Positions 1-64,000 of a stretch of 64,000 nt of DNA are shown in pieces. Source of the stretch: Desulfosediminicola ganghwensis (GTDB taxonomy: Bacteria > Desulfobacterota > Desulfobulbia > Desulfobulbales > Desulfocapsaceae); NCBI RefSeq assembly GCF_005116675.2, contig NZ_CP050699.1, positions 4,459,001-4,523,000 of the forward strand. Reading direction: 5' to 3'. Made by a program: the position numbers and the translations under genes. Within the stretch, counting starts at the first letter, position 1. The number at the start of each line of letters is the position of its first letter. Below the pieces are notes generated by a model that was not told where the DNA came from, ran no database searches, and was given only the letters and a program-made list of their open reading frames with translations.

Positions 1-3000
1 TCGTCGACACCGGAGTCTTCATGGATCAGAGAAGCACCTACCTCCAGCTTCTGGTCCAACATTTTGACTGCCGCACGCCCGCCGTAATTGAACTCACTCT
101 GGTTCGAGGTCCTGGTTTCGTAGTCGGCAACGATGAAGATCGGGTTGAAGCTTTCGTCCTTGCTGGCGATGGGCCGCTTGAAAAAGAGTGTGCCGTCCCC
201 GTAATCGATGTTGTAATCGATGTGCCGCTGCATGGTCTGGGAACTGAGGATCTTCTCGCTCTGAAACCGATCCCGGGTCTCGATGACGATCGTCTCCGAG
301 TTGATGACCAGATCCTGATGGGACAGGTAATAGCGCCCGGAAGTTCCATCGCCGCGAATCTCGTCCTTCACAAACCCCTGCCTGGTGTCGGCCGCGAACA
401 GGTTGAACTCGATCTTTTCGCCCTGCAGTTCCGATTTAAAGCCGTTCATGCTGCGGCTGTAGCGGGACAGCTCGGTTTGGGTCAGGCCGGTCTGCATGTC
501 GCCAAAGAGGGCATAGAATTGATTTTTTTCCAGCTTCACGTAGATCTTACGGGCGCTGGCGGCCTCGTAGCTCTGCTGGGTCTCGTCTCCGTAGAGGGGA
601 TAGTAGCTATCCGGATCGATGATCTGGTACAGGCTGTCGCCATCCAACTCCTCCTTGTCGGAATCATAGGCCACGGTCAACAGCCATTCACCCTTGATGG
701 CGCCCTTGGCAAAAAACTTGATCCGGCCGTCCTCGTAGAAATGGTCGTCGACCTCCGCCTCATCCAGGCTGACCTGGTTGCCGGAGAGGGTGTTGTAGCC
801 CAGCGTCCCTTCGGCAAAGCCGACCAGGATCCACTCCCGGGCGACCGGTTTCAACCAGGCGCTGATCTCTTCAGTCTCATCTTCCAGCGGCAGACGGACC
901 ACTGCCTCACCGGATTGCGGGGTCGGTTCCAGAATGATCCTGGCAACCCCGTCCGGGCCGACCTGATATTTTGGCCTGTCGGTATCAAGGCTGCTGTTTT
1001 TTTCCGACTTGTCGATCAATTGACTGTAGGGCGGCTCGACCGAGAATTCTCCGATCATGCCGCTGCTGACCGGATAGCCGTCCCGGTCGGTGAGGCGCAC
1101 CGCAATCACCGGCGGGGTCTTGCCGTCTGCAACCAGGGTCGATTGATCCTTGACCAGCTCGGCATGGGCTGGTCCGAACGAGTAGTGGACCAGGCGGGTC
1201 AACTGCTCGACCAGCTTGCCATTCGCATCGTACAGATCGGCTGTCAGGTTATTGTCGCCCTTGTTGATACCGATCCCGCGCCAGATGGAGACCGCTGTCG
1301 AACCGGCCTGGTTTGCAGTGGTGCCTTCAAAGGCCAACGGACTGACATCCCGGCCGTCGAGCCGCAGTTTGACCTTCAGCCCGGCGGCGTGTTTGATGGC
1401 GGCCTTGATACTCGGGATCGCCGGTGTTTTGCCCGGCTGCGGCCAGAGCCATTCCGTACCCGCATCGGCGTTTGCCAGCCACGCCTTGTCGTAGGCCGGC
1501 ATTTTCTCAGGATCCGGCAGGTCCTTTTCCGGCAGCTCACCATCCGCACCAGGCCGCAGACCGACGGTCTCCGTCTGCTGCAGGCCGCTATTGTCCTTGG
1601 CTAGATCCAGGATTTGTGTATTATCAATCCGTTTTCCTTCGTTCCGGATCAGATTGTCGACCATCGGGGTTCTCTGGTTCTGCTGTGCCGGGGAGTTGAA
1701 GGTCAAAATGGTGCGGAGCGCCATTTCCTGCGGCGCGCCCACGCCAACCCTGGTCTTCAGGGTGATCTCCCCGTGCCAGCCGGCAAGCCCGTCACCCAGC
1801 CGGTAAGTCAGAACCGGTGGTTTCCCTCCCGGATCATCTATTGCCTGGTCACCAAGGCGGCTGCTGCCGGTGAGATACTCAAGCCCTTTGGGCAAAATGA
1901 CGCTAAGCCGCAGGTTCTTCAGGTCAACCTGGCTGATCCCCAGCGGGATCTGCCATGAAACGATATCTTCATCAAGCGTGCTGTTCAGTTCGATAGTGAC
2001 TGCGCCCTGGGGTTTTTCCTTGAGTTTGACGTGAAAGTCCGCGCGCCACAGGGTGCCGCCCTGAATATCCACGAACTGTGAGAAATTGCGACCAGCGAAC
2101 TGGTTGTTCTCTTCACAGGCGATCGGTTCGTAGGCAGGAGGCAGTGAAGCCAGATCGACCTGGACGACATGGGTGCCCGGCTCGATCCCCTCAAAGTGGT
2201 AACGGCCCTGTTTGTCACTGACCACATAGGTTCCGTCTTCCAAGTAGATGCGGACACCGCCCACCCCTTCCAGTTCGGTATCCGGCTTGTCACAGCCGCC
2301 GGCCATGACCCGGCCCATCAACAGCGAGCTGCTCCTCAGAAAATCTTCCCTGACCGTGACCACCGCCGAAGCCGTGTTGGATGACAGGCCTCCCTGCGCC
2401 AATGCAGCTGCACTGTTCCTATTGTAACCGGTTTTAGTTCCTGCTCCGATTTCGATGACATAGCGGATTTCCACACTTGCCTCGGGGGCCAGCTCGCCAA
2501 GGCGGTAGCTCAGGGTGCGGCCATCTGTAGAAATCTCCGGGTCGGCGGCGCTGATCCCATCAAGCCTTGTCGAGCCGGCCTGATAGCGAAACCCAGTGGG
2601 GAGTCTATCGCTCACCACCACATCAGTTGCAGTTTCGCTTTGATCAAAATTCTCCACCTGGATCGTGTAGCCGACAAAGTCGCCAATGGCCGCTTCGTCC
2701 TTGTTGGCTTCCTTTTGCACCCAGATCCCGGTCCGGACCGGATCGACCGGAATGTCGATATGCACTGTCGGGCCCGGATTGACGATGAAGGACTCACCCC
2801 GTGACCCTGGCTCTATGGCATAGGGGGCGCCGGGCAGACTCTGGAGCGATGAGGTCGGCACCGTCGAGGGCGCAATGTATCCGGAAGGCGGTTCGATCTC
2901 CAGCCGGTAGGTGCCGGGAACGATCAAGGGAAAACGATAACCGCCAACAGGGGCAGTATAGGCTCGCCCGCTGGAATCGTAGGTAACACCGCCACTGACC

Positions 3001-3992
3001 ACTGTGGCCGGGTAACTGCTCACCCCGTCATCACCCAGAACCGATGCCGGCTGGCCGATCGCGGTATCGATCAGGGTAACTGTGGCACCGTTCACCAGTT
3101 GGCCGGTGTCGCTGTCAAAGACCACACCGAAGGGATCGACCAACGCCGCACTGGTGGCGACATCCGAGATATCCAGCTGATCGTAGTAGCGGGCAGTCAG
3201 GGTACCATCCTCCACCAGCGATAGAGTACCGTTGTTGGCTGTGGCAGGATCTCCGCTGGAGGGAATATAGCCGGTGAAGACGCCTGTATTCGATCCGGTT
3301 TCGGTCAAAAGCAGCACTTCCCTGTCGCCCGTATCACTCGAAGTGACGGTAACGACGATGGTCTCAGCAAGGGAAATATCCTGGTTCTGATCCTGATCGG
3401 TAACACGCAGAAAGATCGGTTCACCGATATGAAAGATCTCGGTGGGGGTCAGCGGCAGCTGAGCGCTGAGGTCCACCGGGGTCGAGGAACCAAAGGGAGT
3501 AGGAGCCGGTAGCGGCCTGAAGGGGCCGTCTTCGCTGCCGCTGGTGCTGTGCCCGGTAACATTGACCCGGACCTGTTCGGATCCTGAGGACGTTGCGTAG
3601 TTTAAAAACTCAATGGTCGACGGTGTGTTCAGCCCCACCGTGATAATTCTGGACAGGTTGGACGGCAGAGTGACCGAGCTTATCGGCCCCGTCCGAAAAG
3701 ATGCCGAAGCGATATTGTCAATGGCCGTTCCGGCTGGGGTCCTGGCAGCTTTTGCGAAGATCGGAGTCAACAGCAGCACAAGGCAGCTGAGCAGCACCAG
3801 GCAACTCAACAGCGCCTGCCTGTGGCGGTGGCCGATATTGGCGGCCGCCACAGGCAGACGGGCAAACCAGCCGCGAAACTGGTTTGCCGTATTGTTCTGC
3901 TTGTCCAAGACGCACCTGTCCCCCATCCCGGCGACAGTGCCGAAATCATGCAGCGGCCTGGCGGCCGGGATGCTGAAATCAGGTGAAAACAT
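1..3992 (-). CDS. Giant exported DUF11/SdrD-B-like surface protein, 3' end outside the window
   Basis: An open frame runs without a stop from an ATG at 3992 to the left edge (about 1330 codons seen), so the gene is cut by the window. About 55 polar residues precede a hydrophobic stretch (around residues 58-80) ending near FAKAA, which looks like an extended signal peptide; a later start is possible. Then come beta-rich segments, a DUF11-like module starting near GIWVQKEANKDEAAIGDFVG, a Cna-B/SdrD-like module (YVVSDKQGRYHFEGIEPGTH), a second DUF11-like part, Ig-like segments, and from about residue 1130 short alternating strands (for example FYALFGDMQTGL) that could begin an outer-membrane beta barrel. 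It lies 36 bp after the 351-residue DUF11 gene and is probably in the same transcript. Role inferred: cell-surface or outer-membrane protein. Substrate unknown. Confidence 0.8.
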   Translation of the reverse strand, partial: MFSPDFSIPAARPLHDFGTVAGMGDRCVLDKQNNTANQFRGWFARLPVAAANIGHRHRQALLSCLVLLSCLVLLLTPIFAKAARTPAGTAIDNIASASFRTGPISSVTLPSNLSRIITVGLNTPSTIEFLNYATSSGSEQVRVNVTGHSTSGSEDGPFRPLPAPTPFGSSTPVDLSAQLPLTPTEIFHIGEPIFLRVTDQDQNQDISLAETIVVTVTSSDTGDREVLLLTETGSNTGVFTGYIPSSGDPATANNGTLSLVEDGTLTARYYDQLDISDVATSAALVDPFGVVFDSDTGQLVNGATVTLIDTAIGQPASVLGDDGVSSYPATVVSGGVTYDSSGRAYTAPVGGYRFPLIVPGTYRLEIEPPSGYIAPSTVPTSSLQSLPGAPYAIEPGSRGESFIVNPGPTVHIDIPVDPVRTGIWVQKEANKDEAAIGDFVGYTIQVENFDQSETATDVVVSDRLPTGFRYQAGSTRLDGISAADPEISTDGRTLSYRLGELAPEASVEIRYVIEIGAGTKTGYNRNSAAALAQGGLSSNTASAVVTVREDFLRSSSLLMGRVMAGGCDKPDTELEGVGGVRIYLEDGTYVVSDKQGRYHFEGIEPGTHVVQVDLASLPPAYEPIACEENNQFAGRNFSQFVDIQGGTLWRADFHVKLKEKPQGAVTIELNSTLDEDIVSWQIPLGISQVDLKNLRLSVILPKGLEYLTGSSRLGDQAIDDPGGKPPVLTYRLGDGLAGWHGEITLKTRVGVGAPQEMALRTILTFNSPAQQNQRTPMVDNLIRNEGKRIDNTQILDLAKDNSGLQQTETVGLRPGADGELPEKDLPDPEKMPAYDKAWLANADAGTEWLWPQPGKTPAIPSIKAAIKHAAGLKVKLRLDGRDVSPLAFEGTTANQAGSTAVSIWRGIGINKGDNNLTADLYDANGKLVEQLTRLVHYSFGPAHAELVKDQSTLVADGKTPPVIAVRLTDRDGYPVSSGMIGEFSVEPPYSQLIDKSEKNSSLDTDRPKYQVGPDGVARIILEPTPQSGEAVVRLPLEDETEEISAWLKPVAREWILVGFAEGTLGYNTLSGNQVSLDEAEVDDHFYEDGRIKFFAKGAIKGEWLLTVAYDSDKEELDGDSLYQIIDPDSYYPLYGDETQQSYEAASARKIYVKLEKNQFYALFGDMQTGLTQTELSRYSRSMNGFKSELQGEKIEFNLFAADTRQGFVKDEIRGDGTSGRYYLSHQDLVINSETIVIETRDRFQSEKILSSQTMQRHIDYNIDYGDGTLFFKRPIASKDESFNPIFIVADYETRTSNQSEFNYGGRAAVKMLDQKLEVGASLIHEDSGVD

Positions 3993-4028
3993 CAGATCAA
4001 TAATCCCTCAGTACGCCTTGGATAATGG

Positions 4029-5084
4029 TTAATTGATCTTTACTTTGAAAATCATGGTGCCCTTAGCACTAGCGGCGATTGAGCCGTCTTCACAACTAAC
4101 ATCTGTGACAGTGCCGCTACCGTCATCGGTAACAGTGGCCGTGCTGCCGCTCAGGCCTGTGCAGACGAGACTTGCAGGATGGTAGGTGGTGTTGGCCGGA
4201 ATCGGGTCACTGATGATTACGCCGCTTGCACCATTGCTCCCATCTTCATTTAAGACCTCAATGGTATAGGTGACGATATCGCCTGGCAGGTAATAGCCGG
4301 AACCGTTGTCGCCAGCATCAATGGAGGCTGTCTTTGTTACGTTCAACACAGGCCAGTAGACGGTATATGTCGCCAGAGCAGAGTGCTCGCCGTCAGTGTC
4401 AATGTCGTCAGTATAGGTACCGTTACTATCTGCGAAGACCGCTTCGCTTTCGTTGGCATCATTGGAGCCAGGGTTATCACCAATTGCATCCTGAGACAGA
4501 ACATTTTGGGAGCCATCGGTGGCTGTCGCGCGCAGATGGTAATCATATGCTTCCCCATTTGCGGCATCGGCCTCGGCGTCGGCGACGATGTAGATGGTGG
4601 TCACCGCGTCTCGTTCAAGATTGATGTATACTTTTTTAGTGGGATCGGGATCGGTCAGCTTTGTATCCTCACCAATCTGATACCCCCCACTCGTACCGTC
4701 CTCCTGCCAGATTTCGACGTTTGTCATGTCGTAATCTGCTGCGCCCGGTAACGCTTCCAGCAGCATTTCCAAGGTCTCGCCAGTTTTGGTGTTGCCGTCG
4801 TTGGTGACCGTAAATTGGAGAACGTAGTCCAATCCTTCAGGTACAACAGAATCACCCGACACGGCAGCTACAAGCGGACGGATTTTGTGGTCGACCTTAA
4901 AGCTGACCTTACCATCGACCTTAGGAGTAGTTACCCCACCAATGGTGAAAGTGACGCTCGCCGTGTTTTCGATTAAGGTATCGGCTGTAGTGTCAGTTAT
5001 TGCTGCTTGGACCTGGCCGGCAACAAGCAGGGCCAGGGTGGACCCTAGAACGGTGCCCAACATTCCGCTCATGTTTCGTTTCAT
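4029..5084 (-). CDS. Exported DUF11-type protein, 351 aa
   Basis: The N-terminus is a clear Sec signal (MKRNMSGMLGTVLGSTLAL, cleavage near VQA-AI). The mature part opens with a segment like that of the 338-residue neighbour (NTASVTFTIGG followed by VDGKVSFKVDHK). It ends in a DUF11-like module: WPVLNVTKTASIDAG, GDIVTYTIEVLN, SDPIPANTTYHPASL and a final strand IFKVKIN. Two Cys late in the module (VCTGL and SCEDG) could form a disulfide. It sits between the 163-residue and the giant DUF11 genes, all in one direction. DUF11 domains are typical of bacterial and archaeal surface proteins. No enzyme motif is visible. Function unknown; a structural or adhesive surface role is inferred. Confidence 0.8.
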   Translation of the reverse strand: MKRNMSGMLGTVLGSTLALLVAGQVQAAITDTTADTLIENTASVTFTIGGVTTPKVDGKVSFKVDHKIRPLVAAVSGDSVVPEGLDYVLQFTVTNDGNTKTGETLEMLLEALPGAADYDMTNVEIWQEDGTSGGYQIGEDTKLTDPDPTKKVYINLERDAVTTIYIVADAEADAANGEAYDYHLRATATDGSQNVLSQDAIGDNPGSNDANESEAVFADSNGTYTDDIDTDGEHSALATYTVYWPVLNVTKTASIDAGDNGSGYYLPGDIVTYTIEVLNEDGSNGASGVIISDPIPANTTYHPASLVCTGLSGSTATVTDDGSGTVTDVSCEDGSIAASAKGTMIFKVKIN

Positions 5085-5220
5085 CTTTTTCTCTCCATTT
5101 GAGTTTTACTTTGTTGCATGGCAGACAACTGGCCATGACAACTTTGCAGTAACTGCCTTTTATCGTTTATAAATATTTCTTCTTTAAAGCTGTTTATCTG
5201 TCACCTAAGTCACTGGTAAT

Positions 5221-5712
5221 CTATTTCAAACGAGCGCGGAACTCCACATCCTTGCTCTCCCCCGGTTTGAGCGAAGACTTGAGCTGCCAGCGGACATGGG
5301 TGTAATCCCTTCCGGTGGCCGGGCGTGAAGTGCCGTCCTGCTCGACGATGAACAGGTTGCCGGGAGCATCGAAGGTGTTTCCGTTGTCGGTGGAAAAGGT
5401 GACGGCGACCCCGGCTTCGGTGGCCGAGCTGTCGATATAGACGGTATGCTCGGGGATCGGGTTGTTGATGACCACATCATCGATGGGGCTATCACTGACA
5501 TTGGTGCAGGTGTTAGTGAAAAAAACGATGGTGCCCGGCATGACCTTGGCCGCCGGCACCCGTCTGGTCTCCTTTTCACCCTGTTCATTGACCACCGTCT
5601 CCTCGATTTCAGCCTTGGAGACGATGGAGATGGGCTCTTTCGCTGCGGCAATGCCAACCATACTTGTCAAAACCAGCAGCAGCACGGCAAACAGTGTCTG
5701 ATACGCTTTCAT
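5221..5712 (-). CDS. Small exported DUF11-type protein, 163 aa
   Basis: The signal peptide is MKAYQTLFAVLLLVLTSMVG, with cleavage near IAAA-KE. The rest is essentially one DUF11-like module: VMPGTIVFFTNTCTNVSDSP, then NNPIPEHTVYIDSSATEAG, ending in VEFRARLK. That ending matches the closing strands of the neighbouring 351-, 338- and 1290-residue proteins (FKVKIN, FEVTIK, FRVRLQ). It could be a minimal subunit of the same surface structure. An acidic stretch (EIEETVVNEQGEKETRR) precedes the module. It lies 136 bp before the 351-residue gene and shortly after a palindromic repeat element. No catalytic residues are recognisable. Confidence 0.78.
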   Translation of the reverse strand: MKAYQTLFAVLLLVLTSMVGIAAAKEPISIVSKAEIEETVVNEQGEKETRRVPAAKVMPGTIVFFTNTCTNVSDSPIDDVVINNPIPEHTVYIDSSATEAGVAVTFSTDNGNTFDAPGNLFIVEQDGTSRPATGRDYTHVRWQLKSSLKPGESKDVEFRARLK

Positions 5713-5750
5713 GATTACTACTCCGTCAATAAGTGTGACTCTTTACGTAC

Positions 5751-5897
5751 TAGGAGCCTGTCGGACTACTGCAATTTTTTCACAAATCAAGGCGTCTGGA
5801 GGAAATTAAGCGGAGCCATATAATTAATATTGCGAGCATTAATTTCCTCTTGATAACGCTGAGTTGTGAAAAAAGGGCTTAGTCAGACAGACTCCTA
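5751..5897. repeat. Palindromic MITE-like element, copy 1 (147 bp)
   Basis: The ends are inverted repeats: TAGGAGCCTGTCGGACTA on the left, and the reverse complement of the right end reads TAGGAGTCTGTCTGACTA (2 mismatches in 18). Pairing continues inward through a TTTTTTCACAA block on both arms and GGAAATTAA blocks nearer the centre. The outermost TAG of the right end is the stop codon of the gene ending at 5895. Copies 2 (50534-50683) and 3 (56062-56150) share the terminus, the T-run and core sequence. As RNA it would fold into one long hairpin. No transposase is encoded. Confidence 0.75.
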
Positions 5898-6911
5898 TTT
5901 GATGGTGACTTCAAAGGTGATGGTGTTGGTTGTACCGGGTGCTTCTCCGCCAGTGACATTACCGAGATCGACCTTAATTTCATAACTTTCCGGTACTGTT
6001 CCCAACGGCTCCAGCTTTCCCTCGTCACTGTCGTCATCATCAGTCAGTGGGCTGCCGTTGAGTTGCATACTGTCGCCAACATAGCTGGTCGCTGCCGGGA
6101 TCGGGTCAGTAATCACCAGTCCTGCGGCAGTACCACCAATCACCTCGACAGTAATGGTGTACTCGATGGTGGCGCCCGGTACCGGCTCGGTTCCAGTACC
6201 AGTCAGCCCGTCTTCGATCACCACCCCGGTCTTGTCGATGGTAACATCGACGCGGCTGACCTGGTAGGTGCCGTCGGCGTTGGCTGACGCACCGCTGGTG
6301 CCGACCACAGCCGCGACACTGCCGTTATAGCCAGCGTTAGCATATGCCGTTCCTTCCGGACCGGTCCCGGTCTGGGCATCAGCCTGCAGGTTGCTGATAC
6401 CTAGCTCGGTGTCGGCGGGTGTATCAGGGATATCATTGAACACAAAGAGATAAATACTCTCATCTGCGGCCAAGGCAGGCAGGTTGCTCCCGTCATACAG
6501 GGTGTCTGTGCCATCATCGTAGGTGTCGTTATCGTTGGCATCGAAATAGATGGTAGTGGGAGTCTCCGGGTCGAAATCATCGGTAGTATCCGTGTTATCA
6601 ACCGTCAGTGTGAAGCCCTCCTGGTAATTGCCGGTATTGGTCAGCTCATAGGTGAGCATGGCCTTGGACTCTCCCGGTTTTACAGGAACGTTGCTTCCAT
6701 CGCGTGAAACCAGGGTAACATCGAGCAACTCGGCAACATTGAAGGTGACGGTGTCACTGTCTTTCTCCAGGTCGATGCCATCAACGTTGTAGTTGACGGT
6801 GGCCGTGTTGCTGATAGGAGTGCCCGCAATGGTACCGGCTGCCTCCGCCAGCGACGCTGTGGTACCGACAACAAGGCAGGTCAGCATTATCAGGTTTAGT
6901 GTTTTCTTCAT
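5895..6911 (-). CDS. Exported DUF11-type protein, 338 aa
   Basis: The ATG at 6911 is chosen because AAAGGAG lies 7 nt upstream; a TTG two codons earlier is less likely. The signal peptide is MKKTLNLIMLTCLVVGTTAS, with cleavage near AEA-AG. Mature order: a strand segment (SNTATVNYNVDGIDLEKDSD), an Asp-rich middle with possible Ca-binding runs (FDANDNDTYDDGTDTLYDG), then a C-terminal DUF11-like module (VDVTIDKTGVVIEDG, PGATIEYTITVEV, TDPIPAATSYVGDSM) ending FEVTIK. Its stop codon TAG is the terminal TAG of the palindromic element at 5751-5897. It lies about 125 bp after the 1290-residue gene. Surface protein inferred, activity unknown. Confidence 0.8.
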   Translation of the reverse strand: MKKTLNLIMLTCLVVGTTASLAEAAGTIAGTPISNTATVNYNVDGIDLEKDSDTVTFNVAELLDVTLVSRDGSNVPVKPGESKAMLTYELTNTGNYQEGFTLTVDNTDTTDDFDPETPTTIYFDANDNDTYDDGTDTLYDGSNLPALAADESIYLFVFNDIPDTPADTELGISNLQADAQTGTGPEGTAYANAGYNGSVAAVVGTSGASANADGTYQVSRVDVTIDKTGVVIEDGLTGTGTEPVPGATIEYTITVEVIGGTAAGLVITDPIPAATSYVGDSMQLNGSPLTDDDDSDEGKLEPLGTVPESYEIKVDLGNVTGGEAPGTTNTITFEVTIK

Positions 6912-7037
6912 CTCCAATCTCCTTTCTCTTTAAATCGATGGATCAAAATCATACTGATTGTCGTTTGTGTTTGGTTTGGTCATAACCTCCTCCCTCTTCG
7001 GTATCTGGCCTTATGGTTTCTATTGCCTCTATTCCAT

Positions 7038-10000
7038 CTATTGCAGCCGCACCCTGAAGGTGACGGTGAAGGAAGGATCGGTGATCCCGTCCGAAGCGTT
7101 GAACTGCCCGGCGGGCATGAACCGCAGGTACTTGACCGAGGGGTCGGTGCCGTTGCCGTCTGCGGTTGGGATCTGGCTGTAATCCGTGCCGTCGGCAGAG
7201 AACTCGACGTGATCGGTCAGATCGTTTAAGGCGGTATAGGTGAGGGTCAATCCGGTGGTCGCCTGGACGTTGCTGATTGTGACTGGCGGATCGGTGACCA
7301 CCAGCGCTGTATGTTCCGGAATGGGATCGACCAGCAATAGCGAATCGGCATCAGTGGCTGCCAGACCAGTGTTAGTGACCGTGATGCGGTATTCAATGAT
7401 GGCCCCGGGCACGTCATAAGGGTTCACCATGCCATGCTCCGGATCACTGACCGTCTTCGCGGACTTGACCACGGTCAGTACCGGCCAGGCCACAGGCGTA
7501 AAATCGACGCTGGCGCTGTCGTTGGCCGGGTCGCTATCGGTCTGGTCAAGGCCGGTGATACTTGCCGAGTTGGTCACGGTGGTGCCGACCGGGCCGTCAA
7601 CCCCGACCAGGATATCCAGCGTGGCGCTGTCACCCGCAGCCAGGCTGCCGACCAGCCAGCTACCGGTGGAGTAGCTGCCCTGGCTCGGCGTGCTGGAGAT
7701 CAAGGTGATCCCGGCCGGCAGGATATCCTCCACCTCGAAGCCGGTGGCAGAGTTGGCCCCCTCGTTGGTAACGGTAAGCATATAGGTCACTGCCCCCTGT
7801 ACCCCGGGGCTGGCGTTATCGATGGTTTTGGTCAGAGCCAGGTCGGTTCCTGCCACAGCAACGTCAGCGCTGGCAAAATCATTAGCTGGATTCTGGTCCC
7901 CCTGGTCCACCGCGTTGATCGAGGCATTGTTGGTGATATACAAGCCGCTGGTACTGCCCTTGACCCTGGCGATGATGTTAAGCTGCGCTGTTTGATTGTC
8001 CGAGAGGTTACCGATTGTCCAGATGCCGGATGCCTGGTCATAGTTGCCGGTGCTGGAAATATAGCTGACCTCTGGCGGCAGCAGGTCCCTTACCTCCACA
8101 CCGGTGGCATCGGTCGGTCCGTTGTTGGTGATGGTGACGGTGTAGATGATATCCTGATGCTCGTTCGGGGTAGGATCATCGACGGTTTTAGTGATGGCGA
8201 GATCGGTGCCGTCGACGGAAATCACACTGCTGGCAACGTTGTTGAGGTAGTTTGGATCTGCCTGATCACTTTCGGTAATCATGCCCACATTGGTGATGTT
8301 CTGGCCACTGGTGCCGCTATCCACCGTGGCATTGATGGTCAATGTTGCGCTCCCTGTCACGCTGAGATTACCGATATCCCATACCCAGCTGGGTTTACCA
8401 TTGCTCTTGGCATCATAACTTGTGCCTGCAGAGGCCGAATGGCTGGTGTAGGTAACACCTTCGGGCAGGATGTCAGTGACCGCAACCCCGCTTGCCGGAT
8501 TCGGACCATTGTTGGTCACCGTCAGCGTGTAGGTCGCGGAGTCGCCCGGGCTTGGGATTGAATTATTGACGGTTTTGGTGATCTGCAGGTCGGTACCGTC
8601 TACCTTGATGGTAGCCGCAGCCCAGTTGTTTGACTCAACGTCGTCGAAGTAATCCGAAGCGGTTATCTCGGCCGAGTTGATGATGGTCTGCCCTGCCGTG
8701 TCGTTGTTCACGTCGGCATCAATTTGCAGTGTTGCCGTGCTGCCAGAGGAGAGAGCACCGAGCGACCAGACGCCGGTCGCTGGATTATAGCTGCCCTGGC
8801 TGATCTGGCCCACGCTGTCGAAGCTGATCCCGGACGGTAGCTGATCCGTTACCGCCACGCCGGTGGCATCGTTGGGCCCATGATTGGTCACCACCAATTC
8901 GTAACGGACACTGTCGCCTTCGTTGGGAACCGCGATATCGACCAGAGGGTTGTATGAAGGCCCCACGCCCACCATCTTGGTCAATTCCAGGTCGTGGAAG
9001 TTCACCTTGATGTCGACTCCGGCCGAGTCGTTGGCCGGGTTGCTCTCAGGCTCGTTGATAACGGTAAGGCTTGCACTATTGGTCAAGATGGTGTTTGCGG
9101 TACCGGGCGCAGGACGGGCCGGGATGGTGAGGACAGCCCCGACACCACTGGCGAGATCGCCCACGGTCCAGACTCCGGTTGCTTCATTGTAGCTGCCTTG
9201 GGTGGCGCTGTAGCCTGTGGCCGAATCATAGTTCAGACCGCTGGGGAGCAGGTCCGTAACAACAACGCCGCTGGCGTTGTTGGGGCCAAGGTTCAAAGCC
9301 CTGACACTGAAAAAAATCAGTTCATTTTCGGCCGGATACTCATCGTCGACCGACTTACTGATTCGGATATCCGTACCGCCGACATAAAGCTCGGCGCTGG
9401 CGGAGTTGTTACCAGCGTATCCGTCTATTTCATTGAGTACAGTGATCGTGGCCGTGTTGACAATGTTGCCGATGGCGGCACTGACCTGGGTATCGATGGT
9501 CAGGGTGGCGGAAGCGCCGGTGTTCAGCATCCCCACTGACCAGTTGCCCGAAACCGGGTCGTAGCTGCCGACCGATGGTGTGCTGGCCTGGTAGCTGAGA
9601 CCGGCTGGCAGCTGGTCGTTGACCACAACCCCAGAAGCGTTGTTGGGTCCCTGGTTGGTGATGGTGAGGCTGAACTGAACACTATCGCTCTGCTGTACCA
9701 CCGAGCTATCAACCGATTTTTCGAGAGCCAGGTCGGTGGCGGTGGTGGTGAAGGTGATGGTATCTGTGCGGTTCACCTCCTGATTGCCGCTGGCGTCGAT
9801 CGAGTCGATATAGGTAACGGTGATGATCTCCTGATCTGTCGGAGAAGACGCAGGTGGCCAGACCTGAAGAGTTGTATCAGAGGAATCAATATCCTTTGAT
9901 TTGGTGACTTCCTCGGTCACCACAGCGCCAGTAAACTTTCCGGCCACACCGGTTGCGGTGAGGATAACCACCACCGAGTCGCCGCTTGGCGCGGTGAGTT

Positions 10001-10910
10001 CTACCCGAATGGTCTGGTCCGGATTGACAGCCAGGGTCTGATCCGCATCGTCGACCCGTACGTAGATGGTTTCGCCACCCGAGGCCAGGTTGACATCGTT
10101 GAAACCATCCAGACTGTCGACAAAACGGACCGTGCCGTCCGAGGTGGTTCCTGTCTCCGGCGGGGTACCGAATGGAGTGATGTAGTCGGAGCCCATCTCG
10201 TAGAGGGTCGAGCCAGAGACAAGGTCAGCTCCGTCATCAGTCAAGTTATTGGTTGAACGGGAGCTGCCTGCAAAATAGCGGATGAGGGTGTTGTCATCGA
10301 TGCCTGTCGTAGCCTTGAAAACAGCGTACGGCAGTCGGAAATCGAGGAAATAGTCGGTGTCGCCGCCGATGGAGGTGTCGGCGATAGACAGTTGGTGATT
10401 GCCGACCAGCGGATACTCCGCTGCGACATATTCAGCCTTGTCCGAGGGATCTCCGAGGCCTGTTTTATCTGTATTTTCGCGGAGGGAGATGACTTCCGGC
10501 TGGGAGATGCCATCGCACATTATCAGCCATTCATAATCATCGGCATTCTGATCAATATCGATTTCAAAGCCCCAGCCGAACTGGGCAAAAACCCCATTGC
10601 CGCCTTGAGTGGGATCTCCGTCCAGACGCAGGCGGTAATAGAGATAGCTGCCGTCGTTATAGACGTAGGCAGCTGCAGGGGTGTCTTTGTCCGGATTGGT
10701 ATAGTCCGGGACGACATTGACCCCACCGTTGGCATCACTTTCGCTGTCCTGAATCGGCTTTCCACTCTTGACCAGTTCGAGCCACTGGCTGTCGGTGGGC
10801 CAAGCCCAAGCCGTTGCTGCCAGCAGGAGGTTCAAAGCAGACAGCAGTATGGCAATCCCTAATAATTTCTTGAGATTCACTTTCACCATCACCATCGTTG
10901 TTGCGTTCAT
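7038..10910 (-). CDS. Large exported multi-DUF11 repeat protein, 1290 aa
   Basis: The signal peptide lies around residues 12-36 (LLGIAILLSALNLLLAATAW). Residues 37-235 form a beta-rich domain with an Asp-rich part (FEIDIDQNADDYEWLIMCDG), perhaps carbohydrate-binding-like. Residues 260-390 contain an Ig-like segment. Six DUF11 repeats of roughly 120-130 residues follow at about 391, 512, 638, 771, 900 and 1020, each opening with a variant of GTDLxITKTVD and carrying NxGPNxASGVxVxDxLPxG. A diverged seventh (WPVLTVVKSAKTVSDPEHG) ends FRVRLQ like the smaller cluster proteins. A Shine-Dalgarno GGAGGAGG lies about 15 nt before the ATG. First gene of the five-gene cluster. Adhesin or surface-layer role inferred. 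Confidence 0.85.
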   Translation of the reverse strand: MNATTMVMVKVNLKKLLGIAILLSALNLLLAATAWAWPTDSQWLELVKSGKPIQDSESDANGGVNVVPDYTNPDKDTPAAAYVYNDGSYLYYRLRLDGDPTQGGNGVFAQFGWGFEIDIDQNADDYEWLIMCDGISQPEVISLRENTDKTGLGDPSDKAEYVAAEYPLVGNHQLSIADTSIGGDTDYFLDFRLPYAVFKATTGIDDNTLIRYFAGSSRSTNNLTDDGADLVSGSTLYEMGSDYITPFGTPPETGTTSDGTVRFVDSLDGFNDVNLASGGETIYVRVDDADQTLAVNPDQTIRVELTAPSGDSVVVILTATGVAGKFTGAVVTEEVTKSKDIDSSDTTLQVWPPASSPTDQEIITVTYIDSIDASGNQEVNRTDTITFTTTATDLALEKSVDSSVVQQSDSVQFSLTITNQGPNNASGVVVNDQLPAGLSYQASTPSVGSYDPVSGNWSVGMLNTGASATLTIDTQVSAAIGNIVNTATITVLNEIDGYAGNNSASAELYVGGTDIRISKSVDDEYPAENELIFFSVRALNLGPNNASGVVVTDLLPSGLNYDSATGYSATQGSYNEATGVWTVGDLASGVGAVLTIPARPAPGTANTILTNSASLTVINEPESNPANDSAGVDIKVNFHDLELTKMVGVGPSYNPLVDIAVPNEGDSVRYELVVTNHGPNDATGVAVTDQLPSGISFDSVGQISQGSYNPATGVWSLGALSSGSTATLQIDADVNNDTAGQTIINSAEITASDYFDDVESNNWAAATIKVDGTDLQITKTVNNSIPSPGDSATYTLTVTNNGPNPASGVAVTDILPEGVTYTSHSASAGTSYDAKSNGKPSWVWDIGNLSVTGSATLTINATVDSGTSGQNITNVGMITESDQADPNYLNNVASSVISVDGTDLAITKTVDDPTPNEHQDIIYTVTITNNGPTDATGVEVRDLLPPEVSYISSTGNYDQASGIWTIGNLSDNQTAQLNIIARVKGSTSGLYITNNASINAVDQGDQNPANDFASADVAVAGTDLALTKTIDNASPGVQGAVTYMLTVTNEGANSATGFEVEDILPAGITLISSTPSQGSYSTGSWLVGSLAAGDSATLDILVGVDGPVGTTVTNSASITGLDQTDSDPANDSASVDFTPVAWPVLTVVKSAKTVSDPEHGMVNPYDVPGAIIEYRITVTNTGLAATDADSLLLVDPIPEHTALVVTDPPVTISNVQATTGLTLTYTALNDLTDHVEFSADGTDYSQIPTADGNGTDPSVKYLRFMPAGQFNASDGITDPSFTVTFRVRLQ

Positions 10911-11428
10911 ACACGATTAACGCCCCCTCCTCCCAAAGGAAGGTTTGCAAACAGAACGCTCAGTAGCGCAAGGCATCCGTAACCTTGTCGATACAACGAC
11001 GATGTACAGTCTACTGTCAGTAGAAGTACCCAAGCACCGGACGAACCCAATTTAACGCAATTGCCTGAAAGAAAAAAGGAAAGTACCAATATTTCAATAG
11101 GTAAGTAAATAGGTATATTTACCTATTTGTTGAAAAACAATCACTTTTGCCATTAATTATCAGTTTCAGAGTAGGAAATTTTATCAAAAAGGCAGAAATA
11201 ACTGAAAAAACTGATATAATAGTGAGTTACTGAAACAGCGGACAATATACGCAACTACCATGGTGAATGAGCTCCTGGCAGAATCCTCAAACTCTACTAT
11301 AAAGTTCAATAACTGGTAGTTGGCATAACCTCATCGCCACATATACAATCTGAAAACACCCTCAACAACTCACAGGGTTCGTCTTTCCAAAGTTCAAGGG
11401 AAAGATTGTCTACCGATTTGGTTTGGAT
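10911..11428. other. Upstream region of the DUF11 cluster, no gene seen
   Basis: This gap of about 520 bp lies between the first cluster gene and the murA terminator. It holds a perfect palindrome CTACTGTCAGTAG (11011-11023) in the probable leader, an inverted repeat at 11107-11128, and a TATAAT at 11215-11220 that reads on the plus strand but faces no plus-strand gene. I could not fit a c-di-GMP riboswitch here. No convincing ORF is present. Confidence 0.5.
11107..11128. promoter_or_regulatory. Inverted repeat, candidate operator for the DUF11 cluster
   Basis: Two perfect 9-bp arms, AAATAGGTA and TACCTATTT, are separated by 4 bp. A further half-site-like AATAGGTAA precedes them near 11096. 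It lies about 200 bp upstream of the 1290-residue gene start in AT-rich DNA. Size and symmetry suit a dimeric regulator, but no regulator gene is adjacent, so function is inferred. Confidence 0.35.
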
Positions 11429-11469
11429 AAAAAAAGCCCCCCAACCGCTCTCATCGCGGTTGAAGGGCT
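11429..11469 (-). terminator. Intrinsic terminator downstream of murA
   Basis: On the minus strand GGGCT-AACCGC arms pair (AGCCC at 11435-11439 with GGGCT at 11465-11469; AACCGC at 11443-11448 with GCGGTT at 11456-11461). A run of T follows (A-run at 11429-11435 on the plus strand). It lies about 80 bp past the murA stop and closes the housekeeping block. Confidence 0.7.
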
Positions 11470-11546
11470 CAAGGCTCATCACAACAATTTACACCATCAG
11501 CTTAGCTACGCAGCCGACTGTTTACAGGGGAGTCTCCCCTTCGGTA

Positions 11547-12827
11547 TCACTCCTGCTCCTTCCAGACCCTGGCACCAAGGGCGGTTAATTTATCCACCAG
11601 ACCTTCATAGCCACGTTCGAGATGATAAATTCTGGAAATTTCGGTTCTGCCACTTGCGGCCAAGCCTGCAATGACCAGCGAGGAACTTGCTCTCAGGTCA
11701 GTAGCCATCACTCTGGCACCATTCAAACCATTCATACTGCAGCCATCAACAACTGCAGTGTGTCCATCAACCTTAATTTTTGCCCCAAGACGCTGAAGCT
11801 CAGCGACATGCATAAAACGATTTTCGAAGATGGTCTCATGTACTGCACTGATACCTGAGGCAAGAGTCATGAGCGCCATGAACTGGGCTTGCAGGTCAGT
11901 TGGATATCCTGGATATGGCGAAGTGGTTATGTCGGTGCCCTTCAGTGGACCAGGTGTTGCGCTGCCATTCGGCTGACGAACCGTGATTGTTGATTCGGTT
12001 TCCTCGATTCTGAGACCTGTAGCCCGCAGCTTCTCGAGCAGTGACGGCAGATGCGACGGATTACAATGGGTCACAACCCCCTCTCCACCGGTCGCGGCAA
12101 TGGCTATCAGATAGGTACCTGTCTCTATTCGATCCGGAATGATTGCACAATTTGCCGGATTCAAGTTCTCGACACCGTGAATTGTGAGTCTGTCGGTATC
12201 CCGTCCTTCGATCCTGGCACCCATACCGTTCAGCATGTCTACCAGATTGCCGACTTCAGGCTCCCTGGCCGCATTTTTTATGACAGTGGTACCTTCTGCC
12301 TGCACGGCAGCCATCAGCAGATTCTCGGTACCAGTCACAGACGGAAGGTCAAAATAGATTGTGTTGCCTTTCATCCTGCCATCTATGGTGGCGTCAACAT
12401 ACCCACCCTCAAGATCACATGTCACACCAAGCAGTTCCAATCCGTTAATATGGTAGTTGATAGGTCTTGCACCAATAGCACAACCACCGGGCAGGGAAAC
12501 CCTTGCTCTGCCAAGCCTGGCAAGTAATGGTCCGAGTACGAGCACGGAGGCACGCATGGTCTTAACCAGATCATATGGTGCTTCACCTGATTCGAGATCG
12601 GTGGAATCAATTTTCAGAACGTCTCCATTCCGCTCTGATCGCACACCAAGGTTCTCCAACAGCTTCAACATGGTACGGGTATCACGGAGATCCGGTACAT
12701 TCTTGAGAACATGTTCTCCAGGCGCCAGCAAAGTTGCTGCAATAAGCGGTAGCGCTGCATTTTTAGCACCACTGATACGCACTTCACCCTCAAGCTTTAC
12801 GCCGCCTTCTATTATGAGTTTTTCCAT
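11547..12827 (-). CDS. murA: UDP-N-acetylglucosamine 1-carboxyvinyltransferase
   Basis: MurA transfers enolpyruvate from PEP to UDP-GlcNAc, the first committed cytoplasmic step of peptidoglycan synthesis. At 426 residues the length is standard. The N-terminus has the family signature ([20 protein letters not shown]), and the active-site Cys lies in the loop [15 protein letters not shown]; this Cys form is the usual fosfomycin-sensitive type. The C-terminus has [19 protein letters not shown], also typical. A GGGAAAGAAA stretch precedes the ATG. It follows prmC by 23 bp and is the last gene of the rho-rpmE-prfA-prmC-murA run, ending at the terminator near 11450. Confidence 0.97.
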
Positions 12828-12850
12828 TTAAGTTTCTTTCCCTGCCTTTC

Positions 12851-13726
12851 TCAGGCAATAATGGCATGCAGAATTCTGTCGCGACCCGCATAGTCTGAGA
12901 TAATTTCAACTTTCCGGAAATCCCTGTACCCGGGAACGTGCTCGCTGAACATGGCATGAACAGCCGTGCCCTGATCGGCACCTATCTCCATGAATAGATG
13001 GCCGCCCTCAACAAGCATGTCCGATAATTGACGGCGAATACGCACTATCTGATCAAGTCCTTCATCTCCTCCATCGAGAGCCAGGTGGGGTTCATAAACG
13101 CCCACCTCCGGCTCAACCTCATGCAACACTGCATGGGTCGTAACATATGGAGGATTGGATACTACCATCGAGACTTTATCGCCTCTGGTAATCACCTCAC
13201 TGAGCAGATCTGATTGCATCAGCTCCACCAGCTGTCCCACCCCATGAAGAACGCAATTTTCTTTTGTTACAGCCAGGGCTTCAGCTGAGATATCGATCGC
13301 CAGGATCTCCCTTTTCAATTCCAGCGCCAATATAATAGCAATAACACCGCTACCGCAACAGAGATCAATAATTTTACCTTCCCCGGGAAAAGAATCTCCG
13401 CTCGTTGCGGCCAGTGCCTTCTCGACGAGAAGCTCGGTTTCAGGTCGTGGGATCAGTACTTTTGAGTTCACCTTGAAGCTGAGGGACCAGAATTCCTGCT
13501 CACCAAGGATATAGGCTACCGGCTCCCGCTTCACTCTACGGGCAAGCAGTTCTTTAAAACGGTTCTCCCGCTCTATCGGTACTTGATCCTGCCCAAAGGC
13601 GAGGAGTTGTGTTCTGCTTTTATTCAGACAATGACCAGCGAGAAGGTACACATCGCTTGTACAATCAGGAATACCTGCGGCCTTGAGCTCGGAAATCCCA
13701 TATTGTACGAGTTCTGCTATACGCAT
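12851..13726 (-). CDS. prmC: Peptide chain release factor N5-glutamine methyltransferase
   Basis: PrmC methylates the Gln of the GGQ motif in release factors RF1/RF2 using SAM. At 291 residues the length is normal. The N-terminal helical domain is followed by a Rossmann methyltransferase: motif I is KIIDLCCGSGVIAIILALEL and the substrate-binding NPPY motif is in VSNPPYVTTH. It lies directly downstream of prfA, its substrate gene, an arrangement found widely in bacteria. No clear Shine-Dalgarno stands before the ATG, so translation may be coupled or weak. Confidence 0.95.
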   Translation of the reverse strand: MRIAELVQYGISELKAAGIPDCTSDVYLLAGHCLNKSRTQLLAFGQDQVPIERENRFKELLARRVKREPVAYILGEQEFWSLSFKVNSKVLIPRPETELLVEKALAATSGDSFPGEGKIIDLCCGSGVIAIILALELKREILAIDISAEALAVTKENCVLHGVGQLVELMQSDLLSEVITRGDKVSMVVSNPPYVTTHAVLHEVEPEVGVYEPHLALDGGDEGLDQIVRIRRQLSDMLVEGGHLFMEIGADQGTAVHAMFSEHVPGYRDFRKVEIISDYAGRDRILHAIIA

Positions 13727-13845
13727 CAGGGGAGGGAAGATATCTTATGAGATAGGTTTTGAGTGGATGCTGGTACAGAGGCTGGTTACCGGCAACTTGA
13801 GAAACAACGCCGGCAACCTATACCTGTAGTTTCTATTGAGTAGAT

Positions 13846-14916
13846 CTACTGAATTTTTTTCAACTTTTCAGCCTGATCTTCAGCTATGAGCGGAAAAATA
13901 ACATCTTCGAGTTTACCGTTCATAATCTGCTCGAGCTTGTAGAGTGTCAGGTTTATTCTGTGATCAGTGAGACGCCCCTGAGGGAAATTATAGGTTCTGA
14001 TTCTCTCACTCCGATCACCTGTACCAACCTGGCTCTTACGATCCTGCGAGATCTTAGCCTGCTGTTCCCGCTGCATGGCATCGAACAGTCGGGCACGGAG
14101 AACAGTCAATGCTTTCGCCTTATTTTTATGCTGGGACTTTTCATCCTGGCAGGTAACCACAAGGCCGGTGGGCAGATGGGTGATACGAACCGCGGAGTCG
14201 GTGGTGTTAACACTCTGACCACCCGGGCCTGAAGATCGATAAACATCAAACTTCAGCTCGTTCATATCTATATCCAGTTCAACTTCCTCGGCTTCGGGCA
14301 GAATTGCAACCGTTACCGCTGAGGTGTGAACCCTACCCTGGGTCTCAGTTTCAGGTACACGCTGAACACGGTGAACGCCACTCTCATACTTCAGCTGGGA
14401 ATATACCTGCTCACCGCTGATGAGGGCGATGATTTCCTTGAATCCGCCTATGCCGAGAGGACTGGAACTGATGGTCTCAACTCGCCATTTCATCGACTCG
14501 GCAAATCTCGTGTACATACGAAACAAATCACCCACAAAAAGAGCGGCTTCGTCTCCACCTGTACCAGCCCGGATTTCAAGAAGAGTGTTTTTCTCGTCGT
14601 TCGGGTCTTTGGGCAACAAAAGAACCTTGATATCCTTATCGAGTTGCAGCTCACGCTCAGCCAATTCCTCGAGCTCGGCGCGGGCGAGTTCTTTCAGCTC
14701 CGGATCTTCATTCTCATCCTTAAGCAACTCTCGGTTCTCAGCAATATCTTCCTGAACACTCTTGTAATCTACATAAAGTTCGTTAAGCTTCGTCAGGTGA
14801 GCGTGCTCACGAACAACTTCCCGGTACTCCTTCTGGTTGTTTACCAGAGAAGGATCTGAAAGACGCCCTTCAAGCTCGGACAGCTTATCTTGCAGTTCTT
14901 CAAAATTGCCAAACAT
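13846..14916 (-). CDS. prfA: Peptide chain release factor 1
   Basis: RF1 ends translation at UAA and UAG codons. The 356 residues include the GGQ peptidyl-hydrolysis motif in [18 protein letters not shown] and the stop-recognition tripeptide in the form P-E-T ([19 protein letters not shown]), as in Bacillus RF1 (from memory). The N-terminal helical part is Glu-rich and coiled. Downstream prmC would methylate the GGQ glutamine. A terminator for rpmE (14945-14988) lies just upstream, so prfA probably has its own promoter or depends on readthrough. No strong Shine-Dalgarno is seen before the ATG. Confidence 0.97.
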
Positions 14917-14944
14917 AGCTTTGTTTATGGGATACTAGAGATGG

Positions 14945-14988
14945 AATAAAAAAAGTCCACAGCCATGATGATTCATCACTGTGGACTT
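14945..14988 (-). terminator. Intrinsic terminator after rpmE
   Basis: Perfect 10-bp arms AAGTCCACAG (14953-14962) and CTGTGGACTT (14979-14988) enclose a 16-nt loop. On the minus strand they are followed by seven T. It lies between rpmE and prfA and reads in the direction of both. Confidence 0.8.
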
Positions 14989-15059
14989 GATCAATTTGCG
15001 CTGCCGTGAAGCGGATGTAAAGCCCACCATTTTTTGGTGTGCAATCGTCGCAGGGGAGA

Positions 15060-15275
15060 TTAACCCTTCTCGGCGAAATGCTTTGCGTAACGCTGCTTGT
15101 ACTTCTCGATACGACCAGCAGTATCAATAAGTTTTTGTTTTCCTGTGAAAAATGGGTGACAAGCAGAACAGATCTCAACTTTGATCTCGTCCATAACTGA
15201 ACCCATCTCAAACTCTGCGCCACATGCACAGGTTGCACTCATTTTCTTATATTCCGGATGAATATCATTCTTCAT
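15060..15275 (-). CDS. rpmE: 50S ribosomal protein L31, zinc-binding type
   Basis: This 71-residue protein begins [11 protein letters not shown] as L31 does. It keeps the four zinc ligands: Cys-Ala-Cys at CACGAEF and Cys-x-x-Cys at [14 protein letters not shown], so it is the C+ (zinc-containing) form. GGAGG lies about 10 nt before the ATG. A near-consensus promoter (15357-15384) and its own terminator (14945-14988) bracket the gene, so it can be transcribed alone, although it also sits in the conserved rho-rpmE-prfA order. Confidence 0.96.
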
Positions 15276-15356
15276 AATTCCCGATCCTCCAACACATCAA
15301 CACATGTGATGATCAAATTACAGTATAAGCCGTCAGTCTAAAGACACAAGGTGTGC

Positions 15357-15384
15357 ATTATACCGAGGCAAAACAATTTTTCAA
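15357..15384 (-). promoter_or_regulatory. Sigma-70 type promoter for rpmE
   Basis: On the minus strand TTGAAA (15379-15384) and TATAAT (15357-15362) are 16 bp apart, with AT-rich flanks. The start of transcription would lie near 15350, giving an rpmE leader of about 75 nt. It follows the rho terminator hairpin immediately. Confidence 0.7.
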
Positions 15385-15432
15385 CAAAAATTAATTTAAA
15401 CAATTGGTACTTTTTCCCGGCATACCAATTGT
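15385..15432 (-). terminator. Probable intrinsic terminator after rho
   Basis: Ten-bp perfect arms ACAATTGGTA (15400-15409) and TACCAATTGT (15423-15432) enclose a 13-nt loop. On the minus strand a T-rich but interrupted tail follows. It lies about 20 bp after the rho stop codon. The AT-rich stem makes it weaker than the others in this window. Confidence 0.55.
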
Positions 15433-15449
15433 CGTGTGCTCACGGGCAA

Positions 15450-16700
15450 CTAGCCATTCATCGACTCGAGGAAATCCTTGTTGCTTTTCTGGTTCCTCAA
15501 CTTATCTGTAAGAAAGTCCATGCAATCCGCCGGGTTCATGGAGTTGAGCAGTTTTCTCAGAATCCAGATTCTATTGAGCATATCCGGCTTCAACAGCAGA
15601 TCTTCTTTTCTGGTACCGGAACGTTTAATATCAACCGCAGGGAAAATGCGTTTATCTGCCATTTTCCTGTCGAGTATCAATTCCATGTTACCGGTTCCTT
15701 TGAACTCTTCAAAGATAACCTCGTCCATCCGGCTGCCGGTCTCAATAAGAGCGGTAGCAAGAATTGTTAGGCTGCCACCCTCCTCGATGTTGCGTGCTGC
15801 ACCGAAGAAGCGCTTCGGTCTGTGCAGCGCATTCGCCTCAACACCACCGGAGAGAATTTTACCACTTGCCGGGGTTACGGTATTATACGCTCTGGCAAGT
15901 CTGGTGATGGAGTCAAGAAGAATAACAACGTCTTTTTTATGCTCAACAAGACGTTTCGCCTTCTCGATAACCATCTCAGCCACCTGGATATGGCGCTGCG
16001 GCGGCTCATCGAAGGTGGAACTGACAACCTCGGCGGTTTTAACCGAACGGGTCATCTCTGTAACCTCTTCCGGACGCTCGTCGATGAGCAGTACGATAAG
16101 GTACACTTCCTTGTGGTTTCGGACAATTGAGTTGGCAATTTTCTGCATCAATACCGTTTTACCAGTACGTGGAGGTGCAACTATCAGCCCTCGCTGCCCT
16201 TTACCAATCGGGGCAAACATGTCCATAACCCGCATTGAGTAGTTGTCAGGCTGCCACTCAAGCGTGAATTTTTCGTTTGGATGAAGTGGAGTAAGGTTAC
16301 CGAACAGAGTCTTTTGCTTCGATGCCTCAGGCGGATCAAAGTTGACACTCTCAACTTTCAGCAAGGCGAAATAACGCTCACCTTCTTTGGGAGCACGAAC
16401 CAGACCGTCAATCACATCGCCGGTTCGCAGGTTCAACCTGCGGATCTGAGATGGGGAGACATAGATATCATCCGGGCCCGGTAAGTAGTTATAATCCGGA
16501 GCCCTCAGGAACCCGAAACCGTCTGGCAGAATTTCCAGTACACCACTCCCCCGCATTTTGCCGTCTTTATCGGCCTGGGCCTGGAGTAAGGCAAATATCA
16601 GCTCCTGCTTCCGCATTGAGCTGAAGCCTTCCACGTTGTACTCACGGGCGAGCTTTACCAGCTCACCGATCTTCTTAAGCTTTAATTCCGCCAGATTCAT
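15450..16700 (-). CDS. rho: Transcription termination factor Rho
   Basis: Rho is the hexameric RNA-dependent ATPase and helicase that ends transcription. The start [14 protein letters not shown] at 16700 is preferred because AAGGAGA lies 9 nt upstream; an in-frame start at 16799 would add 33 atypical residues. The product has 416 residues. Visible are the Rho N-domain, an RNA-binding cold-shock fold ([16 protein letters not shown]), Walker A ([20 protein letters not shown]), Walker B ([16 protein letters not shown]) and the R-loop region ([18 protein letters not shown]). It follows coaE after a long leader with a strong promoter, so levels may be controlled in the leader. Confidence 0.97.
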
Positions 16701-17075
16701 TAACGAGTCTCTCCTTTTCAATCTTTTGGCAGGATCCTTTGGCATTTTGCTAAAGTTGTATATCATCCCCGCCAACATAAAGTAGTCGACTAAGGGCATG
16801 CATCTGCATGATTAATTTATAAAAAAACATTCCCGGCAAACCAGTTGTTTTCTAAAAACTGTCTGCGAGGCCTATGTTTGTAATCAGTATTTTTAGTGTA
16901 TTAGATCTGCTTTAGAGTGGAATATTGGGCCTGAAGCTAAGCAACAGTAATTTTCAGGAATTTAACACGGAAAAATACACCTACCTGAGAGGGTGCTCTA
17001 TTGAACTGGATTGTACATCTGCTGGAACAAAAGACTCATCAGGAGGCAGGGGCTTTTTTCTCTGGCCACACATTT
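16701..17075 (-). other. Long 5' leader of rho, about 370 nt
   Basis: Between the promoter at 17076-17104 and the rho ATG lies about 370 nt without a convincing gene. The leader is pyrimidine-rich in its first third (AAAGCCCCTGCCTCCTGATG) and AT-rich near the gene. Leader-mediated autoregulation of rho is known in other bacteria; that it applies here is inference. One in-frame extension of rho (16701-16799) lacks a ribosome-binding site. Confidence 0.5.
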
Positions 17076-17104
17076 CTTATACGTGCTCTCCCCTTTGCTG
17101 TCAA
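17076..17104 (-). promoter_or_regulatory. Near-consensus sigma-70 promoter upstream of rho
   Basis: On the minus strand TTGACA (17099-17104) and TATAAG (17076-17081) are separated by exactly 17 bp. The -35 box is perfect and the -10 differs at one position. It lies right after the coaE terminator and points at rho. Confidence 0.75.
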
Positions 17105-17111
17105 GCTTTTA

Positions 17112-17131
17112 AAGCCAATATAACTTGGCTT
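17112..17131. terminator. Hairpin after coaE, possibly bidirectional
   Basis: Arms AAGCCAA (17112-17118) and TTGGCTT (17125-17131) enclose a 6-nt loop. A run of T follows on the plus strand and only TTTAAAA on the minus strand. It lies within 5 bp of the coaE stop and directly before the rho promoter, so it probably separates the two units. Confidence 0.5.
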
Positions 17132-17134
17132 TTT

Positions 17135-17737
17135 TTATTCCAATCCAAGCTCTTGCAGATTCCTGGCTAAATGGGAAACCTGCAGTACCGTGGCCCCCCA
17201 AACTCCCGAATTATTTATGACACTGTCAGCCATCAGTGCCTTCTCTTCCGCACTGATTTGTGCTGCCACCACCGCCTCAGCCTCTGCCTCAGAAACAGTG
17301 TCGCGCAGCATGGTACGCTTTACGCTGAGAGCTGTCGGCACATAGACTGCAATGGTATGATCAAAATCATTCTGCCAGCCTACTTCAAAAAGTAGAGGTA
17401 CTTCAACCAACAGGTGCTTTCCCGCCGCCGCTTCGATCTCCATCTGCCTGGTGACATATGACCGTATATCACTATGGAGCAATGCCTCGAGCTGCTTTTT
17501 CAGGTTCGTATCAGCAAAAATCGCTTTTCGTAACGCCGCTCTGTCCACATCTCCGCTCGAACTTATAAAACGACTCCCCCATCGCTGCTGCAGGGCGAGA
17601 TAGGCAGATTGACCGGGTTGCAGCAATAACCGACTCACTGCGTCGGTATCAATGGAGCGACATTGCAGCCAGCCGGAAAGCATGGCAGCAACCACGCTCT
17701 TACCAGACCCGACAGTCCCTGTTAATGCGATATTCAT
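17135..17737 (-). CDS. coaE: Dephospho-CoA kinase
   Basis: CoaE phosphorylates the ribose 3'-OH of dephospho-CoA, the last step of coenzyme A synthesis. The 200 residues start with the P-loop GTVGSGKSVV; further family features are SIDTDAVSRLLLQPGQ, the lid region and HLLVEVPLLFEVGWQNDFDH. The length fits the family. The gene sits between rluD (23 bp upstream) and the rho promoter. The Shine-Dalgarno is weak. Confidence 0.95.
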   Translation of the reverse strand: MNIALTGTVGSGKSVVAAMLSGWLQCRSIDTDAVSRLLLQPGQSAYLALQQRWGSRFISSSGDVDRAALRKAIFADTNLKKQLEALLHSDIRSYVTRQMEIEAAAGKHLLVEVPLLFEVGWQNDFDHTIAVYVPTALSVKRTMLRDTVSEAEAEAVVAAQISAEEKALMADSVINNSGVWGATVLQVSHLARNLQELGLE

Positions 17738-17760
17738 CTGTAGTCAAGTAATTACTGACT

Positions 17761-18720
17761 TTATTCGCTTAAAGAATCACAAATCCCCTGCATATCTTCC
17801 CACAGAGGTGCTGTGAATGACATTTTTCGACCGGTTACAGGATGCTTAAAGACAAGTTTGAAAGCATGGAGCATCTGTCGCGGGAACATCCGGTTGTTTC
17901 GCCCGGGACCATACACCGTATCACCCGCTACCGGATGCTTTATATGTGCCATGTGCACACGAATCTGGTGGGTCCGCCCTGTTTCGATGTTTACCCGCAG
18001 CAGTGCATATCGTAGGCCATACTCCTCTTCCACGCGCCAGCTACTTGCTGCGTACCGGCCTGAAGTGCCTTCGCGAATAGCCATTTTCTGTCTGTTGACA
18101 GAGTGCCGGCCTATCGGTGCAACAATTCGACCTTCGACCCTGTCTGGTACTCCATGCACGATCGCAAGGTACTGCTTGTCGATATCACGATTCTTGAACA
18201 TCTCCACCAACTGCCGGTGCACCGTTTCATTCTTGGCGACCACCATTATGCCGGAGGTATCTTTATCGAGCCTGTGAACTATACCGGGGCGAATTGAATC
18301 ACCCACCCCTTCAATATTGGCACAGTGATAAAGCAGGCCATTGACCAGAGTTCCATTGTGATTTCCACTGCCAGGGTGAACAACCAGGCCAGGAGGCTTT
18401 GAGATGACAAGTAAAGCATCATCTTCGAAGATAATCGGAAATTCTATTTCTTCGGGAGCAACAGAGAGCGGAGGTGGCTCGTAGAGCGATCCTGTCACCT
18501 TTTGCCCTGCTTTGAGCTTGTAACCGGCTTTAGACGGCTCCCCATCCACCAGGATAAGACCTGACTTTATAGACGATATGATACGTGAACGGGAAACATC
18601 AGGAATTTGCTGGACGAGCAGGTGATCGAGCCGTACACCGGCAGTGGTCGGCTCGACCTGAAGAGAGATTGTCTCATCTTCACCCAACTCTGTCTCACTT
18701 TCGTATTGAGCTGATTTCAT
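17761..18720 (-). CDS. rluD: Ribosomal large-subunit pseudouridine synthase, RluD type
   Basis: The protein isomerises specific uridines of 23S rRNA. At 319 residues it has an N-terminal S4 RNA-binding domain (GVRLDHLLVQQIPDVSRSRI, residues about 30-90) and a catalytic domain with the Asp-bearing motif HRLDKDTSGIMVVAK, plus GRTHQIRVHMAHIKHPVAGD. This is the RluA/C/D family; RluD is the most probable member from the S4 domain and length, but position specificity cannot be read from sequence. It lies between carD and coaE. Confidence 0.9.
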   Translation of the reverse strand: MKSAQYESETELGEDETISLQVEPTTAGVRLDHLLVQQIPDVSRSRIISSIKSGLILVDGEPSKAGYKLKAGQKVTGSLYEPPPLSVAPEEIEFPIIFEDDALLVISKPPGLVVHPGSGNHNGTLVNGLLYHCANIEGVGDSIRPGIVHRLDKDTSGIMVVAKNETVHRQLVEMFKNRDIDKQYLAIVHGVPDRVEGRIVAPIGRHSVNRQKMAIREGTSGRYAASSWRVEEEYGLRYALLRVNIETGRTHQIRVHMAHIKHPVAGDTVYGPGRNNRMFPRQMLHAFKLVFKHPVTGRKMSFTAPLWEDMQGICDSLSE

Positions 18721-18777
18721 TTCTTCTCAATCGGGCAGGAGAAATGCTGCCGCTCAGTCAATAATTAATAAGAAAAT

Positions 18778-19257
18778 TTATGCAAAGATAGTATCGATTT
18801 TCTGGGAAACCGATGCTTCTTCAATCTGTTGTGCCAGAGAGAGCTCTTTTACCAGCAAACTTTTTGCAGTATCAAGCATCTTCTTTTCACCGTAGGAAAG
18901 ATCTTTATCAACACTCAGCAGGAAGAGATCACGAAGAACCTCGGCAACTTCATGGACAGAACCAGTCTTGATTTTTTCCATATAGTCGCGATAACGCCGA
19001 TTCCAGGTCTGACTGCCAATCTCGGTTGACCTGTCTTCGAGAATATCGATCACTTCATCGACCTGCTTCTTGTTTACAATCGCTCTGAGACCAACATTCT
19101 CACTACTGGCTGTCGGAATCATGATGGTCATTCCGTTCTCAAGAATTTCCAATACATAAAAGGTGTGATCGACACCTGCAACAGATTGAGTTTCAATAGC
19201 TTTAATAACACCTACGCCGTGGGCCGGATAAACCGCCATATCACCTTCAGCAAACAC
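18778..19257 (-). CDS. CarD/CdnL-family RNA polymerase-binding regulator
   Basis: The 159-residue protein opens with the CarD RNAP-interaction fold (FAEGDMAVYPAHGVGVIKAI) followed by a helical DNA-binding part with the conserved Trp in SQTWNRRYRDYMEKI. CarD-type proteins bind the RNAP beta subunit and stabilise open promoter complexes. The start is a GTG with GGAG 6 nt upstream. An extended -10 promoter (19452-19457) lies upstream. It follows pth by about 290 bp and precedes rluD. Confidence 0.9.
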   Translation of the reverse strand: MFAEGDMAVYPAHGVGVIKAIETQSVAGVDHTFYVLEILENGMTIMIPTASSENVGLRAIVNKKQVDEVIDILEDRSTEIGSQTWNRRYRDYMEKIKTGSVHEVAEVLRDLFLLSVDKDLSYGEKKMLDTAKSLLVKELSLAQQIEEASVSQKIDTIFA

Positions 19258-19451
19258 TACTTTCTCCTCTGTCGGATACTACATTAAAACTCGAAAATGA
19301 CTTTTCCCTGTACAGCTGCTACAAACAAAGCTAAACATGCAAAAGCCGGTTTTGTCTCCTTCAGTAAGGAGCAAAACATGCAGACTCGATAACCCAAAGT
19401 TCAGAGTTCTGACCATGAGTGCGCGCCTGCGTATCATGAAAACCAAGGGTC

Positions 19452-19457
19452 ATTATA
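19452..19457 (-). promoter_or_regulatory. Extended -10 promoter for carD
   Basis: On the minus strand TGGTATAAT forms a consensus extended -10 box. No good -35 is seen at 17 bp. It lies about 195 bp before the carD GTG. The leader between them contains a GC-moderate hairpin (GTTTTG-CTCCTT / AAGGAG-CAAAAC near 19354-19378). Confidence 0.5.
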
Positions 19458-19543
19458 CCATATCTAGCATAATCTTGCCCTTACTTTTCCCGATAATTCG
19501 CTCTCATAAAGATAACGACGGGACTATATGAAGGTTTTTCAGG

Positions 19544-20137
19544 CTATTTGATACTGTTGATCAGGCTCATGGCTCTCGCGGGTCCCTCTGTAATAAGGAA
19601 CTGCAATCCATCTTCGATGAAAGTAACGCGTTCATTCACCAGATCAACCTCTTCACCGGACATGCTGGAGAGGACATATTTATCTACCGGAAAATCAGGG
19701 TGGACATCACCTTTACCAGGACGGCCTATTCCTACTTTAAGTCGATAAAAATTATTTGATCCAAGAGACTCGGTCATGGAGCGAATACCATTGTGACCGC
19801 CAGCGCCACCACCACGTACGAGTTTCAGGCGCCCGGGGTTCATATCGAGGTCATCATGAATCACTACGATGTTCTCTACCGGCACCTTATAAAAGCGGAC
19901 GAACTCTGCCACGGCTTTGCCGCTCAGGTTCATGAAGGTCATGGGCTTCACCAGATTGATTCGTGAGCCCCAGCGGGAAATGCGACAAGAGCGGGCGTTC
20001 CATTTTTCAAGGGAAAGCTCGCTGCCCCATCGTCTGGCAAGTTCATCTATGATGACAAAACCAACATTATGACGAGTGTCAGCGTATTTCTGACCCGGGT
20101 TACCAAGACCTACTACTAGAAATTCGGTATCTGCCAT
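19544..20137 (-). CDS. pth: Peptidyl-tRNA hydrolase
   Basis: Pth releases peptidyl groups from tRNAs that drop off ribosomes. The 197 residues show the signature VGLGNPGQKYADTRHNVGFV with the catalytic His, and the second signature IHDDLDMNPGRLKLVRGGGA followed by GGHNGIRSM. It follows rplY, a widely conserved pairing, but an intrinsic terminator (20163-20198) stands between them, so pth must have its own promoter or rely on leak-through. Confidence 0.96.
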   Translation of the reverse strand: MADTEFLVVGLGNPGQKYADTRHNVGFVIIDELARRWGSELSLEKWNARSCRISRWGSRINLVKPMTFMNLSGKAVAEFVRFYKVPVENIVVIHDDLDMNPGRLKLVRGGGAGGHNGIRSMTESLGSNNFYRLKVGIGRPGKGDVHPDFPVDKYVLSSMSGEEVDLVNERVTFIEDGLQFLITEGPARAMSLINSIK

Positions 20138-20162
20138 TGAACCAAAAGTGTTTCACATACAA

Positions 20163-20198
20163 TAAAAAATCCGGAAGGAACATATCCCCTTCCGGATT
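20163..20198 (-). terminator. Intrinsic terminator after rplY
   Basis: Perfect 11-bp arms AATCCGGAAGG (20168-20178) and CCTTCCGGATT (20188-20198) enclose a 9-nt loop. Six T follow on the minus strand. It is a textbook terminator, 64 bp past the rplY stop. Confidence 0.88.
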
Positions 20199-20261
20199 AT
20201 AAACAGTCAGCAAAAATGCAATTTTGATCTTTGAAGCTGCCTGCCTGATGACCTGCCCGAA

Positions 20262-20813
20262 TTATTTGGTTACACCAACGCAGGTTGCATCCGGGTTGGA
20301 AACCATTTTTACGTTCTCGGCAATCTCAATTGCAGAGAATTTCAACTGGTCACCAATGTTCAGGCCACTGATATCAAGAGTAACCTCATCCGGAATATCA
20401 AGCGGCTTAGCCTCAAGAACAACTGAGGTAGCCATAACTTCAAGGCTACCACCAAGGTCAACACCTTTAGCGGTACCTTTGAATTTAACAGGCACTTTAA
20501 ACTGTTTTTCTTTATCAAGGTCGATCTCGCAGAAATCTGCGTGGATCAAGGTGTCTCTGATTGGATCGGTTTGCAGCTCTTTCACCATGACACTCTTTTC
20601 ACCAACCTCGTCGATTTTCAGAGTAACAATAGCGTTACGTCTAACGATCTCCATCAGGGTTGCTGAGAGGGTTTTAGTGTCCATCTGCAGCATCTGGGCC
20701 TCTCCACCCTTTCCGTAAACAACGGCTGGGGTAAGGCCTTCCATACGAAGACGACGCATATAACCTTTTCCGCTAACGGCTCTAACAGCCGCGCTTATAT
20801 CTACCTGAATCAT
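20262..20813 (-). CDS. rplY: 50S ribosomal protein L25, general stress protein Ctc type
   Basis: The 183-residue product is the long (TL5/CTC) form: an N-terminal L25 5S-rRNA-binding domain (to about residue 90, with VYGKGGEAQMLQMDTKTL and PIRDTLIHADFCEIDLDKE) and a C-terminal beta domain (VPVKFKGTAKGVDLGGSLEV). AGGAGG lies 6 nt before the ATG. It follows prs by about 100 bp and ends at a strong terminator. Confidence 0.95.
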   Translation of the reverse strand: MIQVDISAAVRAVSGKGYMRRLRMEGLTPAVVYGKGGEAQMLQMDTKTLSATLMEIVRRNAIVTLKIDEVGEKSVMVKELQTDPIRDTLIHADFCEIDLDKEKQFKVPVKFKGTAKGVDLGGSLEVMATSVVLEAKPLDIPDEVTLDISGLNIGDQLKFSAIEIAENVKMVSNPDATCVGVTK

Positions 20814-20916
20814 AATTCCTCCTGGGCTCGCCTTTTTGTACGCCGTTGATAGGTATACAGACGTCCGAGTTGTAAAAAAAAATAAAACTGTTTCTATTTA
20901 TCAGATCAGCCCGAAC

Positions 20917-21855
20917 TTACACAAAGAGCGAGCTGACAGAATCTTCGTTGTGAATGCGTTTAATAGCGTTTGCAAGCAGCTCTGAAACTGAAAGAACCTT
21001 GATCTTGTCACAGGCCGCTGCCTCAGGGAGAAGCGGAACAGAGTTCGTGACTACCAGTGATTTCAATACAGAGTTGTTGAGTCGCTCTACGGCAGGGCCG
21101 GAGAGAACCGGATGACTGCAGCAGGCATGCACTTCTTTGGCGCCATTCTTTATCAAAGTCTCTGCACCGTTACAGAGGGTGCCTGCGGTATCGACCATAT
21201 CATCCATCAGGATGGCGGTCTTACCGCGAACATCGCCGATCACGTGCATCGCTTCACACTCGTTGGGACGATCGCGACGCTTATCGATAATGGCCAGCCC
21301 GGCGTTCATGCGTTTGGCAAAAGCGCGAGTCCGCTCAACACCACCCGCATCGGGTGAAACCATAATCACGTCTTCAAACTGGTCTTTGATGTAATCAAGC
21401 AGAACCGGCGCAGCATACAGATGATCTACAGGGATATTGAAGAACCCCTGGATCTGGCCTGCGTGCAGGTCCATGCAGAGTACCCTGCGAACGCCCACAG
21501 CCATAAACATCTCGGCAACAACTTTTGCGGTGATGGGTACGCGTGGCGCATTTTTTCTGTCCTGGCGGGCATAGCCATAATATGGAACGACAGCGGTAAT
21601 CCTTCTGGCTGAGGCGCGGCGAAGCGCATCCACCATGATCACCAGTTCCATCAAGTGGTCGTTAACCGGCCGACAGGTTGGCTGAACAACAAAAACATCC
21701 GCACCGCGAACATTTTCCTGGATTTCAACGAAAATCTCACCGTCGCTGAATTTGCGAACGTCAGATGCTGTGAGGGGCTGACCGAGATGTTTACATATCT
21801 CCTGGGCCAGCTCGGGGTGGGCATTACCGGTTACTACCTTCAGTGCTTTTGGCAT
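20917..21855 (-). CDS. prs: Ribose-phosphate pyrophosphokinase
   Basis: Prs makes PRPP from ribose 5-phosphate and ATP for nucleotide, His and Trp synthesis. The start [16 protein letters not shown] at 21855 (312 residues) matches the family length; the longer frame to 21900 would begin beside the tRNA gene. Motifs: the metal and ribose-phosphate site [20 protein letters not shown], and the PRPP loop [12 protein letters not shown]. It lies just downstream of tRNA-Gln, 48 bp away, and upstream of rplY. Confidence 0.95.
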
Positions 21856-21903
21856 TGTTCTACTTTTGTGGTGTTTGGACAGAGTATAATACAAACGCAA
21901 AAA

Positions 21904-21979
21904 TGGCTGGGGCGGGAGGATTCGAACCTCCGAATGCCGGGATCAAAACCCGGTGCCTTGACCGCTTGGCCACGCCCCA
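21904..21979 (-). tRNA. tRNA-Gln (anticodon UUG)
   Basis: The minus strand folds as a 76-nt cloverleaf with encoded CCA. The acceptor arm is TGGGGCG with CGCCCCA, the T arm contains GGTTCGAATCC, and the anticodon stem CCGGG/CCCGG holds the loop TTTTGAT with anticodon TTG. The first 37 nt overlap the 3' end of the ispE frame. It is followed by prs. GlnS is encoded at 26963, so direct glutaminylation of this tRNA is likely. Confidence 0.95.
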
Positions 21980-22869
21980 ACGCACGATCGAGTAACAAAA
22001 ACTCCATCTTTATATTGCTGACGCAACATTTCTGCCGCGTCTTGTACAGCTACCTGACCGGACTTGTCATCAGGAAAAACACCGAACACTGTCGGTCCGC
22101 TTCCGGACATCATCGCCCGCGAAGCACCGGTATTGAGTAGATCATGCTTCATCTGCTCAATTTCCGAAAACTTCATGCTGGTAACCAGCTCCAGATCGTT
22201 ACACATATCGTTGTACGACAAGGTTTCGATATCGTGTTTTCGAAAGCGAGGTAATATAGACTCTTCGATTTTAGTTGTCAACGCTAAATTTTCAAAAACC
22301 CATTTTGTAGAAACCGAAAAGCCAGGGTTGACCAAAACGATGGTGCATGAGGTAAGAGGTTCCACCGGCTGCATTACTTCACCGATGCCCGTTGCCATTA
22401 CCGCACTATAGGGAACAACAAAAAACGGAACATCAGCGCCTAAGCAGGCCGCCTTTCTCACCAGTTCCTCCTGGGAAAACTCATCTCCGAAGTGATGATT
22501 CAGGCCTCTGAGCACCGTTCCGGCATCACTGCTGCCGCCACCCAGACCTGCTCCTGAAGGAATTCTTTTTTTTAAATTAAGAGCTGCACCAAAACCTTTT
22601 GCCCTCTTGCTCGATTCAAAATAAATCTTTGCGGCCCTGTAAGCCAGATTCGTCTCATCGACGGGTAAGTCGGGGTCATCACACACCAGCGTGATACCGG
22701 GTTGTGAGGTAAGCTCAAGCTCGATCTCGTCGTAAAGATCAAGTTTCTGCATCCAGGTTTCAAGTTCATGATACCCATCAACCCTTCTGCCGACAACCCG
22801 CAACATCATATTTATCTTGCAGGGCGCCTGCAAATGCAACACTTCACCACCCACAGCAACTCCTTTCAT
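21943..22869 (-). CDS. ispE: 4-diphosphocytidyl-2-C-methyl-D-erythritol kinase
   Basis: IspE is the ATP-dependent kinase of the MEP isoprenoid pathway. The start at 22869 (308 residues) is chosen because a G-rich GGGGGTGG stands just upstream; a start at 22908 is possible. Motifs: the substrate-binding N-terminus (LQAPCKINMML), the GHMP ATP-binding loop PSGAGLGGGSSDAG, and the C-terminal loop MMSGSGPTVFG. The last 12 codons (GAWPSGQGTGF and stop) are read from tRNA-Gln sequence, so the two genes overlap by 37 bp. Confidence 0.93.
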   Translation of the reverse strand: MKGVAVGGEVLHLQAPCKINMMLRVVGRRVDGYHELETWMQKLDLYDEIELELTSQPGITLVCDDPDLPVDETNLAYRAAKIYFESSKRAKGFGAALNLKKRIPSGAGLGGGSSDAGTVLRGLNHHFGDEFSQEELVRKAACLGADVPFFVVPYSAVMATGIGEVMQPVEPLTSCTIVLVNPGFSVSTKWVFENLALTTKIEESILPRFRKHDIETLSYNDMCNDLELVTSMKFSEIEQMKHDLLNTGASRAMMSGSGPTVFGVFPDDKSGQVAVQDAAEMLRQQYKDGVFVTRSCVGAWPSGQGTGF

Positions 22870-22923
22870 CCACCCCCGAATCAACGTACAAGATGACCAG
22901 GGACACACAATTATTTCAAAATG

Positions 22924-23262
22924 TTATTTCACCGCTTTAACAAAACGCAGCTTAACGTCATAGACTATATTCTTCAGCATCTCCTCTTCCTCGGTGGAGA
23001 GGTTGCCTTTGGTCTTTTCCTGCAGCATCACCAGGGTATCGATGGCATGCCTGGCCAGCTCATGATTAATTTCGGTTTTACCGGTCTGTGGGTCCCTTAT
23101 TTCGCCCAGGTGGTAGAGGACCGAAGTATTCAGAGACATCACAAACGCCGAAAAAGTTACCTCCGGCATTACGCACTGCCCTTTTGTATTCGGCACCTTT
23201 CCTTCCTCACAAGCACAATCCTCTGGGGATTGCACTGTATCTTTTGCTGCTTTCTCTGTCAT
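22924..23262 (-). CDS. DUF1844 family protein
   Basis: This 112-residue protein starts at ATG 23262 with AAGGA 8 nt upstream; a TTG start at 23289 lacks a site. The conserved DUF1844 core is visible: FSAFVMSLNTSVLYHLGEI, then HAIDTLVMLQEKTKGNL and a helical tail (MLKNIVYDVKLRFVKAVK). Three Cys near the N-terminus (CACEEG and GQC) are notable. The function of the family is unknown. It lies between serA and ispE in the same direction. Confidence 0.85.
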   Translation of the reverse strand: MTEKAAKDTVQSPEDCACEEGKVPNTKGQCVMPEVTFSAFVMSLNTSVLYHLGEIRDPQTGKTEINHELARHAIDTLVMLQEKTKGNLSTEEEEMLKNIVYDVKLRFVKAVK

Positions 23263-23311
23263 GGTAGGTTCCTTTTTTCTCTCTGACAATTATCCCGCCT
23301 TTGAAAACGGG

Positions 23312-24904
23312 CTAAAATCCATTTAAATTCAGTCCCTGTGCTGCGTCAATGTGTTTAAGGGCGCGAACTTTTTCTAACAGCTCTTTTGAGATCAACTGAT
23401 CGGTACTGAGCAGAATGATATTCTGATTACTCGTTTCCTCACGTCCCACAGTCATTCTGGAAATATTTACCCCGTTATCACCAAGCGTTGTCCCCAGAGC
23501 ACCAATCACCCCTGGAACATCCTTGTTGAATACCAGCAGCATCGGCCCGGAGGGTAAAGCTTCGAGGCGAAAAGAGTTTAACCTTACCAAACGCGGCTCA
23601 TTTTTACCGAAGACAGTACCGACCAGGATATTTTCACCCTCCTCCGAAACTACTCTGGCTGTGAGCGTGTTGGTAAAATCGCCGGCTCTGTCCGATTTGG
23701 ACTCCACCACCCGTATTCCCCTGTCTCGTGCCACCACAGGGGCGTTCACGTAGTTCACCGCATCTTTTAGAATTGGCGTAAACAACCCTTTCAAAAAGGC
23801 TACGGTTACAGGGCTGGTATTTACATCAGCCAGCTCACCGCTATACTCCACGTTCACTTCTTTCACCCCGCCCTGGGAGAGTTGCATCTGCATAGTACCA
23901 AGCATTTCTCCCAGGGTCAGGTACGGACCGACCTGCGCCAGCACTTCGCTGCTCACCGAAGGTACGTTGATGGCGTTGGTCACTGTACCGTGCAGGAGAA
24001 AATCGGCAATCTGCTCCGCGATTATGAGTGCAACATTTTCCTGCGCCTCACTGGTGGAAGCACCAAGATGCGGTGTGCAGATAAAATTATCAAGACCGAG
24101 CAGAGGGCAGTTATCGTGACTGGTCGGCTCATTAGCAAACACATCCAGCGCGGCACCACCAATTAACCGGTCGTTAAGGGCATGATAGAGCGCCTGTTCA
24201 TCGCATACACCTCCCCGTGCGCAATCGATGAACATCGCATCACTTTTCATGTTCCTAAAGAACTCGTGGGACACAAGGTTGGCGGTCTCTTTCGTCTTCG
24301 GCACATGAACCGTGATAAAATCTGACCGTTTCGCCAACTCTTCCAGGCTGACTAACTCAACCCCGTTTCTTTCGGCCGTATCAGGCGGCATGTGAGGGTC
24401 ATAGGCAATGGTCTTCATTTTCAAGCCCTGAGCCCTGCTCGCAGCGATCGAGCCGATACGACCTATACCAATAATACCCAGCGTCTTACCTGTCACCTCC
24501 CTGCCCATGAATTTCTTCTTCTCCCACTTGCCGGCTTTCATGGAGGCTGTAGCCTGGGGGATGTTGCGGGCAAGCGCCAGCATCATGGAAATTGCGTGCT
24601 CGGCAGTGGTTACGGCATTGCCGTCTGGTGCGTTCATCACCACCACTCCCTCGGCACTGGCAGCCGGGATGTCTACATTGTCGAGGCCTATGCCTGCCCT
24701 GCCGACAACTTTCAGATTTTTTGCTGCTGCAAGCAGTTCCTTGGTAACTTTGGTGGAACTACGGATCACCAGCCCCTGGTACTGCCCGATTATCTCCTGC
24801 AATTCTTCCGGAGCCAGTCCCGTACGCACATCCACATCGAGACCAGCCTCTTCAAGGACCTTTACCCCTACTGGGGAAAGATTATCACTGACCAGTACTT
24901 TCAT
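23312..24904 (-). CDS. serA: D-3-phosphoglycerate dehydrogenase, long form
   Basis: SerA oxidises 3-phosphoglycerate with NAD, the first step of serine synthesis. The 530 residues match the long type: a substrate domain, the Rossmann motif GIIGIGRIGSIAASRAQGL, the catalytic His in CTPHLGASTSEAQENVA, an intervening domain (about 320-450) and a C-terminal ACT domain (DVPGVIGALGTTLGDNGVN) that usually gives serine feedback inhibition. GGAG lies 5 nt before the ATG. It is divergent from gltX across a gap of 540 bp. Confidence 0.96.
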   Translation of the reverse strand: MKVLVSDNLSPVGVKVLEEAGLDVDVRTGLAPEELQEIIGQYQGLVIRSSTKVTKELLAAAKNLKVVGRAGIGLDNVDIPAASAEGVVVMNAPDGNAVTTAEHAISMMLALARNIPQATASMKAGKWEKKKFMGREVTGKTLGIIGIGRIGSIAASRAQGLKMKTIAYDPHMPPDTAERNGVELVSLEELAKRSDFITVHVPKTKETANLVSHEFFRNMKSDAMFIDCARGGVCDEQALYHALNDRLIGGAALDVFANEPTSHDNCPLLGLDNFICTPHLGASTSEAQENVALIIAEQIADFLLHGTVTNAINVPSVSSEVLAQVGPYLTLGEMLGTMQMQLSQGGVKEVNVEYSGELADVNTSPVTVAFLKGLFTPILKDAVNYVNAPVVARDRGIRVVESKSDRAGDFTNTLTARVVSEEGENILVGTVFGKNEPRLVRLNSFRLEALPSGPMLLVFNKDVPGVIGALGTTLGDNGVNISRMTVGREETSNQNIILLSTDQLISKELLEKVRALKHIDAAQGLNLNGF

Positions 24905-25444
24905 CTCTACTCCTTTCTTTCGCTTGCACGTTTCAGGGTTATGGCGACCACTCCGCTATGCAGCGCCAGCTAAGGGAGAAGAGCCAACACAGTGAATTTT
25001 CACACAACACAAAAACAAGGCGCACTAAAATCGCCCGCCGCGACATCAGGAAGAAACGTTACCTAATCTGTTAAATTCAAAAAAATATACTGGGTTAACC
25101 AGGGGAGAACAACCAAAAATATCGGCGCCGGCCGTCACACACACCCGCACGATCAAATGTATAGACCGATCTCATCAGGAATTCAGATCATTGGTATTGA
25201 ACAATGATCCCATTATGTATATATAGCATGCACGAAAACTCTATCCGCAGCTCAGATAAGTCGAGATGATTCTCACAATTTTTCTGTAATTTCGCCACGC
25301 CAGAGGCTGGCGTTTTCGCCTGCGAAAAAGTATCACGATGCACTTGCGTGAATTCGTGCTTACCACTATTCTGCATAGCCACAATATCCGGTAGTCCAAC
25401 AGTACGGATTTAGGAAATAAAGTTCTGACAGGAGTATTATCCAA
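24905..25444. other. Divergent intergenic region between serA and gltX
   Basis: This 540-bp gap has no convincing gene; short minus-strand frames at 25188-25444 have no ribosome-binding site. It holds a candidate gltX promoter (25197-25225), a hairpin GCCAGAGGCTGGC near 25301-25313 followed by four T, and TTTTCGC/GCGAAAA arms directly after. The hairpin pair could terminate a short transcript from the promoter, but that is inference. Confidence 0.45.
25197..25225 (+). promoter_or_regulatory. Candidate promoter for gltX
   Basis: TTGAAC (25197-25202) and TATATA (25220-25225) are 17 bp apart. The gene starts about 220 bp downstream, leaving a leader with a GC-rich hairpin near 25300. No other plus-strand box pair of this quality was seen in the gap. 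Confidence 0.45.
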
Positions 25445-26926
25445 ATGACCGAGACACGATTACGTTTTCCACCGAGCCCTACCGGCTACCTCCACATCGG
25501 CGGAGCTCGAACTGCGCTTTACAACTGGCTTTACGCCAAAAAAACCGGCGGCAAGCTCATCCTCAGAATTGAGGACACCGATACAGAGCGCTCCACCCAG
25601 GAATCCATCCAGGGAATCATTGATGGACTCGAGTGGCTCGGCATTGATTTTGACGAAGGACCATATTTCCAGACCGAATTCTCAGCCGACCACAAAGCCG
25701 CCGCCGAGCGCCTCCTGGCTGAGGGCAAGGCCTATAAATGTTTCTGCACCAAAGAACAACTGGATGCCAAGCGTGAGGCTGCCCTGGCTGCCAAACAGAA
25801 CCTCGGCTATGACGGCACCTGTGCCGGGCTGAGCGAAGAGGAAATCAACGCCAAAGAGGCAGCAGGCATTCCGTACGTTATCCGCTTCAGGGTTCCGGAA
25901 GGTGACAGAAGAATCGGCTATGATGATAAAATTCTCGGCAGAATCGAATGCGATATCAAAGAAGTAGATGATTTCGTCATCGTCCGCTCAAACGGCAAGC
26001 CGCTCTACCTGCTCTGCAATGTTGTCGATGATATCCGCGACCGCATCAGTCACGTTGTCCGTGGCCAGGATCATATGACCAACACCATCAAGCAGATCCT
26101 GCTCTACGAAGCACTTGAAGCACCGGTACCGGTCTTTGCCCATATGCCACTGACGCTGGACACCAAAAAGGCCAAGATCTCCAAACGCAGCCACGGTGAG
26201 ATTGTCGCTGTCCAGTTCTATCGTGACAAAGGCTTTCTGCCCTGGGCGTTCAATAACTTCCTGGTGCTGCTAGGCTGGTCCGCAGGTGATGACAAAGAAT
26301 TCTACACCAAAGAAGAGCTCATCGAAGCATTCACCCTCGAGCGCATTAACAAATCCAGCTCGGTGTTCAACTATAATAAGGGTGACGCCAAGTTCTTCAC
26401 CGACCCGAAAGCGATTGCCATTAATGAGCACTACCTCCGCACCATGGACATCACAGAACTCGGTGAGCTCGTGAAAGTAGAGCTTAAAGCTGAAGGACTC
26501 TGGGATGAAGCCTATGCAGGTGAGAAGCAACAGTGGTATCATCATACATTGGATATGATCCGTGACCGCTTTCACACCCTCAAAGATTTCACCAGTCGTG
26601 GCCGCGCTTATTTCGCCGATGACTTCGACGTTGAGGAGAAGCCCCTGAAAAAGAATGTGCTCAAGTACGAGGAGCTGAAAGAGTGGTTCCCCATGCTGGC
26701 AGATCGTTTCGAGCAGCTGAGCGATTTTAACCTGGAAGAGACTGAAAGAGTGGCACGTGAACTCGCCGACGAGCTTGAAATCAAGCCGGGCATCATCATC
26801 AATGGTATGCGAACCGTGGTCACCGGCCAGCTTGCAGGACCATCGATGTTTGACATCCTGGTGACTATCGGTCAGGAAAGAGTGGTGCGCCGCCTGCGCG
26901 AAGTAGCAAAATTGTATCCGGCCTAA
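25445..26926 (+). CDS. gltX: Glutamyl-tRNA synthetase
   Basis: GluRS charges tRNA-Glu. The 493-residue class I synthetase has the HIGH region as PTGYLHIGGARTALYNW and the KMSKS equivalent as KISKRSHGEIV. Zn-ligand-type Cys are suggested by CFCTKEQ. The gene starts at an ATG with AGGAG 11 nt upstream. glnS follows 36 bp after the stop, so the pair is probably one transcript. With a GlnS present, this enzyme is expected to be discriminating for tRNA-Glu. Confidence 0.96.
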   Translation: MTETRLRFPPSPTGYLHIGGARTALYNWLYAKKTGGKLILRIEDTDTERSTQESIQGIIDGLEWLGIDFDEGPYFQTEFSADHKAAAERLLAEGKAYKCFCTKEQLDAKREAALAAKQNLGYDGTCAGLSEEEINAKEAAGIPYVIRFRVPEGDRRIGYDDKILGRIECDIKEVDDFVIVRSNGKPLYLLCNVVDDIRDRISHVVRGQDHMTNTIKQILLYEALEAPVPVFAHMPLTLDTKKAKISKRSHGEIVAVQFYRDKGFLPWAFNNFLVLLGWSAGDDKEFYTKEELIEAFTLERINKSSSVFNYNKGDAKFFTDPKAIAINEHYLRTMDITELGELVKVELKAEGLWDEAYAGEKQQWYHHTLDMIRDRFHTLKDFTSRGRAYFADDFDVEEKPLKKNVLKYEELKEWFPMLADRFEQLSDFNLEETERVARELADELEIKPGIIINGMRTVVTGQLAGPSMFDILVTIGQERVVRRLREVAKLYPA

Positions 26927-26962
26927 AACCAAAAGCCTGAGATTCGACCTTTATACAATACT

Positions 26963-28654
26963 ATGGAACCAAAAGAAAAACTGGAAGAAAAGCCTTTAGA
27001 CTTTATCCGCCAGATCATAGCCGAAGATCTGGAAACCGGTAAACACGCAACACCTGTGACCCGTTTTCCACCCGAGCCAAACGGCTTTCTGCACATAGGC
27101 CATGCTAAGTCAATCTGCCTGAACTTCGGTATCGCCGTCGAAAACAATGCTATCTGCCATATGCGTTTCGACGATACCAACCCGAGCAAGGAAGAGACCA
27201 AGTATGTTGAGTCTATTCAGCAGGATGTGAAATGGCTTGGCTTCGATTGGGGCAATCATCTTTACTTTGCTTCGGATTACTTCGAGAAGCTCTATGAGTA
27301 CGCTGTTCAGCTGATCAAGACCGGCAAGGCATATGTCTGCGACCTGACCGGTGACGAAATTCGCCAATACCGCGGCACTCTCACCGAGCCCGGCAAAGAG
27401 AGTCCATACCGCAATCGCAGCATTGAGGAAAACCTTGAACTCTTCGAGGGAATGAAGGCTGGCGAATACCCAGATGGCAGCAGAGTACTGCGTGCAAAAA
27501 TCGATATGGCCTCGCCAAACCTCAATATGCGCGATCCGGTCATTTACCGCATCCTCAAGACCGACCACCACAGAACCGGTGATACCTGGTGCATCTACCC
27601 GATGTACGACTATACCCACTGTCTTTCTGATATGATAGAGGGTATCACCCACTCTCTCTGTACATTGGAGTTTGAAGACCATCGCCCTCTGTACGACTGG
27701 GTGCTCGACACCCTCGAGACCCCGTGTCATCCGCGCCAGATCGAATTTGCCCGACTCAACCTTACCTACACGGTAATGAGCAAGCGTAAGCTGCTGCAGT
27801 TGGTCAACGAGAACTATGTGGAAGGCTGGGACGATCCACGTATGCTCACCATTTCCGGTCTTCGCCGCAGAGGTTATACTCCGGAGTCAATCCGCAACTT
27901 CTGCTCCACCATCGGTGTCGGCAAGAAATCGAGCTGGATTGATATGGGCGTGCTGGAAAAATCGATCAGGGATGACCTCGACCCGAAAGCCGAACGTGTC
28001 ATGTGTGTGCTGGATCCGCTCAAGGTCATCATCGACAATTACCCTGAGGATCTTGTTGAGATGGTTACCGCTAAAAATCATCCCAAGAACCCGGAGATGG
28101 GTACCCGTGAGTTGCCGTTCACCCGTGAGCTCTACATCGAACGATCGGATTTCATGGAAGAACCACCGCGGAAATTCCACCGGCTCGGACCCGGCCGTGA
28201 AGTTCGCCTCAGGTATGGTTATCTTATAACCTGTGTTTCATATGACAAGGATGAAGAAGGTAATATCACAGCAATCCATTGTACATATGACCCTGAGACA
28301 AAAGGCGGATCCGCCCCTGACGGCAGAAAAGTCAAAGGCACCATCCACTGGGTATCCGCAGACAAGAGTGTTGATTGCCAGGTTCGGCTTTACGATCGCC
28401 TGTTCAATCACGAAAACCCTGATGCCGATAAAGAGGTCAGCTTCCTTGAGCATCTGAACCCTGACTCAAAAGTGGTAATCGAGCATGCCAAAGCTGAAGC
28501 CTCACTCGCGGAGATAGCTCCCGGCAGGCAGGTTCAGTTTGAGCGTACCGGATACTTCTCCGCAGATCCCATAGACTCTCAGCCTGGTAAACCAGCCTTC
28601 AACCGCATAGTGACCCTCCGTGACTCATGGGCTAAAGCACAGCAGAAAGGCTAA
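26963..28654 (+). CDS. glnS: Glutaminyl-tRNA synthetase
   Basis: GlnRS charges tRNA-Gln directly. At 563 residues it is close to the E. coli enzyme. The HIGH motif is [20 protein letters not shown] and the KMSKS motif is [11 protein letters not shown]; the anticodon-binding beta-barrel domains follow. It is co-oriented with and 36 bp behind gltX, without a Shine-Dalgarno, which fits translational coupling or weak initiation. Two hairpins, the second a T-tailed terminator, follow. It probably arose by transfer from eukaryotes in an ancestral bacterium, as is accepted for the family. Confidence 0.97.
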
Positions 28655-28667
28655 ATCCCGAACGCAA

Positions 28668-28693
28668 CGACAGAAGTCTGCGGACTTCTGTCG
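28668..28693 (+). terminator. Perfect hairpin downstream of glnS
   Basis: Eleven-bp arms CGACAGAAGTC and GACTTCTGTCG enclose TGCG, a stable tetraloop-like cap. There is no T-run directly after. It lies 14 bp behind the glnS stop and may protect the mRNA 3' end, with the true terminator following at 28702. Confidence 0.6.
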
Positions 28694-28701
28694 ATGAGCA
28701 A

Positions 28702-28752
28702 AAGAAAACCCTCCCCGGCGAACAAGACCAGGGAGAGTTTTCTTTTTTCCTT
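28702..28752 (+). terminator. Intrinsic terminator for gltX-glnS
   Basis: GAAAACCCTCCC pairs with GGGAGAGTTTTC (one mismatch) across a 22-nt centre. The T-rich tail CTTTTTTCCTT follows. It lies between glnS and the feo operon and reads in the plus direction. Confidence 0.7.
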
Positions 28753-28833
28753 CTTTCCTCCAAGATTCCGAGCGGTTCCTCTGGCAAAGTTGTTCCACAT
28801 TCCTCGCCTCACTCTCCTCATATCACATCTGTG

Positions 28834-28847
28834 TTAGAGGGGTCTAA
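28834..28847. promoter_or_regulatory. Small inverted repeat upstream of the feo promoter
   Basis: TTAGA and TCTAA flank GGGG, 29 bp before the -35 box of the feo operon. A second imperfect palindrome TTAGGAGCTCTTAA (28855-28868) follows. No clear Fur box (GATAATGATAATCATTATC type) is present. Position suggests a metal-regulator site, but the identity is unknown. Confidence 0.3.
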
Positions 28848-28875
28848 TTTTTATTTAGGAGCTCTTAAGAATGTA

Positions 28876-28904
28876 TTGACACCCGTTCTTGTTTGTTGTA
28901 CCTA
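28876..28904 (+). promoter_or_regulatory. Candidate promoter of the feo operon
   Basis: A perfect TTGACA (28876-28881) is followed after 17 bp by TACCTA (28899-28904), a weak -10. A weak -10 behind a perfect -35 suits an activated or repressed promoter. Its position argues that the feoA start lies downstream of about 28911, not at 28889. Confidence 0.45.
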
Positions 28905-28948
28905 ATCACTACATATTGCACTTTAATAAACGAACCATGGTGACCGGG

Positions 28949-29242
28949 ATGTTCAAAAAAGGTTGTTGGAAAAAACAGTTGAAAGGATGCTTTTTCCAGA
29001 GCAAAGAGGATAATCAGACAACACCGCTCTCCAGCCGATGCAAGGCCGGAAAGGTTCGGGTTTGCAAGATTACAGGAGATCGCAAGTTATGTGCCAAAAT
29101 CGCCTCTCTTGGACTCTTCCCTGGTTCTGAAGCAGAATTGATCTGCCCTGCAAACGGTCATCAATGTGTGGTCAAGGTCTACGGCGGTAATATCTGCCTG
29201 GACAGGTCTATCTCAGAAAACATACTGGTAACAACTGACTGA
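28949..29242 (+). CDS. Cys-rich FeoA-family protein
   Basis: The frame opens at 28889 but that lies inside the probable promoter, so the ATG at 28949 (GGTGA 5 nt upstream, 97 residues) or 28937 is preferred. Residues about 28-95 form a FeoA SH3-like domain: CKAGKVRVCKITGDRKLCAK, SLGLFPGSEAELI and a final ENILV. The N-terminal extension is basic (MFKKGCWKKQLKGCFF). Eight Cys are spread over the chain, unusual for FeoA, which is normally Cys-poor. First gene of the iron-uptake set. FeoA is thought to modulate FeoB; metal or redox sensing by the Cys residues is inference. Confidence 0.75.
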   Translation: MFKKGCWKKQLKGCFFQSKEDNQTTPLSSRCKAGKVRVCKITGDRKLCAKIASLGLFPGSEAELICPANGHQCVVKVYGGNICLDRSISENILVTTD

Positions 29243-29321
29243 GATAGCCCACGCTCAAGGTTCAACTTTTTTTTTGGCCATTCGTTTTAGGCTTAGCTAA
29301 ACATTTGTGGAGAATACAACA

Positions 29322-29495
29322 ATGCTTGAACACATAATTCTCTGGTGCATACTTGCCTGCTGCGCGCTCTACATTGGGAACAAATTTTACAAAGCAGTTC
29401 GGTCTGCCGTTGATCCCAAATCAGAGATGTCATGCGGCTGCAGTTGTTCAGGCTGTTCAGTCTCTGACTGCAAAGAGCAATCCAAAAAGATTTAG
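29322..29495 (+). CDS. Small Cys-rich membrane protein of the Feo locus
   Basis: The 57-residue product starts at ATG 29322, chosen because GGAG lies 9 nt upstream; a GTG at 29307 would overlap that site. One membrane segment (IILWCILACCALYIGNKFY) is followed by a cytoplasmic-type tail with clustered Cys (SCGCSCSGCSVSDC). This matches the FeoB-associated Cys-rich membrane protein type (as I recall it), usually encoded next to feoB, where it occupies a FeoC-like position. Here it lies between two feoA genes. The exact role is unknown; iron-sulfur or ferrous-iron binding is plausible. Confidence 0.75.
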   Translation: MLEHIILWCILACCALYIGNKFYKAVRSAVDPKSEMSCGCSCSGCSVSDCKEQSKKI

Positions 29496-29566
29496 GCAGT
29501 TGCCTTTGCCGTAATGAGGCACTGGTGGCTGTAATTTTTACATTGATTTCTATCCGGAGAGAGGAA

Positions 29567-29800
29567 ATGACAACAATTCCCTTACGACAAATGAAAAAGG
29601 GGCAAAGCGGCTTAATACAGGCCGTTAAAGCCACGGGCGAACTGGGCCGCCGGCTTCGCGAAATGGGTCTGGTTCCCGGCACCCAGGTCACCATCTGCGG
29701 CAAAGCTCCGCTGAAAGACCCTGTGGCCCTCAGAGTGCTCAACACCACTCTAACCCTGAGAAACAGTGAAGCCGATCATATTCAGGTCGATATTCAATAA
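29567..29800 (+). CDS. feoA: FeoA family ferrous-iron transport accessory protein
   Basis: The ATG at 29567 follows a good Shine-Dalgarno (GAGAGGA). The 77 residues are the standard FeoA length: MTTIPLRQMKKGQSGLI, then LGRRLREMGLVPGTQV, VALRVLNTTLTLRNSEA and the closing IQV strand. No Cys except one. It lies 45 bp before feoB and is the conventional FeoA; the upstream Cys-rich FeoA is the extra one. Confidence 0.92.
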   Translation: MTTIPLRQMKKGQSGLIQAVKATGELGRRLREMGLVPGTQVTICGKAPLKDPVALRVLNTTLTLRNSEADHIQVDIQ

Positions 29801-29845
29801 AGTTGCCTTTTTCCTTTTTTTATCTTTTGTCATCGAAATTTTATT

Positions 29846-32065
29846 ATGAATACCCATATTACCATGGCACTTGCCGGCAACCCCAATGCCGGCAAGACCA
29901 CATTATTCAATACCCTCACAGGCGCGCGACAGCATGTGGGCAACTATCCCGGTATCACAGTTGATCACAAAGAAGGGCGTACCCGATACAACAGCCGTGA
30001 GATAGTTATTACAGACCTCCCCGGTACCTACTCCATGACCGCTTATTCGGCCGAGGAACTTGTTGCGAGGGATTTTCTTGTCCAACAAAAACCAGATGTT
30101 GTGGTGAACATCGTCGACGCTTCAAATCTTGAGCGCAACCTGTACCTCACCTGCCAGTTCCTTGAACTCGGAGTGCCGATGGTAATAGCCCTGAATATGA
30201 TGGATGTGGCTCACGATCGCGGTATTGACATCAAGACAGACAAGTTATCCAAGCTGCTCGGTGTACCGGTCGTCCCCATTATCGCAAGATCAGGGAAAGG
30301 GAAAGAAGAACTGCTTGAAGCTGTTATCACAGTTGCCGGGAATTCCCAACGCACAAGCTCTTCCTTATGCAATATCACCTACGGCAAGGACATTGATCAG
30401 AGCCGACAGGAAATTGTAGATATAATCGAGGAAAACAACTTTCTGACTACCACCTACCCTGCCGGTTATTCCGCCATCAAATACCTGGAAAACGATGAGC
30501 AGATTCTTGAAGTAGGCCGCGCTGCCCAGTCCCAGATCGCTGCCAAACTGGAAGCCATTGTCGAGAAAGTCAGCAAACACACCCTGAAAACTCTGGAGGT
30601 ATATCCAGAAGCACTTATTGCCGACCATCGTTACGGGTATATCAAGTCCATCGTGCGCCAGGGAGTTATCACCCAGAAGTTCGACAGCGACCGCCTCTAC
30701 CTGTCTGATAAGATCGACAAAGTATTAACCAACCGCTTGCTGGGGCCGCTGGTGATGCTTGGTGTCATCTTCGGGCTCTATCACGTGACCTTCTCCTGGA
30801 GTGAAATTCCCGTTGGCTGGCTCGAAAACGGATTTGCCTGGCTGGGCGATGCGGTTGAAGCTCATATGCCCGACGGCCTGCTCAAATCGATGATTGTCTC
30901 CGGTATTATCGATGGTGTCGGAGGCGTTCTCGGCTTCGTACCACTCATTATGCTGATGTTCTTCGGCATCGCGATTCTTGAGGATTCTGGCTACCTTGCG
31001 CGGATAGCCTACATGATGGACCGCATTTTCCGCATTTTCGGCCTGCACGGTTCTTCCGTCATGCCGTTTATTGTTTCCGGTGGAATAGCCGGCGGCTGCG
31101 CGGTGCCGGGTGTTATGGCCACCAGAACCCTGCGCTCACCGAAAGAGCGTATGGCCACCCTGCTCACGGCGCCGTTCATGAACTGCGGTGCCAAGATTCC
31201 AGTACTTGCCCTGCTGATTGGTGCCTTCTTCAGCGAGAGCCAGGCAATGTACATGTTTATCTTCACTCTGCTTGCCTGGGTTGTGGCCCTGCTGGCAGCC
31301 AAATTGCTGCGCTCCACAGTGCTTCGTGGTGAACCGACTCCGTTTGTCATGGAATTGCCGCCTTACCGCTTCCCGACCATGCGCGGCCTTCTCATCCACA
31401 CCTGGGAACGTACCTGGCAATACATTAAAAAGGCCGGTACTGTAATTCTTGGTATCTCTATCCTGCTCTGGGCATTGATGACCTTTCCCGGCATACCCGA
31501 CACCGAGAGAGCTGTCTTTGAGGGAAAGAGGGAAGCAGTTATGGCGACTGCCTCTCCGGAAATTGCATCTGAGCTTGAAGCTGGTGCGGAAGAGCTCTCG
31601 GAGAATGCTCTCATTCTAAAATCTGAGCTGCTGACCATCGACAATGCGGAATCAGAGTCCGCTCTTCGTCATTCATTTGCTGGTCGCATCGGCACTTCTC
31701 TTGAACCGATAAGCGAAGTGGCAGGTTTTGACTGGAGGACAAATATCGCCCTGGTAGGTGGAATTGCTGCCAAGGAAGTGATCGTCTCCACGCTCGGAAC
31801 AGCTTATTCCATGGGTGAAGTCGATGTGGAAGAGTCCCGCTCTTTAGGGCAGCGACTGCAGAATGATCCGGGCTGGAACAAAGTATCCGCCGTGGCTGTT
31901 CTGGTATTCATAATGTTCTATGCGCCCTGTTTTGTGACCGTAGTCTGTATCGCCAGGGAATCAAACTGGAAATGGGCCGCATTCTCCATGGGCTTTAATA
32001 CCGTCTTTGCCTTTGCTCTTGCCACAATAGTGTTTCAGGTTGGAAGTCTGTTGAACCTGGGCTAA
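29846..32065 (+). CDS. feoB: Ferrous iron transporter FeoB
   Basis: FeoB moves Fe(II) across the inner membrane. The 739 residues start with a G domain: G1 AGNPNAGKTTLFN, switch region, G3 DLPGTYS and G4 NMMD. A helical spacer (about 170-280) precedes two Gate halves with the conserved Cys motif GGCAVPGVMATRTL and FMNCGAKIPVLALL. The C-terminal part has VGGIAAKEVIVSTLGTAYSM. It has no Shine-Dalgarno, which suggests coupling to feoA. It ends before a 17-bp hairpin and a bidirectional terminator. Confidence 0.97.
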   Translation: MNTHITMALAGNPNAGKTTLFNTLTGARQHVGNYPGITVDHKEGRTRYNSREIVITDLPGTYSMTAYSAEELVARDFLVQQKPDVVVNIVDASNLERNLYLTCQFLELGVPMVIALNMMDVAHDRGIDIKTDKLSKLLGVPVVPIIARSGKGKEELLEAVITVAGNSQRTSSSLCNITYGKDIDQSRQEIVDIIEENNFLTTTYPAGYSAIKYLENDEQILEVGRAAQSQIAAKLEAIVEKVSKHTLKTLEVYPEALIADHRYGYIKSIVRQGVITQKFDSDRLYLSDKIDKVLTNRLLGPLVMLGVIFGLYHVTFSWSEIPVGWLENGFAWLGDAVEAHMPDGLLKSMIVSGIIDGVGGVLGFVPLIMLMFFGIAILEDSGYLARIAYMMDRIFRIFGLHGSSVMPFIVSGGIAGGCAVPGVMATRTLRSPKERMATLLTAPFMNCGAKIPVLALLIGAFFSESQAMYMFIFTLLAWVVALLAAKLLRSTVLRGEPTPFVMELPPYRFPTMRGLLIHTWERTWQYIKKAGTVILGISILLWALMTFPGIPDTERAVFEGKREAVMATASPEIASELEAGAEELSENALILKSELLTIDNAESESALRHSFAGRIGTSLEPISEVAGFDWRTNIALVGGIAAKEVIVSTLGTAYSMGEVDVEESRSLGQRLQNDPGWNKVSAVAVLVFIMFYAPCFVTVVCIARESNWKWAAFSMGFNTVFAFALATIVFQVGSLLNLG

Positions 32066-32080
32066 CCAACGACCCATCGC

Positions 32081-32119
32081 ACCAGTGCTCCAGGGTACTT
32101 CCTACCCTGGAGCACTGGT
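32081..32119. terminator. Long perfect hairpin after feoB
   Basis: Seventeen-bp arms (32081-32097 and 32103-32119, sequence ACCAGTGCTCCAGGGTA and its complement) close on CTTCC. It is 16 bp past the feoB stop. There is no T-run, so it may act as an mRNA-stabilising 3' structure or a Rho-independent-like block. Confidence 0.6.
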
Positions 32120-32258
32120 TACCGACCGCACCTCTCTGCAGTTCAGCAAATATCAGGTTCGAGGCTTAAAACTATGAACCATGCCAACCGTACTTCTACC
32201 CCGACACTGACATGAAAAGCGCTGATTGGAGTACAGAGCAATGCTTCTCAACTAAAAG

Positions 32259-32294
32259 AAAAGCGCCTGGCTCACAATTGAGCCGGGCGCTTTT
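32259..32294. terminator. Bidirectional intrinsic terminator
   Basis: AAAAGCGCC-GGCTCA pairs with TGAGCC-GGCGCTTTT around a CAAT loop with one T/G mismatch. A-run on one side and T-run on the other serve both feoB (plus) and the anti-sigma operon (minus). Confidence 0.8.
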
Positions 32295-32524
32295 ATAGGG
32301 GGGAAAAGAGAAATTGAGTTCTCGCCTATCCTTATTACAAGAGTGGTGCCATTCTGCTGAAAATTCTCGTTTTTTTCTTTACCCCATACATACAGGCACT
32401 TAACGAATATCTTAATTTAATCCCTTTTGCAGTACCCTGTAACCAACGGGAAATATTTGCACTTTCCCGTACGCCAGTGTGCAAAATTCGTAACCGGCTC
32501 GGTTGCCGAACAAAAAACTGACAT

Positions 32525-33229
32525 TCAAATACCTATCACGGCATAGAGATATTTGTTCTGGCTGCTAAGCAGGATATTCGTATTTCCTGTAGCCACGGCA
32601 TAGAGCCTGTCTTGCTCGAAGCTGCCGTCCACGTTACTTTTATCCATGACAAAAACAGATATACGTTTCCCACCTTTTTCATAAACCAGATGTACTGCCA
32701 GACACTCTCCGAGTTTACATAACCGAGCATATTTGACCGTATACCCTGCAACGATCCGCTCCGGCGGAAGCTGCCTGGTGTGAAGGTTGGCATTGAGCCA
32801 GATTGCTGCATCCTTAACCGGTTCAAAACCAACGCCTCCGTCGCCATGATACTGATAATCAGCAAGGATATAGCCCCCCAATTGCTCCATGGACAGCATC
32901 GGTTGCTCCCCCCGTTTCCCTGTAATCCAACCCTGAAAGGGAATTGCCGCCAGCAGCACGATACAGCAAACTGCAACCAGAGCCCAGATGCTCCTGGTCC
33001 CTCTTTGCGGCAGAATGCGCTCGAGATTGAGGTCCACGATGTTTTCCAAGTGTGATGGCACAGTCTCCCTGGCGAGCAAGGCGCCTATATGACGGTCCAA
33101 TGCTTCATCATGTGCCATGAGTTCACTACAACAATGGCACTGGGTGGCATGTCGCCGTGCTTTATCAGCTTCGGAAATATCATGGGTATCCCTGTTTTCC
33201 AACCATGTTTTAAATTGTTCACATTTCAT
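32525..33229 (-). CDS. Membrane anti-sigma factor of an ECF pair
   Basis: This 234-residue protein begins with a zinc-binding anti-sigma domain: HATQCHCC (His-x3-Cys-x2-Cys) near residue 27-35. One membrane segment follows (IWALVAVCCIVLLAAIPFQ, about residues 82-101). A periplasmic sensor domain of about 130 residues ends the protein; it contains a close Cys pair (ARLCKLGECLAV). It starts 10 bp after the stop of the ECF sigma gene, with GGAG 7 nt upstream. Inferred: holds the sigma factor at the membrane until a periplasmic signal is sensed. The sensor part is not a family I can name. Confidence 0.82.
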   Translation of the reverse strand: MKCEQFKTWLENRDTHDISEADKARRHATQCHCCSELMAHDEALDRHIGALLARETVPSHLENIVDLNLERILPQRGTRSIWALVAVCCIVLLAAIPFQGWITGKRGEQPMLSMEQLGGYILADYQYHGDGGVGFEPVKDAAIWLNANLHTRQLPPERIVAGYTVKYARLCKLGECLAVHLVYEKGGKRISVFVMDKSNVDGSFEQDRLYAVATGNTNILLSSQNKYLYAVIGI

Positions 33230-33239
33230 GGTCCGTCTC

Positions 33240-33818
33240 CTACAGCAATACCCCGATCAGTCTCATCACTTTGCCACCCTTCCTCGCTGTACCTACTGAT
33301 TTTAACAGTATTTTTTTCAATTGCTTCTTTCCCCTGTTGAGTCTGGACATAACGGTCCCTATGGGAATATCGAGAAATCCCGAGATCTCCTGGTAGGTCA
33401 TATCCTCCATGTAGTACAGAACTACCACCGTTTTAAATTTTTCAGGTAATTTTTCCAACGCCTGCAGGACCCTGGCCTTGTTCATCTTCTTATCAAGCAC
33501 CTCTGCAAAGTCTTCCGCTCCTTCCGCCTGAATATTCTTCAGATAGCCGCTGCCATCATCGAGCAAGGGACGTCTGACAAACTGTCGCCGGTCACGCAGA
33601 AAATGACTCCGCAGTATGGAAAACAGCCATGCCCTGCATTTTTGCTGATCCCGTAACTGGTGAAATTTGCGAAAAGCTGTATACATCGTCTCCTGCACCA
33701 GATCTTCAGCGTCGTATGGCTTCATGGAATATTTCAGAGCCATGTTGTAAAGAAAATCAAGATGCGGGTAGGTAATTTCTTTGAATTTTTTGCGATCAAC
33801 ACGTCGTAATAGTCCCAT
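33240..33818 (-). CDS. ECF-type RNA polymerase sigma factor
   Basis: The ATG at 33818 is chosen because GGAG lies 5 nt upstream; a TTG start at 33833 is poor. The 192-residue protein has region 2 (DAEDLVQETMYTAFRKFHQL, CRAWLFSILRSHFLRDRR) and region 4 (LEKLPEKFKTVVVLYYMEDM, YQEISGFLDIPIGTVMSRLN). The Cys in CRAWLFSI is in the position of the conserved W-L-x-x-I segment. Together with the adjacent anti-sigma gene it makes an extracytoplasmic stress or envelope circuit. Target genes are unknown; no promoter motif repeated in this window was found. Confidence 0.9.
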   Translation of the reverse strand: MGLLRRVDRKKFKEITYPHLDFLYNMALKYSMKPYDAEDLVQETMYTAFRKFHQLRDQQKCRAWLFSILRSHFLRDRRQFVRRPLLDDGSGYLKNIQAEGAEDFAEVLDKKMNKARVLQALEKLPEKFKTVVVLYYMEDMTYQEISGFLDIPIGTVMSRLNRGKKQLKKILLKSVGTARKGGKVMRLIGVLL

Positions 33819-33958
33819 CTGATCTCCAACCAAATACCATTTCCCAAAAACTGCCGGGTAGTACTCCTAAAGAGAAACCTGATAAGATAATTATTCCGCT
33901 TTCACTGCTCCGCCAGAGAAATTATCTGTGTTTTGGTTGTAGCCGCCCGCTATAACGG

Positions 33959-33995
33959 CAAAGGGGCTGTCCCTGTATTTGAGACAGCCCCTTTG
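33959..33995 (-). terminator. Hairpin between the DUF4177-like gene and the sigma gene
   Basis: Thirteen-bp arms CAAAGGGGCTGTC... (33959-33971) and GACAGCCCCTTTG (33983-33995) enclose 11 nt. It lies about 80 bp past the stop of the gene at 34076-34711 and before the ECF start. No long T-run follows, so it may be a terminator or an attenuator. Confidence 0.55.
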
Positions 33996-34075
33996 ACAAC
34001 ACGATTCTGTTAAGTAAATAAACAGATTTTCGTGGCTCTTCTATAGAATCAGGAGATTTTTTTAAAATCAGTACG

Positions 34076-34711
34076 CTATTCGATACGGATCGACCCTACC
34101 CTCCTGTCCTGTTCCTCCACACGATCATCGTTTTCCCGGTCAATCTCCGGTTGAGAAGGTGACCTGTTATCATTTTCGTCACCCTGACCGGTCTGATTTT
34201 CAGTAATGGCAGGTTCCCGCAGTTCATCAGGATCTTCCTCCGCCGATTGTTCCGACTCGGCGGTTATATCTACTACAGCCTGCTCAGGCCGTTTGATATT
34301 CAATTCACCGGCAGATGCCGAATACTTCTGAACCTGATCCGGGAATTCAGCCTGCTCCACCCCTGAGGCATGGTTACCATTTGCAACAGGCTCTTCAGGC
34401 AACCCAATCTGCTGGTCCAGATCCTTATCAATGACCGCAACCGTTTCAGGGGAAACATTTTGTTCCGCCGGGAACACCGAAACTGCATCTGCTCGGGAGC
34501 CGGCTCTTTCAATGTCGGCACGTTCAACATTTATGGGTTGCTTGAGAACTCCGACAATACCATCACCCGTCTCAACGATCGAAACCAACTCCCAGCCCCC
34601 TCGCCCATAATCGTTCAGCACCTGTTCGATCTCAGGTACATCAAGAAAAGCGGAACCAAGCAATCCCTCTTTTTTCAACTCAAAATGTATTGTCTTATAA
34701 CTCCAGCGCAC
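34076..34711 (-). CDS. DUF4177-like protein with a long acidic tail
   Basis: The start is a GTG at 34711: TAAGGAGGTG places GGAGG 5 nt upstream, so the longer ATG start at 34735 is rejected. Residues 1-65 (VRWSYKTIHFELKKEGLLG, GRGGWELVSIVETGDG, GVLKQP) resemble the small DUF4177 fold. The remaining 140 residues are Glu/Asp/Gln-rich and predicted disordered (for example SAEEDPDELREPAITENQTG). No signal peptide. DUF4177 proteins have no established function. The tail may bind a partner. It is isolated between two hairpins, upstream of the ECF pair. Confidence 0.7.
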   Translation of the reverse strand: MRWSYKTIHFELKKEGLLGSAFLDVPEIEQVLNDYGRGGWELVSIVETGDGIVGVLKQPINVERADIERAGSRADAVSVFPAEQNVSPETVAVIDKDLDQQIGLPEEPVANGNHASGVEQAEFPDQVQKYSASAGELNIKRPEQAVVDITAESEQSAEEDPDELREPAITENQTGQGDENDNRSPSQPEIDRENDDRVEEQDRRVGSIRIE

Positions 34712-35117
34712 ACCCACCTCCTTACGCTTCAACAAAATATTTCATGAAAACTCAAAAGGTTTTCTGATCTCAGCAAAAGAGCGACGCTTTTTTACGTCTG
34801 ACGTGTCGTTCTTTTCCAGGTGATACTTTGCTCACGTTGGTGGCTCATCCTCTTCCCACCCCCCGGTCACATCTGTTGACACCATACTCTTCCTTATCAG
34901 ATACGGGCAGTAGATTTTTGCAACTACACCTCAAATTTCCCGATTATGGAAGCAGCAAACTGATGAGATATTCGGGTTGCCCCTGATTTCTCATCAGTAC
35001 ATTATGAGAAATCAGAGGTAAGACATTGCTCACTGGTACCCTGAGCGTCAACAGGGGAGATATCATCGGGTATATAGTTGATGATCCGGTCGAACAGGCC
35101 TCATGAGAGGCAAGAGA
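34712..35117. other. Intergenic region upstream of the DUF4177-like gene
   Basis: This 406-bp gap contains the hairpin at 34983-35015 and an imperfect inverted repeat AAAAGAGCGAC (34775-34785) / GTCGTTCTTTT (34805-34815). The promoter of the DUF4177-like gene must lie here but no box pair stands out. No ORF. Confidence 0.4.
34983..35015 (-). terminator. Hairpin downstream of the MORN gene
   Basis: Twelve-bp perfect arms CTGATTTCTCAT and ATGAGAAATCAG enclose 9 nt. It lies about 100 bp beyond the MORN stop on the minus strand. There is no clear T-run. A role as an operator for the gene at 34711 is also possible. Confidence 0.4.
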
Positions 35118-36980
35118 TCAGTGCCGTTCCACCAATTTATCATCTTCGAACACCCCGCGTACAACCCCGCCGTCCGGTAGAGTCAGAGTGCCGGTACCAT
35201 CACGGCGGCCTTTTTCAAACTGTCCTTCAAATCTGCTCCCATCGTTGGAAACAAGTACGCCATTGCCATGGGGCACATCTTCTAAAAATTCACCCTGGTA
35301 GACACTCAGGTCACTGTAGGTCAATCTGCCGGTTCCACTAAATTTGCCTGCGTCGAAGTTTCCTTCATAGACGGAACCGTCCGCAAAAATGTAAATGCCA
35401 TCACCGGAAAACTGGTCGTTGACGAATGTACCGGTATATGAAGTAGCATCCGGGTAGGTTAACGTTCCTTTTCCGTTTTTTACACCGTCTGCAAATTCAC
35501 CACGATATTCACGCTTATCTGAATAGGTGTAGATGCCTTGACCGTGGATTTTCCCAAACGAAAACTGACCTTCATAGACGTCACCATTGGCAAAACGCAA
35601 GTTTCCATCCCCCTGCATCAAACCATCCTGCACCCCGCCTGAATAGATTGAGCCGTCCGGGAAGAGCATCTGTGCCGAGCCGGTCACCGGCTCGTAGGTC
35701 ATGTTGTCATGACAGATACGGCCATCATGGTAAACAAACCCGTCACCATTCGGTGAGAGCTCTTCAGGTGAAGTTATCTCATTCACCACAGGGGCGTCTC
35801 CGCTTTCGGCGGTCACAGCCATTGCCATCGCTGAAGTTGCTGCAACTGCTGCCGGTACGACTTCATCACTGTTTTCATCTGCCACCTGCTCCTCACCTGG
35901 CACAAGAGACTCAGCTGGCGGATATGCCTGGTCAACGATGGCTTTCGTTGGCTGGCTTCGTATCTCAACCGGATCAGGATAAACCGGTTTACCGGCCACA
36001 AAGGCACCGGCAAACTTTGAACCGTCAGCCCGGGTAAGTTCGCCCTCTCCTTCTATCTGGTCATTGCGGAAATTTCCTGTATAAACGCTACCATCCTTAT
36101 AATGAAAGGTGCCGAAGCCGTGCCGCTTGCCGTCAATGAATTCACCATCGTACCTGCTGCCGTTCGGGTATTCGAGTACACCGGTGCCCTCCTGCCGGTC
36201 GTCAACAAAGTGCCCAAAATAGACCCAGCCTTCTGTGGAAAAGTATGCACCCTTGCCATGTCGCTTGTTATGCCGAAAGATCCCGCTGTAGCGACTTCCG
36301 TCAGGATAGATGAGAGTCCCCTCACCATTAAATCCGCCGAGCGCAAACATGCCGCTATAGACGCTCCCGTCAGCATTTTCCAGTTTGCCTGGCCCATGCC
36401 ACTGACCTATACGATAGCCGCCGCTATAGCGGCTGCCATCTGCATAGGTCTGAGTTCCTTCCCCATCTCTTTTCCCGTGGGCAAAATGTCCTTCATACCG
36501 GGTCCCATCCGGATAATCCAACTTACCCTCACCATGAATAATGCTGTTTCTGAACTCTCCGGTATAGCTGCGGCCATCAGGATACATGAGGGTACCGGTA
36601 CCATGGTATTTACCCAGGTTGAAATCCCCGCTGTACCGTACGCCATCTGGGCTGATCAGCTCACCTTGGCCATGGATGACATTTTCACGGAAATTACCAA
36701 GGTATTTTCGGCCATCAGCACCGAGCAATTTGCCCTTGCCATGAAACCGGCCGTTACGAAAATTGCCCTCATAGACAGTACCATCCGGGTAACGCAGGGT
36801 ACCTTCACCGCTCCCCATGGCGTTTACAAACCCGCCACGATATTCCCGCCCGTCGGAATGGATATAGACACCTGTGCCGTTAATGCAGTTCCCTTCAATA
36901 CATTCCGCACCGGCACTACAAACCCCACCTGTCAATACCGCACATACGGCCCCCAGCTGCAACACTCTTTTCACGCCCAC
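35118..36980 (-). CDS. Secreted MORN-repeat protein, 620 aa
   Basis: A Sec signal (VKRVLQLGAVCAVLTGGVCS, cleavage near SAGA-EC) is followed by two blocks of 23-residue MORN repeats of the form YxGxFxxGxxHGxGxxxYxDG. I count 13 in block 1 (about residues 48-335) and 8 in block 2 (about 445-620). The linker (about 340-440) is Ala/Glu/Pro/Val-rich and low complexity. A few Cys at the N-terminus (CIEGNC) and in FVYHDGRICHDN. MORN proteins bind lipids and act as scaffolds or rulers in eukaryotes; bacterial secreted versions are uncharacterised. It is 40 bp after avtA but functionally unrelated. Confidence 0.85.
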   Translation of the reverse strand: MGVKRVLQLGAVCAVLTGGVCSAGAECIEGNCINGTGVYIHSDGREYRGGFVNAMGSGEGTLRYPDGTVYEGNFRNGRFHGKGKLLGADGRKYLGNFRENVIHGQGELISPDGVRYSGDFNLGKYHGTGTLMYPDGRSYTGEFRNSIIHGEGKLDYPDGTRYEGHFAHGKRDGEGTQTYADGSRYSGGYRIGQWHGPGKLENADGSVYSGMFALGGFNGEGTLIYPDGSRYSGIFRHNKRHGKGAYFSTEGWVYFGHFVDDRQEGTGVLEYPNGSRYDGEFIDGKRHGFGTFHYKDGSVYTGNFRNDQIEGEGELTRADGSKFAGAFVAGKPVYPDPVEIRSQPTKAIVDQAYPPAESLVPGEEQVADENSDEVVPAAVAATSAMAMAVTAESGDAPVVNEITSPEELSPNGDGFVYHDGRICHDNMTYEPVTGSAQMLFPDGSIYSGGVQDGLMQGDGNLRFANGDVYEGQFSFGKIHGQGIYTYSDKREYRGEFADGVKNGKGTLTYPDATSYTGTFVNDQFSGDGIYIFADGSVYEGNFDAGKFSGTGRLTYSDLSVYQGEFLEDVPHGNGVLVSNDGSRFEGQFEKGRRDGTGTLTLPDGGVVRGVFEDDKLVERH

Positions 36981-37020
36981 AGTGTCCCCTTACTCCTGAT
37001 TAGGTTAACCTTTTTCTCCC

Positions 37021-38280
37021 TTATTTTCCCTGAGAGTACGCCTTTTTAACCTCTTCCGCTATGATAGCCAGCCCCCGCGCCACGTCATCGTCATCCTGCG
37101 AATAGGTTACCCGGATACACTCCTGCATATGCTGCCACTCTTCGTCTATTCCTGGGTAGAAGTAGTGCCCGGAAACAATCAACACACCACGTTTCTTCAG
37201 CCGCTCATAAAGCTCCAGGCTCGAAATCGGCATATCCTCAAACCAGAGCCAGAGAAACATCGCGCCTTCCGGTTTATGAATGCGACACGGCACACCGGTA
37301 AATTCTTTTCGCACCACTTCCACCGCCCGTTCCATCTTCTTTTTATAAAAAGGTCTGATGGTGGAACGGCTGATGTCAATGATCTCCCCGTTGTCGATCA
37401 TGTGCTCAGTGAGTACCGCACCGAAACTGCTGGGCGAAAGAGACATGATGGCATTAATGCTGGCCAGAGCCCGTACTATTTCGGGTTTTGCCACAATTAT
37501 ACCGGTGCGAACAGCAGGCAATCCTAGTTTGGATAATGAGAAACATACCACCATGTTCTCGTTCCATGACGGAGTGGCCTCGCAATACACCATAGAGGGG
37601 AACGGCAGCCCGTAAGCATTATCGACGATCAGGGGCACCCCACGCTCTAATGCCAGCTGGTTGAGTTTTTCCAGCTCATGATCGGTAATGACATTGCCTG
37701 TAGGGTTAGTAGGTCTTGAGACACAGATTGCCCCGATATCCTCACCAATGGTCAGGTTCTCAAAATCAATATGGTATTTAAAAAGGTCACCATCGACCTC
37801 TATTATGGGCTTGGTCGAAACAAAAAAGTCATCACTCAACCCCAGGTCCGCATACCCTATATACTCAGGCGCCAACGGCAGACAGATCTTTTTTCTTGAA
37901 CCGTCACCATAACGTCCGGCGAAAAGATTGAAGAGCATGAAGAAGGCGGTCTGACTGCCATTGGTCAGGCAGATATTTTCCGGGCCAACCTCCCAACCGA
38001 ACTCACGCTGCAGCATTTTCGCAAGGCCGGACACAAAACGACTCTCCCCCTGTGGCGGATCGTAGGCCCCGATCAGCCGATGAAACTCCTTGCGGTCACA
38101 GCACATGTCTTTGAGCTTTTCCCTGAGCATATCCTGAAACTCGGGAACCACTCCTGGGTTACCGCCACCCATCATGATCATGTTGTCACCACCAAGGGCC
38201 TTTGCTTCACCCAGGTCATCCATCAGCGAGAGAATTCCCGCATTGCACGTAAGTTGTTCACCAAATTCTGTAAATTTCAT
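37021..38280 (-). CDS. avtA: Valine-pyruvate aminotransferase
   Basis: The 419-residue PLP enzyme follows E. coli AvtA closely along its length: MMGGGNPGVVPEFQDML, NICLTNGSQTAFFMLFNLF, PLAPEYIGYADLGLSDD, CVSRPTNPTGNVITDHELEK and the PLP-lysine segment SLSKLGLPAVRTGI. AvtA interconverts valine/alanine with 2-oxoisovalerate/pyruvate, linking alanine and branched-chain amino-acid pools. It lies downstream of the Gate-domain gene (28 bp) and upstream of the MORN gene. No Shine-Dalgarno is obvious. Confidence 0.93.
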   Translation of the reverse strand: MKFTEFGEQLTCNAGILSLMDDLGEAKALGGDNMIMMGGGNPGVVPEFQDMLREKLKDMCCDRKEFHRLIGAYDPPQGESRFVSGLAKMLQREFGWEVGPENICLTNGSQTAFFMLFNLFAGRYGDGSRKKICLPLAPEYIGYADLGLSDDFFVSTKPIIEVDGDLFKYHIDFENLTIGEDIGAICVSRPTNPTGNVITDHELEKLNQLALERGVPLIVDNAYGLPFPSMVYCEATPSWNENMVVCFSLSKLGLPAVRTGIIVAKPEIVRALASINAIMSLSPSSFGAVLTEHMIDNGEIIDISRSTIRPFYKKKMERAVEVVRKEFTGVPCRIHKPEGAMFLWLWFEDMPISSLELYERLKKRGVLIVSGHYFYPGIDEEWQHMQECIRVTYSQDDDDVARGLAIIAEEVKKAYSQGK

Positions 38281-38308
38281 ATTTGACTGTCTTCAGCTTT
38301 TGAAGTTT

Positions 38309-39283
38309 TCATATTACGTTGTCAGACATCTCTTTTCTGCCTGCAAACTGAGCACGCAGACGCACCAATATATAAATCACTACCAGGGAAAAAATTATCC
38401 TGCCCCAGAGAATCCCACCGAGCTTGCCGCCCAGGGCAAACATCAGCAGGGTGTCCTCAACCAGGCCATGGCAAAGGGCCATCAGCGCCATCGAGTTGTA
38501 AATTTCCCCCCTGGCCATCTTACCTGCGGCAACTTCCCTGATAATAAGGGCGCCGCCATAGCCAATACCAAGAATCATGCCCACTACGGTAATCGGCGCA
38601 GCGTCCCGGCCCATACCGAAATGGGGCAGCACCGGGGCAAGAAGTCTCTCGAGCAGATCCAGCACCCCCAGTACCTTTAATATCCGCATAAAAAGCAGGA
38701 TACAGAAGATCACCACAATGATCAGGCCGATATTTTTGCATTGCTGCAACAGCCATTGCCAATGGTTCAGATGCTCTGTTGCCACAGCAAAAATAGTGGG
38801 AGCCGGCTGCTGCCACACATCAAAACCAATACAGAGGCGACTGAGGATAAAGCAATAGAGCACCGCGCCACCCAGGCGCAGGAGCACGATGGGCATAACC
38901 GGAGTTCCGGTTTTTTTGCTGATACTCAGCTCAATGGGCAAAGAGTGAGCGAACAGCATCGCCGCACAGAGCACGGTCACCTGCGCAACCGTCAGCTCCA
39001 GGCCCGATGCAAGGGCTGCGAACACAGCCATCCCGCCATACAGGGTGGTGAGCATAGCCGTAGCCCAGACCAGACCCAGCTCACCCGGCAAACCTATCAG
39101 GCCCATGAGCGGTTCCAGCCATCTGGAGATTACGACAATCATGCCGAGTTCTTCCAGAATTCTGGTTAGGATCATGATCGGGACTGTGATCTTGATCAAC
39201 TCCCAGCTCGTCAGCCAGGTATTCTTTGCTAAAGAGAGCGCCAGGCTCCGTATTCGTTCTACCAACTCAACCACCCAATGCAC
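38309..39283 (-). CDS. Nucleoside-recognition (Gate) domain membrane protein
   Basis: A 324-residue inner-membrane protein with about eight hydrophobic segments and two Gate-type halves: ITVPIMILTRILEELGMI with GLPGELGLVWATAMLTTLYG in the first, and VVGMILGIGYGGALIIREVA followed by CHGLVEDTLLMFALGG in the second. The Gate domain is shared with CNT nucleoside carriers, SpmA/SpmB and FeoB. The start is a GTG and uncertain by several codons. Substrate unknown. It precedes avtA, so a role in export or uptake linked to amino-acid metabolism is possible but unproven. Confidence 0.8.
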   Translation of the reverse strand: MHWVVELVERIRSLALSLAKNTWLTSWELIKITVPIMILTRILEELGMIVVISRWLEPLMGLIGLPGELGLVWATAMLTTLYGGMAVFAALASGLELTVAQVTVLCAAMLFAHSLPIELSISKKTGTPVMPIVLLRLGGAVLYCFILSRLCIGFDVWQQPAPTIFAVATEHLNHWQWLLQQCKNIGLIIVVIFCILLFMRILKVLGVLDLLERLLAPVLPHFGMGRDAAPITVVGMILGIGYGGALIIREVAAGKMARGEIYNSMALMALCHGLVEDTLLMFALGGKLGGILWGRIIFSLVVIYILVRLRAQFAGRKEMSDNVI

Positions 39284-39832
39284 TCGAAAAACGGTGCAGA
39301 TCCTTACAAGACATTCATAAGATTTAATAGAAACAGCTACATCTAAATATCATGCCATACGTGAAAACCACCAAAGGAAAGGTCTGTTTCAGACTCTTCG
39401 CCAATTTCCCGTCTTACCTCCCGTCTTCGGCAAGAAAGCTGACAGTCGAAACCGGAGTTTTCATATACCACTATGGCCGGATTGCGATTACTTCATTAAT
39501 TCAATGGCGTTACAGGCATAAGATCGTGCAGCCTGGTAGGTCATATAGAAGAATTTGCAATTACGACAACGCTGGGAAGACGACATCTGACGCCTCTTCA
39601 TCAATGGCTGAAAATTATCGATATACATTGGCTGGAAAGCCAACTGGAATCTTTCGTTTCCTGATCGCGAAGAGCTCAATGTACGAAGCTCTTGTCAATT
39701 ATCCTCTCAGGAATAAAAGGAAAGATACCACCACAATATAAAAATGCCACAGGAATAGCACTGTGTTGGAAGGGTAATGGGGATACGGCAGGCAGGCCGG
39801 ATCGATCCGGCCCTCGATGGAACAGTGATCCG
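39284..39832. other. Intergenic region with one doubtful small gene
   Basis: This 549-bp gap between sixA and the Gate-domain gene holds a doubtful 63-residue frame (39488-39679, minus). Plus-strand frames at 39352-39741 and 39692-39967 are not protein-like. No terminator hairpin was seen by eye. Confidence 0.4.
39488..39679 (-). CDS. Possible small CxxC protein, 63 aa or shorter
   Basis: The frame opens at a TTG (39679), with internal ATGs. Its C-terminal half reads CRNCKFFYMTYQAARSY followed by CNAIELM. The Cys-x2-Cys, Phe-Tyr-x-Thr and later Cys-x-Ala spacing resembles a family of short Cys proteins whose usual copies continue for another 20-30 residues. Here a stop follows soon, so this is either a short member or a truncated remnant. 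No ribosome-binding site is evident. Confidence 0.3.
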   Translation of the reverse strand: MSSSRSGNERFQLAFQPMYIDNFQPLMKRRQMSSSQRCRNCKFFYMTYQAARSYACNAIELMK

Positions 39833-40342
39833 TCACTTGCGACTATGTTCAGGATGCCTCTTGGGGTAGTCGAAGAACTGCAAATGCCCTCCAGCCTCTC
39901 CCACCTGATGCCAGCCATCGATATCAAAAGCGATCCCGACGATGCCACAGGTGGGAACATTACCTAAAGGCTCATTGGTGAGATATTCAGCAAAATCGGT
40001 AAGCACATAGTTATGCCCTACCAGAAAAAGCCGTCTGATTCGATTCTCTGTCTGGCGGACGACGAGAAGTAACTTATTCATATCTGCAGTATAAATATCA
40101 CCGCGCTGCTGAATACGTTCCTGCGGGTAGCCGACGCATTCGGCAATCGTTCCTGCAGTTTTCCTGGCTCGTTTGGCGGGGCTGGTATAGACCATATCCG
40201 GCCGCACTCCATACTTTTTCAAACGCGAACCCATGAAAGGCGCGTCCCGTTTGCCGCGTTTGTTCAGCGGACGCTCAATATCATCAAGGCCGGGATTGCT
40301 CCAGCTCGACTTTGCATGGCGTATCAGATACAGCTCCTTCAT
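39833..40342 (-). CDS. sixA: SixA-type histidine phosphatase
   Basis: A 169-residue histidine-phosphatase superfamily protein with the RHG-type motif LIRHAKSSWSNPGLDD (catalytic His 8) and the second His in LFLVGHNYVLTDFAEYL. SixA proteins dephosphorylate phosphohistidine, for example on HPt domains, though homologues next to CHAD genes may act on other substrates. Its ATG overlaps the parA stop by 4 bp (ATGA), so the two are translationally coupled. The set is CHAD-parA-sixA. Confidence 0.88.
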   Translation of the reverse strand: MKELYLIRHAKSSWSNPGLDDIERPLNKRGKRDAPFMGSRLKKYGVRPDMVYTSPAKRARKTAGTIAECVGYPQERIQQRGDIYTADMNKLLLVVRQTENRIRRLFLVGHNYVLTDFAEYLTNEPLGNVPTCGIVGIAFDIDGWHQVGEAGGHLQFFDYPKRHPEHSRK

Positions 40343-41085
40343 ATCAGCTCACTCCTGTCCCACAACTCTTGCCACAGCTCCTGATAGCGCTGTGCGGCAA
40401 CAGATGTTGGAGAAACAGCACCAACCGGCTGCCGATATATTCCCATTTTCTCTATCTCTGCCTGAAATGGGATCTGGGTATCACGAAAGATCGGGTAGTG
40501 CTGAAATTTTTCCACCACATCCTTATGCATCAGTTTACGTGGTTCAACCATCGAAAAAAAGGCGTTGATTCGTTTCTCTTCTGCTCCGACTTTACGAAAG
40601 ATCTTCAACAACTGCTTCAAGGCAACCAGCGAAAGAGTTGTTGGAATGACCGGAGTAACGACAGAGTCTGCGGCGAGAATGATATTCTCTGAGAGCAGGG
40701 TTATATTGGGCGGGCAATCCATAACCAGTACATCATAATGGTCGCTCAGGCTGTCAAAAAGATTTTTCAGAGCCCGGCGCCTGGTACTCGCCTCAAGCTT
40801 AGCTAAGGCAAGGTCAAGATTGCGGAAAGAAAAATGGGCCGGCAACAGATCGAGGTTTTCGTAATCAGAGGCACGGATATACTTATCGAAACCGCCGCCC
40901 AGTAGTTTTTTACCACTGAAACTCCTGGCGGCTTTAACTCGAAAATAGTATGAAGCGGCGCCCTGGGCGTCAATATCACAGAGCAAAACCCTGTGACCTT
41001 GCCGCGCAGCACAATATGACAGGTTCACCGCCGTAGCCGTCTTGCCCACCCCTCCTTTGCTGCTATATACCGCAAAAATCTTCAT
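40339..41085 (-). CDS. ParA/MinD-type ATPase
   Basis: The 248-residue protein begins with the deviant Walker A motif SSKGGVGKTATAVNLSY, then LLCDIDAQGAASYYF and the Walker B segment VLVMDCPPNITLLSENI. ParA-family ATPases move or position cargo on the nucleoid or at the membrane. No parB follows, and the gene sits far from any origin marker in this window, so it is an orphan ParA. It is 22 bp after the CHAD gene (GAGGAAAGG just before the ATG) and overlaps sixA. Its cargo is therefore probably linked to CHAD, that is, polyphosphate. Confidence 0.88.
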   Translation of the reverse strand: MKIFAVYSSKGGVGKTATAVNLSYCAARQGHRVLLCDIDAQGAASYYFRVKAARSFSGKKLLGGGFDKYIRASDYENLDLLPAHFSFRNLDLALAKLEASTRRRALKNLFDSLSDHYDVLVMDCPPNITLLSENIILAADSVVTPVIPTTLSLVALKQLLKIFRKVGAEEKRINAFFSMVEPRKLMHKDVVEKFQHYPIFRDTQIPFQAEIEKMGIYRQPVGAVSPTSVAAQRYQELWQELWDRSELI

Positions 41086-41107
41086 CCTTTCCTCTACATC
41101 CGAGCTC

Positions 41108-42679
41108 TCAATCTACCTTCCTTTCAGGAGGCTGTTCGCACCTGCCGGCGAATATCTGCTCAAGCAGATCTATGTTCTTTTTGGCTGCGAAATTCTGAAA
41201 GGTTTGCTCGAATTTGGTCCTGACCTCCTGCTGCGCATCACCCATATGGACAATGAGCCCGCCAAGTGCCGCAGCCAGCGCCAACGAGTCGGGGGTAGTC
41301 GGTTTAAGTTGCTGCAGTCGTACCAGCAACACCTCCCGCTGTACCGAATAATCATTGAAATCGCCGAGGTTATTCTGCAGCTTCTTCATCTGCTTCAGAT
41401 ATTCAAGAGTTGCCTCTTCAGCAAATATTGAGCAGAAAAACTCGAGCATATAACGGAATTTTTTGCCCTCGATACGCAACTCATGGAGTTTTTCATCCCC
41501 TGTTTCCGGAGTAATCCTACCACCTTCTTTCAGGATGCGCTTAAACCGTTTACGGATAATCTTCTCGGCAACCTCCCGGCAGTTTGCAGCTCCCGCTGGA
41601 TAATCATCCCGATCCGGCAACAGCTCTAAAAACTGCTGCCACCCTTCTATCAGCTGAGAAAATCGCTCCGATTGAAGCGCAGCTTTCATTTGACGAAGAT
41701 CCTTTTTTCGCTGGCTGGCCAGAGTAAGAAAAAAACTTTTCAGACCGGGTTGAAGTTCCACCGGCAGCATCCCCTGGTACTGGTCTGTCATCAACAGATA
41801 TACATCCAGATCACGAACCGGCCCGGTGACGGTACCCAACCACTTAAACTCCTCCTGAAACTGGCGCACCTCGCCCTGCGGGAGATATTTTTTCAACAGG
41901 GACAGCAGAGAGCGGGTCCTTCGCACCGCCACACGAAAGTCATGGAGAAACTCCGAATCGATATCCTCCAGAGTCCCGCTAAGATTTCTGAGCATTGCCT
42001 CTTTAAGCACAATGCAAATCTGCTGCACCGCCTCAGCGATACTCGCCTCAGCCGATAACCGGCAGGAAAATTTTGAACTGGTGATACTCCTGTCCACTCC
42101 AAAAGCCTGGTGCAACCTCTCCATCAGGCTCTCATCCTCACCGCACTTCCGGAATTCCTCAGCTCTCAGAAGGGCTACCACCTTCTTCTTCGGCTTGTTA
42201 TATCCTCGCAATGGTTTGAGGATGAGCAAGGGCTGCAGCTCACGGTGTTCATCTCCATGCTCAGCACTCTGGCGAATAACGCTGAACCGCAGAACCGTTT
42301 TCTGATCTTTGTTCAGCAAGGCCACATCATTCTGAGCAGTTTCGACTGTGAACTGCGGCAGCAGCGCACGAACGTCCATACATTTTGCCAGATGTTCACG
42401 CAAGGCACCTTGGGGAAAATCCCGCAATAAAGGGCGTGGCTTTCTTGAGCCGGTCTCCGAAGCAAGGATAGCTCCGTCGAGGTTGGAAAAGGTATATTTG
42501 TATCCTGCACGCTCCACCATTACCCCGTTGGAAACAAGTCTCCAGTCCCAGGTATCAAGATAGGTGGAGCGGTACTGTTGCTCACCGGTCTCTTCAAGCA
42601 GATAGAGATCTTCAAGCTGCTGGTAGAGTCGAGACAAATCATAGCCGGGTGGTAACAGATAGGATACGTTATTCTCCAT
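41108..42679 (-). CDS. CYTH-like plus CHAD domain protein
   Basis: The start at ATG 42679 (GGAG 8 nt upstream, 523 residues) avoids the overlap with argJ that a start at 42712 would make. Residues 1-200 are CYTH-like (TYLDTWDWRLVSNGVMVERA), though the ordered EXEXK signature is not obvious, so triphosphatase activity is doubtful. Residues about 210-500 are a CHAD helical domain with HDFRVAVRRTRSLLSLLKK and KLHELRIEGKKFRYMLEFF. CHAD domains bind inorganic polyphosphate and localise to granules. It precedes parA and sixA in an overlapping array. Confidence 0.88.
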   Translation of the reverse strand: MENNVSYLLPPGYDLSRLYQQLEDLYLLEETGEQQYRSTYLDTWDWRLVSNGVMVERAGYKYTFSNLDGAILASETGSRKPRPLLRDFPQGALREHLAKCMDVRALLPQFTVETAQNDVALLNKDQKTVLRFSVIRQSAEHGDEHRELQPLLILKPLRGYNKPKKKVVALLRAEEFRKCGEDESLMERLHQAFGVDRSITSSKFSCRLSAEASIAEAVQQICIVLKEAMLRNLSGTLEDIDSEFLHDFRVAVRRTRSLLSLLKKYLPQGEVRQFQEEFKWLGTVTGPVRDLDVYLLMTDQYQGMLPVELQPGLKSFFLTLASQRKKDLRQMKAALQSERFSQLIEGWQQFLELLPDRDDYPAGAANCREVAEKIIRKRFKRILKEGGRITPETGDEKLHELRIEGKKFRYMLEFFCSIFAEEATLEYLKQMKKLQNNLGDFNDYSVQREVLLVRLQQLKPTTPDSLALAAALGGLIVHMGDAQQEVRTKFEQTFQNFAAKKNIDLLEQIFAGRCEQPPERKVD

Positions 42680-42692
42680 GCAGGAAACTCCG

Positions 42693-43880
42693 TTATGACC
42701 GATAATCGGCATTAATTTTCACATAATCAATCGAGAAATCACAGGTGTAGATTTCTTCACAACCATTACCCTCTTTCAGGTCGATGCAAACGTTGAATTT
42801 TTTCTCTTTCAAAACTTCTGATGCCTCAGCTTCCGCCTCCTTGCCCACAGCCTGACCGTCACGGGCGATCACCACATCGTTAAAGGCAATATCGACCTGA
42901 TCCGGATTGAAGCGAACACCCGACCGCCCCATTGCCGCCATAATCCGCCCCCAGTTTGCATCCTCTCCAAAGAAGGCTGTCTTAACCAGAGCGGAGTTGG
43001 CAATAGTCCTGGCCATCTTCTCCGCTTCTTCATCCTCCCGGGCACCGCAAACCCGGATAGTGATACACTTGCTCGCACCCTCACCATCCGCTACGATCAT
43101 GAGCGCCAGATCGCGTAATAACGACTCCAACGCATCCTGAAATATTGCGTAATCGGCAGCACATTCTTCATCAAGCCAGGGATTTCCGGCCTCGCCATTT
43201 GCCATTACCAGTACCATGTCATTGGTGCTGGTATCGCCATCAACCGTAATTCGGTTAAAGGTTCGCTCGACACTGCTGACCAGGGTTTTATGCAGTTCAA
43301 CAAAACCTACCTGGGCATCCGTCAGCACAAAGGCCAGCATCGTTGCCATATTCGGCATGATCATGCCGGCACCTTTGGCCATACCCATCAAAGTAATCTC
43401 CTTGCCGCCTATCACCACTTTTTTCACAGCGGTCTTCGGAACGGTATCGGTGGTCATGATCGCTTGCGCTACTTTACCGAAGTTACCTTCATCAAGACCT
43501 TCAACCAGGGTTGGAATACTCGTCTCAAAAGCCTCCATATTGAGTTGGTCCCCAATCACACCGGTAGACGAAAGCTGAACCATATTATCGGCGATCCCGA
43601 GAGCATCTGAAAGCAATTTACTCGACCGCAGGGCAGAATCCATACCCTGCTTGCCGGTACAGGCATTTGCACAACCGCTGTTTACCAGAATCGCCTGGGC
43701 TTTGCCCTCTTGTTTGAGCCGGTCCATATCAATCACAACAGGTGCTGCCTTAACCTGGCTGGTGGTAAAAGCACCTGCTGTGACAGCAGGCTTCTCACTA
43801 AAGATCAATCCAAGATCCAACCTGTCTTTGTACTTAATGCCAGCAGCTACCGCCGATGTTTTAAATCCTTTAACGCCCAT
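42693..43880 (-). CDS. argJ: Bifunctional ornithine acetyltransferase / N-acetylglutamate synthase
   Basis: ArgJ transfers acetyl groups from N-acetylornithine to glutamate in cyclic arginine synthesis. The ATG at 43880 gives 395 residues beginning MGVKGFKTSAVAAGIKY as in the family; a TTG three codons earlier is unlikely. The autocleavage Thr lies in PNMATMLAFVLTDA, so a processed alpha/beta enzyme is expected. It lies 13 bp upstream of the CHAD gene, in the same direction, but is unlikely to be functionally linked. Confidence 0.96.
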   Translation of the reverse strand: MGVKGFKTSAVAAGIKYKDRLDLGLIFSEKPAVTAGAFTTSQVKAAPVVIDMDRLKQEGKAQAILVNSGCANACTGKQGMDSALRSSKLLSDALGIADNMVQLSSTGVIGDQLNMEAFETSIPTLVEGLDEGNFGKVAQAIMTTDTVPKTAVKKVVIGGKEITLMGMAKGAGMIMPNMATMLAFVLTDAQVGFVELHKTLVSSVERTFNRITVDGDTSTNDMVLVMANGEAGNPWLDEECAADYAIFQDALESLLRDLALMIVADGEGASKCITIRVCGAREDEEAEKMARTIANSALVKTAFFGEDANWGRIMAAMGRSGVRFNPDQVDIAFNDVVIARDGQAVGKEAEAEASEVLKEKKFNVCIDLKEGNGCEEIYTCDFSIDYVKINADYRS

Positions 43881-44249
43881 GTATTTCAATGTCCTGTGTG
43901 TGAATGAAACTCAATGAAAGCTTCCATTATTCTCCGATCAGAGATTTTCAGTTTCATCTCCGACCAATTTCCCCCGTCTGACTTTTGTGCATCTCAGCCC
44001 CGGAACGGATCTGCAAGATATCATTTCCCTTGCAACCGGGCGCGTGATTCAATACAATCTATCATTTATCTGTCTGAATATGCTACCCTAAAATCATAGA
44101 GACCAGTGTTGCTCCCCATCTAAAAACACTAGGGAACAATAGTGATTGATAACCCGCATACTTCAGAATACCGACCACAGTTCTAACATCTTTCAGCAGC
44201 CGTTACGGCCGTTAATAACAGATCATTCCACACTATTACCAATCTCTTT
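43881..44249. other. Divergent region between argJ and cls
   Basis: This 369-bp gap must carry promoters for argJ (minus) and cls (plus), but no clear box pair was found. The short frame at 43914-44099 has no site or family resemblance. No hairpin with long arms was seen. Confidence 0.35.
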
Positions 44250-45743
44250 ATGCCGGAACTCAACTTTTCGCTCTTTTCCACGCTGTTTTTTCTAGTGGAC
44301 CTCGCTATCAGGGTGGGCCTCTCTTTTCGGGTAATCATGCGGAAAAGGTCGCACGGCGTTACCCTGGCCTGGTTAGTTGTGATACTCCTTTTTCCCTTCA
44401 TAGGCGTTATTCTTTACCTGCTTTTTGGCGAAAACCGTATCTCCGAACGCCGAACAAAGCGCATGCAGCATTCCTTTAAGTATTACCAGCACTGGTTGCA
44501 ATCTTTGCAGGACCGTGCTCCGGTACAGTGGCAACATCTTGGTGCAGAGTGCCTGCCCCTCCATAACCTTGCTCTGCATCACACCGGGCTGCCCGCCATG
44601 GCCGGCAACAATCTCGTACTACTCAACAGCTCGGAACAGTTTTTAAGCTCGCTGATTGGCGACATCGAACAAGCTCGCTCCACCTGCCACCTCCAGTTTT
44701 ACATCTGGCAGGAAGGGGGCATGGTTGACGATGTCATGGCCGCAATCTGTAGAGCCTCAGATCGTGGTGTCGCATGCCGCATACTGCTCGACTCTATCGG
44801 TAGCCGTGAGTTCCTGGTCAGCGACTCTGCGGCAAAGCTGCAGGCAAGAGGGGTGCGGATTCGTGAAGCACTTCCCGCTGGGCTGATCAAGGCGCTCTTT
44901 GCCAGGGTCGACATCCGTAATCATCGTAAAATCGTAGTGATCGATGGTCAAACCGCCTATACCGGCAGCCAGAATATGGCTGATCCAAGCTGTTTTAAAG
45001 CAGGGGCCGGAGTAGGCCAATGGGTCGATGTAATGCTCAAACTCCGCGGGCCGGTGGTAGAGAGCCTCGCAGGCACATTCATCAACGACTGGTATCTGGA
45101 ATCCAGTTCCAGGCAGATTTCGTTAGCCGTAACATCCCACGCGGTAGAATCATTCCGAAAGGCAGCCGATGTACATCAACTTGAACCGGAAGGAGACGTG
45201 GCTGTACAGCTTGTTCCCTCTGGCCCTGATTTTACCACAGAAGCGATACACAGCCTGCTTTTGACCACCATATATGCAGCACGAAAGGAGCTTATACTCA
45301 CTACTCCGTATTTCGTCCCGGATGATGCTTTACTCGCTGCCCTGAAATCCGCCTCACTGCGAGGTGTTCAGGTCATCCTCATCATTCCTGCGCAAAACGA
45401 CTCCAAACTTGCAGACTACGCCAGCCGTGCCAGATTTGGTGAACTTCTGCAGGCGGGGGTTCATATCAAGCTCTTTTTCGGTGGTCTGCTCCATTCCAAG
45501 ACCATCACCATAGATGGCGATTTTGCTCTGTTTGGCTCCGTAAACTTCGACATGCGCAGTTTCTGGCTCAACTTCGAAACTACGCTTGTTATTTACGACA
45601 GACCAGCCTGCACCCAACTTCGCGAACTCCAGCAGGAATATATCTTCTCTTCCAGGGATCTTGACAAGGAAGACTACCAGAATCGTTCTACACTTGAACA
45701 GTTTAAGGAAAATGCGGTACTGCTCATGGGGCCACTGCTGTAA
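44250..45743 (+). CDS. cls: Cardiolipin synthase
   Basis: The 497-residue membrane enzyme begins with two hydrophobic segments (LFFLVDLAIRVGLSFRVIM, and LAWLVVILLFPFIGVILYL) and the phospholipase D N-terminal motif LLFGENRISERR. Two HKD motifs follow: HRKIVVIDGQTAYTGSQN (around residue 230) and HSKTITIDGDFALFGSVNFD (around 415). It makes cardiolipin from two phosphatidylglycerols at the inner membrane. It is divergent from argJ and 29 bp upstream of the metallophosphoesterase gene. Confidence 0.94.
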   Translation: MPELNFSLFSTLFFLVDLAIRVGLSFRVIMRKRSHGVTLAWLVVILLFPFIGVILYLLFGENRISERRTKRMQHSFKYYQHWLQSLQDRAPVQWQHLGAECLPLHNLALHHTGLPAMAGNNLVLLNSSEQFLSSLIGDIEQARSTCHLQFYIWQEGGMVDDVMAAICRASDRGVACRILLDSIGSREFLVSDSAAKLQARGVRIREALPAGLIKALFARVDIRNHRKIVVIDGQTAYTGSQNMADPSCFKAGAGVGQWVDVMLKLRGPVVESLAGTFINDWYLESSSRQISLAVTSHAVESFRKAADVHQLEPEGDVAVQLVPSGPDFTTEAIHSLLLTTIYAARKELILTTPYFVPDDALLAALKSASLRGVQVILIIPAQNDSKLADYASRARFGELLQAGVHIKLFFGGLLHSKTITIDGDFALFGSVNFDMRSFWLNFETTLVIYDRPACTQLRELQQEYIFSSRDLDKEDYQNRSTLEQFKENAVLLMGPLL

Positions 45744-45772
45744 TTCAATATAGTTCGATATAGTGTACTATT

Positions 45773-46570
45773 ATGAAAATTCTCCTTCTCTCAGATATTC
45801 ACGGCAACTACCCCGGCCTGGAAGCAATTGACAACTTTTTTGCAGGTAATACATTTGAACATACCATCAATTCTGGAGACTCTACGGTCTATGGACCATT
45901 TCCCAATGAAGTTCTTGATTGGCTGAGAGCAAAGCAAGCCATTTCCATTCTGGGCAATACCGACAAAAAGGTACTCAAGCTTTTGCAAGGCGAAGATTTC
46001 AAGAAGCCATCGAATCCTGAAAAACGCATCATGTACCAGGTAACGGCAAAACAACTTTCAGAAGCGAACCAACAATATCTTCGTTCGTTTCCGGTGAAGC
46101 GCACCATTGAAATCCCTATGGGCTCTGTGCAAACGGGAAACACTTTTGTTACCATCGGCATTTACCATGGCAGCCCGGCTCGACCTCATGAATTTCTTTC
46201 TGATTCTACCCCGGAATCCCGGTTTTATGAGTTAGCTGAACACGTCAGTTCTGATATCGTTGTAACAGGCCATTCCCACAGTCCGTACCACAAATATCTG
46301 GGTGAGGTCCACTTCATAAACCCTGGATCAGCCGGCCGAATGTTTGACAGCGACCCCTCGGTCAGCTGCGCGGTGATAGAGCTTCAGGAAGGGCAAAACT
46401 GTCAGGAAACAGACCAGGCTTTATCGCTGAGCCCCGACAGAACTCTTCGCCTGTCGGTCAGACATCATCGTATACCCTACGATATTTCCCTGACCACACA
46501 AGAACTTCAGCGTTTGAAATTGCCCCCCGTATACGTGGAGATGTATCGACAGGGGCGAAAACTTAACTAA
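45773..46570 (+). CDS. Calcineurin-like metallophosphoesterase, YfcE/MJ0936 type
   Basis: The 265-residue protein has the dimetal phosphoesterase motifs: SDIHGNYPGL (D-x-H), INSGDSTVYG (G-D), ILGNTDK (G-N) and VVTGHSHSPYHK (G-H-x-H). A helical insert (about 60-100) is a lid typical of the family. Substrate unknown; relatives hydrolyse phosphodiesters or diadenosine polyphosphates. It lies between cls and ppk2, in the same direction, and could be co-transcribed with both. Confidence 0.85.
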   Translation: MKILLLSDIHGNYPGLEAIDNFFAGNTFEHTINSGDSTVYGPFPNEVLDWLRAKQAISILGNTDKKVLKLLQGEDFKKPSNPEKRIMYQVTAKQLSEANQQYLRSFPVKRTIEIPMGSVQTGNTFVTIGIYHGSPARPHEFLSDSTPESRFYELAEHVSSDIVVTGHSHSPYHKYLGEVHFINPGSAGRMFDSDPSVSCAVIELQEGQNCQETDQALSLSPDRTLRLSVRHHRIPYDISLTTQELQRLKLPPVYVEMYRQGRKLN

Positions 46571-46668
46571 AGCCTAATGTTTTCCTGACAATTTACTGTT
46601 ATTTTTCATATCCGCTATCAATCATCCTGTTCACATTTTTGTTATATTAATATATTGGAGCACCTTTC

Positions 46669-47646
46669 ATGTCTTTACCCACCAATAGCAAACAGAATTC
46701 ACCGATGTTCGATCCTGATCGGGGTGCCTCCTCCATAATCAGGGATCTCGTCAAGGACCTTGATAAGAACCTCAAATCTGTGCCGCCTTCCGGGATAACC
46801 AAGGCAATGTCGGAACTGCTCCCTGCCAAGCATAAGGATGAGATTGTTGAGGCAGCGCTTCTGAAGTATTATTATGCGGAAGAGCTGAAACCGTACCAGG
46901 CAGAGCTCATCAAAATGCAGGTTCATCTTGAAAAGACCGGCAAAAAAATGATCATTCTGTTCGACGGCCGTGATGCCTCCGGCAAAGGCGGCACCATCCG
47001 TCGGGTTACCCGCTACATGAATGAAAAGCGCTATCGCGTGGTGGCTCTCGGCAAACCCAACGAAATCCAACAGACCGAACTGCACATTAAAAGATACATC
47101 GAACAGTTCCCCCACGCAGGAGAGATCGTCCTGTTTGACCGCAGCTGGTATAACCGGGCAATGGTTGAACCGGTAATGGGCTTTTGCAGCGAGGACCAAT
47201 ACCGACGCTTTTTGAAAAAGGTCAACAGCTATGAGGAAAATTTTATCCTCGATGCCGGCCGCACCACTCTCCTCAAACTGTACTTTTCGGTTTCCAAAGA
47301 TGAGCAGGCTAAACGATTTGAGCGCAGACGCAATGATCCGTTGCGTCAGTGGAAATTGAGTGAGGTCGATCTGCAGGCCCAGGAGCTGTGGGATGAGTTC
47401 ACTGAAAAGAAAAGAGTTCTTTTGCAGAAAACCCACACTAATACGTCAAAATGGTGGGTTGTCCGTTCGGATGATAAACACCTGGCCCGGCGTGAAACCA
47501 TGAAGCTGATTCTGAATTCAGTAAAATACCGTGGCAAAAGCCGATCATTAAACTTCAAGCTGGACCCTGATATCGTTATCCCCGGAAATGTGGAACTTAA
47601 AAGGATGATGGCTGAGAAAAAACAATATGGTTCAGCTTTACGCTGA
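46669..47646 (+). CDS. ppk2: Polyphosphate kinase 2
   Basis: A 325-residue one-domain PPK2 with the Walker A loop DGRDASGKGGTIRRVTRYM, Walker B DRSWYNRAMVEPVMGF and the lid RFERRRNDPLRQWKL. PPK2 enzymes transfer phosphate between polyphosphate and nucleoside phosphates; the N-terminal extension and length suit class I (NDP phosphorylation), but this cannot be confirmed by eye. TTGGAG lies 8 nt before the ATG. It ends at a bidirectional terminator facing secA and is about 4 kb from the CHAD-parA-sixA set. Confidence 0.93.
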   Translation: MSLPTNSKQNSPMFDPDRGASSIIRDLVKDLDKNLKSVPPSGITKAMSELLPAKHKDEIVEAALLKYYYAEELKPYQAELIKMQVHLEKTGKKMIILFDGRDASGKGGTIRRVTRYMNEKRYRVVALGKPNEIQQTELHIKRYIEQFPHAGEIVLFDRSWYNRAMVEPVMGFCSEDQYRRFLKKVNSYEENFILDAGRTTLLKLYFSVSKDEQAKRFERRRNDPLRQWKLSEVDLQAQELWDEFTEKKRVLLQKTHTNTSKWWVVRSDDKHLARRETMKLILNSVKYRGKSRSLNFKLDPDIVIPGNVELKRMMAEKKQYGSALR

Positions 47647-47725
47647 TTGTTCAGGGATAAATACCACGGTTCACGTGCCAAGACACACTCGAGCTCACCA
47701 CAAAAAAAGATAACACCCAAAAAAG

Positions 47726-47761
47726 AAAAAGCCGGTCTCCCAAAACGGAGACCGGCTTTTT
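47726..47761. terminator. Bidirectional terminator between ppk2 and secA
   Basis: Fifteen-bp perfect arms AAAAAGCCGGTCTCC (47726-47740) and GGAGACCGGCTTTTT (47747-47761) enclose CAAAAC. A-run and T-run flank the stem, serving both convergent genes. Confidence 0.92.
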
Positions 47762-47790
47762 CTTTTTAATTGCTCGCCCGAAGTATACGA

Positions 47791-50349
47791 TCAGTTTGCC
47801 TGACCACAACACTTCTTGTACTTCTTGCCCGAACCGCATGGGCAGGGAGCGTTACGGCCAACCTTGTCACCTTCACGCTTGATGGTGGCATCAGCCGATT
47901 CGTCTTCGTTGGCAGCGGAGGAGGTGACCCTGCTCATCTCCATCTCCTGCTCTTTTTTACGGCGACGCTCTTCCTCGAGCCTTTCGACATCATCCTGCTG
48001 CATGATACGAACGCGCATCAGGGAAGAAACACACTGAACACGGATGGCTTCCATGAGCTTATTGAAAAGTTCGAAACCTTCGCGCTTATATTCATTGAGC
48101 GGATTCTTCTGCCCATACCCCCGCAGGCCGATTCCTTCCTTAAGGTGATCCATGGAGAGCAGGTGATCTTTCCAGGCAGTGTCAACGATCTGCAGTAACA
48201 GGATCTTCTCGATCTGACGCATATTCTCAGGAGTGTTGATCTCTTCCTGGGCAGCATACGCTTTATTGACCATCTCTATGGTTCTTTCGCGGAAATCAGC
48301 TTCTTTGAGATCAGCCCGCTCTTCTTCCGGCCACTTCTCGGTGATATTGAAAAGCTCGGTCAGACGATCATGGTATCCATCCCAATCCCAATCTATCGAG
48401 TCGATGCGATCCTGGTAAAAATCCTCAATAACGCTTTCTGTGACATCGCTGATCATCTCCTGGATGACACCGGCCACATCACCGCCCTCAAGCACTTCCC
48501 GGCGCTGTTGATAAATAACTTCACGCTGCTTGTTCATGACATCGTCATATTCGAGCAGGTGTTTACGGATATCGAAGTTATGTCCCTCTACCTTGCGCTG
48601 GGCGTTTTCAATCGCTTTGCTGATCATGCTATGCTCGATCGGTTCATCTTCCTCCATACCGAGCTTTTCCATAATTCCGGTAATTCTGTCTGAACCGAAA
48701 ATACGGAGCAGATCATCCTCGAGAGAAAGGAAGAAGCGGGAAGAACCTGGGTCACCCTGACGTCCTGCTCGACCACGCAGCTGGTTATCGATACGACGGG
48801 ATTCATGACGGGAAGTACCCAGAATATGCAGACCACCTGCCTCGACAACACCTTCACCGAGCTTGATATCCGTACCACGACCAGCCATATTAGTGGCAAT
48901 GGTCACTCTGCCCTTCTGGCCGGCCTGGGCGATGATCTCAGCCTCACGTTCATGATGCTTGGCGTTCAGCACCTCGTGATCGATTTTCTCTTTCTTGAGC
49001 ATATTGGCGATCTTTTCAGAGATATCGATCGAGATGGTTCCGACCAGAACAGGACGGCCTTGCTTGTGCATCTCTGCAATCTCGCGAACAACAGCACGGT
49101 ATTTAGCCGCTTCGTTTTTGAAAATTACATCAGCGTAGTCATCACGAACCATTGGCATGTTGGTAGGCATAACCACAACATCGAGATCATAGATCTTCTT
49201 GAACTCAGGAGCCTCGGTATCTGCTGTACCGGTCATACCCGCCAGCTTGTCATACATCCTGAAATAATTCTGGAAAGTAATCGAAGCCAGAGTCTGGTTC
49301 TCACGCTCGATCTTCACACCCTCTTTGGCCTCAAGTGCCTGGTGCAGACCGTCTGAGTAGCGGCGGCCTTCCATGGTGCGGCCGGTGAACTCGTCGACGA
49401 TAACGACCTGTCCATTATTGACGATGTAATCCACATCCTTCTTGAACAGGGTGTGGGCTTTCAGAGCCTGGTTCAAATGGTGAAGCTGTTCAATATTATT
49501 CGGGTCGTAGAGGTTGTCTACCTCCAGCATCTCCTCACCAAGGCCAATACCTTCTTCGGTAAGACTTACCTGACGTGCCTTTTCATCGATAACATAATGC
49601 TCATCCGGCTTGAAGCGCGGGATGATACGATTGACATTGCCATACAACTCAGTGGATATATCTGCAGGTCCGGAGATGATGAGAGGTGTTCTCGCCTCAT
49701 CGATCAGGATGGAGTCAACCTCATCCACGATGGCGTAATTAAAGCCGCGCTGAACGAAATCTTCCAGCTCAAACTTCATATTGTCACGCAGATAATCAAA
49801 GCCCAGCTCGTTATTGGTGGCATAGGTAATATCGGCGGCATAGGCCTCTTTTCGAGCCTGGTCATCCATACCATGCACGATCCGTCCTACGCTCATACCA
49901 AGGAAGTTGTAAACCTGGCCCATCCATTCGGCATCACGGGCAGCGAGATAATCGTTGACTGTTACCACGTGAACACCCTTACTGCTCAGAGCGTTCAGAT
50001 ATACCGGCAGAGTGGAGGTAAGGGTTTTACCCTCACCGGTTTTCATCTCGGCAATCTTGCCATTATGCAGAATAACACCACCAACCAGCTGCACATCGTA
50101 ATGTCGCTCACCAAGCACCCTGCGACCAGCCTCGCGAACGACTGCAAATGCCTCCGGCAACAGGGAATCGAGGGACTCACCTTTTTCGAAGCGTTCTCTG
50201 AACTCAACAGTTTTTGCCGCAATCTCCGCATCGTCCAGTGGCCGAATCGTGCTCTCCAGCTCGTTCACCCTATTCACAATCGGCTTAATCTGCTTCAGTA
50301 CCCTGTCGTTTTTACTGCCGAATACCTTGGTTAATAATGTTCCAATCAT
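47791..50349 (-). CDS. secA: Preprotein translocase ATPase SecA
   Basis: SecA drives unfolded proteins through SecYEG. The 852 residues have Walker A ([20 protein letters not shown]), the DEAD-type box and Sec motif ([20 protein letters not shown]), the second nucleotide domain ([20 protein letters not shown]) and a C-terminal zinc-binding SecB-binding tail [13 protein letters not shown]. Length is typical for the family. No Shine-Dalgarno is obvious. It ends at the shared terminator with ppk2. It would export the DUF11, MORN and DUF547 proteins of this window. Confidence 0.97.
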
Positions 50350-50879
50350 AATGTGTGGTCACTCTGTGATGTAATAAATTATGTAACTATGGAGTGCATA
50401 TAACAGCAGGACAACTGGCGGTGCGCACAAACCCTGATTTCTCATGTTCATTGAGGTAATTTTTCAATGCTCACCGGTGTTGCCCAGGAAGGAATGCCCT
50501 TGGGACCCACTCCAACTGTTGAGAAATCCGGACTAAGAGCCTATCGGAGAAATACCTTTTTTTCTTCTTATCTTCGCCCCTGAAAGAAACCAATTCCCGC
50601 AATATTCGATATATTACTGTGAACCACTTCCCTTCAAGGCCCTGATCTAAGAAAAAATGGCGGCCCTCCGACAGACTCCCTGAAGCTGCTTACCAGAAAT
50701 TTTCGGGAAACAGCGTTGGCAGCGCGACCCGGTCTGCCTTTCTGCGAGCGCTTAGCAAAGCAGCCCACGAACCCTGTACAATTACATATAATGGTTGAAA
50801 GATCAAAGAAAAGCTGCACGCTAACGGGAAAGAAACATTCACTTCTTTCCCGTCCGATAACTTGAAAAATGATCCTGTT
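50350..50879. other. Intergenic region upstream of secA
   Basis: This 530-bp gap contains palindromic repeat copy 2 (50534-50683) and short hairpins such as GGGAAAGAAA/TTCTTTCCC near 50826-50850. No gene was found; the frame at 50634-50819 is antisense to the repeat. The secA promoter should lie within 50350-50530 but no good box pair was seen. Confidence 0.4.
50534..50683. repeat. Palindromic MITE-like element, copy 2 (150 bp)
   Basis: The left end TAAGAGCCTATCGGAG and the reverse complement of the right end TCAGGGAGTCTGTCGGAG match at GAGYCTRTCGGAG. Both arms carry a T-run (TTTTTTCTT) about 12-15 bp further in. The centre contains CGCAATATTCGATATATT, like CGCAATATTAATTATATG in copy 1. The length (150 against 147) is also matched. 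The arms are more diverged than in copy 1. Confidence 0.6.
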
Positions 50880-51140
50880 TTATTGCCTTGTTCTGATTTT
50901 TTTCAGTTCTTCAGCCTGAATATGTCGGGCCGGGTCATTCTTTTCGACCTCTCCCCGGGCAATATGACGTTCATTGACACCCAGTTTCGGTGCAGGCAAC
51001 AGCAATGACTGTCCTGTCCAGACCCCGAAGAGAAACATCCATAAAAAGATGCAGAAGCAGACTATACCGACCCCGGCAATACCACTCGGGGTCAACTCGA
51101 ACTTTATCTTTTTTCCCGCCGGCTTTCGCCTTGGTGCCAT
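50880..51140 (-). CDS. Small single-span membrane protein after argS, 86 aa
   Basis: The N-terminus is basic (MAPRRKPAGKKIKFEL), followed by one membrane helix (GIAGVGIVCFCIFLWMFLFG, about residues 20-42), then a short charged tail ending KKIRTRQ. It starts 12 bp after argS stops. In related genomes I recall argS being followed by a membrane-anchored SPOR-domain protein with a similar N-terminus; the SPOR domain is missing here, so this looks like a shortened version. Function unknown; a septum or cell-wall role is only a guess. Confidence 0.7.
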   Translation of the reverse strand: MAPRRKPAGKKIKFELTPSGIAGVGIVCFCIFLWMFLFGVWTGQSLLLPAPKLGVNERHIARGEVEKNDPARHIQAEELKKIRTRQ

Positions 51141-51152
51141 ATCGTACCCCGT

Positions 51153-52811
51153 TTACATACGTTCAGGAGCGGTCAGCCCGACAATGGCAAGTGCGTTACT
51201 GAACACCTGGCGCAAGGCCTCAATCAGACACAATCGAGCCTGACTCAACTGAACATCTTCTGTAATAACTTTGTGTTTGTTGTAGTAGCTATGGAACTGT
51301 GCAGCAAGGTCGAGCAGGTAGAAAATCACTTTATGCGGGGCCAGGTCAAGAGCTGCACCTTCAATGACCGCCGGCAGCTGCGACATGGTCTTCAGGAGCT
51401 GCATCTCCTCTTCTTCTTTCAAAAGAGAAGGGTCGATTTGATCAAAGCCTACTTTTTCTACACCTTTACCGGCAGCCTGCTCGAGTATGGAACACATCCT
51501 GGCGTGACCGTACTGGACATAGTACACCGGATTTTCCTGGCTCTCCTTGGTGGCGAGGTCGAGGTCAAACTCGAGCTGACTGTCCGCCTTGCGCATCATG
51601 AAGAAGAAGCGGACAACATCGACACCGACCATATCGATCAGTTCGTCAACCGTGACAAAGTTCGCCTTGCGGGTAGACATTTTTACCTGCTTGCCTTCAC
51701 GGGTCAAGGTCACAAACTGGTGCAAAACAACAGTCACCTTGGACTCATCATAACCAAGCGCCTGCATACCCGCCAGAACATCGGGGATAGTAGCGATATG
51801 GTCTGAACCGAAGATGTCTACCATCCAGTCGAAACCGCGCTTGTATTTCTCGCGGTGATAGGCGATATCCGGCAGTCTGTAGGTTGGCTCGCCGGTATTC
51901 TTGATGATTACCCGATCCTGTTCCTGACCAAACTCAGTGGTTTTGAACCAGGTAGCATCGTCTTTCTCGTAGACCAGCCCCTTCTCTCGCAGTTTTGCCA
52001 CTACATCATCGATATGCCCGTCATCATAGAGAGACTGCTCGTTGAAATAGTTGTCGAAGTTAATGCCCATGCGCTCCAGGGTGCCGGCGATATCCTTGAA
52101 GATAACATCCTTGGCCTTCTCTTTGAACGGAGTCACATCCGGCTCATCTTTCAAGCTATCGCCCTGCTCGTCGATAAGCTCCTGGCTGATATCCATGATG
52201 TACTCGCCCTGATAACCATCTTCAGGAAACTCATTCGGCAAACCAAGTTTTTCCAGGTACCTGGCCCTGGTGGACTCACCGAGAACCCGCATCTGGCGAC
52301 CGGCATCATTGAAATAGTACTCGCGATAGACATCATGACCGGTGGCCTCGAGCAAACGAGCGATAGAGTCACCGAGTACAGCCTGACGACCGTGACCAAT
52401 GCTGAGCGGCCCGGTAGGATTGGCGCTTACGAACTCGACCATAACCTTACGCTTATCGCCTACTGCGCTCAAGCCGAACTGTGTTCCGTTATCAACGATG
52501 GTGGGGATAATAACGCGCCATACGTCCGGCTGAATGAACACATTGACAAACCCTGGACCTGCGATATCGACCTTGGCGATAAGCGCGGTCTCTGCCGCCA
52601 GCATATCTGCTACCTGTTGTGCTATCTCACGTGGGTTGCGTTTCTCAACACCTGCGAGAACTAAAGCGATATTGGTGGCAAAGTCGCCCTGGCCCTTGCG
52701 CTTGGGCAGTTCAACCGCATATTTACCAGCCCCGGCGTCAGACCAGTTGCCATTTTCAACACCTTGCTGGAAACACCTGTCAACTACCTCTTTTACTCGT
52801 GCTCTGATCAT
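51153..52811 (-). CDS. argS: Arginyl-tRNA synthetase
   Basis: ArgRS charges tRNA-Arg. The 552-residue class I synthetase has an N-terminal additional domain, the HIGH motif as SANPTGPLSIGHGRQAV, a KMSKS-like KMSTRKANFVTVDEL, and a C-terminal DALR anticodon-binding domain (LCLIEALRQVFSNALAIVGL). Length typical. The ATG has no Shine-Dalgarno. It is followed closely by the small membrane protein gene. alr lies upstream. Confidence 0.97.
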   Translation of the reverse strand: MIRARVKEVVDRCFQQGVENGNWSDAGAGKYAVELPKRKGQGDFATNIALVLAGVEKRNPREIAQQVADMLAAETALIAKVDIAGPGFVNVFIQPDVWRVIIPTIVDNGTQFGLSAVGDKRKVMVEFVSANPTGPLSIGHGRQAVLGDSIARLLEATGHDVYREYYFNDAGRQMRVLGESTRARYLEKLGLPNEFPEDGYQGEYIMDISQELIDEQGDSLKDEPDVTPFKEKAKDVIFKDIAGTLERMGINFDNYFNEQSLYDDGHIDDVVAKLREKGLVYEKDDATWFKTTEFGQEQDRVIIKNTGEPTYRLPDIAYHREKYKRGFDWMVDIFGSDHIATIPDVLAGMQALGYDESKVTVVLHQFVTLTREGKQVKMSTRKANFVTVDELIDMVGVDVVRFFFMMRKADSQLEFDLDLATKESQENPVYYVQYGHARMCSILEQAAGKGVEKVGFDQIDPSLLKEEEEMQLLKTMSQLPAVIEGAALDLAPHKVIFYLLDLAAQFHSYYNKHKVITEDVQLSQARLCLIEALRQVFSNALAIVGLTAPERM

Positions 52812-52961
52812 GAATTATACTCGTCTATTGCTATCATTAAGGGCAACATGACAGGAAGGCCCACTGGCGCTTCACTCCCATTGAATCTGCTGTATTTTTT
52901 TCTTACTGCCCTGTCGAATAAGGTACGTTACATTAAATTTCGGAGGAGACTCTCCCGAACT

Positions 52962-54092
52962 TCAAATAAATTTTCTCTGGTTATTGTTGCCGAGCATACA
53001 GAGAACCTCATAACTGATTGTCTCCGCCCAGGCAGCAATATCATCTGCGGTGATCTTCTCGTCACCCTGCTCACCCAGGAGCACAGCCTCGTCGCCAGCC
53101 TGCACACCTTCTATGTCTGTAATATCAACCATGCACAGATTCATGCAAACCCTGCCGAGTATCGGCACACGCTTACCGTGAACCAATATTTCTCCACGAT
53201 TGGAAAGCAGGCGCGAGTACCCATCTTCATACCCCACCGGCAATACCGCCAGCCGGGTTGGCCGGGTCGTTACATAGCTGTGGCCATAGCTGATGCCCAC
53301 CCCCGTAGCGACTTCCTTGACCTTGGCTATCCTGGTGGTAAAACTCATGGCAGGCTTGAGATATGTATCTCCCACCTTGCCGTGTTGCCATTGTCCACTG
53401 GGCGAATAACCGTATAGAGCTATACCTGCCCGCCCCATGTCGCACAAGGTCTCGGGAAAATTAAGCACTGCACCGGAATTAGCAATATGCCGGATACCAG
53501 AAAATTGTGTTTCTATGCTGCGGCATGCTTCTGAATATACACGAAAAGCGTTGATGGTATTCGGCGAGTCAACGTTATCCGCCTCCGGAAAATGGCTCAA
53601 GAGACCACCGAGTCGTATTCCGGGCAGATTTTCGATCAGTTCGGCAAAAGTGGCTACCTCACCGGGCATCACACCCAGCCTGCTCATTCCTGTGTCGATC
53701 TTCAGATGTAGAGTTATTTCCCGCCCCAGGCGAACTGCTGTCTTTGAAAGCAGCTCAACCGCATCGGCTGAAAAGACGACCGGTGTGAGATTTGAGGTGA
53801 AAAAATATTCGACAGCATCGGGCTGAAAACCGACCATTACGAATATTTCGCCCTCAACCCCGGCTTGTCGTAGCCAGACTCCCTCGCAAGCTTCGGCCAC
53901 ACCAAAAAGGTGGCAACCGGCTTTGGCAAACGCCCTGGCAGACTCGACCATGCCATGGCCGTAGCCGTCGCCTTTCACCATGGCAAGAAGTTCTACCCCC
54001 GAGGGCAGTGAGGAGGAAACAATTCGATAATTATAAGTGAGCGCTGCCGTATCGATTGTGACAATATTGGAGGAACTCGGAGTGGGATTCAT
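52962..54092 (-). CDS. alr: Alanine racemase
   Basis: Alr makes D-alanine for peptidoglycan. The 376-residue PLP enzyme has the lysine in AMVKGDGYGHGMVESARA (Lys40), the fold-type III barrel signature DTGMSRLGV, the second catalytic Tyr in VGISYGHSYVTTRPTRLAV, and the C-terminal domain CMNLCMVDITDIEGVQAGDE. It lies 19 bp after the small membrane protein gene at 54112-54537. With murA it makes this window cover two peptidoglycan precursor steps. Confidence 0.96.
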   Translation of the reverse strand: MNPTPSSSNIVTIDTAALTYNYRIVSSSLPSGVELLAMVKGDGYGHGMVESARAFAKAGCHLFGVAEACEGVWLRQAGVEGEIFVMVGFQPDAVEYFFTSNLTPVVFSADAVELLSKTAVRLGREITLHLKIDTGMSRLGVMPGEVATFAELIENLPGIRLGGLLSHFPEADNVDSPNTINAFRVYSEACRSIETQFSGIRHIANSGAVLNFPETLCDMGRAGIALYGYSPSGQWQHGKVGDTYLKPAMSFTTRIAKVKEVATGVGISYGHSYVTTRPTRLAVLPVGYEDGYSRLLSNRGEILVHGKRVPILGRVCMNLCMVDITDIEGVQAGDEAVLLGEQGDEKITADDIAAWAETISYEVLCMLGNNNQRKFI

Positions 54093-54111
54093 CGCGTCTT
54101 ACACTTGAAGA

Positions 54112-54537
54112 TCATTCTTTAAACCATGCCCGCCAGCTGTTTCGGCTCGACCAGGCAAGACCCCAGCCGACAGTAACATACAACACTCCCAATATCGTTC
54201 TGGGAATATGAGACTCCCTTAACAGCACGCCGGCAACCATCATGACTATCACCATCAACCAGGTTCCCTTGGAATAGACAGCGCCAAGACAGGTCCCATC
54301 GTTGAATTGAGAGATACGTTCCAGAACTCGCCGGGAAGCTTTGTCCAGGATAAAGCGTGATTTGAGAAAACCAAGCGCTACTGCTGGTATAACCAGAATG
54401 AGAAGGTCTGCGACATCCAGCCAGCGCATCCCCCTCCACATCAGCAGGGAACCTACACCGGTCCAGAGAGACGCCGCAAGCAGCAGATGTGTCTTCCTCT
54501 GCACGCCCGGCTTGAATCGGGACAGCTTTGATGGCAT
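54112..54537 (-). CDS. Conserved membrane protein of unknown function, 141 aa
   Basis: Four hydrophobic segments are visible: THLLLAASLWTGVGSLLMWR, ADLLILVIPAVALGFLKSRF, TWLMVIVMMVAGVLLRESH and TILGVLYVTVGWGLAWSSR. The N-terminus is basic (MPSKLSRFKPGVQRK), suggesting a cytoplasmic start. A charged loop in the middle holds ILDKASRRVLERISQF. I recognise the type as a widespread small membrane protein but not a named family. It is immediately upstream of alr. Confidence 0.6.
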   Translation of the reverse strand: MPSKLSRFKPGVQRKTHLLLAASLWTGVGSLLMWRGMRWLDVADLLILVIPAVALGFLKSRFILDKASRRVLERISQFNDGTCLGAVYSKGTWLMVIVMMVAGVLLRESHIPRTILGVLYVTVGWGLAWSSRNSWRAWFKE

Positions 54538-54649
54538 GGAACTTCTCTAACCTCTACTCTGCTCGAACAGCACAGTGGAAAATCTGATCCCCTTATGACT
54601 TTTGCAGTTTCGTGCCAGATGGAGATCGTTGTAACGGGTACAAACAAGA

Positions 54650-54680
54650 CAAGCCCATCTCCAAATCGGAGATGGGCTTG
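54650..54680 (-). terminator. Intrinsic terminator after the ferredoxin gene
   Basis: Thirteen-bp perfect arms CAAGCCCATCTCC (54650-54662) and GGAGATGGGCTTG (54668-54680) enclose AAATC. On the minus strand the tail is TCTTGTTTG, only partly T-rich. It lies 28 bp past the ferredoxin stop. Confidence 0.75.
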
Positions 54681-54707
54681 CTGCATTACACTGTGCGATG
54701 AGGACTA

Positions 54708-54893
54708 TTACATCTCAGTAACAGTGATAGCACCCTCAGGGCAAACCTCAACACAGGTCTCACAACCAAGACACTCATCCGGCTCAACTACTTCTGCTTT
54801 GCCGTCAGCCATCTCAAATACCTGTGCAGGACATGCTGATACACATTCCTCATCGCCAGTACACTTATCTTTATCTACAACTACTTCAAACAT
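54708..54893 (-). CDS. Ferredoxin with an Asp-substituted cluster site (FdIII-like)
   Basis: A 61-residue two-cluster ferredoxin. The first motif reads KCTGDEECVSACP: the second Cys of the usual C-x2-C-x2-C-x3-C-P is an Asp (Cys-Thr-Gly-Asp). The second motif is complete (CLGCETCVEVCPEGAI). Desulfovibrio africanus ferredoxin III (as I recall it) has the same Asp and carries a [3Fe-4S] centre that converts to a mixed or [4Fe-4S] form, plus one [4Fe-4S]. GGAGG lies 6 nt before the ATG. A strong stand-alone terminator follows. An electron carrier in anaerobic metabolism. Confidence 0.92.
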   Translation of the reverse strand: MFEVVVDKDKCTGDEECVSACPAQVFEMADGKAEVVEPDECLGCETCVEVCPEGAITVTEM

Positions 54894-55707
54894 ATTTCAC
54901 CTCCATGAATTGGATAATTTAAAGAAGTATTTATATTACACTCTGTATGTAATCGAAATACCTTCACGAACATGTGTTTTCGTGTATTACTCCGTTTAAT
55001 GTACGGCCAGTCTTTTGTCAAGGAAAAACTCAGCCCACACTCTATGTATATTTTTGCCGCATTTACAGGAACTTAAATCTTTCCAGACAGACTTTTGCCG
55101 ATAATACACCCACCTAAGACCATTCGTTTTAATGCCGCCCAAGTCCGCGAAATAGAGCGCTGAATCTCCCGGCCGTTCCCATATACCCCGGCTTCGCATC
55201 TTGTAATGGCCGGGAATCCTTATAAAGGGCCATAAGCTGCAGCCAACCCTCCACGACCACAAAGTAGCACCTTATTCCAGGGAGATAAAAAACACCTGTC
55301 TTTCGACTCTTTCTGTATTTCTTTCCCTGCATGTTACAAAATAGTCACGTGGTCGGCAAAATCGCTTCGGCACCAGCAACATGCTATGCCCTCTGACTGT
55401 GACGAACCCAAATTCCGCACCACCATTGAGCCATCACTTCTATAGCACTATGCACTGCCGAAACTGACAGGGATGTTTTTGGTATCATGCCCGCCTGAGC
55501 TGATGAGAATTCCGGGCTCCCGGTAAAACCTTCGGCGCAATCGCTGTTTAGTAATTTTGCCGCACTGTCAAAAATCGAGATTATAGTTGACCCGAGGACG
55601 GCTTTGTAATTATGTTGCTGGTTCTTCACCAACGAGAAAAAAACGATCTGCCGGAACTTAACTTCCGGTGGTTTAAGATAATCCATTGAAACAACAATTA
55701 TCACATC
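54894..55707. other. Longest gene-poor gap (814 bp) between the ferredoxin and a Cys-bearing small protein
   Basis: No convincing gene is present. Candidate -35 TTGACA (55016-55021, minus) with a poor -10 TAAACG lies about 125 bp before the ferredoxin. CACGAA/TTCGTG arms stand near 54966-54984. The frame 55384-55704 (minus, 106 codons) has a plausible amino-acid mix but no site or family match. Hairpins such as CCGGGAATC near 55210 are unassigned. Confidence 0.35.
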
Positions 55708-56064
55708 ATGGCAAAAAAGATCTCAGAACGAAACCAGAAAAAGAATGAAATCATGGCAGAGAAGCGTGAACTGGCTATGATCGAAGGAATCCTTGAAGGC
55801 AGCCCGGATGGTATCGGGGTTGTTGTCATTCGCCTTGACTGCGGTTGCCGCAAGATGGCTGCGGTTGATAAAAGCGGAGAACCTGCATCAAAAATCATCA
55901 TGTACCGTGACGATGCCGAAACCATCTGTGCCAAGTGCAAGAAGGATAATGGCGACTTTATGCGGGTAACCGAATCCTTTATTCACTGGGTAGATCCGGC
56001 ACCTTCGGAAGAGGAGCAGGAAAAAATCTATATCAAGGTTATAGGTTCCAGCCCAACCCATTAG
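55708..56064 (+). CDS. Conserved hypothetical protein with Cys-x-Cys and Cys-x2-Cys, 118 aa
   Basis: The N-terminus is charged and helical (AKKISERNQKKNEIMAEKRE), then VVVIRLDCGCRKMAAVDKSG and AETICAKCKKDNGDFMRV. The pair C-x-C and C-x2-C, about 35 residues apart, looks like a four-Cys zinc site. No signal peptide. The stop TAG coincides with the outer end of palindromic repeat copy 3. The gene runs plus in an otherwise minus-strand area. I do not recognise the family; a role in nucleic-acid or iron-sulfur handling is only a guess. Confidence 0.65.
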   Translation: MAKKISERNQKKNEIMAEKRELAMIEGILEGSPDGIGVVVIRLDCGCRKMAAVDKSGEPASKIIMYRDDAETICAKCKKDNGDFMRVTESFIHWVDPAPSEEEQEKIYIKVIGSSPTH

Positions 56065-56150
56065 AAGTCTACAGAAAAATCGTTTTTGCCCAGATCAGCG
56101 TTATCGATGAAGAATTAATGCTCGCAGATAAGCGAGCAAAGAGAGACTTC
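56062..56150. repeat. Palindromic MITE-like element, copy 3, diverged
   Basis: The start TAGAAGTCTACAG aligns with TAGGAGTCTGTCTGAC of copy 1. The shared block that follows is TTTTTGCC... and CAGCGTTATC, then GAATTAATGCTCGCA, matching CAGCGTTATCAAGAGGAAATTAATGCTCGCA-type sequence in copy 1. The second half is replaced by a GCTCGC/GCGAGC hairpin and GACTTC. The first three bases are the stop codon of the gene at 55708-56064. Confidence 0.6.
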
Positions 56151-56237
56151 GATATAGAGTGTTAGAGGTTCAAGCCCAGCATACTGATCCCGATTGAGTC
56201 GATATGGCACGCTATCCGGCGTCGCCATATCGATTAA

Positions 56238-56477
56238 CGTCCAACCTGCAGTTCCGCAGTCGCAGTTACGTCCCCCATTCCAACCCGCAGTTGCCGTTGC
56301 AGTTGCAGTTGCTTTTCGCAGTCACGTCCAACCTCCAACATCCAACGTCCAACCTGCAGTTACGCAGTTGCAGTCACTTCCAACCTCCAACATCCAACGT
56401 CCAACGCCTTTTACGCTTTTACGCTTTTACGCTTTTACGCAGTTACGCAGTTACGCAGTTACGCTTTTTCGCAGTTA
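56238..56477. repeat. Low-complexity array of GCAGTT and CCAAC units, locus A
   Basis: Short units alternate irregularly: GCAGTTGC/GCAGTTAC on one hand and TCCAACATCCAACGTCCAAC-type runs on the other, followed by four TTTTACGC units and four CGCAGTTA units. The array runs into the cobB 3' end: its stop codon and the codons for Cys-Glu-Lys-Ala lie in the last units. Long spurious plus-strand frames (for example 56194-56478) are translations of the repeat. A second array of the same type lies at 61936-62224. Confidence 0.8.
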
Positions 56478-57856
56478 GCCTTATACTCCCGACACTTCGC
56501 AAGCAAGCCAGGCGCCCACTCAGGTGTACCATCCGCGTGAACGTGGGTGTACAGGGCGAGTACGTTTTTATGGCAGAGCCCGTCGCGTGACTCCATGAAA
56601 CCTTTGCCACGCTCCATCGCTACCGTCATACTCTCCTCATCCCAACCCCAGTCTATCACGGTTGAGTAGCGAAACTCATGCCCCTTGACCTTGGTTCCCA
56701 CAGGGTAGAAAGGGTTTTCACGGTCCACGGTAAAGGCCGAGTAGCCATGCGCCTGTGGTTTTACCGACATGCCGAAACGGGCGGGAAAAACTCCTGCGAG
56801 CGGAAATTCTTCACCATCGAGCTCAATGGATTCGCCAAGATAAATTAATCCCCCGCACTCAGCGTAGATGGGTAGCCCGTCATTCGCCGCCTTCCTGACT
56901 GACTGACGGAAACTTTTGTTGGCGGCTAGCAAGCGGGCACTGGTCTCAGGAAAACCTCCACCTATATAGAGACCATCCAGCTCGGGCAGCGCTTCATCTT
57001 CCAGGGCATTAATAGGTACCAGCTCTGCGCCACCCTGCTCCAGAGCCTCGAGATTTTCTGAATAATAAAACTGAAATGCCGCATCCTGCAGAATACCAAT
57101 ACGCACATCTCTGGCGACCGGCCCGGCAGCAACTTCAACCGGCAGGTATTTCTGTGCGAGATCAGCGTCCAAAGGTTTCATGATCTCTTCAACCCGTGCC
57201 AGGTCAATATTTTCTGAGACCGTTTCAATGAGAAAAGAGAGCGCGTCGGTTGAATCTGTGTACTCCTGATGGGGTATCATGCCAAGATGACGCATCGGAA
57301 AAATATCACGCTTCATACGGGGAATCACCCCTAGAACCGGTACTCCGGTATAGCGCTCAACCGCCTCCGTCACCAGACGTTTCTGGCGCTCGGTGGCAAT
57401 ATGGTTCAGCACCACACCCTGAATGTTTATGCGTTTGTCCAGCTCCATACAGCCCAGTACCATTGCTGCTACCGTCCTGGTGGTTTTGGTGCAGTTCACC
57501 ACCAGAATAACGGGCAGATCAAGTGAAATGGCAAGCTCTGCCGTGGAAAACCCGCCCTCGGCATTGACGCCGTCATAGAGCCCCCGGTTGCCCTCGAGCA
57601 GGGCGATATCTGCTCCTGCTGCATGGGTGTAAAACGATTGTTTCAACTTCTGCTCATCGACCAGATACGGATCGAGGTTGTAACATTTACCGCCTGAGGC
57701 CAACTGCAGCCAACCAGCGTCGATATAATCCGGCCCTTTTTTAAATGGCACAACCTGTTGGCCCCGGGCGGCAAAGGCTGCGGTGAGACCAACCGATACC
57801 ACACTCTTGCCCGAACCTCCGGCAAGCCCTGCAACCACTATCCCTATAGTCTGCAT
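56459..57856 (-). CDS. cbiA: Cobyrinic acid a,c-diamide synthase
   Basis: The enzyme amidates the a and c side chains of cobyrinate (anaerobic B12 pathway) or hydrogenobyrinate. The 465 residues contain the P-loop GLAGGSGKSVVSVGLTAAF, KKGPDYIDAGWLQLAS and a C-terminal class I glutamine amidotransferase domain with the Cys in PIYAECGGLIYLGESIELDG and the His in VKGHEFRYS. No other cobalamin genes are nearby. The last residues (CEKA) are coded by the repeat array at 56238-56477, which may have replaced the original end. The name cobB is used for the aerobic homologue. Confidence 0.92.
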   Translation of the reverse strand: MQTIGIVVAGLAGGSGKSVVSVGLTAAFAARGQQVVPFKKGPDYIDAGWLQLASGGKCYNLDPYLVDEQKLKQSFYTHAAGADIALLEGNRGLYDGVNAEGGFSTAELAISLDLPVILVVNCTKTTRTVAAMVLGCMELDKRINIQGVVLNHIATERQKRLVTEAVERYTGVPVLGVIPRMKRDIFPMRHLGMIPHQEYTDSTDALSFLIETVSENIDLARVEEIMKPLDADLAQKYLPVEVAAGPVARDVRIGILQDAAFQFYYSENLEALEQGGAELVPINALEDEALPELDGLYIGGGFPETSARLLAANKSFRQSVRKAANDGLPIYAECGGLIYLGESIELDGEEFPLAGVFPARFGMSVKPQAHGYSAFTVDRENPFYPVGTKVKGHEFRYSTVIDWGWDEESMTVAMERGKGFMESRDGLCHKNVLALYTHVHADGTPEWAPGLLAKCREYKANCEKA

Positions 57857-58039
57857 AATTTCCGTTTTACTCTTTTCTTTTTTTGAAGCCTGTTAAAGTT
57901 TAAACCGTAAAATTCTATGATATGCTCAGCAAAGCCTGATGGAGAATTGTTTTTCTGCCACAAGTCAGGTACGCGAGCAATATTTTTTATCTCGATAGCG
58001 CCGGGTTAGCCCCAAAGCCTTTCTGCTCTGCTCCGGCCC

Positions 58040-58708
58040 TCAGTGAACCTTCTTACCGTGTAGAGCCCACATCTCTTCATAGAGTGCATTGAGCCTCTGC
58101 TCCAGCTCCAGCCGGTAGGTCTCCACCGCGTCTCCTTTCACCCCCGGCGGTACCCCAAACGGCTCACCGTAAACAAGATCTACTGTCGAAAATGGTTTGG
58201 GAAAGGCGGTCCGATCCCAGGAGCGAATGGTACCATAACGGGAAGCTGCCCAGGCCATGGGTACAATAGGGGTTCCACTCATCGAAGCGATCAGGATCGC
58301 TCCGGGCTGAGCCACCCGCTCCGGGCCTTGTGAGCCATCCGTGACCAGCGCGGTATTCTCCCCGTTCCTCGCCGCTTTGACCAGATCTTTTAAAGCCTGC
58401 ACACCCTTCTTATTGCGAGAGCCACGCACGGTTTTAAAACCGAAATGTTCCAGCATCCTGGAAATATATTCACCATCGGCACTGGAACTCACCATAATCA
58501 CAGCATTATCTTTGCGGCAATGATAAAACATCCCCAGCAGGGAGTAGTGCCAGAAAGAGCCGATAACCGCTTTGCCGCTGCCTATCGTATTGTTGCGATT
58601 TTCAGCTCCATGAACCCGTATTTTACAGGTGGCATAGACAAGCCGCACTGCCACGCCGATAAGCACAGGTAGCACATATATCGCCAGTTTTTTCAAATAC
58701 TTTTTCAT
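58040..58708 (-). CDS. DUF374 lysophospholipid acyltransferase-like protein
   Basis: The 222-residue protein has an N-terminal membrane anchor ([20 protein letters not shown]) and the DUF374 core: the W-H segment [51 protein letters not shown] and [23 protein letters not shown]374 proteins are LPLAT-like acyltransferases of the inner membrane face. Its ATG overlaps the uvrB stop by 4 bp, so expression is coupled to uvrB although the functions differ. Acyl donor and acceptor unknown. Confidence 0.85.
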
Positions 58709-60723
58709 CCCAACTCAATTTCCAGTTTGCGCAGAGTTTTTATTTTGTCGCGCAGTGCCGCAGCCTCTTCAAAGGCCAGCTCCTTGGCGGCTTGTTGCAT
58801 CTCTTTTTCAAGCTTTTTGATTTCTCTCTCAAGCTCACCCACCGAGCTGAAATTCGGCAACTCTTCGGCAGCCTCCAGCAGGGCCTGCTGGCGCTCGTCC
58901 ATCTTGTATCCGGAATTATGCAGATGCTGTTGCATGGTATCCTTGACCTTTGAAAAAATGGTCTGGGGTACCACACCATGTTCTATATTATGCTCATGCT
59001 GCAGGGCTCGGCGACGCTCCGTCTCAGCAATGGTATACTCCATGGAACCGGTAATTTCATCTGCATACATTATTACCCTGCCGTTTACGTTTCGCGCAGC
59101 GCGGCCGCAGGTCTGGATAAGTGACCGTTCCGATCGCAGGAAGCCTTCCTTATCCGCATCGAGTATAGCCACCAGCGATACTTCCGGAATGTCGAGTCCC
59201 TCGCGCAGCAGGTTGATACCAACCAGAACGTTGAACTCATCATTTCGCAGATCCCGGATCAGTTCGATCCTCTCCAGGGTCTTGATGTCAGAGTGCAGAT
59301 AACGAACCCGGATACCCAACTTGTGATAATAGTCGGTGAGGTCTTCCGCCATACGCTTGGTCAGGGTAGTGACCAGCACCGCCTCATCACGCTCTGAACG
59401 GACACGGATCTCCTCCAGCAGGTCATCCACCTGGCTGGTCGCCGGGCGCACCTCAATCACAGGATCAAGCAAACCGGTGGGCCTGATCACCTGCTCGACA
59501 ATGCGCCCCTCGGATTTATCGACTTCCCAGTCACCTGGGGTGGCCGAAACATAGATCGCCTGGTGGATTCGTCCTTTGAACTCATCGAAGCGAAGGGGTC
59601 TGTTGTCCAGGGCTGAAGGCAGGCGAAAACCGAAGTTGACCAGAGTTGTCTTACGGGACCGGTCACCATTGTACATACCATTCAACTGGCCGATTCCGAT
59701 GTGACTCTCATCTATGAATATCAGGAAATCCTCGGGAAAATAATCGAGCAGGGTCGGCGGTGGAGCGCCTTCCGGTTTCCCGGTTAGATGGCGACTGTAG
59801 TTCTCGATACCGTTGCAATAGCCCAACTCATGGATCATCTCCAGGTCAAACATGGTCCGCTGTTCCAGCCGTTGCGCTTCCACCAGCCTGTTTTCACTAT
59901 GGAACTGTTCCAGCCGCCAATTCAGTTCTTCCTTGATTGTCCGGTTGGCGATTTGCAGCCTGTCTTTGGAAGTAACATAATGGCTCCCTGGAAAAACCGT
60001 ATATTCATCGAGTTTCTCGATAACCACGCCGCGAAGAGGATCGATAACATAAATCTCCTCCAGGGTGTCTCCAAAAAATTCCAGACGAATGGCCCGATCT
60101 TCCTCATGCACGGGGAAGATGTCGATAACATCGCCGCGAACCCTGAAAGTACCCCGATGAAAAGAGATATCGTTTCGCTCAAAGAGCATATACACCAGCC
60201 TGCGCTGCACATCCTCCATGGGATGTTCTTTATCGCGCTGCAGAAACAGGTGCATATTTTTATATTCTTCAGGGGAACCAAGACCATAGATGCATGAGAC
60301 AGAGGCCACAATCAGTACATCCCGCCGGGTCAGAAGTGATCGGGTGGCGGAGTGGCGCAGTTTATCAATGGCATCGTTGATTGAGGAATCCTTTTCAATA
60401 TAGGTATCCGACTGGGGGATATAGGCCTCTGGCTGGTAGTAGTCGTAATAGGAGACAAAATACTCCACCGCATTTTCCGGAAACAGCTCCTTGAACTCGG
60501 TAAAAAGCTGTGCCGCCAGGGTCTTATTGGGAGCAATGACCAGAGTGGGTCGCTGAACCTTTTCAACCACACTTGCCATGGTGAAGGTCTTACCTGAGCC
60601 GGTTACACCAAGCAGTACCTGATGCTTTGCTCCATTCTGAATTCCATTGGTCAGCAACTCTATCGCTTCAGGCTGATCTCCGGAGGGTGTGAACTTGGTA
60701 ACAAGTTTAAAAGGCTTTTCCAT
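58705..60723 (-). CDS. uvrB: Excinuclease ABC subunit B
   Basis: UvrB is the damage-verifying helicase-like subunit of nucleotide excision repair. The 672 residues have Walker A ([20 protein letters not shown]), the beta-hairpin segment [17 protein letters not shown], helicase motifs ([34 protein letters not shown]) and a C-terminal UVR/UvrC-interaction domain ([20 protein letters not shown]). Standard length. It overlaps the acyltransferase gene by 4 bp. Confidence 0.97.
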
Positions 60724-60968
60724 AACTATATATTACGCAGTCCTCTCAAATGACGCTGCGCTTGCAATCAGAGAGTTTGAGGTGCAATTGCTTAAGACGG
60801 ATAATTTACCAGATGAGGAGAAGATTTACTACGGACCAATGTGAAGACCGGATTCCTGGAGTATATACCTGTGAATCCGGTTCGCACAGGTACCAGAATT
60901 TCATTTTCCCTAGAGACAATCCGTATATCTCCCAAAGCGCTACGTCAAGAAGACCGGCTGAAACAGCC

Positions 60969-61895
60969 TTATGTTTCCTGCAGGATGATTTCAGAATAGA
61001 ATTCCCCCGCCAGCTCTTTTGCTTCTGCGTTGTGGCACGGCGGAGCTTTCTTATCGATCTGATGAAAGAAGACCGGGTACGACTTGAGAAGTTCAGCCAG
61101 CGCCTGCCATTCCTGACGGTTGCTGACCTCCTGCCCTTCTCGGGTATGCCAGTCACGACGCTGCCATTGCCGCAGCCAGTTACCGGCACCATCTTTTAAA
61201 TAGCCGGAAGTCGTGTAGACATGGACCGGCAGTTTGCGTTTAAGCAGTTTCAGCGCTTCTATGGCAGAGACAATGTGCAGGCCATTGCCGGTTCCCACCT
61301 GCCTGGTGCCGCCTATCACCCGATGGTGATCGCGAAAGCGCATGATTCCCGCCCAGGCGCCCGAGGAACTTTTCTGCCTCCAGGTAATCGCCAGAAAAAT
61401 ATGCACGCTGTTCTGGTCACCCAGCGGCAACACCGGTACTGGTCGCGCACTTCGGGCAAGCTCGTCCACCTCATTATTCAAAGGGTCATCCGCATGGCCC
61501 TTAACCCAGTTCCAATCGACCTGATGCCGATTTACCTCAACCAGTAGAGCCCGCCACAGATCCCGGTTTCGCACTGCATCTCCGGTAATGGTCGACCAGT
61601 CGCGCTGCTGCCAGTTGGGGAGCCATTCGGTAATACCATCTTTCAGGTAACGGGAATCGGTGAACAGACACACCCGGTGACTGGCAGAAAGTGACTGCAG
61701 GGCTTTCAGGGCTGCGGTCAACTCCATACGGTTATTGGTCGTTGCCTCCTCAGTCCCCGTTAGAGTCTCACGCTGTTCCTCATTATCCAGCACTATCGCT
61801 GCCCAGCTGCCAGGCCCGGGATTGGGGCTGCATGACCCATCCGTATAAATCCGCACCTCCGGCAAACCGTCTTCTGCCTTCATCTCCTCACTCAC
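60969..61895 (-). CDS. Tandem RNase HI: active first domain, catalytically degenerate second
   Basis: The 308-residue protein has two RNase H domains. Domain 1 (about residues 13-150) has all four acidic catalytic residues: YTDGSCSPNPGPGSW, RMELTAALKALQSL, FTDSRYLKDGITEWLPNW and NNEVDELARS. Domain 2 (about 165-300) repeats the fold (GYLKDGAGNWLRQWQRRDWH) but has lost them: FLAIT for YTDGS, LHIVSA for RMELTA, YTTSGY for FTDSRY and NAEAKELA for NNEVDELA. It degrades RNA in RNA-DNA hybrids; domain 2 may be a binding or dimer-like module. It is upstream of a GCAGTT array. Confidence 0.85.
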   Translation of the reverse strand: MSEEMKAEDGLPEVRIYTDGSCSPNPGPGSWAAIVLDNEEQRETLTGTEEATTNNRMELTAALKALQSLSASHRVCLFTDSRYLKDGITEWLPNWQQRDWSTITGDAVRNRDLWRALLVEVNRHQVDWNWVKGHADDPLNNEVDELARSARPVPVLPLGDQNSVHIFLAITWRQKSSSGAWAGIMRFRDHHRVIGGTRQVGTGNGLHIVSAIEALKLLKRKLPVHVYTTSGYLKDGAGNWLRQWQRRDWHTREGQEVSNRQEWQALAELLKSYPVFFHQIDKKAPPCHNAEAKELAGEFYSEIILQET

Positions 61896-61935
61896 CCTTC
61901 ACTCCTTTCTCCTCCCACCTCACGCCTCTTACCCA

Positions 61936-62224
61936 GCGGTTCCAGTTGCTGTTCCTTTTGCTTTTACGCCCTACCCGCAGTTGCCGTTGCTGTAGCAGTT
62001 GCAGTTGCAGTTTCAGTCACGTCCAACGTCCCCCATCCAACGTCCTACACGCAGTTGCAGTTGCAGTTCCGCAGTTGCAGTTAAGCTGTTGCAGTCACGT
62101 CCAACATCCAACATCCAACATCCAACCTGCAGTTACAGTTGCAGTTCCGCAGTTGCAGTTAAGCAGTTGCAGTTACTTCCAACGTCCAACATCCAACGTC
62201 CTACCTGCAGTTGCTGTTCCGCAA
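61936..62224. repeat. Low-complexity array of GCAGTT and CCAAC units, locus B
   Basis: Same unit types as locus A: GCAGTTGCAGTTGCAGTT runs alternate with GTCCAACATCCAAC-type runs. The array begins about 40 bp upstream of the rnhA start codon and ends one base before the DUF547 stop codon (62225). Irregular spacing of whole units suggests slippage growth. Plus-strand frames over it (61691-62383) are translations of the repeat. Confidence 0.8.
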
Positions 62225-62962
62225 TTAAAACCCATTCAACGACCAATCATACTTCAAAAATCGCACCTGCAAATCACTTCCAGCGCCATTTATCGTCCCA
62301 AGCATCTCAGGCGCGGCATACTTTTTCACAAATCCACCGATATCATTACCAAAGTCTACCCCAAACCACTTGAATATTTTTGACACATAGAGGGTGTTGC
62401 CGGCAACATAATTTGCTTTGGGGTCATTGAGAAACGATACCGTATTTCTTTGCAACTGTTTTTCCACCTCAGCTCCGGTATACGCCTCAGAGATGAGTGG
62501 TGGACAGCTTTTGGCCGCGCAGTTTATGGCGAAATGGATTCTTGGCTCGTTAAAGCGTGGCCGCAGTATTTCATGCTCAACATCATCGAGGCTCATTTTC
62601 AGTCCTCCGATATGAACAAAAGAAATTGACCAGGGTGAAGAGAAAAGACCGCCGATATCTTTTATCGAGTCAACAGGTCTTCCAGAGATAAAATTACGCA
62701 GGATGAGTTTTACAGTATAGGCATTGTAGGCATTTATATAGTACGCCAACTGATCGTTACGACTCAACACACCGGGATTCGTTGCATCAAGTCGGGACAG
62801 ATATACATCAAGTTTCTTCTCATCCTCCTTAAATGCCGTATAGTTCACCTCCCCCTGGTGGACATGCTTTTTGAGCAACTGATCCCAATCAGTATGTAGA
62901 TCCACTGCTTGAACACTGAGAGGTACAAGAAGTAACAGCAACAGGCAAATCGCTTTTGGCAT
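62225..62962 (-). CDS. Exported DUF547 protein
   Basis: The ATG at 62962 is preferred because GGAGG lies 5 nt upstream, giving a Sec signal (MPKAICLLLLLLVPLSVQA) and 245 residues; upstream starts add a polar leader. The DUF547 core is clear: LAYYINAYNAYTVKLILRNF, SFVHIGGLKMSLDDVEHEI and IHFAINCAAKSCPPL. Function of the family is unknown (a cysteine-peptidase-like fold has been suggested, from memory). The stop codon borders the GCAGTT array of locus B. It is downstream of the TVP38 gene. Confidence 0.88.
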   Translation of the reverse strand: MPKAICLLLLLLVPLSVQAVDLHTDWDQLLKKHVHQGEVNYTAFKEDEKKLDVYLSRLDATNPGVLSRNDQLAYYINAYNAYTVKLILRNFISGRPVDSIKDIGGLFSSPWSISFVHIGGLKMSLDDVEHEILRPRFNEPRIHFAINCAAKSCPPLISEAYTGAEVEKQLQRNTVSFLNDPKANYVAGNTLYVSKIFKWFGVDFGNDIGGFVKKYAAPEMLGTINGAGSDLQVRFLKYDWSLNGF

Positions 62963-63037
62963 GGCTCCCTCCATTCTTTGCATAGCATGCGCTATGTTGC
63001 TCAACCGCTCACAAATATGTGGTCTGTATCAGACCGG

Positions 63038-63754
63038 TTACTCTTCTTTCTTCGGCTGGCTGGCCCCAATTACCCGGGGCCGGACAAACTGCATGATTTT
63101 TTTAACGGTTAGTGGAAACAACCCCAAAATGACGAACGAAGCGATGAGACTGGGGGAAAGAATCCCCGATAACGAGTCAATTTTAGCTAACTCCTTGCCT
63201 GCATTGACATAGACAATGGTGCCGGGCAGCATCCCAAGCTGGGAGACCCAGAAAAACGTGATCAACCGCATAGTCGTCAAGCCCATGACGAGGTTGATGA
63301 CAAAGAACGGGAACACCGGAATCAGACGCATGGTGAAGAGATAAAAGCCACCCTCACGGTCAATGCCTTCGTTGATCGTCTGCAATTTCCCGCCAAACCT
63401 CTGCTGCACCCAGTCCCGCAGCAGAGTGCGCGCCACCAGGCAGGCCAGGGCGGCTCCGATGGTAGAGGCAAAAGACACCACAACAGTTCCCAGCACCAGG
63501 CCGAAAAAGCCGCCACCGGCAAGCGTCATAACCGCCGCTCCCGGAAGCGACAGAGCAGTAACCAGTATATAGATGGCCATATAGGCTGCGATCACCGCCA
63601 ACTGGTGCTGTTCATAGAGAAGCTGAAATTTTTCCTGGGAGCTCTTGAGATATTCCAGGCTGAGGTATTGCCCAAGGTCGTAATAAAAGAAGACAGTTAC
63701 CACACAAATAACTATTGCCCCCAGAATGCTCTTTTTCACTAAATTTTTCTTCAT
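63038..63754 (-). CDS. TVP38/TMEM64 (SNARE-associated) family membrane protein
   Basis: The ATG at 63754 (238 residues) is preferred over TTG/ATG starts that lack sites; the choice is not certain. Segments: a basic N-terminus (MKKNLVKKSILGAIVICVV), YMAIYILVTALSLPGAAVMT, the family motif GGFFGLVLGTVVVSFASTIG with ALACLVARTLLRDWVQQRFG, FPFFVINLVMGLTTMRLIT and GLFPLTVKKIMQFVRP. The family is DedA-like (VTT domain), linked to membrane lipid flip or proton balance. Upstream of the DUF547 gene; the remaining 246 bp to the window edge hold no gene. Confidence 0.88.
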   Translation of the reverse strand: MKKNLVKKSILGAIVICVVTVFFYYDLGQYLSLEYLKSSQEKFQLLYEQHQLAVIAAYMAIYILVTALSLPGAAVMTLAGGGFFGLVLGTVVVSFASTIGAALACLVARTLLRDWVQQRFGGKLQTINEGIDREGGFYLFTMRLIPVFPFFVINLVMGLTTMRLITFFWVSQLGMLPGTIVYVNAGKELAKIDSLSGILSPSLIASFVILGLFPLTVKKIMQFVRPRVIGASQPKKEE

Positions 63755-64000
63755 AGGGTGACCCGCATCCTCATCTGCAGTCATACAAATCAACTGCGGT
63801 CTTGTTCAGAGTTTCATCCAGACTCGCTCACATTCTCCTCGCACCACAGGCCCAGCCCGCATTTTTTTCAGCTCAGGCAGCCTTCGCTTCAGTTATCACC
63901 GGAAGTAAATGATAGTAGCCTATTGTAACAGCAAAAAAATGAAGACGATACGCGGACTGTGCCCCTCCCGCCTCTTACTTCGTGAAGTTTTGTTTTAGAG

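Follow-up and report, generated by a model that had tools for sequence, protein, structure and literature searches.

A gene for a CHAD-domain protein and a gene for a ParA-type ATPase form a real, tight pair in the genome of Desulfosediminicola ganghwensis and well beyond it. The best explanation for this pair, which we place slightly below an even chance, is that it constitutes a module for positioning cargo, the cargo being polyphosphate granules. The pair lies within the window, by which we mean the whole 64,000-nucleotide stretch of contig NZ_CP050699.1 that was analysed, and the features concerned are as follows.

42693..43889, minus strand: argJ (arginine synthesis; PF01960, 490 bits), upstream neighbour, context only
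41108..42679, minus strand: TTM-like/CHAD protein (523 aa; PF05235, 204 bits), candidate polyphosphate-granule adaptor
42080..42679, minus strand: its N-terminal domain (about aa 1-200), a triphosphate-tunnel-like predicted fold, ExExK motif absent
41141..42067, minus strand: its CHAD domain (about aa 205-513; Z 34.4 to 6qva, 308 residues aligned, rmsd 1.7)
40339..41085, minus strand: ParA-type ATPase (248 aa; PF13614, 132 bits), no ParB nearby
39833..40342, minus strand: SixA-like histidine phosphatase (169 aa; PF00300, 46.8 bits), optional member of the set
46669..47646, plus strand: PPK2 polyphosphate kinase (PF03976, 254 bits), context, outside the operon

The gene coordinates bear out the close packing of CHAD, ParA and SixA described in the first-pass annotation: all three genes are read from the minus strand, CHAD and ParA being separated by 22 bp and ParA and SixA overlapping by 4 bp. 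The ppk2 gene is also where that annotation had put it, 4.0 kb from the CHAD start and on the opposite strand. The CHAD start at 42679 is preceded by GGAG and lies 13 bp from argJ; an alternative start at 42712 is possible and would run into argJ. Among the ten named window proteins, none is encoded by a carboxysome gene.

Recurrence of the CHAD-ParA pair

A survey of the class (144 genomes) returned 84 CHAD and 89 ParA matches. ParA lies directly downstream of CHAD on the same strand for 74 of the 84 CHAD matches, and CHAD directly upstream of ParA for 74 of the 89 ParA matches. The gap between the genes is 30 nt or less in 46 of 59 loci, and in 31 the genes overlap. Such adjacency recurs far too often for chance, although a good part of it inside the class reflects common descent. 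The pairing suggested at first pass held up: the genes stay together in several arrangements, and in two of these ppk1 is a neighbour. It is divergent from CHAD-parA at nine loci, and ppk1-CHAD-parA occurs together with SixA in two further families within the phylum (L117 and L119), one of which has CYTH too. Among the matches listed, Paracoccus plasmids also carry the pair, one of them with pst-phoU-phoB nearby.

The first-pass annotation held that parA-sixA without a CHAD gene would speak against its set. One locus, L044, has parA-sixA with no adjacent CHAD, and its genome carries a CHAD-parA pair elsewhere (L081). A related case is genus g2, in which six genomes have ParA and PPK2 with no CHAD match. 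In the phylum set, 19 of 30 CHAD genomes are without such a ParA. CHAD is also present in six control genomes. Our tree did not show the CHAD-linked ParAs to form one clade. With argJ held constant, the mirror-tree comparison gave a ParA-CHAD distance correlation of 0.63; it did not single out this pair, because the neighbouring PLD correlates with ParA at 0.65. A scan of genome contigs with a single sequence returned three loci, and viral contigs yielded no confirmed relative of ParA.

The third gene proved separable, and the proposed fixed set of three did not stand. We rejected CHAD-ParA-SixA as a single unit because SixA adjoins CHAD with or without ParA; in addition, SixA was not detected in 21 of 58 CHAD-ParA loci, one of which (L038) has SixA by another listing. 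The set splits into two associations, CHAD-ParA and CHAD-SixA. The SixA-like protein scores 59.2 bits against TIGR00249 (SixA), under the equivalog cut-off of 74.5, satisfies the histidine-phosphatase superfamily profile (PF00300) and contains visible RHAK and VGHN motifs. We take it to be an accessory, probably a phosphatase acting in polyphosphate metabolism or signalling, whose association is with CHAD and not with ParA. According to the available text of a 2024 paper (PMC10892726), archaeal CHAD clusters hold SixA and PPX, so the CHAD-SixA link is already in print.

Polyphosphate kinases co-occur with the ParA. Within the class, PPK1 or PPK2 is found in 80 of 83 ParA genomes versus 13 of 61 genomes without ParA, leaving 13 PPK-bearing class genomes that have no such ParA. 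At two loci, L089 and L091, ppk1 is followed by parA with no CHAD; both genomes have a CHAD-parA pair elsewhere.

The CHAD and ParA proteins

By comparison of sequence and predicted structure, the CHAD domain of the window is of the same type as the proven polyphosphate-binding CHAD of Chlorobium tepidum, CtCHAD (6qva, 6qv7), with 38-39% identity over about 310 residues and a Z of 34. The protein scores well above the PF05235 cut-off (25.6 bits), and a profile of its family picks up CtCHAD with 357 bits. Six contact residues of CtCHAD, named and mutation-tested in PMC6537752 (H253, R256, R260, R296, R418 and Y419), are identical in 37 of 37 rows; counting along the profile alignment with CtCHAD places them at H246, R249, R253, R289, R409 and Y410 of the window protein. 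The predicted CtCHAD-like fold and these invariant contacts support the first-pass reading of the protein as a polyphosphate binder. CtCHAD differs in that its solved structures hold the CHAD domain only, and its description in the available text of PMC6537752 draws no link to a ParA. Work cited there reports that in Ralstonia over-expression of CHAD can shift granules to the poles, and that depletion of CHAD protein has no apparent phenotype.

The first-pass label CYTH-like is right for the predicted tunnel fold of the N-terminal domain and not as a Pfam match, no CYTH match being found for the CHAD protein at E 1e-3. In a re-comparison restricted to structures on Foldseek's list, the model of this domain (pLDDT 76) gave ygiF as its best row, at a moderate Z of 9.4 (129 residues aligned, rmsd 4.5), and SaTTM at Z 8.9; Foldseek itself gave no match under E 0.001 with this model. 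Mediator head subunits also appear among the rows from that list, and we take these to be fold relatives. The catalytic motif of CYTH/TTM enzymes is ExExK near the N-terminus; ExExK/R is absent from the first 30 residues in all 37 rows, as against EIERK in all six stand-alone CYTH proteins examined from nearby loci. Known partners of ParA/MinD proteins have a positively charged, disordered N-terminus (PMC10241942), a signature that CHAD lacks: its first 30 residues are predicted to be mostly structured, with a median charge of -1 over the rows (at least +3 in two of 37 rows; -5 in the window protein).

The ParA carries the deviant Walker A KGGVGKT of ParA/MinD ATPases, with signature lysine K10, and their Walker A' aspartate; K10, K15 and D39 do not vary among the 37 rows. 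It is an orphan, as the first-pass annotation had it: the only ParB_N match in the genome (E 1e-4) adjoins a different ParA at 721 kb. The ParABS system shares the ParA sequence family and motifs, and we rejected this reading because no ParB lies near the window ParA. A membrane-targeting C-terminus on ParA was considered and found unconvincing (hydrophobic moment 0.41, net charge -2 over 18 residues).

Proposed granule positioning and other possible roles for ParA

We propose that the CHAD domain would hold polyphosphate at the granule surface. Beyond this binding we infer that either the N-terminal TTM-like domain, devoid of the catalytic motif, or some other part of the CHAD protein's surface would contact a dimer of ATP-bound ParA on the nucleoid and thereby trigger ATP hydrolysis by ParA. 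Granules would then follow ParA gradients, which would space them and apportion them to the daughter cells in the way that McdA/McdB act on carboxysomes.

In weighing granule positioning, we counted for it the 74/84 pairing, the short gaps and overlaps, the varied gene contexts, the PPK co-occurrence, the invariant polyphosphate contacts, the ppk1-parA loci L089 and L091, the ATP-dependence that a review lists as unknown, and the effect of CHAD over-expression in Ralstonia. Counted against it were the N-terminus of CHAD, predicted mostly structured and not positively charged, the g2 ParAs without CHAD, the CHAD or PPK genomes without such a ParA, the lack of phenotype on CHAD depletion in Ralstonia, the ParA tree, the mirror-tree comparison, and nucleoid binding by ParA, which a median pI of 9.5 with a median charge of only +1 in the C-terminal 40 residues did not confirm.

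It is less probable, and still to be reckoned with, that ParA acts on polyphosphate metabolism as an ATP-driven regulator, by recruiting or switching PPK and CHAD (BcsQ in cellulose synthesis is a parallel), and moves no granules. Here the best matches by sequence to solved structures are ParA/Soj partition proteins, led by 8ray ParA (E 4e-35), and in the loci examined ParA is tied more tightly to CHAD than to ppk1; yet a regulator would fit the ppk1-parA neighbours without CHAD, the co-occurrence with PPK genes, a CHAD without the usual ParA-partner signature, and the matches to BcsQ profiles (PF06564 at 35.9 bits, above its cut-off of 21.3; TIGR03371 at 59.9 bits, below its cut-off of 157.85).

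A static nucleoid tether, giving spacing via DNA binding with no ATP-driven gradients, has a precedent in AlgP of P. aeruginosa, which spaces polyphosphate granules (PMC9239181; review, PMC13052382) and differs from ParA in being a histone H1-like DNA-binding protein with no ATPase. The ParA is mostly basic, as a tether might be (median pI 9.5, range 6.0-9.9), but its ATPase motifs, needless for a plain tether, are invariant in 37 rows, and we regard this role as improbable.

We find it quite improbable that the gene order reflects shared ancestry while ParA serves another cargo and merely adjoins CHAD. The pair recurs on Paracoccus plasmids and under several other arrangements of neighbouring genes, and the two genes overlap, against which stand the uniform argJ-CHAD-parA order in 36 of 63 loci, the CHAD-less ParAs of genus g2, which retain 40 to 44 of 44 family-invariant residues, and relatives of ParA in other systems (GAK loci L092 and L093). 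That the CHAD protein is an enzyme, either an adenylate cyclase or a tripolyphosphatase, with ParA incidental, is very unlikely because it lacks ExExK, despite its predicted TTM-like N-terminal fold and a cyclase reading printed for an Acidithiobacillus CYTH-CHAD protein (PMC6416229).

Known systems and implications

McdA/McdB resembles the pair, as we interpret it, in setting a ParA-type ATPase gene beside a cargo protein gene, with no ParB and a cargo other than DNA. It differs in that CHAD is without a charged, disordered N-terminus, and the McdA chain 6noo scores 48.7 bits against the ParA profile versus 124.3 for the best ParA. The first-pass statement that no system of this composition had been described needs qualifying: a folD-ppk-parA-CHAD cluster, in which ppk, parA and CHAD adjoin one another, is in print for Acidithiobacillus (PMC10892726; PMC6416229). 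The likeness lies in the printed gene composition; the available text of these papers discusses the cluster with copper resistance or cAMP signalling, and no positioning proposal was found there. Our literature search likewise turned up nothing that puts ParA forward as the positioner of polyphosphate granules.

Cable bacteria are members of the wider lineage from which the window comes. Their granules are placed; in thin filaments there is usually a granule at either pole of the cell (PMC9159916). A 2025 review (PMC13052382), in its available text, lists the ATP-dependence of polyphosphate granule placement as unknown and states that in Caulobacter the proteins responsible for granule spacing and inheritance have not been identified. 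The conserved ParA-CHAD pair is one candidate for both questions.

Somewhat more tentatively than the positioning role itself, we suggest that Thermodesulfobacteriota and Paracoccus plasmids, in several lineages beside ppk1, may carry a dedicated ATP-driven partition system for polyphosphate granules, consisting of a ParA subfamily and a polyphosphate-gripping TTM-CHAD adaptor without the catalytic motif. On this reading Acidithiobacillus would probably carry it as well, its printed cluster having the same composition. If true, this would be a ParA system with an inorganic polymer as its cargo and a folded adaptor in place of a charged disordered tail.

The locus and its conservation

Three genes in the window were assigned by Pfam searches:

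41108-42679, minus strand: CHAD protein (Pfam CHAD, 204 bits)
40339-41085, minus strand: ParA (Pfam AAA_31/ParA type, 132 bits)
39833-40342, minus strand: SixA-like phosphatase (Pfam His_Phos_1, 46.8 bits)

Their placement agrees with the first-pass annotation, with a 22 bp gap between CHAD and ParA and a 4 bp overlap between ParA and SixA; upstream, argJ ends 13 bp before the CHAD start. The SixA-like protein scored below its NCBIfam equivalog cut-off (59.2 vs 74.5). The ParA had also rightly been described as lacking a nearby ParB, because the only ParB_N match in the genome adjoins another ParA, at 721 kb; besides the window ParA, the genome gave two ParA-type matches at E 1e-5. The closest named relatives found were Desulfopila aestuarii and Desulfosediminicola flagellatus (ParA 75%). 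The minus strand at 35118-36980 encodes a protein in which 10 MORN stretches were matched and whose N terminus looks signal-like by eye; many relatives also have it downstream of the operon.

We examined this pairing in 144 genomes of the class, using thresholds of E 1e-30 for ParA and E 1e-8 for CHAD. ParA was found in 83 genomes, CHAD in 79 and both in 75 (Fisher p 3e-26, uncorrected for relatedness). ParA lay directly downstream of 74 of the 84 CHAD matches, on the same strand, and CHAD directly upstream of 74 of the 89 ParA matches, with the 15 exceptions including at least one at a contig edge (genome G065). CHAD occurred without such a ParA in 4 genomes, and ParA without a CHAD match in 8. 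The two genes were separated by ≤30 nt in 46 of 59 measured loci and overlapped in 31. These 59 include locus L099 (genome G090, 3936-5797), where a second CHAD gene is followed by a truncated parA remnant.

Across the phylum set (247 genomes, with a limited number of candidates scored per genome), such a ParA was detected at E 1e-45 in at least 12 genomes, 6 of which belong to the window's own order. CHAD adjoined ParA in 10 of these 12 (4 of the 6 outside the order), while one of the other two carried CHAD on another contig and one had no CHAD match. The reverse link was weaker, as 19 of 30 CHAD genomes had no such ParA.

Polyphosphate kinases and the role of ParA

In the class set, PPK1 or PPK2 was found in 80 of 83 genomes with ParA compared with 13 of 61 without (uncorrected for relatedness), and PPK1 alone showed a weaker link (49/83 compared with 8/61). 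Two of the three PPK-less ParA genomes (G038 and G051) are those with ParAs in GAK-system loci. These loci (L093 in G038 and L092 in G051, around 3700-9800) encode ParA relatives at 37-39% identity, another case of a ParA without known cargo. L093 also encodes proteins matching TIGR04356 and TIGR04357 and one that is amphi-Trp-like, and L092 a protein matching GAK ATP-grasp and a fusion of PhoU with a phosphotransferase. In Marinobacter nauticus pMAQU02 (L113, 1673-6747), genes for acetoacetyl-CoA reductase (phbB) and pyruvate kinase are found near a wider-group ParA, which is possibly another granule-linked one.

The first-pass annotation had suggested that the three-gene set positions polyphosphate (polyP) granules, with CHAD as cargo adaptor. 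As the likeliest of several readings, we tentatively propose that CHAD–ParA may constitute an ATP-driven system for positioning these granules. That ParA is a regulator of polyP metabolism is rather unlikely, and that it acts as a static nucleoid tether, holding granules passively, is improbable.

Gene orders and the ParA tree

A further possibility is that ParA merely sits beside CHAD by coincidence. In its favour, 36 of 63 class loci are syntenic, with argJ-CHAD-parA in that order and usually sixA next, and this synteny alone would prove little. Against it, the pair is kept in three other contexts, making coincidence doubtful; the pairing is thus not only a matter of shared ancestry. First, ppk1 adjoins the pair on the opposite strand in nine loci. 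Second, ppk1-CHAD-parA occurs in other families of the phylum, with SixA in L117 and with CYTH and SixA in L119. Third, Paracoccus plasmids carry CHAD-parA-CYTH-NUDIX, with pst-phoU-phoB slightly upstream in the P. marcusii plasmid; the top six Paracoccus plasmid records of the ParA search all recur in the CHAD search, with CHAD coordinates beside ParA. In two loci (L089 and L091), a parA of this family follows ppk1 with no intervening CHAD, and their genomes each have a CHAD-parA pair elsewhere. Mirror-tree analysis was uninformative on the pairing.

A ParA tree was built from 80 rows of at least 200 aa, 58 of them with an adjacent CHAD. The adjacency label changed 7 times on this tree compared with 19.6 times in shuffles. 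Among the 22 CHAD-less rows, 12 nest within CHAD-linked rows, as if CHAD had been lost, and 10 fall outside (chromosomal ParA, GAK-locus rows, five plasmid rows and two others). Paracoccus rows nest inside a second, mostly ppk1-linked group. Several outer branches are long, and the 80-row tree does not show a single clade of CHAD-linked ParAs, as the fork joining L117, L119 and L120 to the rest is open.

The three genes were not supported as one fixed unit: SixA lies ≤1.5 kb downstream of ParA in 38 of the 58 CHAD-ParA loci (L038 included), but loci without ParA also have it next to CHAD, on one side or the other (L097, L101, L124, L131 and L136; with ppx near in L122, L127, L128 and L130). 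SixA belongs more with CHAD and polyphosphate genes than with ParA. An archaeal CHAD-SixA-PPX association already appears in a figure legend of PMC10892726. The SixA-like domain is preceded by a region weakly matching the MutT1 (8-oxo-dGTP phosphatase) model in L119 (1-867), and by a long extension in L117 (6346-7296).

The CHAD protein and its candidate partnership

The window CHAD family profile matched CtCHAD, the crystallized polyP-binding CHAD of Chlorobium tepidum, at 357 bits. A structure predicted from four sequences (pLDDT 77, pTM 0.57) aligned with CtCHAD (6qva) over 308 residues (rmsd 1.7, Z 34.4). Passages of PMC6537752 report that mutation of six CtCHAD residues cut polyP binding; these six positions are identical in 37 of 37 CHAD rows. 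Conservation is looser in the outer basic patches (the K441 position is K in 36/37 and the R385 position basic in 11/37).

Modelled alone (pLDDT 76), the N-terminal domain resembled triphosphate-tunnel (TTM) proteins, namely the ygiF tunnel domain (Z 9.4, 129 residues aligned, rmsd 4.5) and SaTTM (Z 8.9), with many other TTM proteins and Mediator subunits further down the list; Foldseek alone returned no match under E 0.001 for this domain. Such a fold, and the interpretation of an Acidithiobacillus CYTH-CHAD protein as a cyclase in passages of PMC6416229, would suit an enzyme beside an incidental ParA, but this is very improbable, as the catalytic ExExK/R motif is absent from the first 30 residues in 37/37 CHAD rows, whereas EIERK is present in all six stand-alone CYTH proteins examined from nearby loci. 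In the phylum set, ParA-adjacent CHADs are long (open frame ≥500 aa in 10/10) and the others mostly short (<500 aa in 17/20; Fisher p 1e-5, or 0.002 without own-order genomes); the extra N-terminal domain therefore goes with ParA, and we infer that it is the natural place for a candidate ParA contact.

Several observations count against granule positioning. Known ParA/MinD ATPase partners share a positively charged, disordered N terminus, according to passages of PMC10241942, whereas CHAD has no such positive charge: the median over its first 30 residues is -1 (-5 in the window CHAD), reaching +3 or more in 2 of 37 rows. In g2, one genus of the class, parA is flanked by argJ and an MFS gene in seven loci (L052, L058, L059 and L105-L108), with no CHAD there; six g2 genomes had no CHAD match anywhere at E 1e-8, and three (G017, G089 and G101) have CHAD elsewhere. 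Because the ParAs of the six CHAD-less genomes (L058, L077, L095, L105, L106 and L107) keep 40-43 of 44 family-invariant residues, they are probably functional with some other partner. PMC6537752 cites work in Ralstonia in which depleting CHAD proteins had no evident phenotypic effect.

Titles, abstract openings and retrieved passages from open-licence PubMed Central, a scope outside which preprints and subscription papers fall, contained no proposal that a ParA positions polyP granules. The Acidithiobacillus parA-CHAD-ppk neighbourhood appears in parts of two papers (PMC10892726 and PMC6416229), the former, on copper, calling folD-ppk-parA-CHAD highly conserved. In the excerpts of a 2025 review (PMC13052382), AlgP is the sole protein named for polyP granules, and ATP-dependence is given as unknown. 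CHAD–ParA is a real, conserved pair, and one that carries a strong functional hint.
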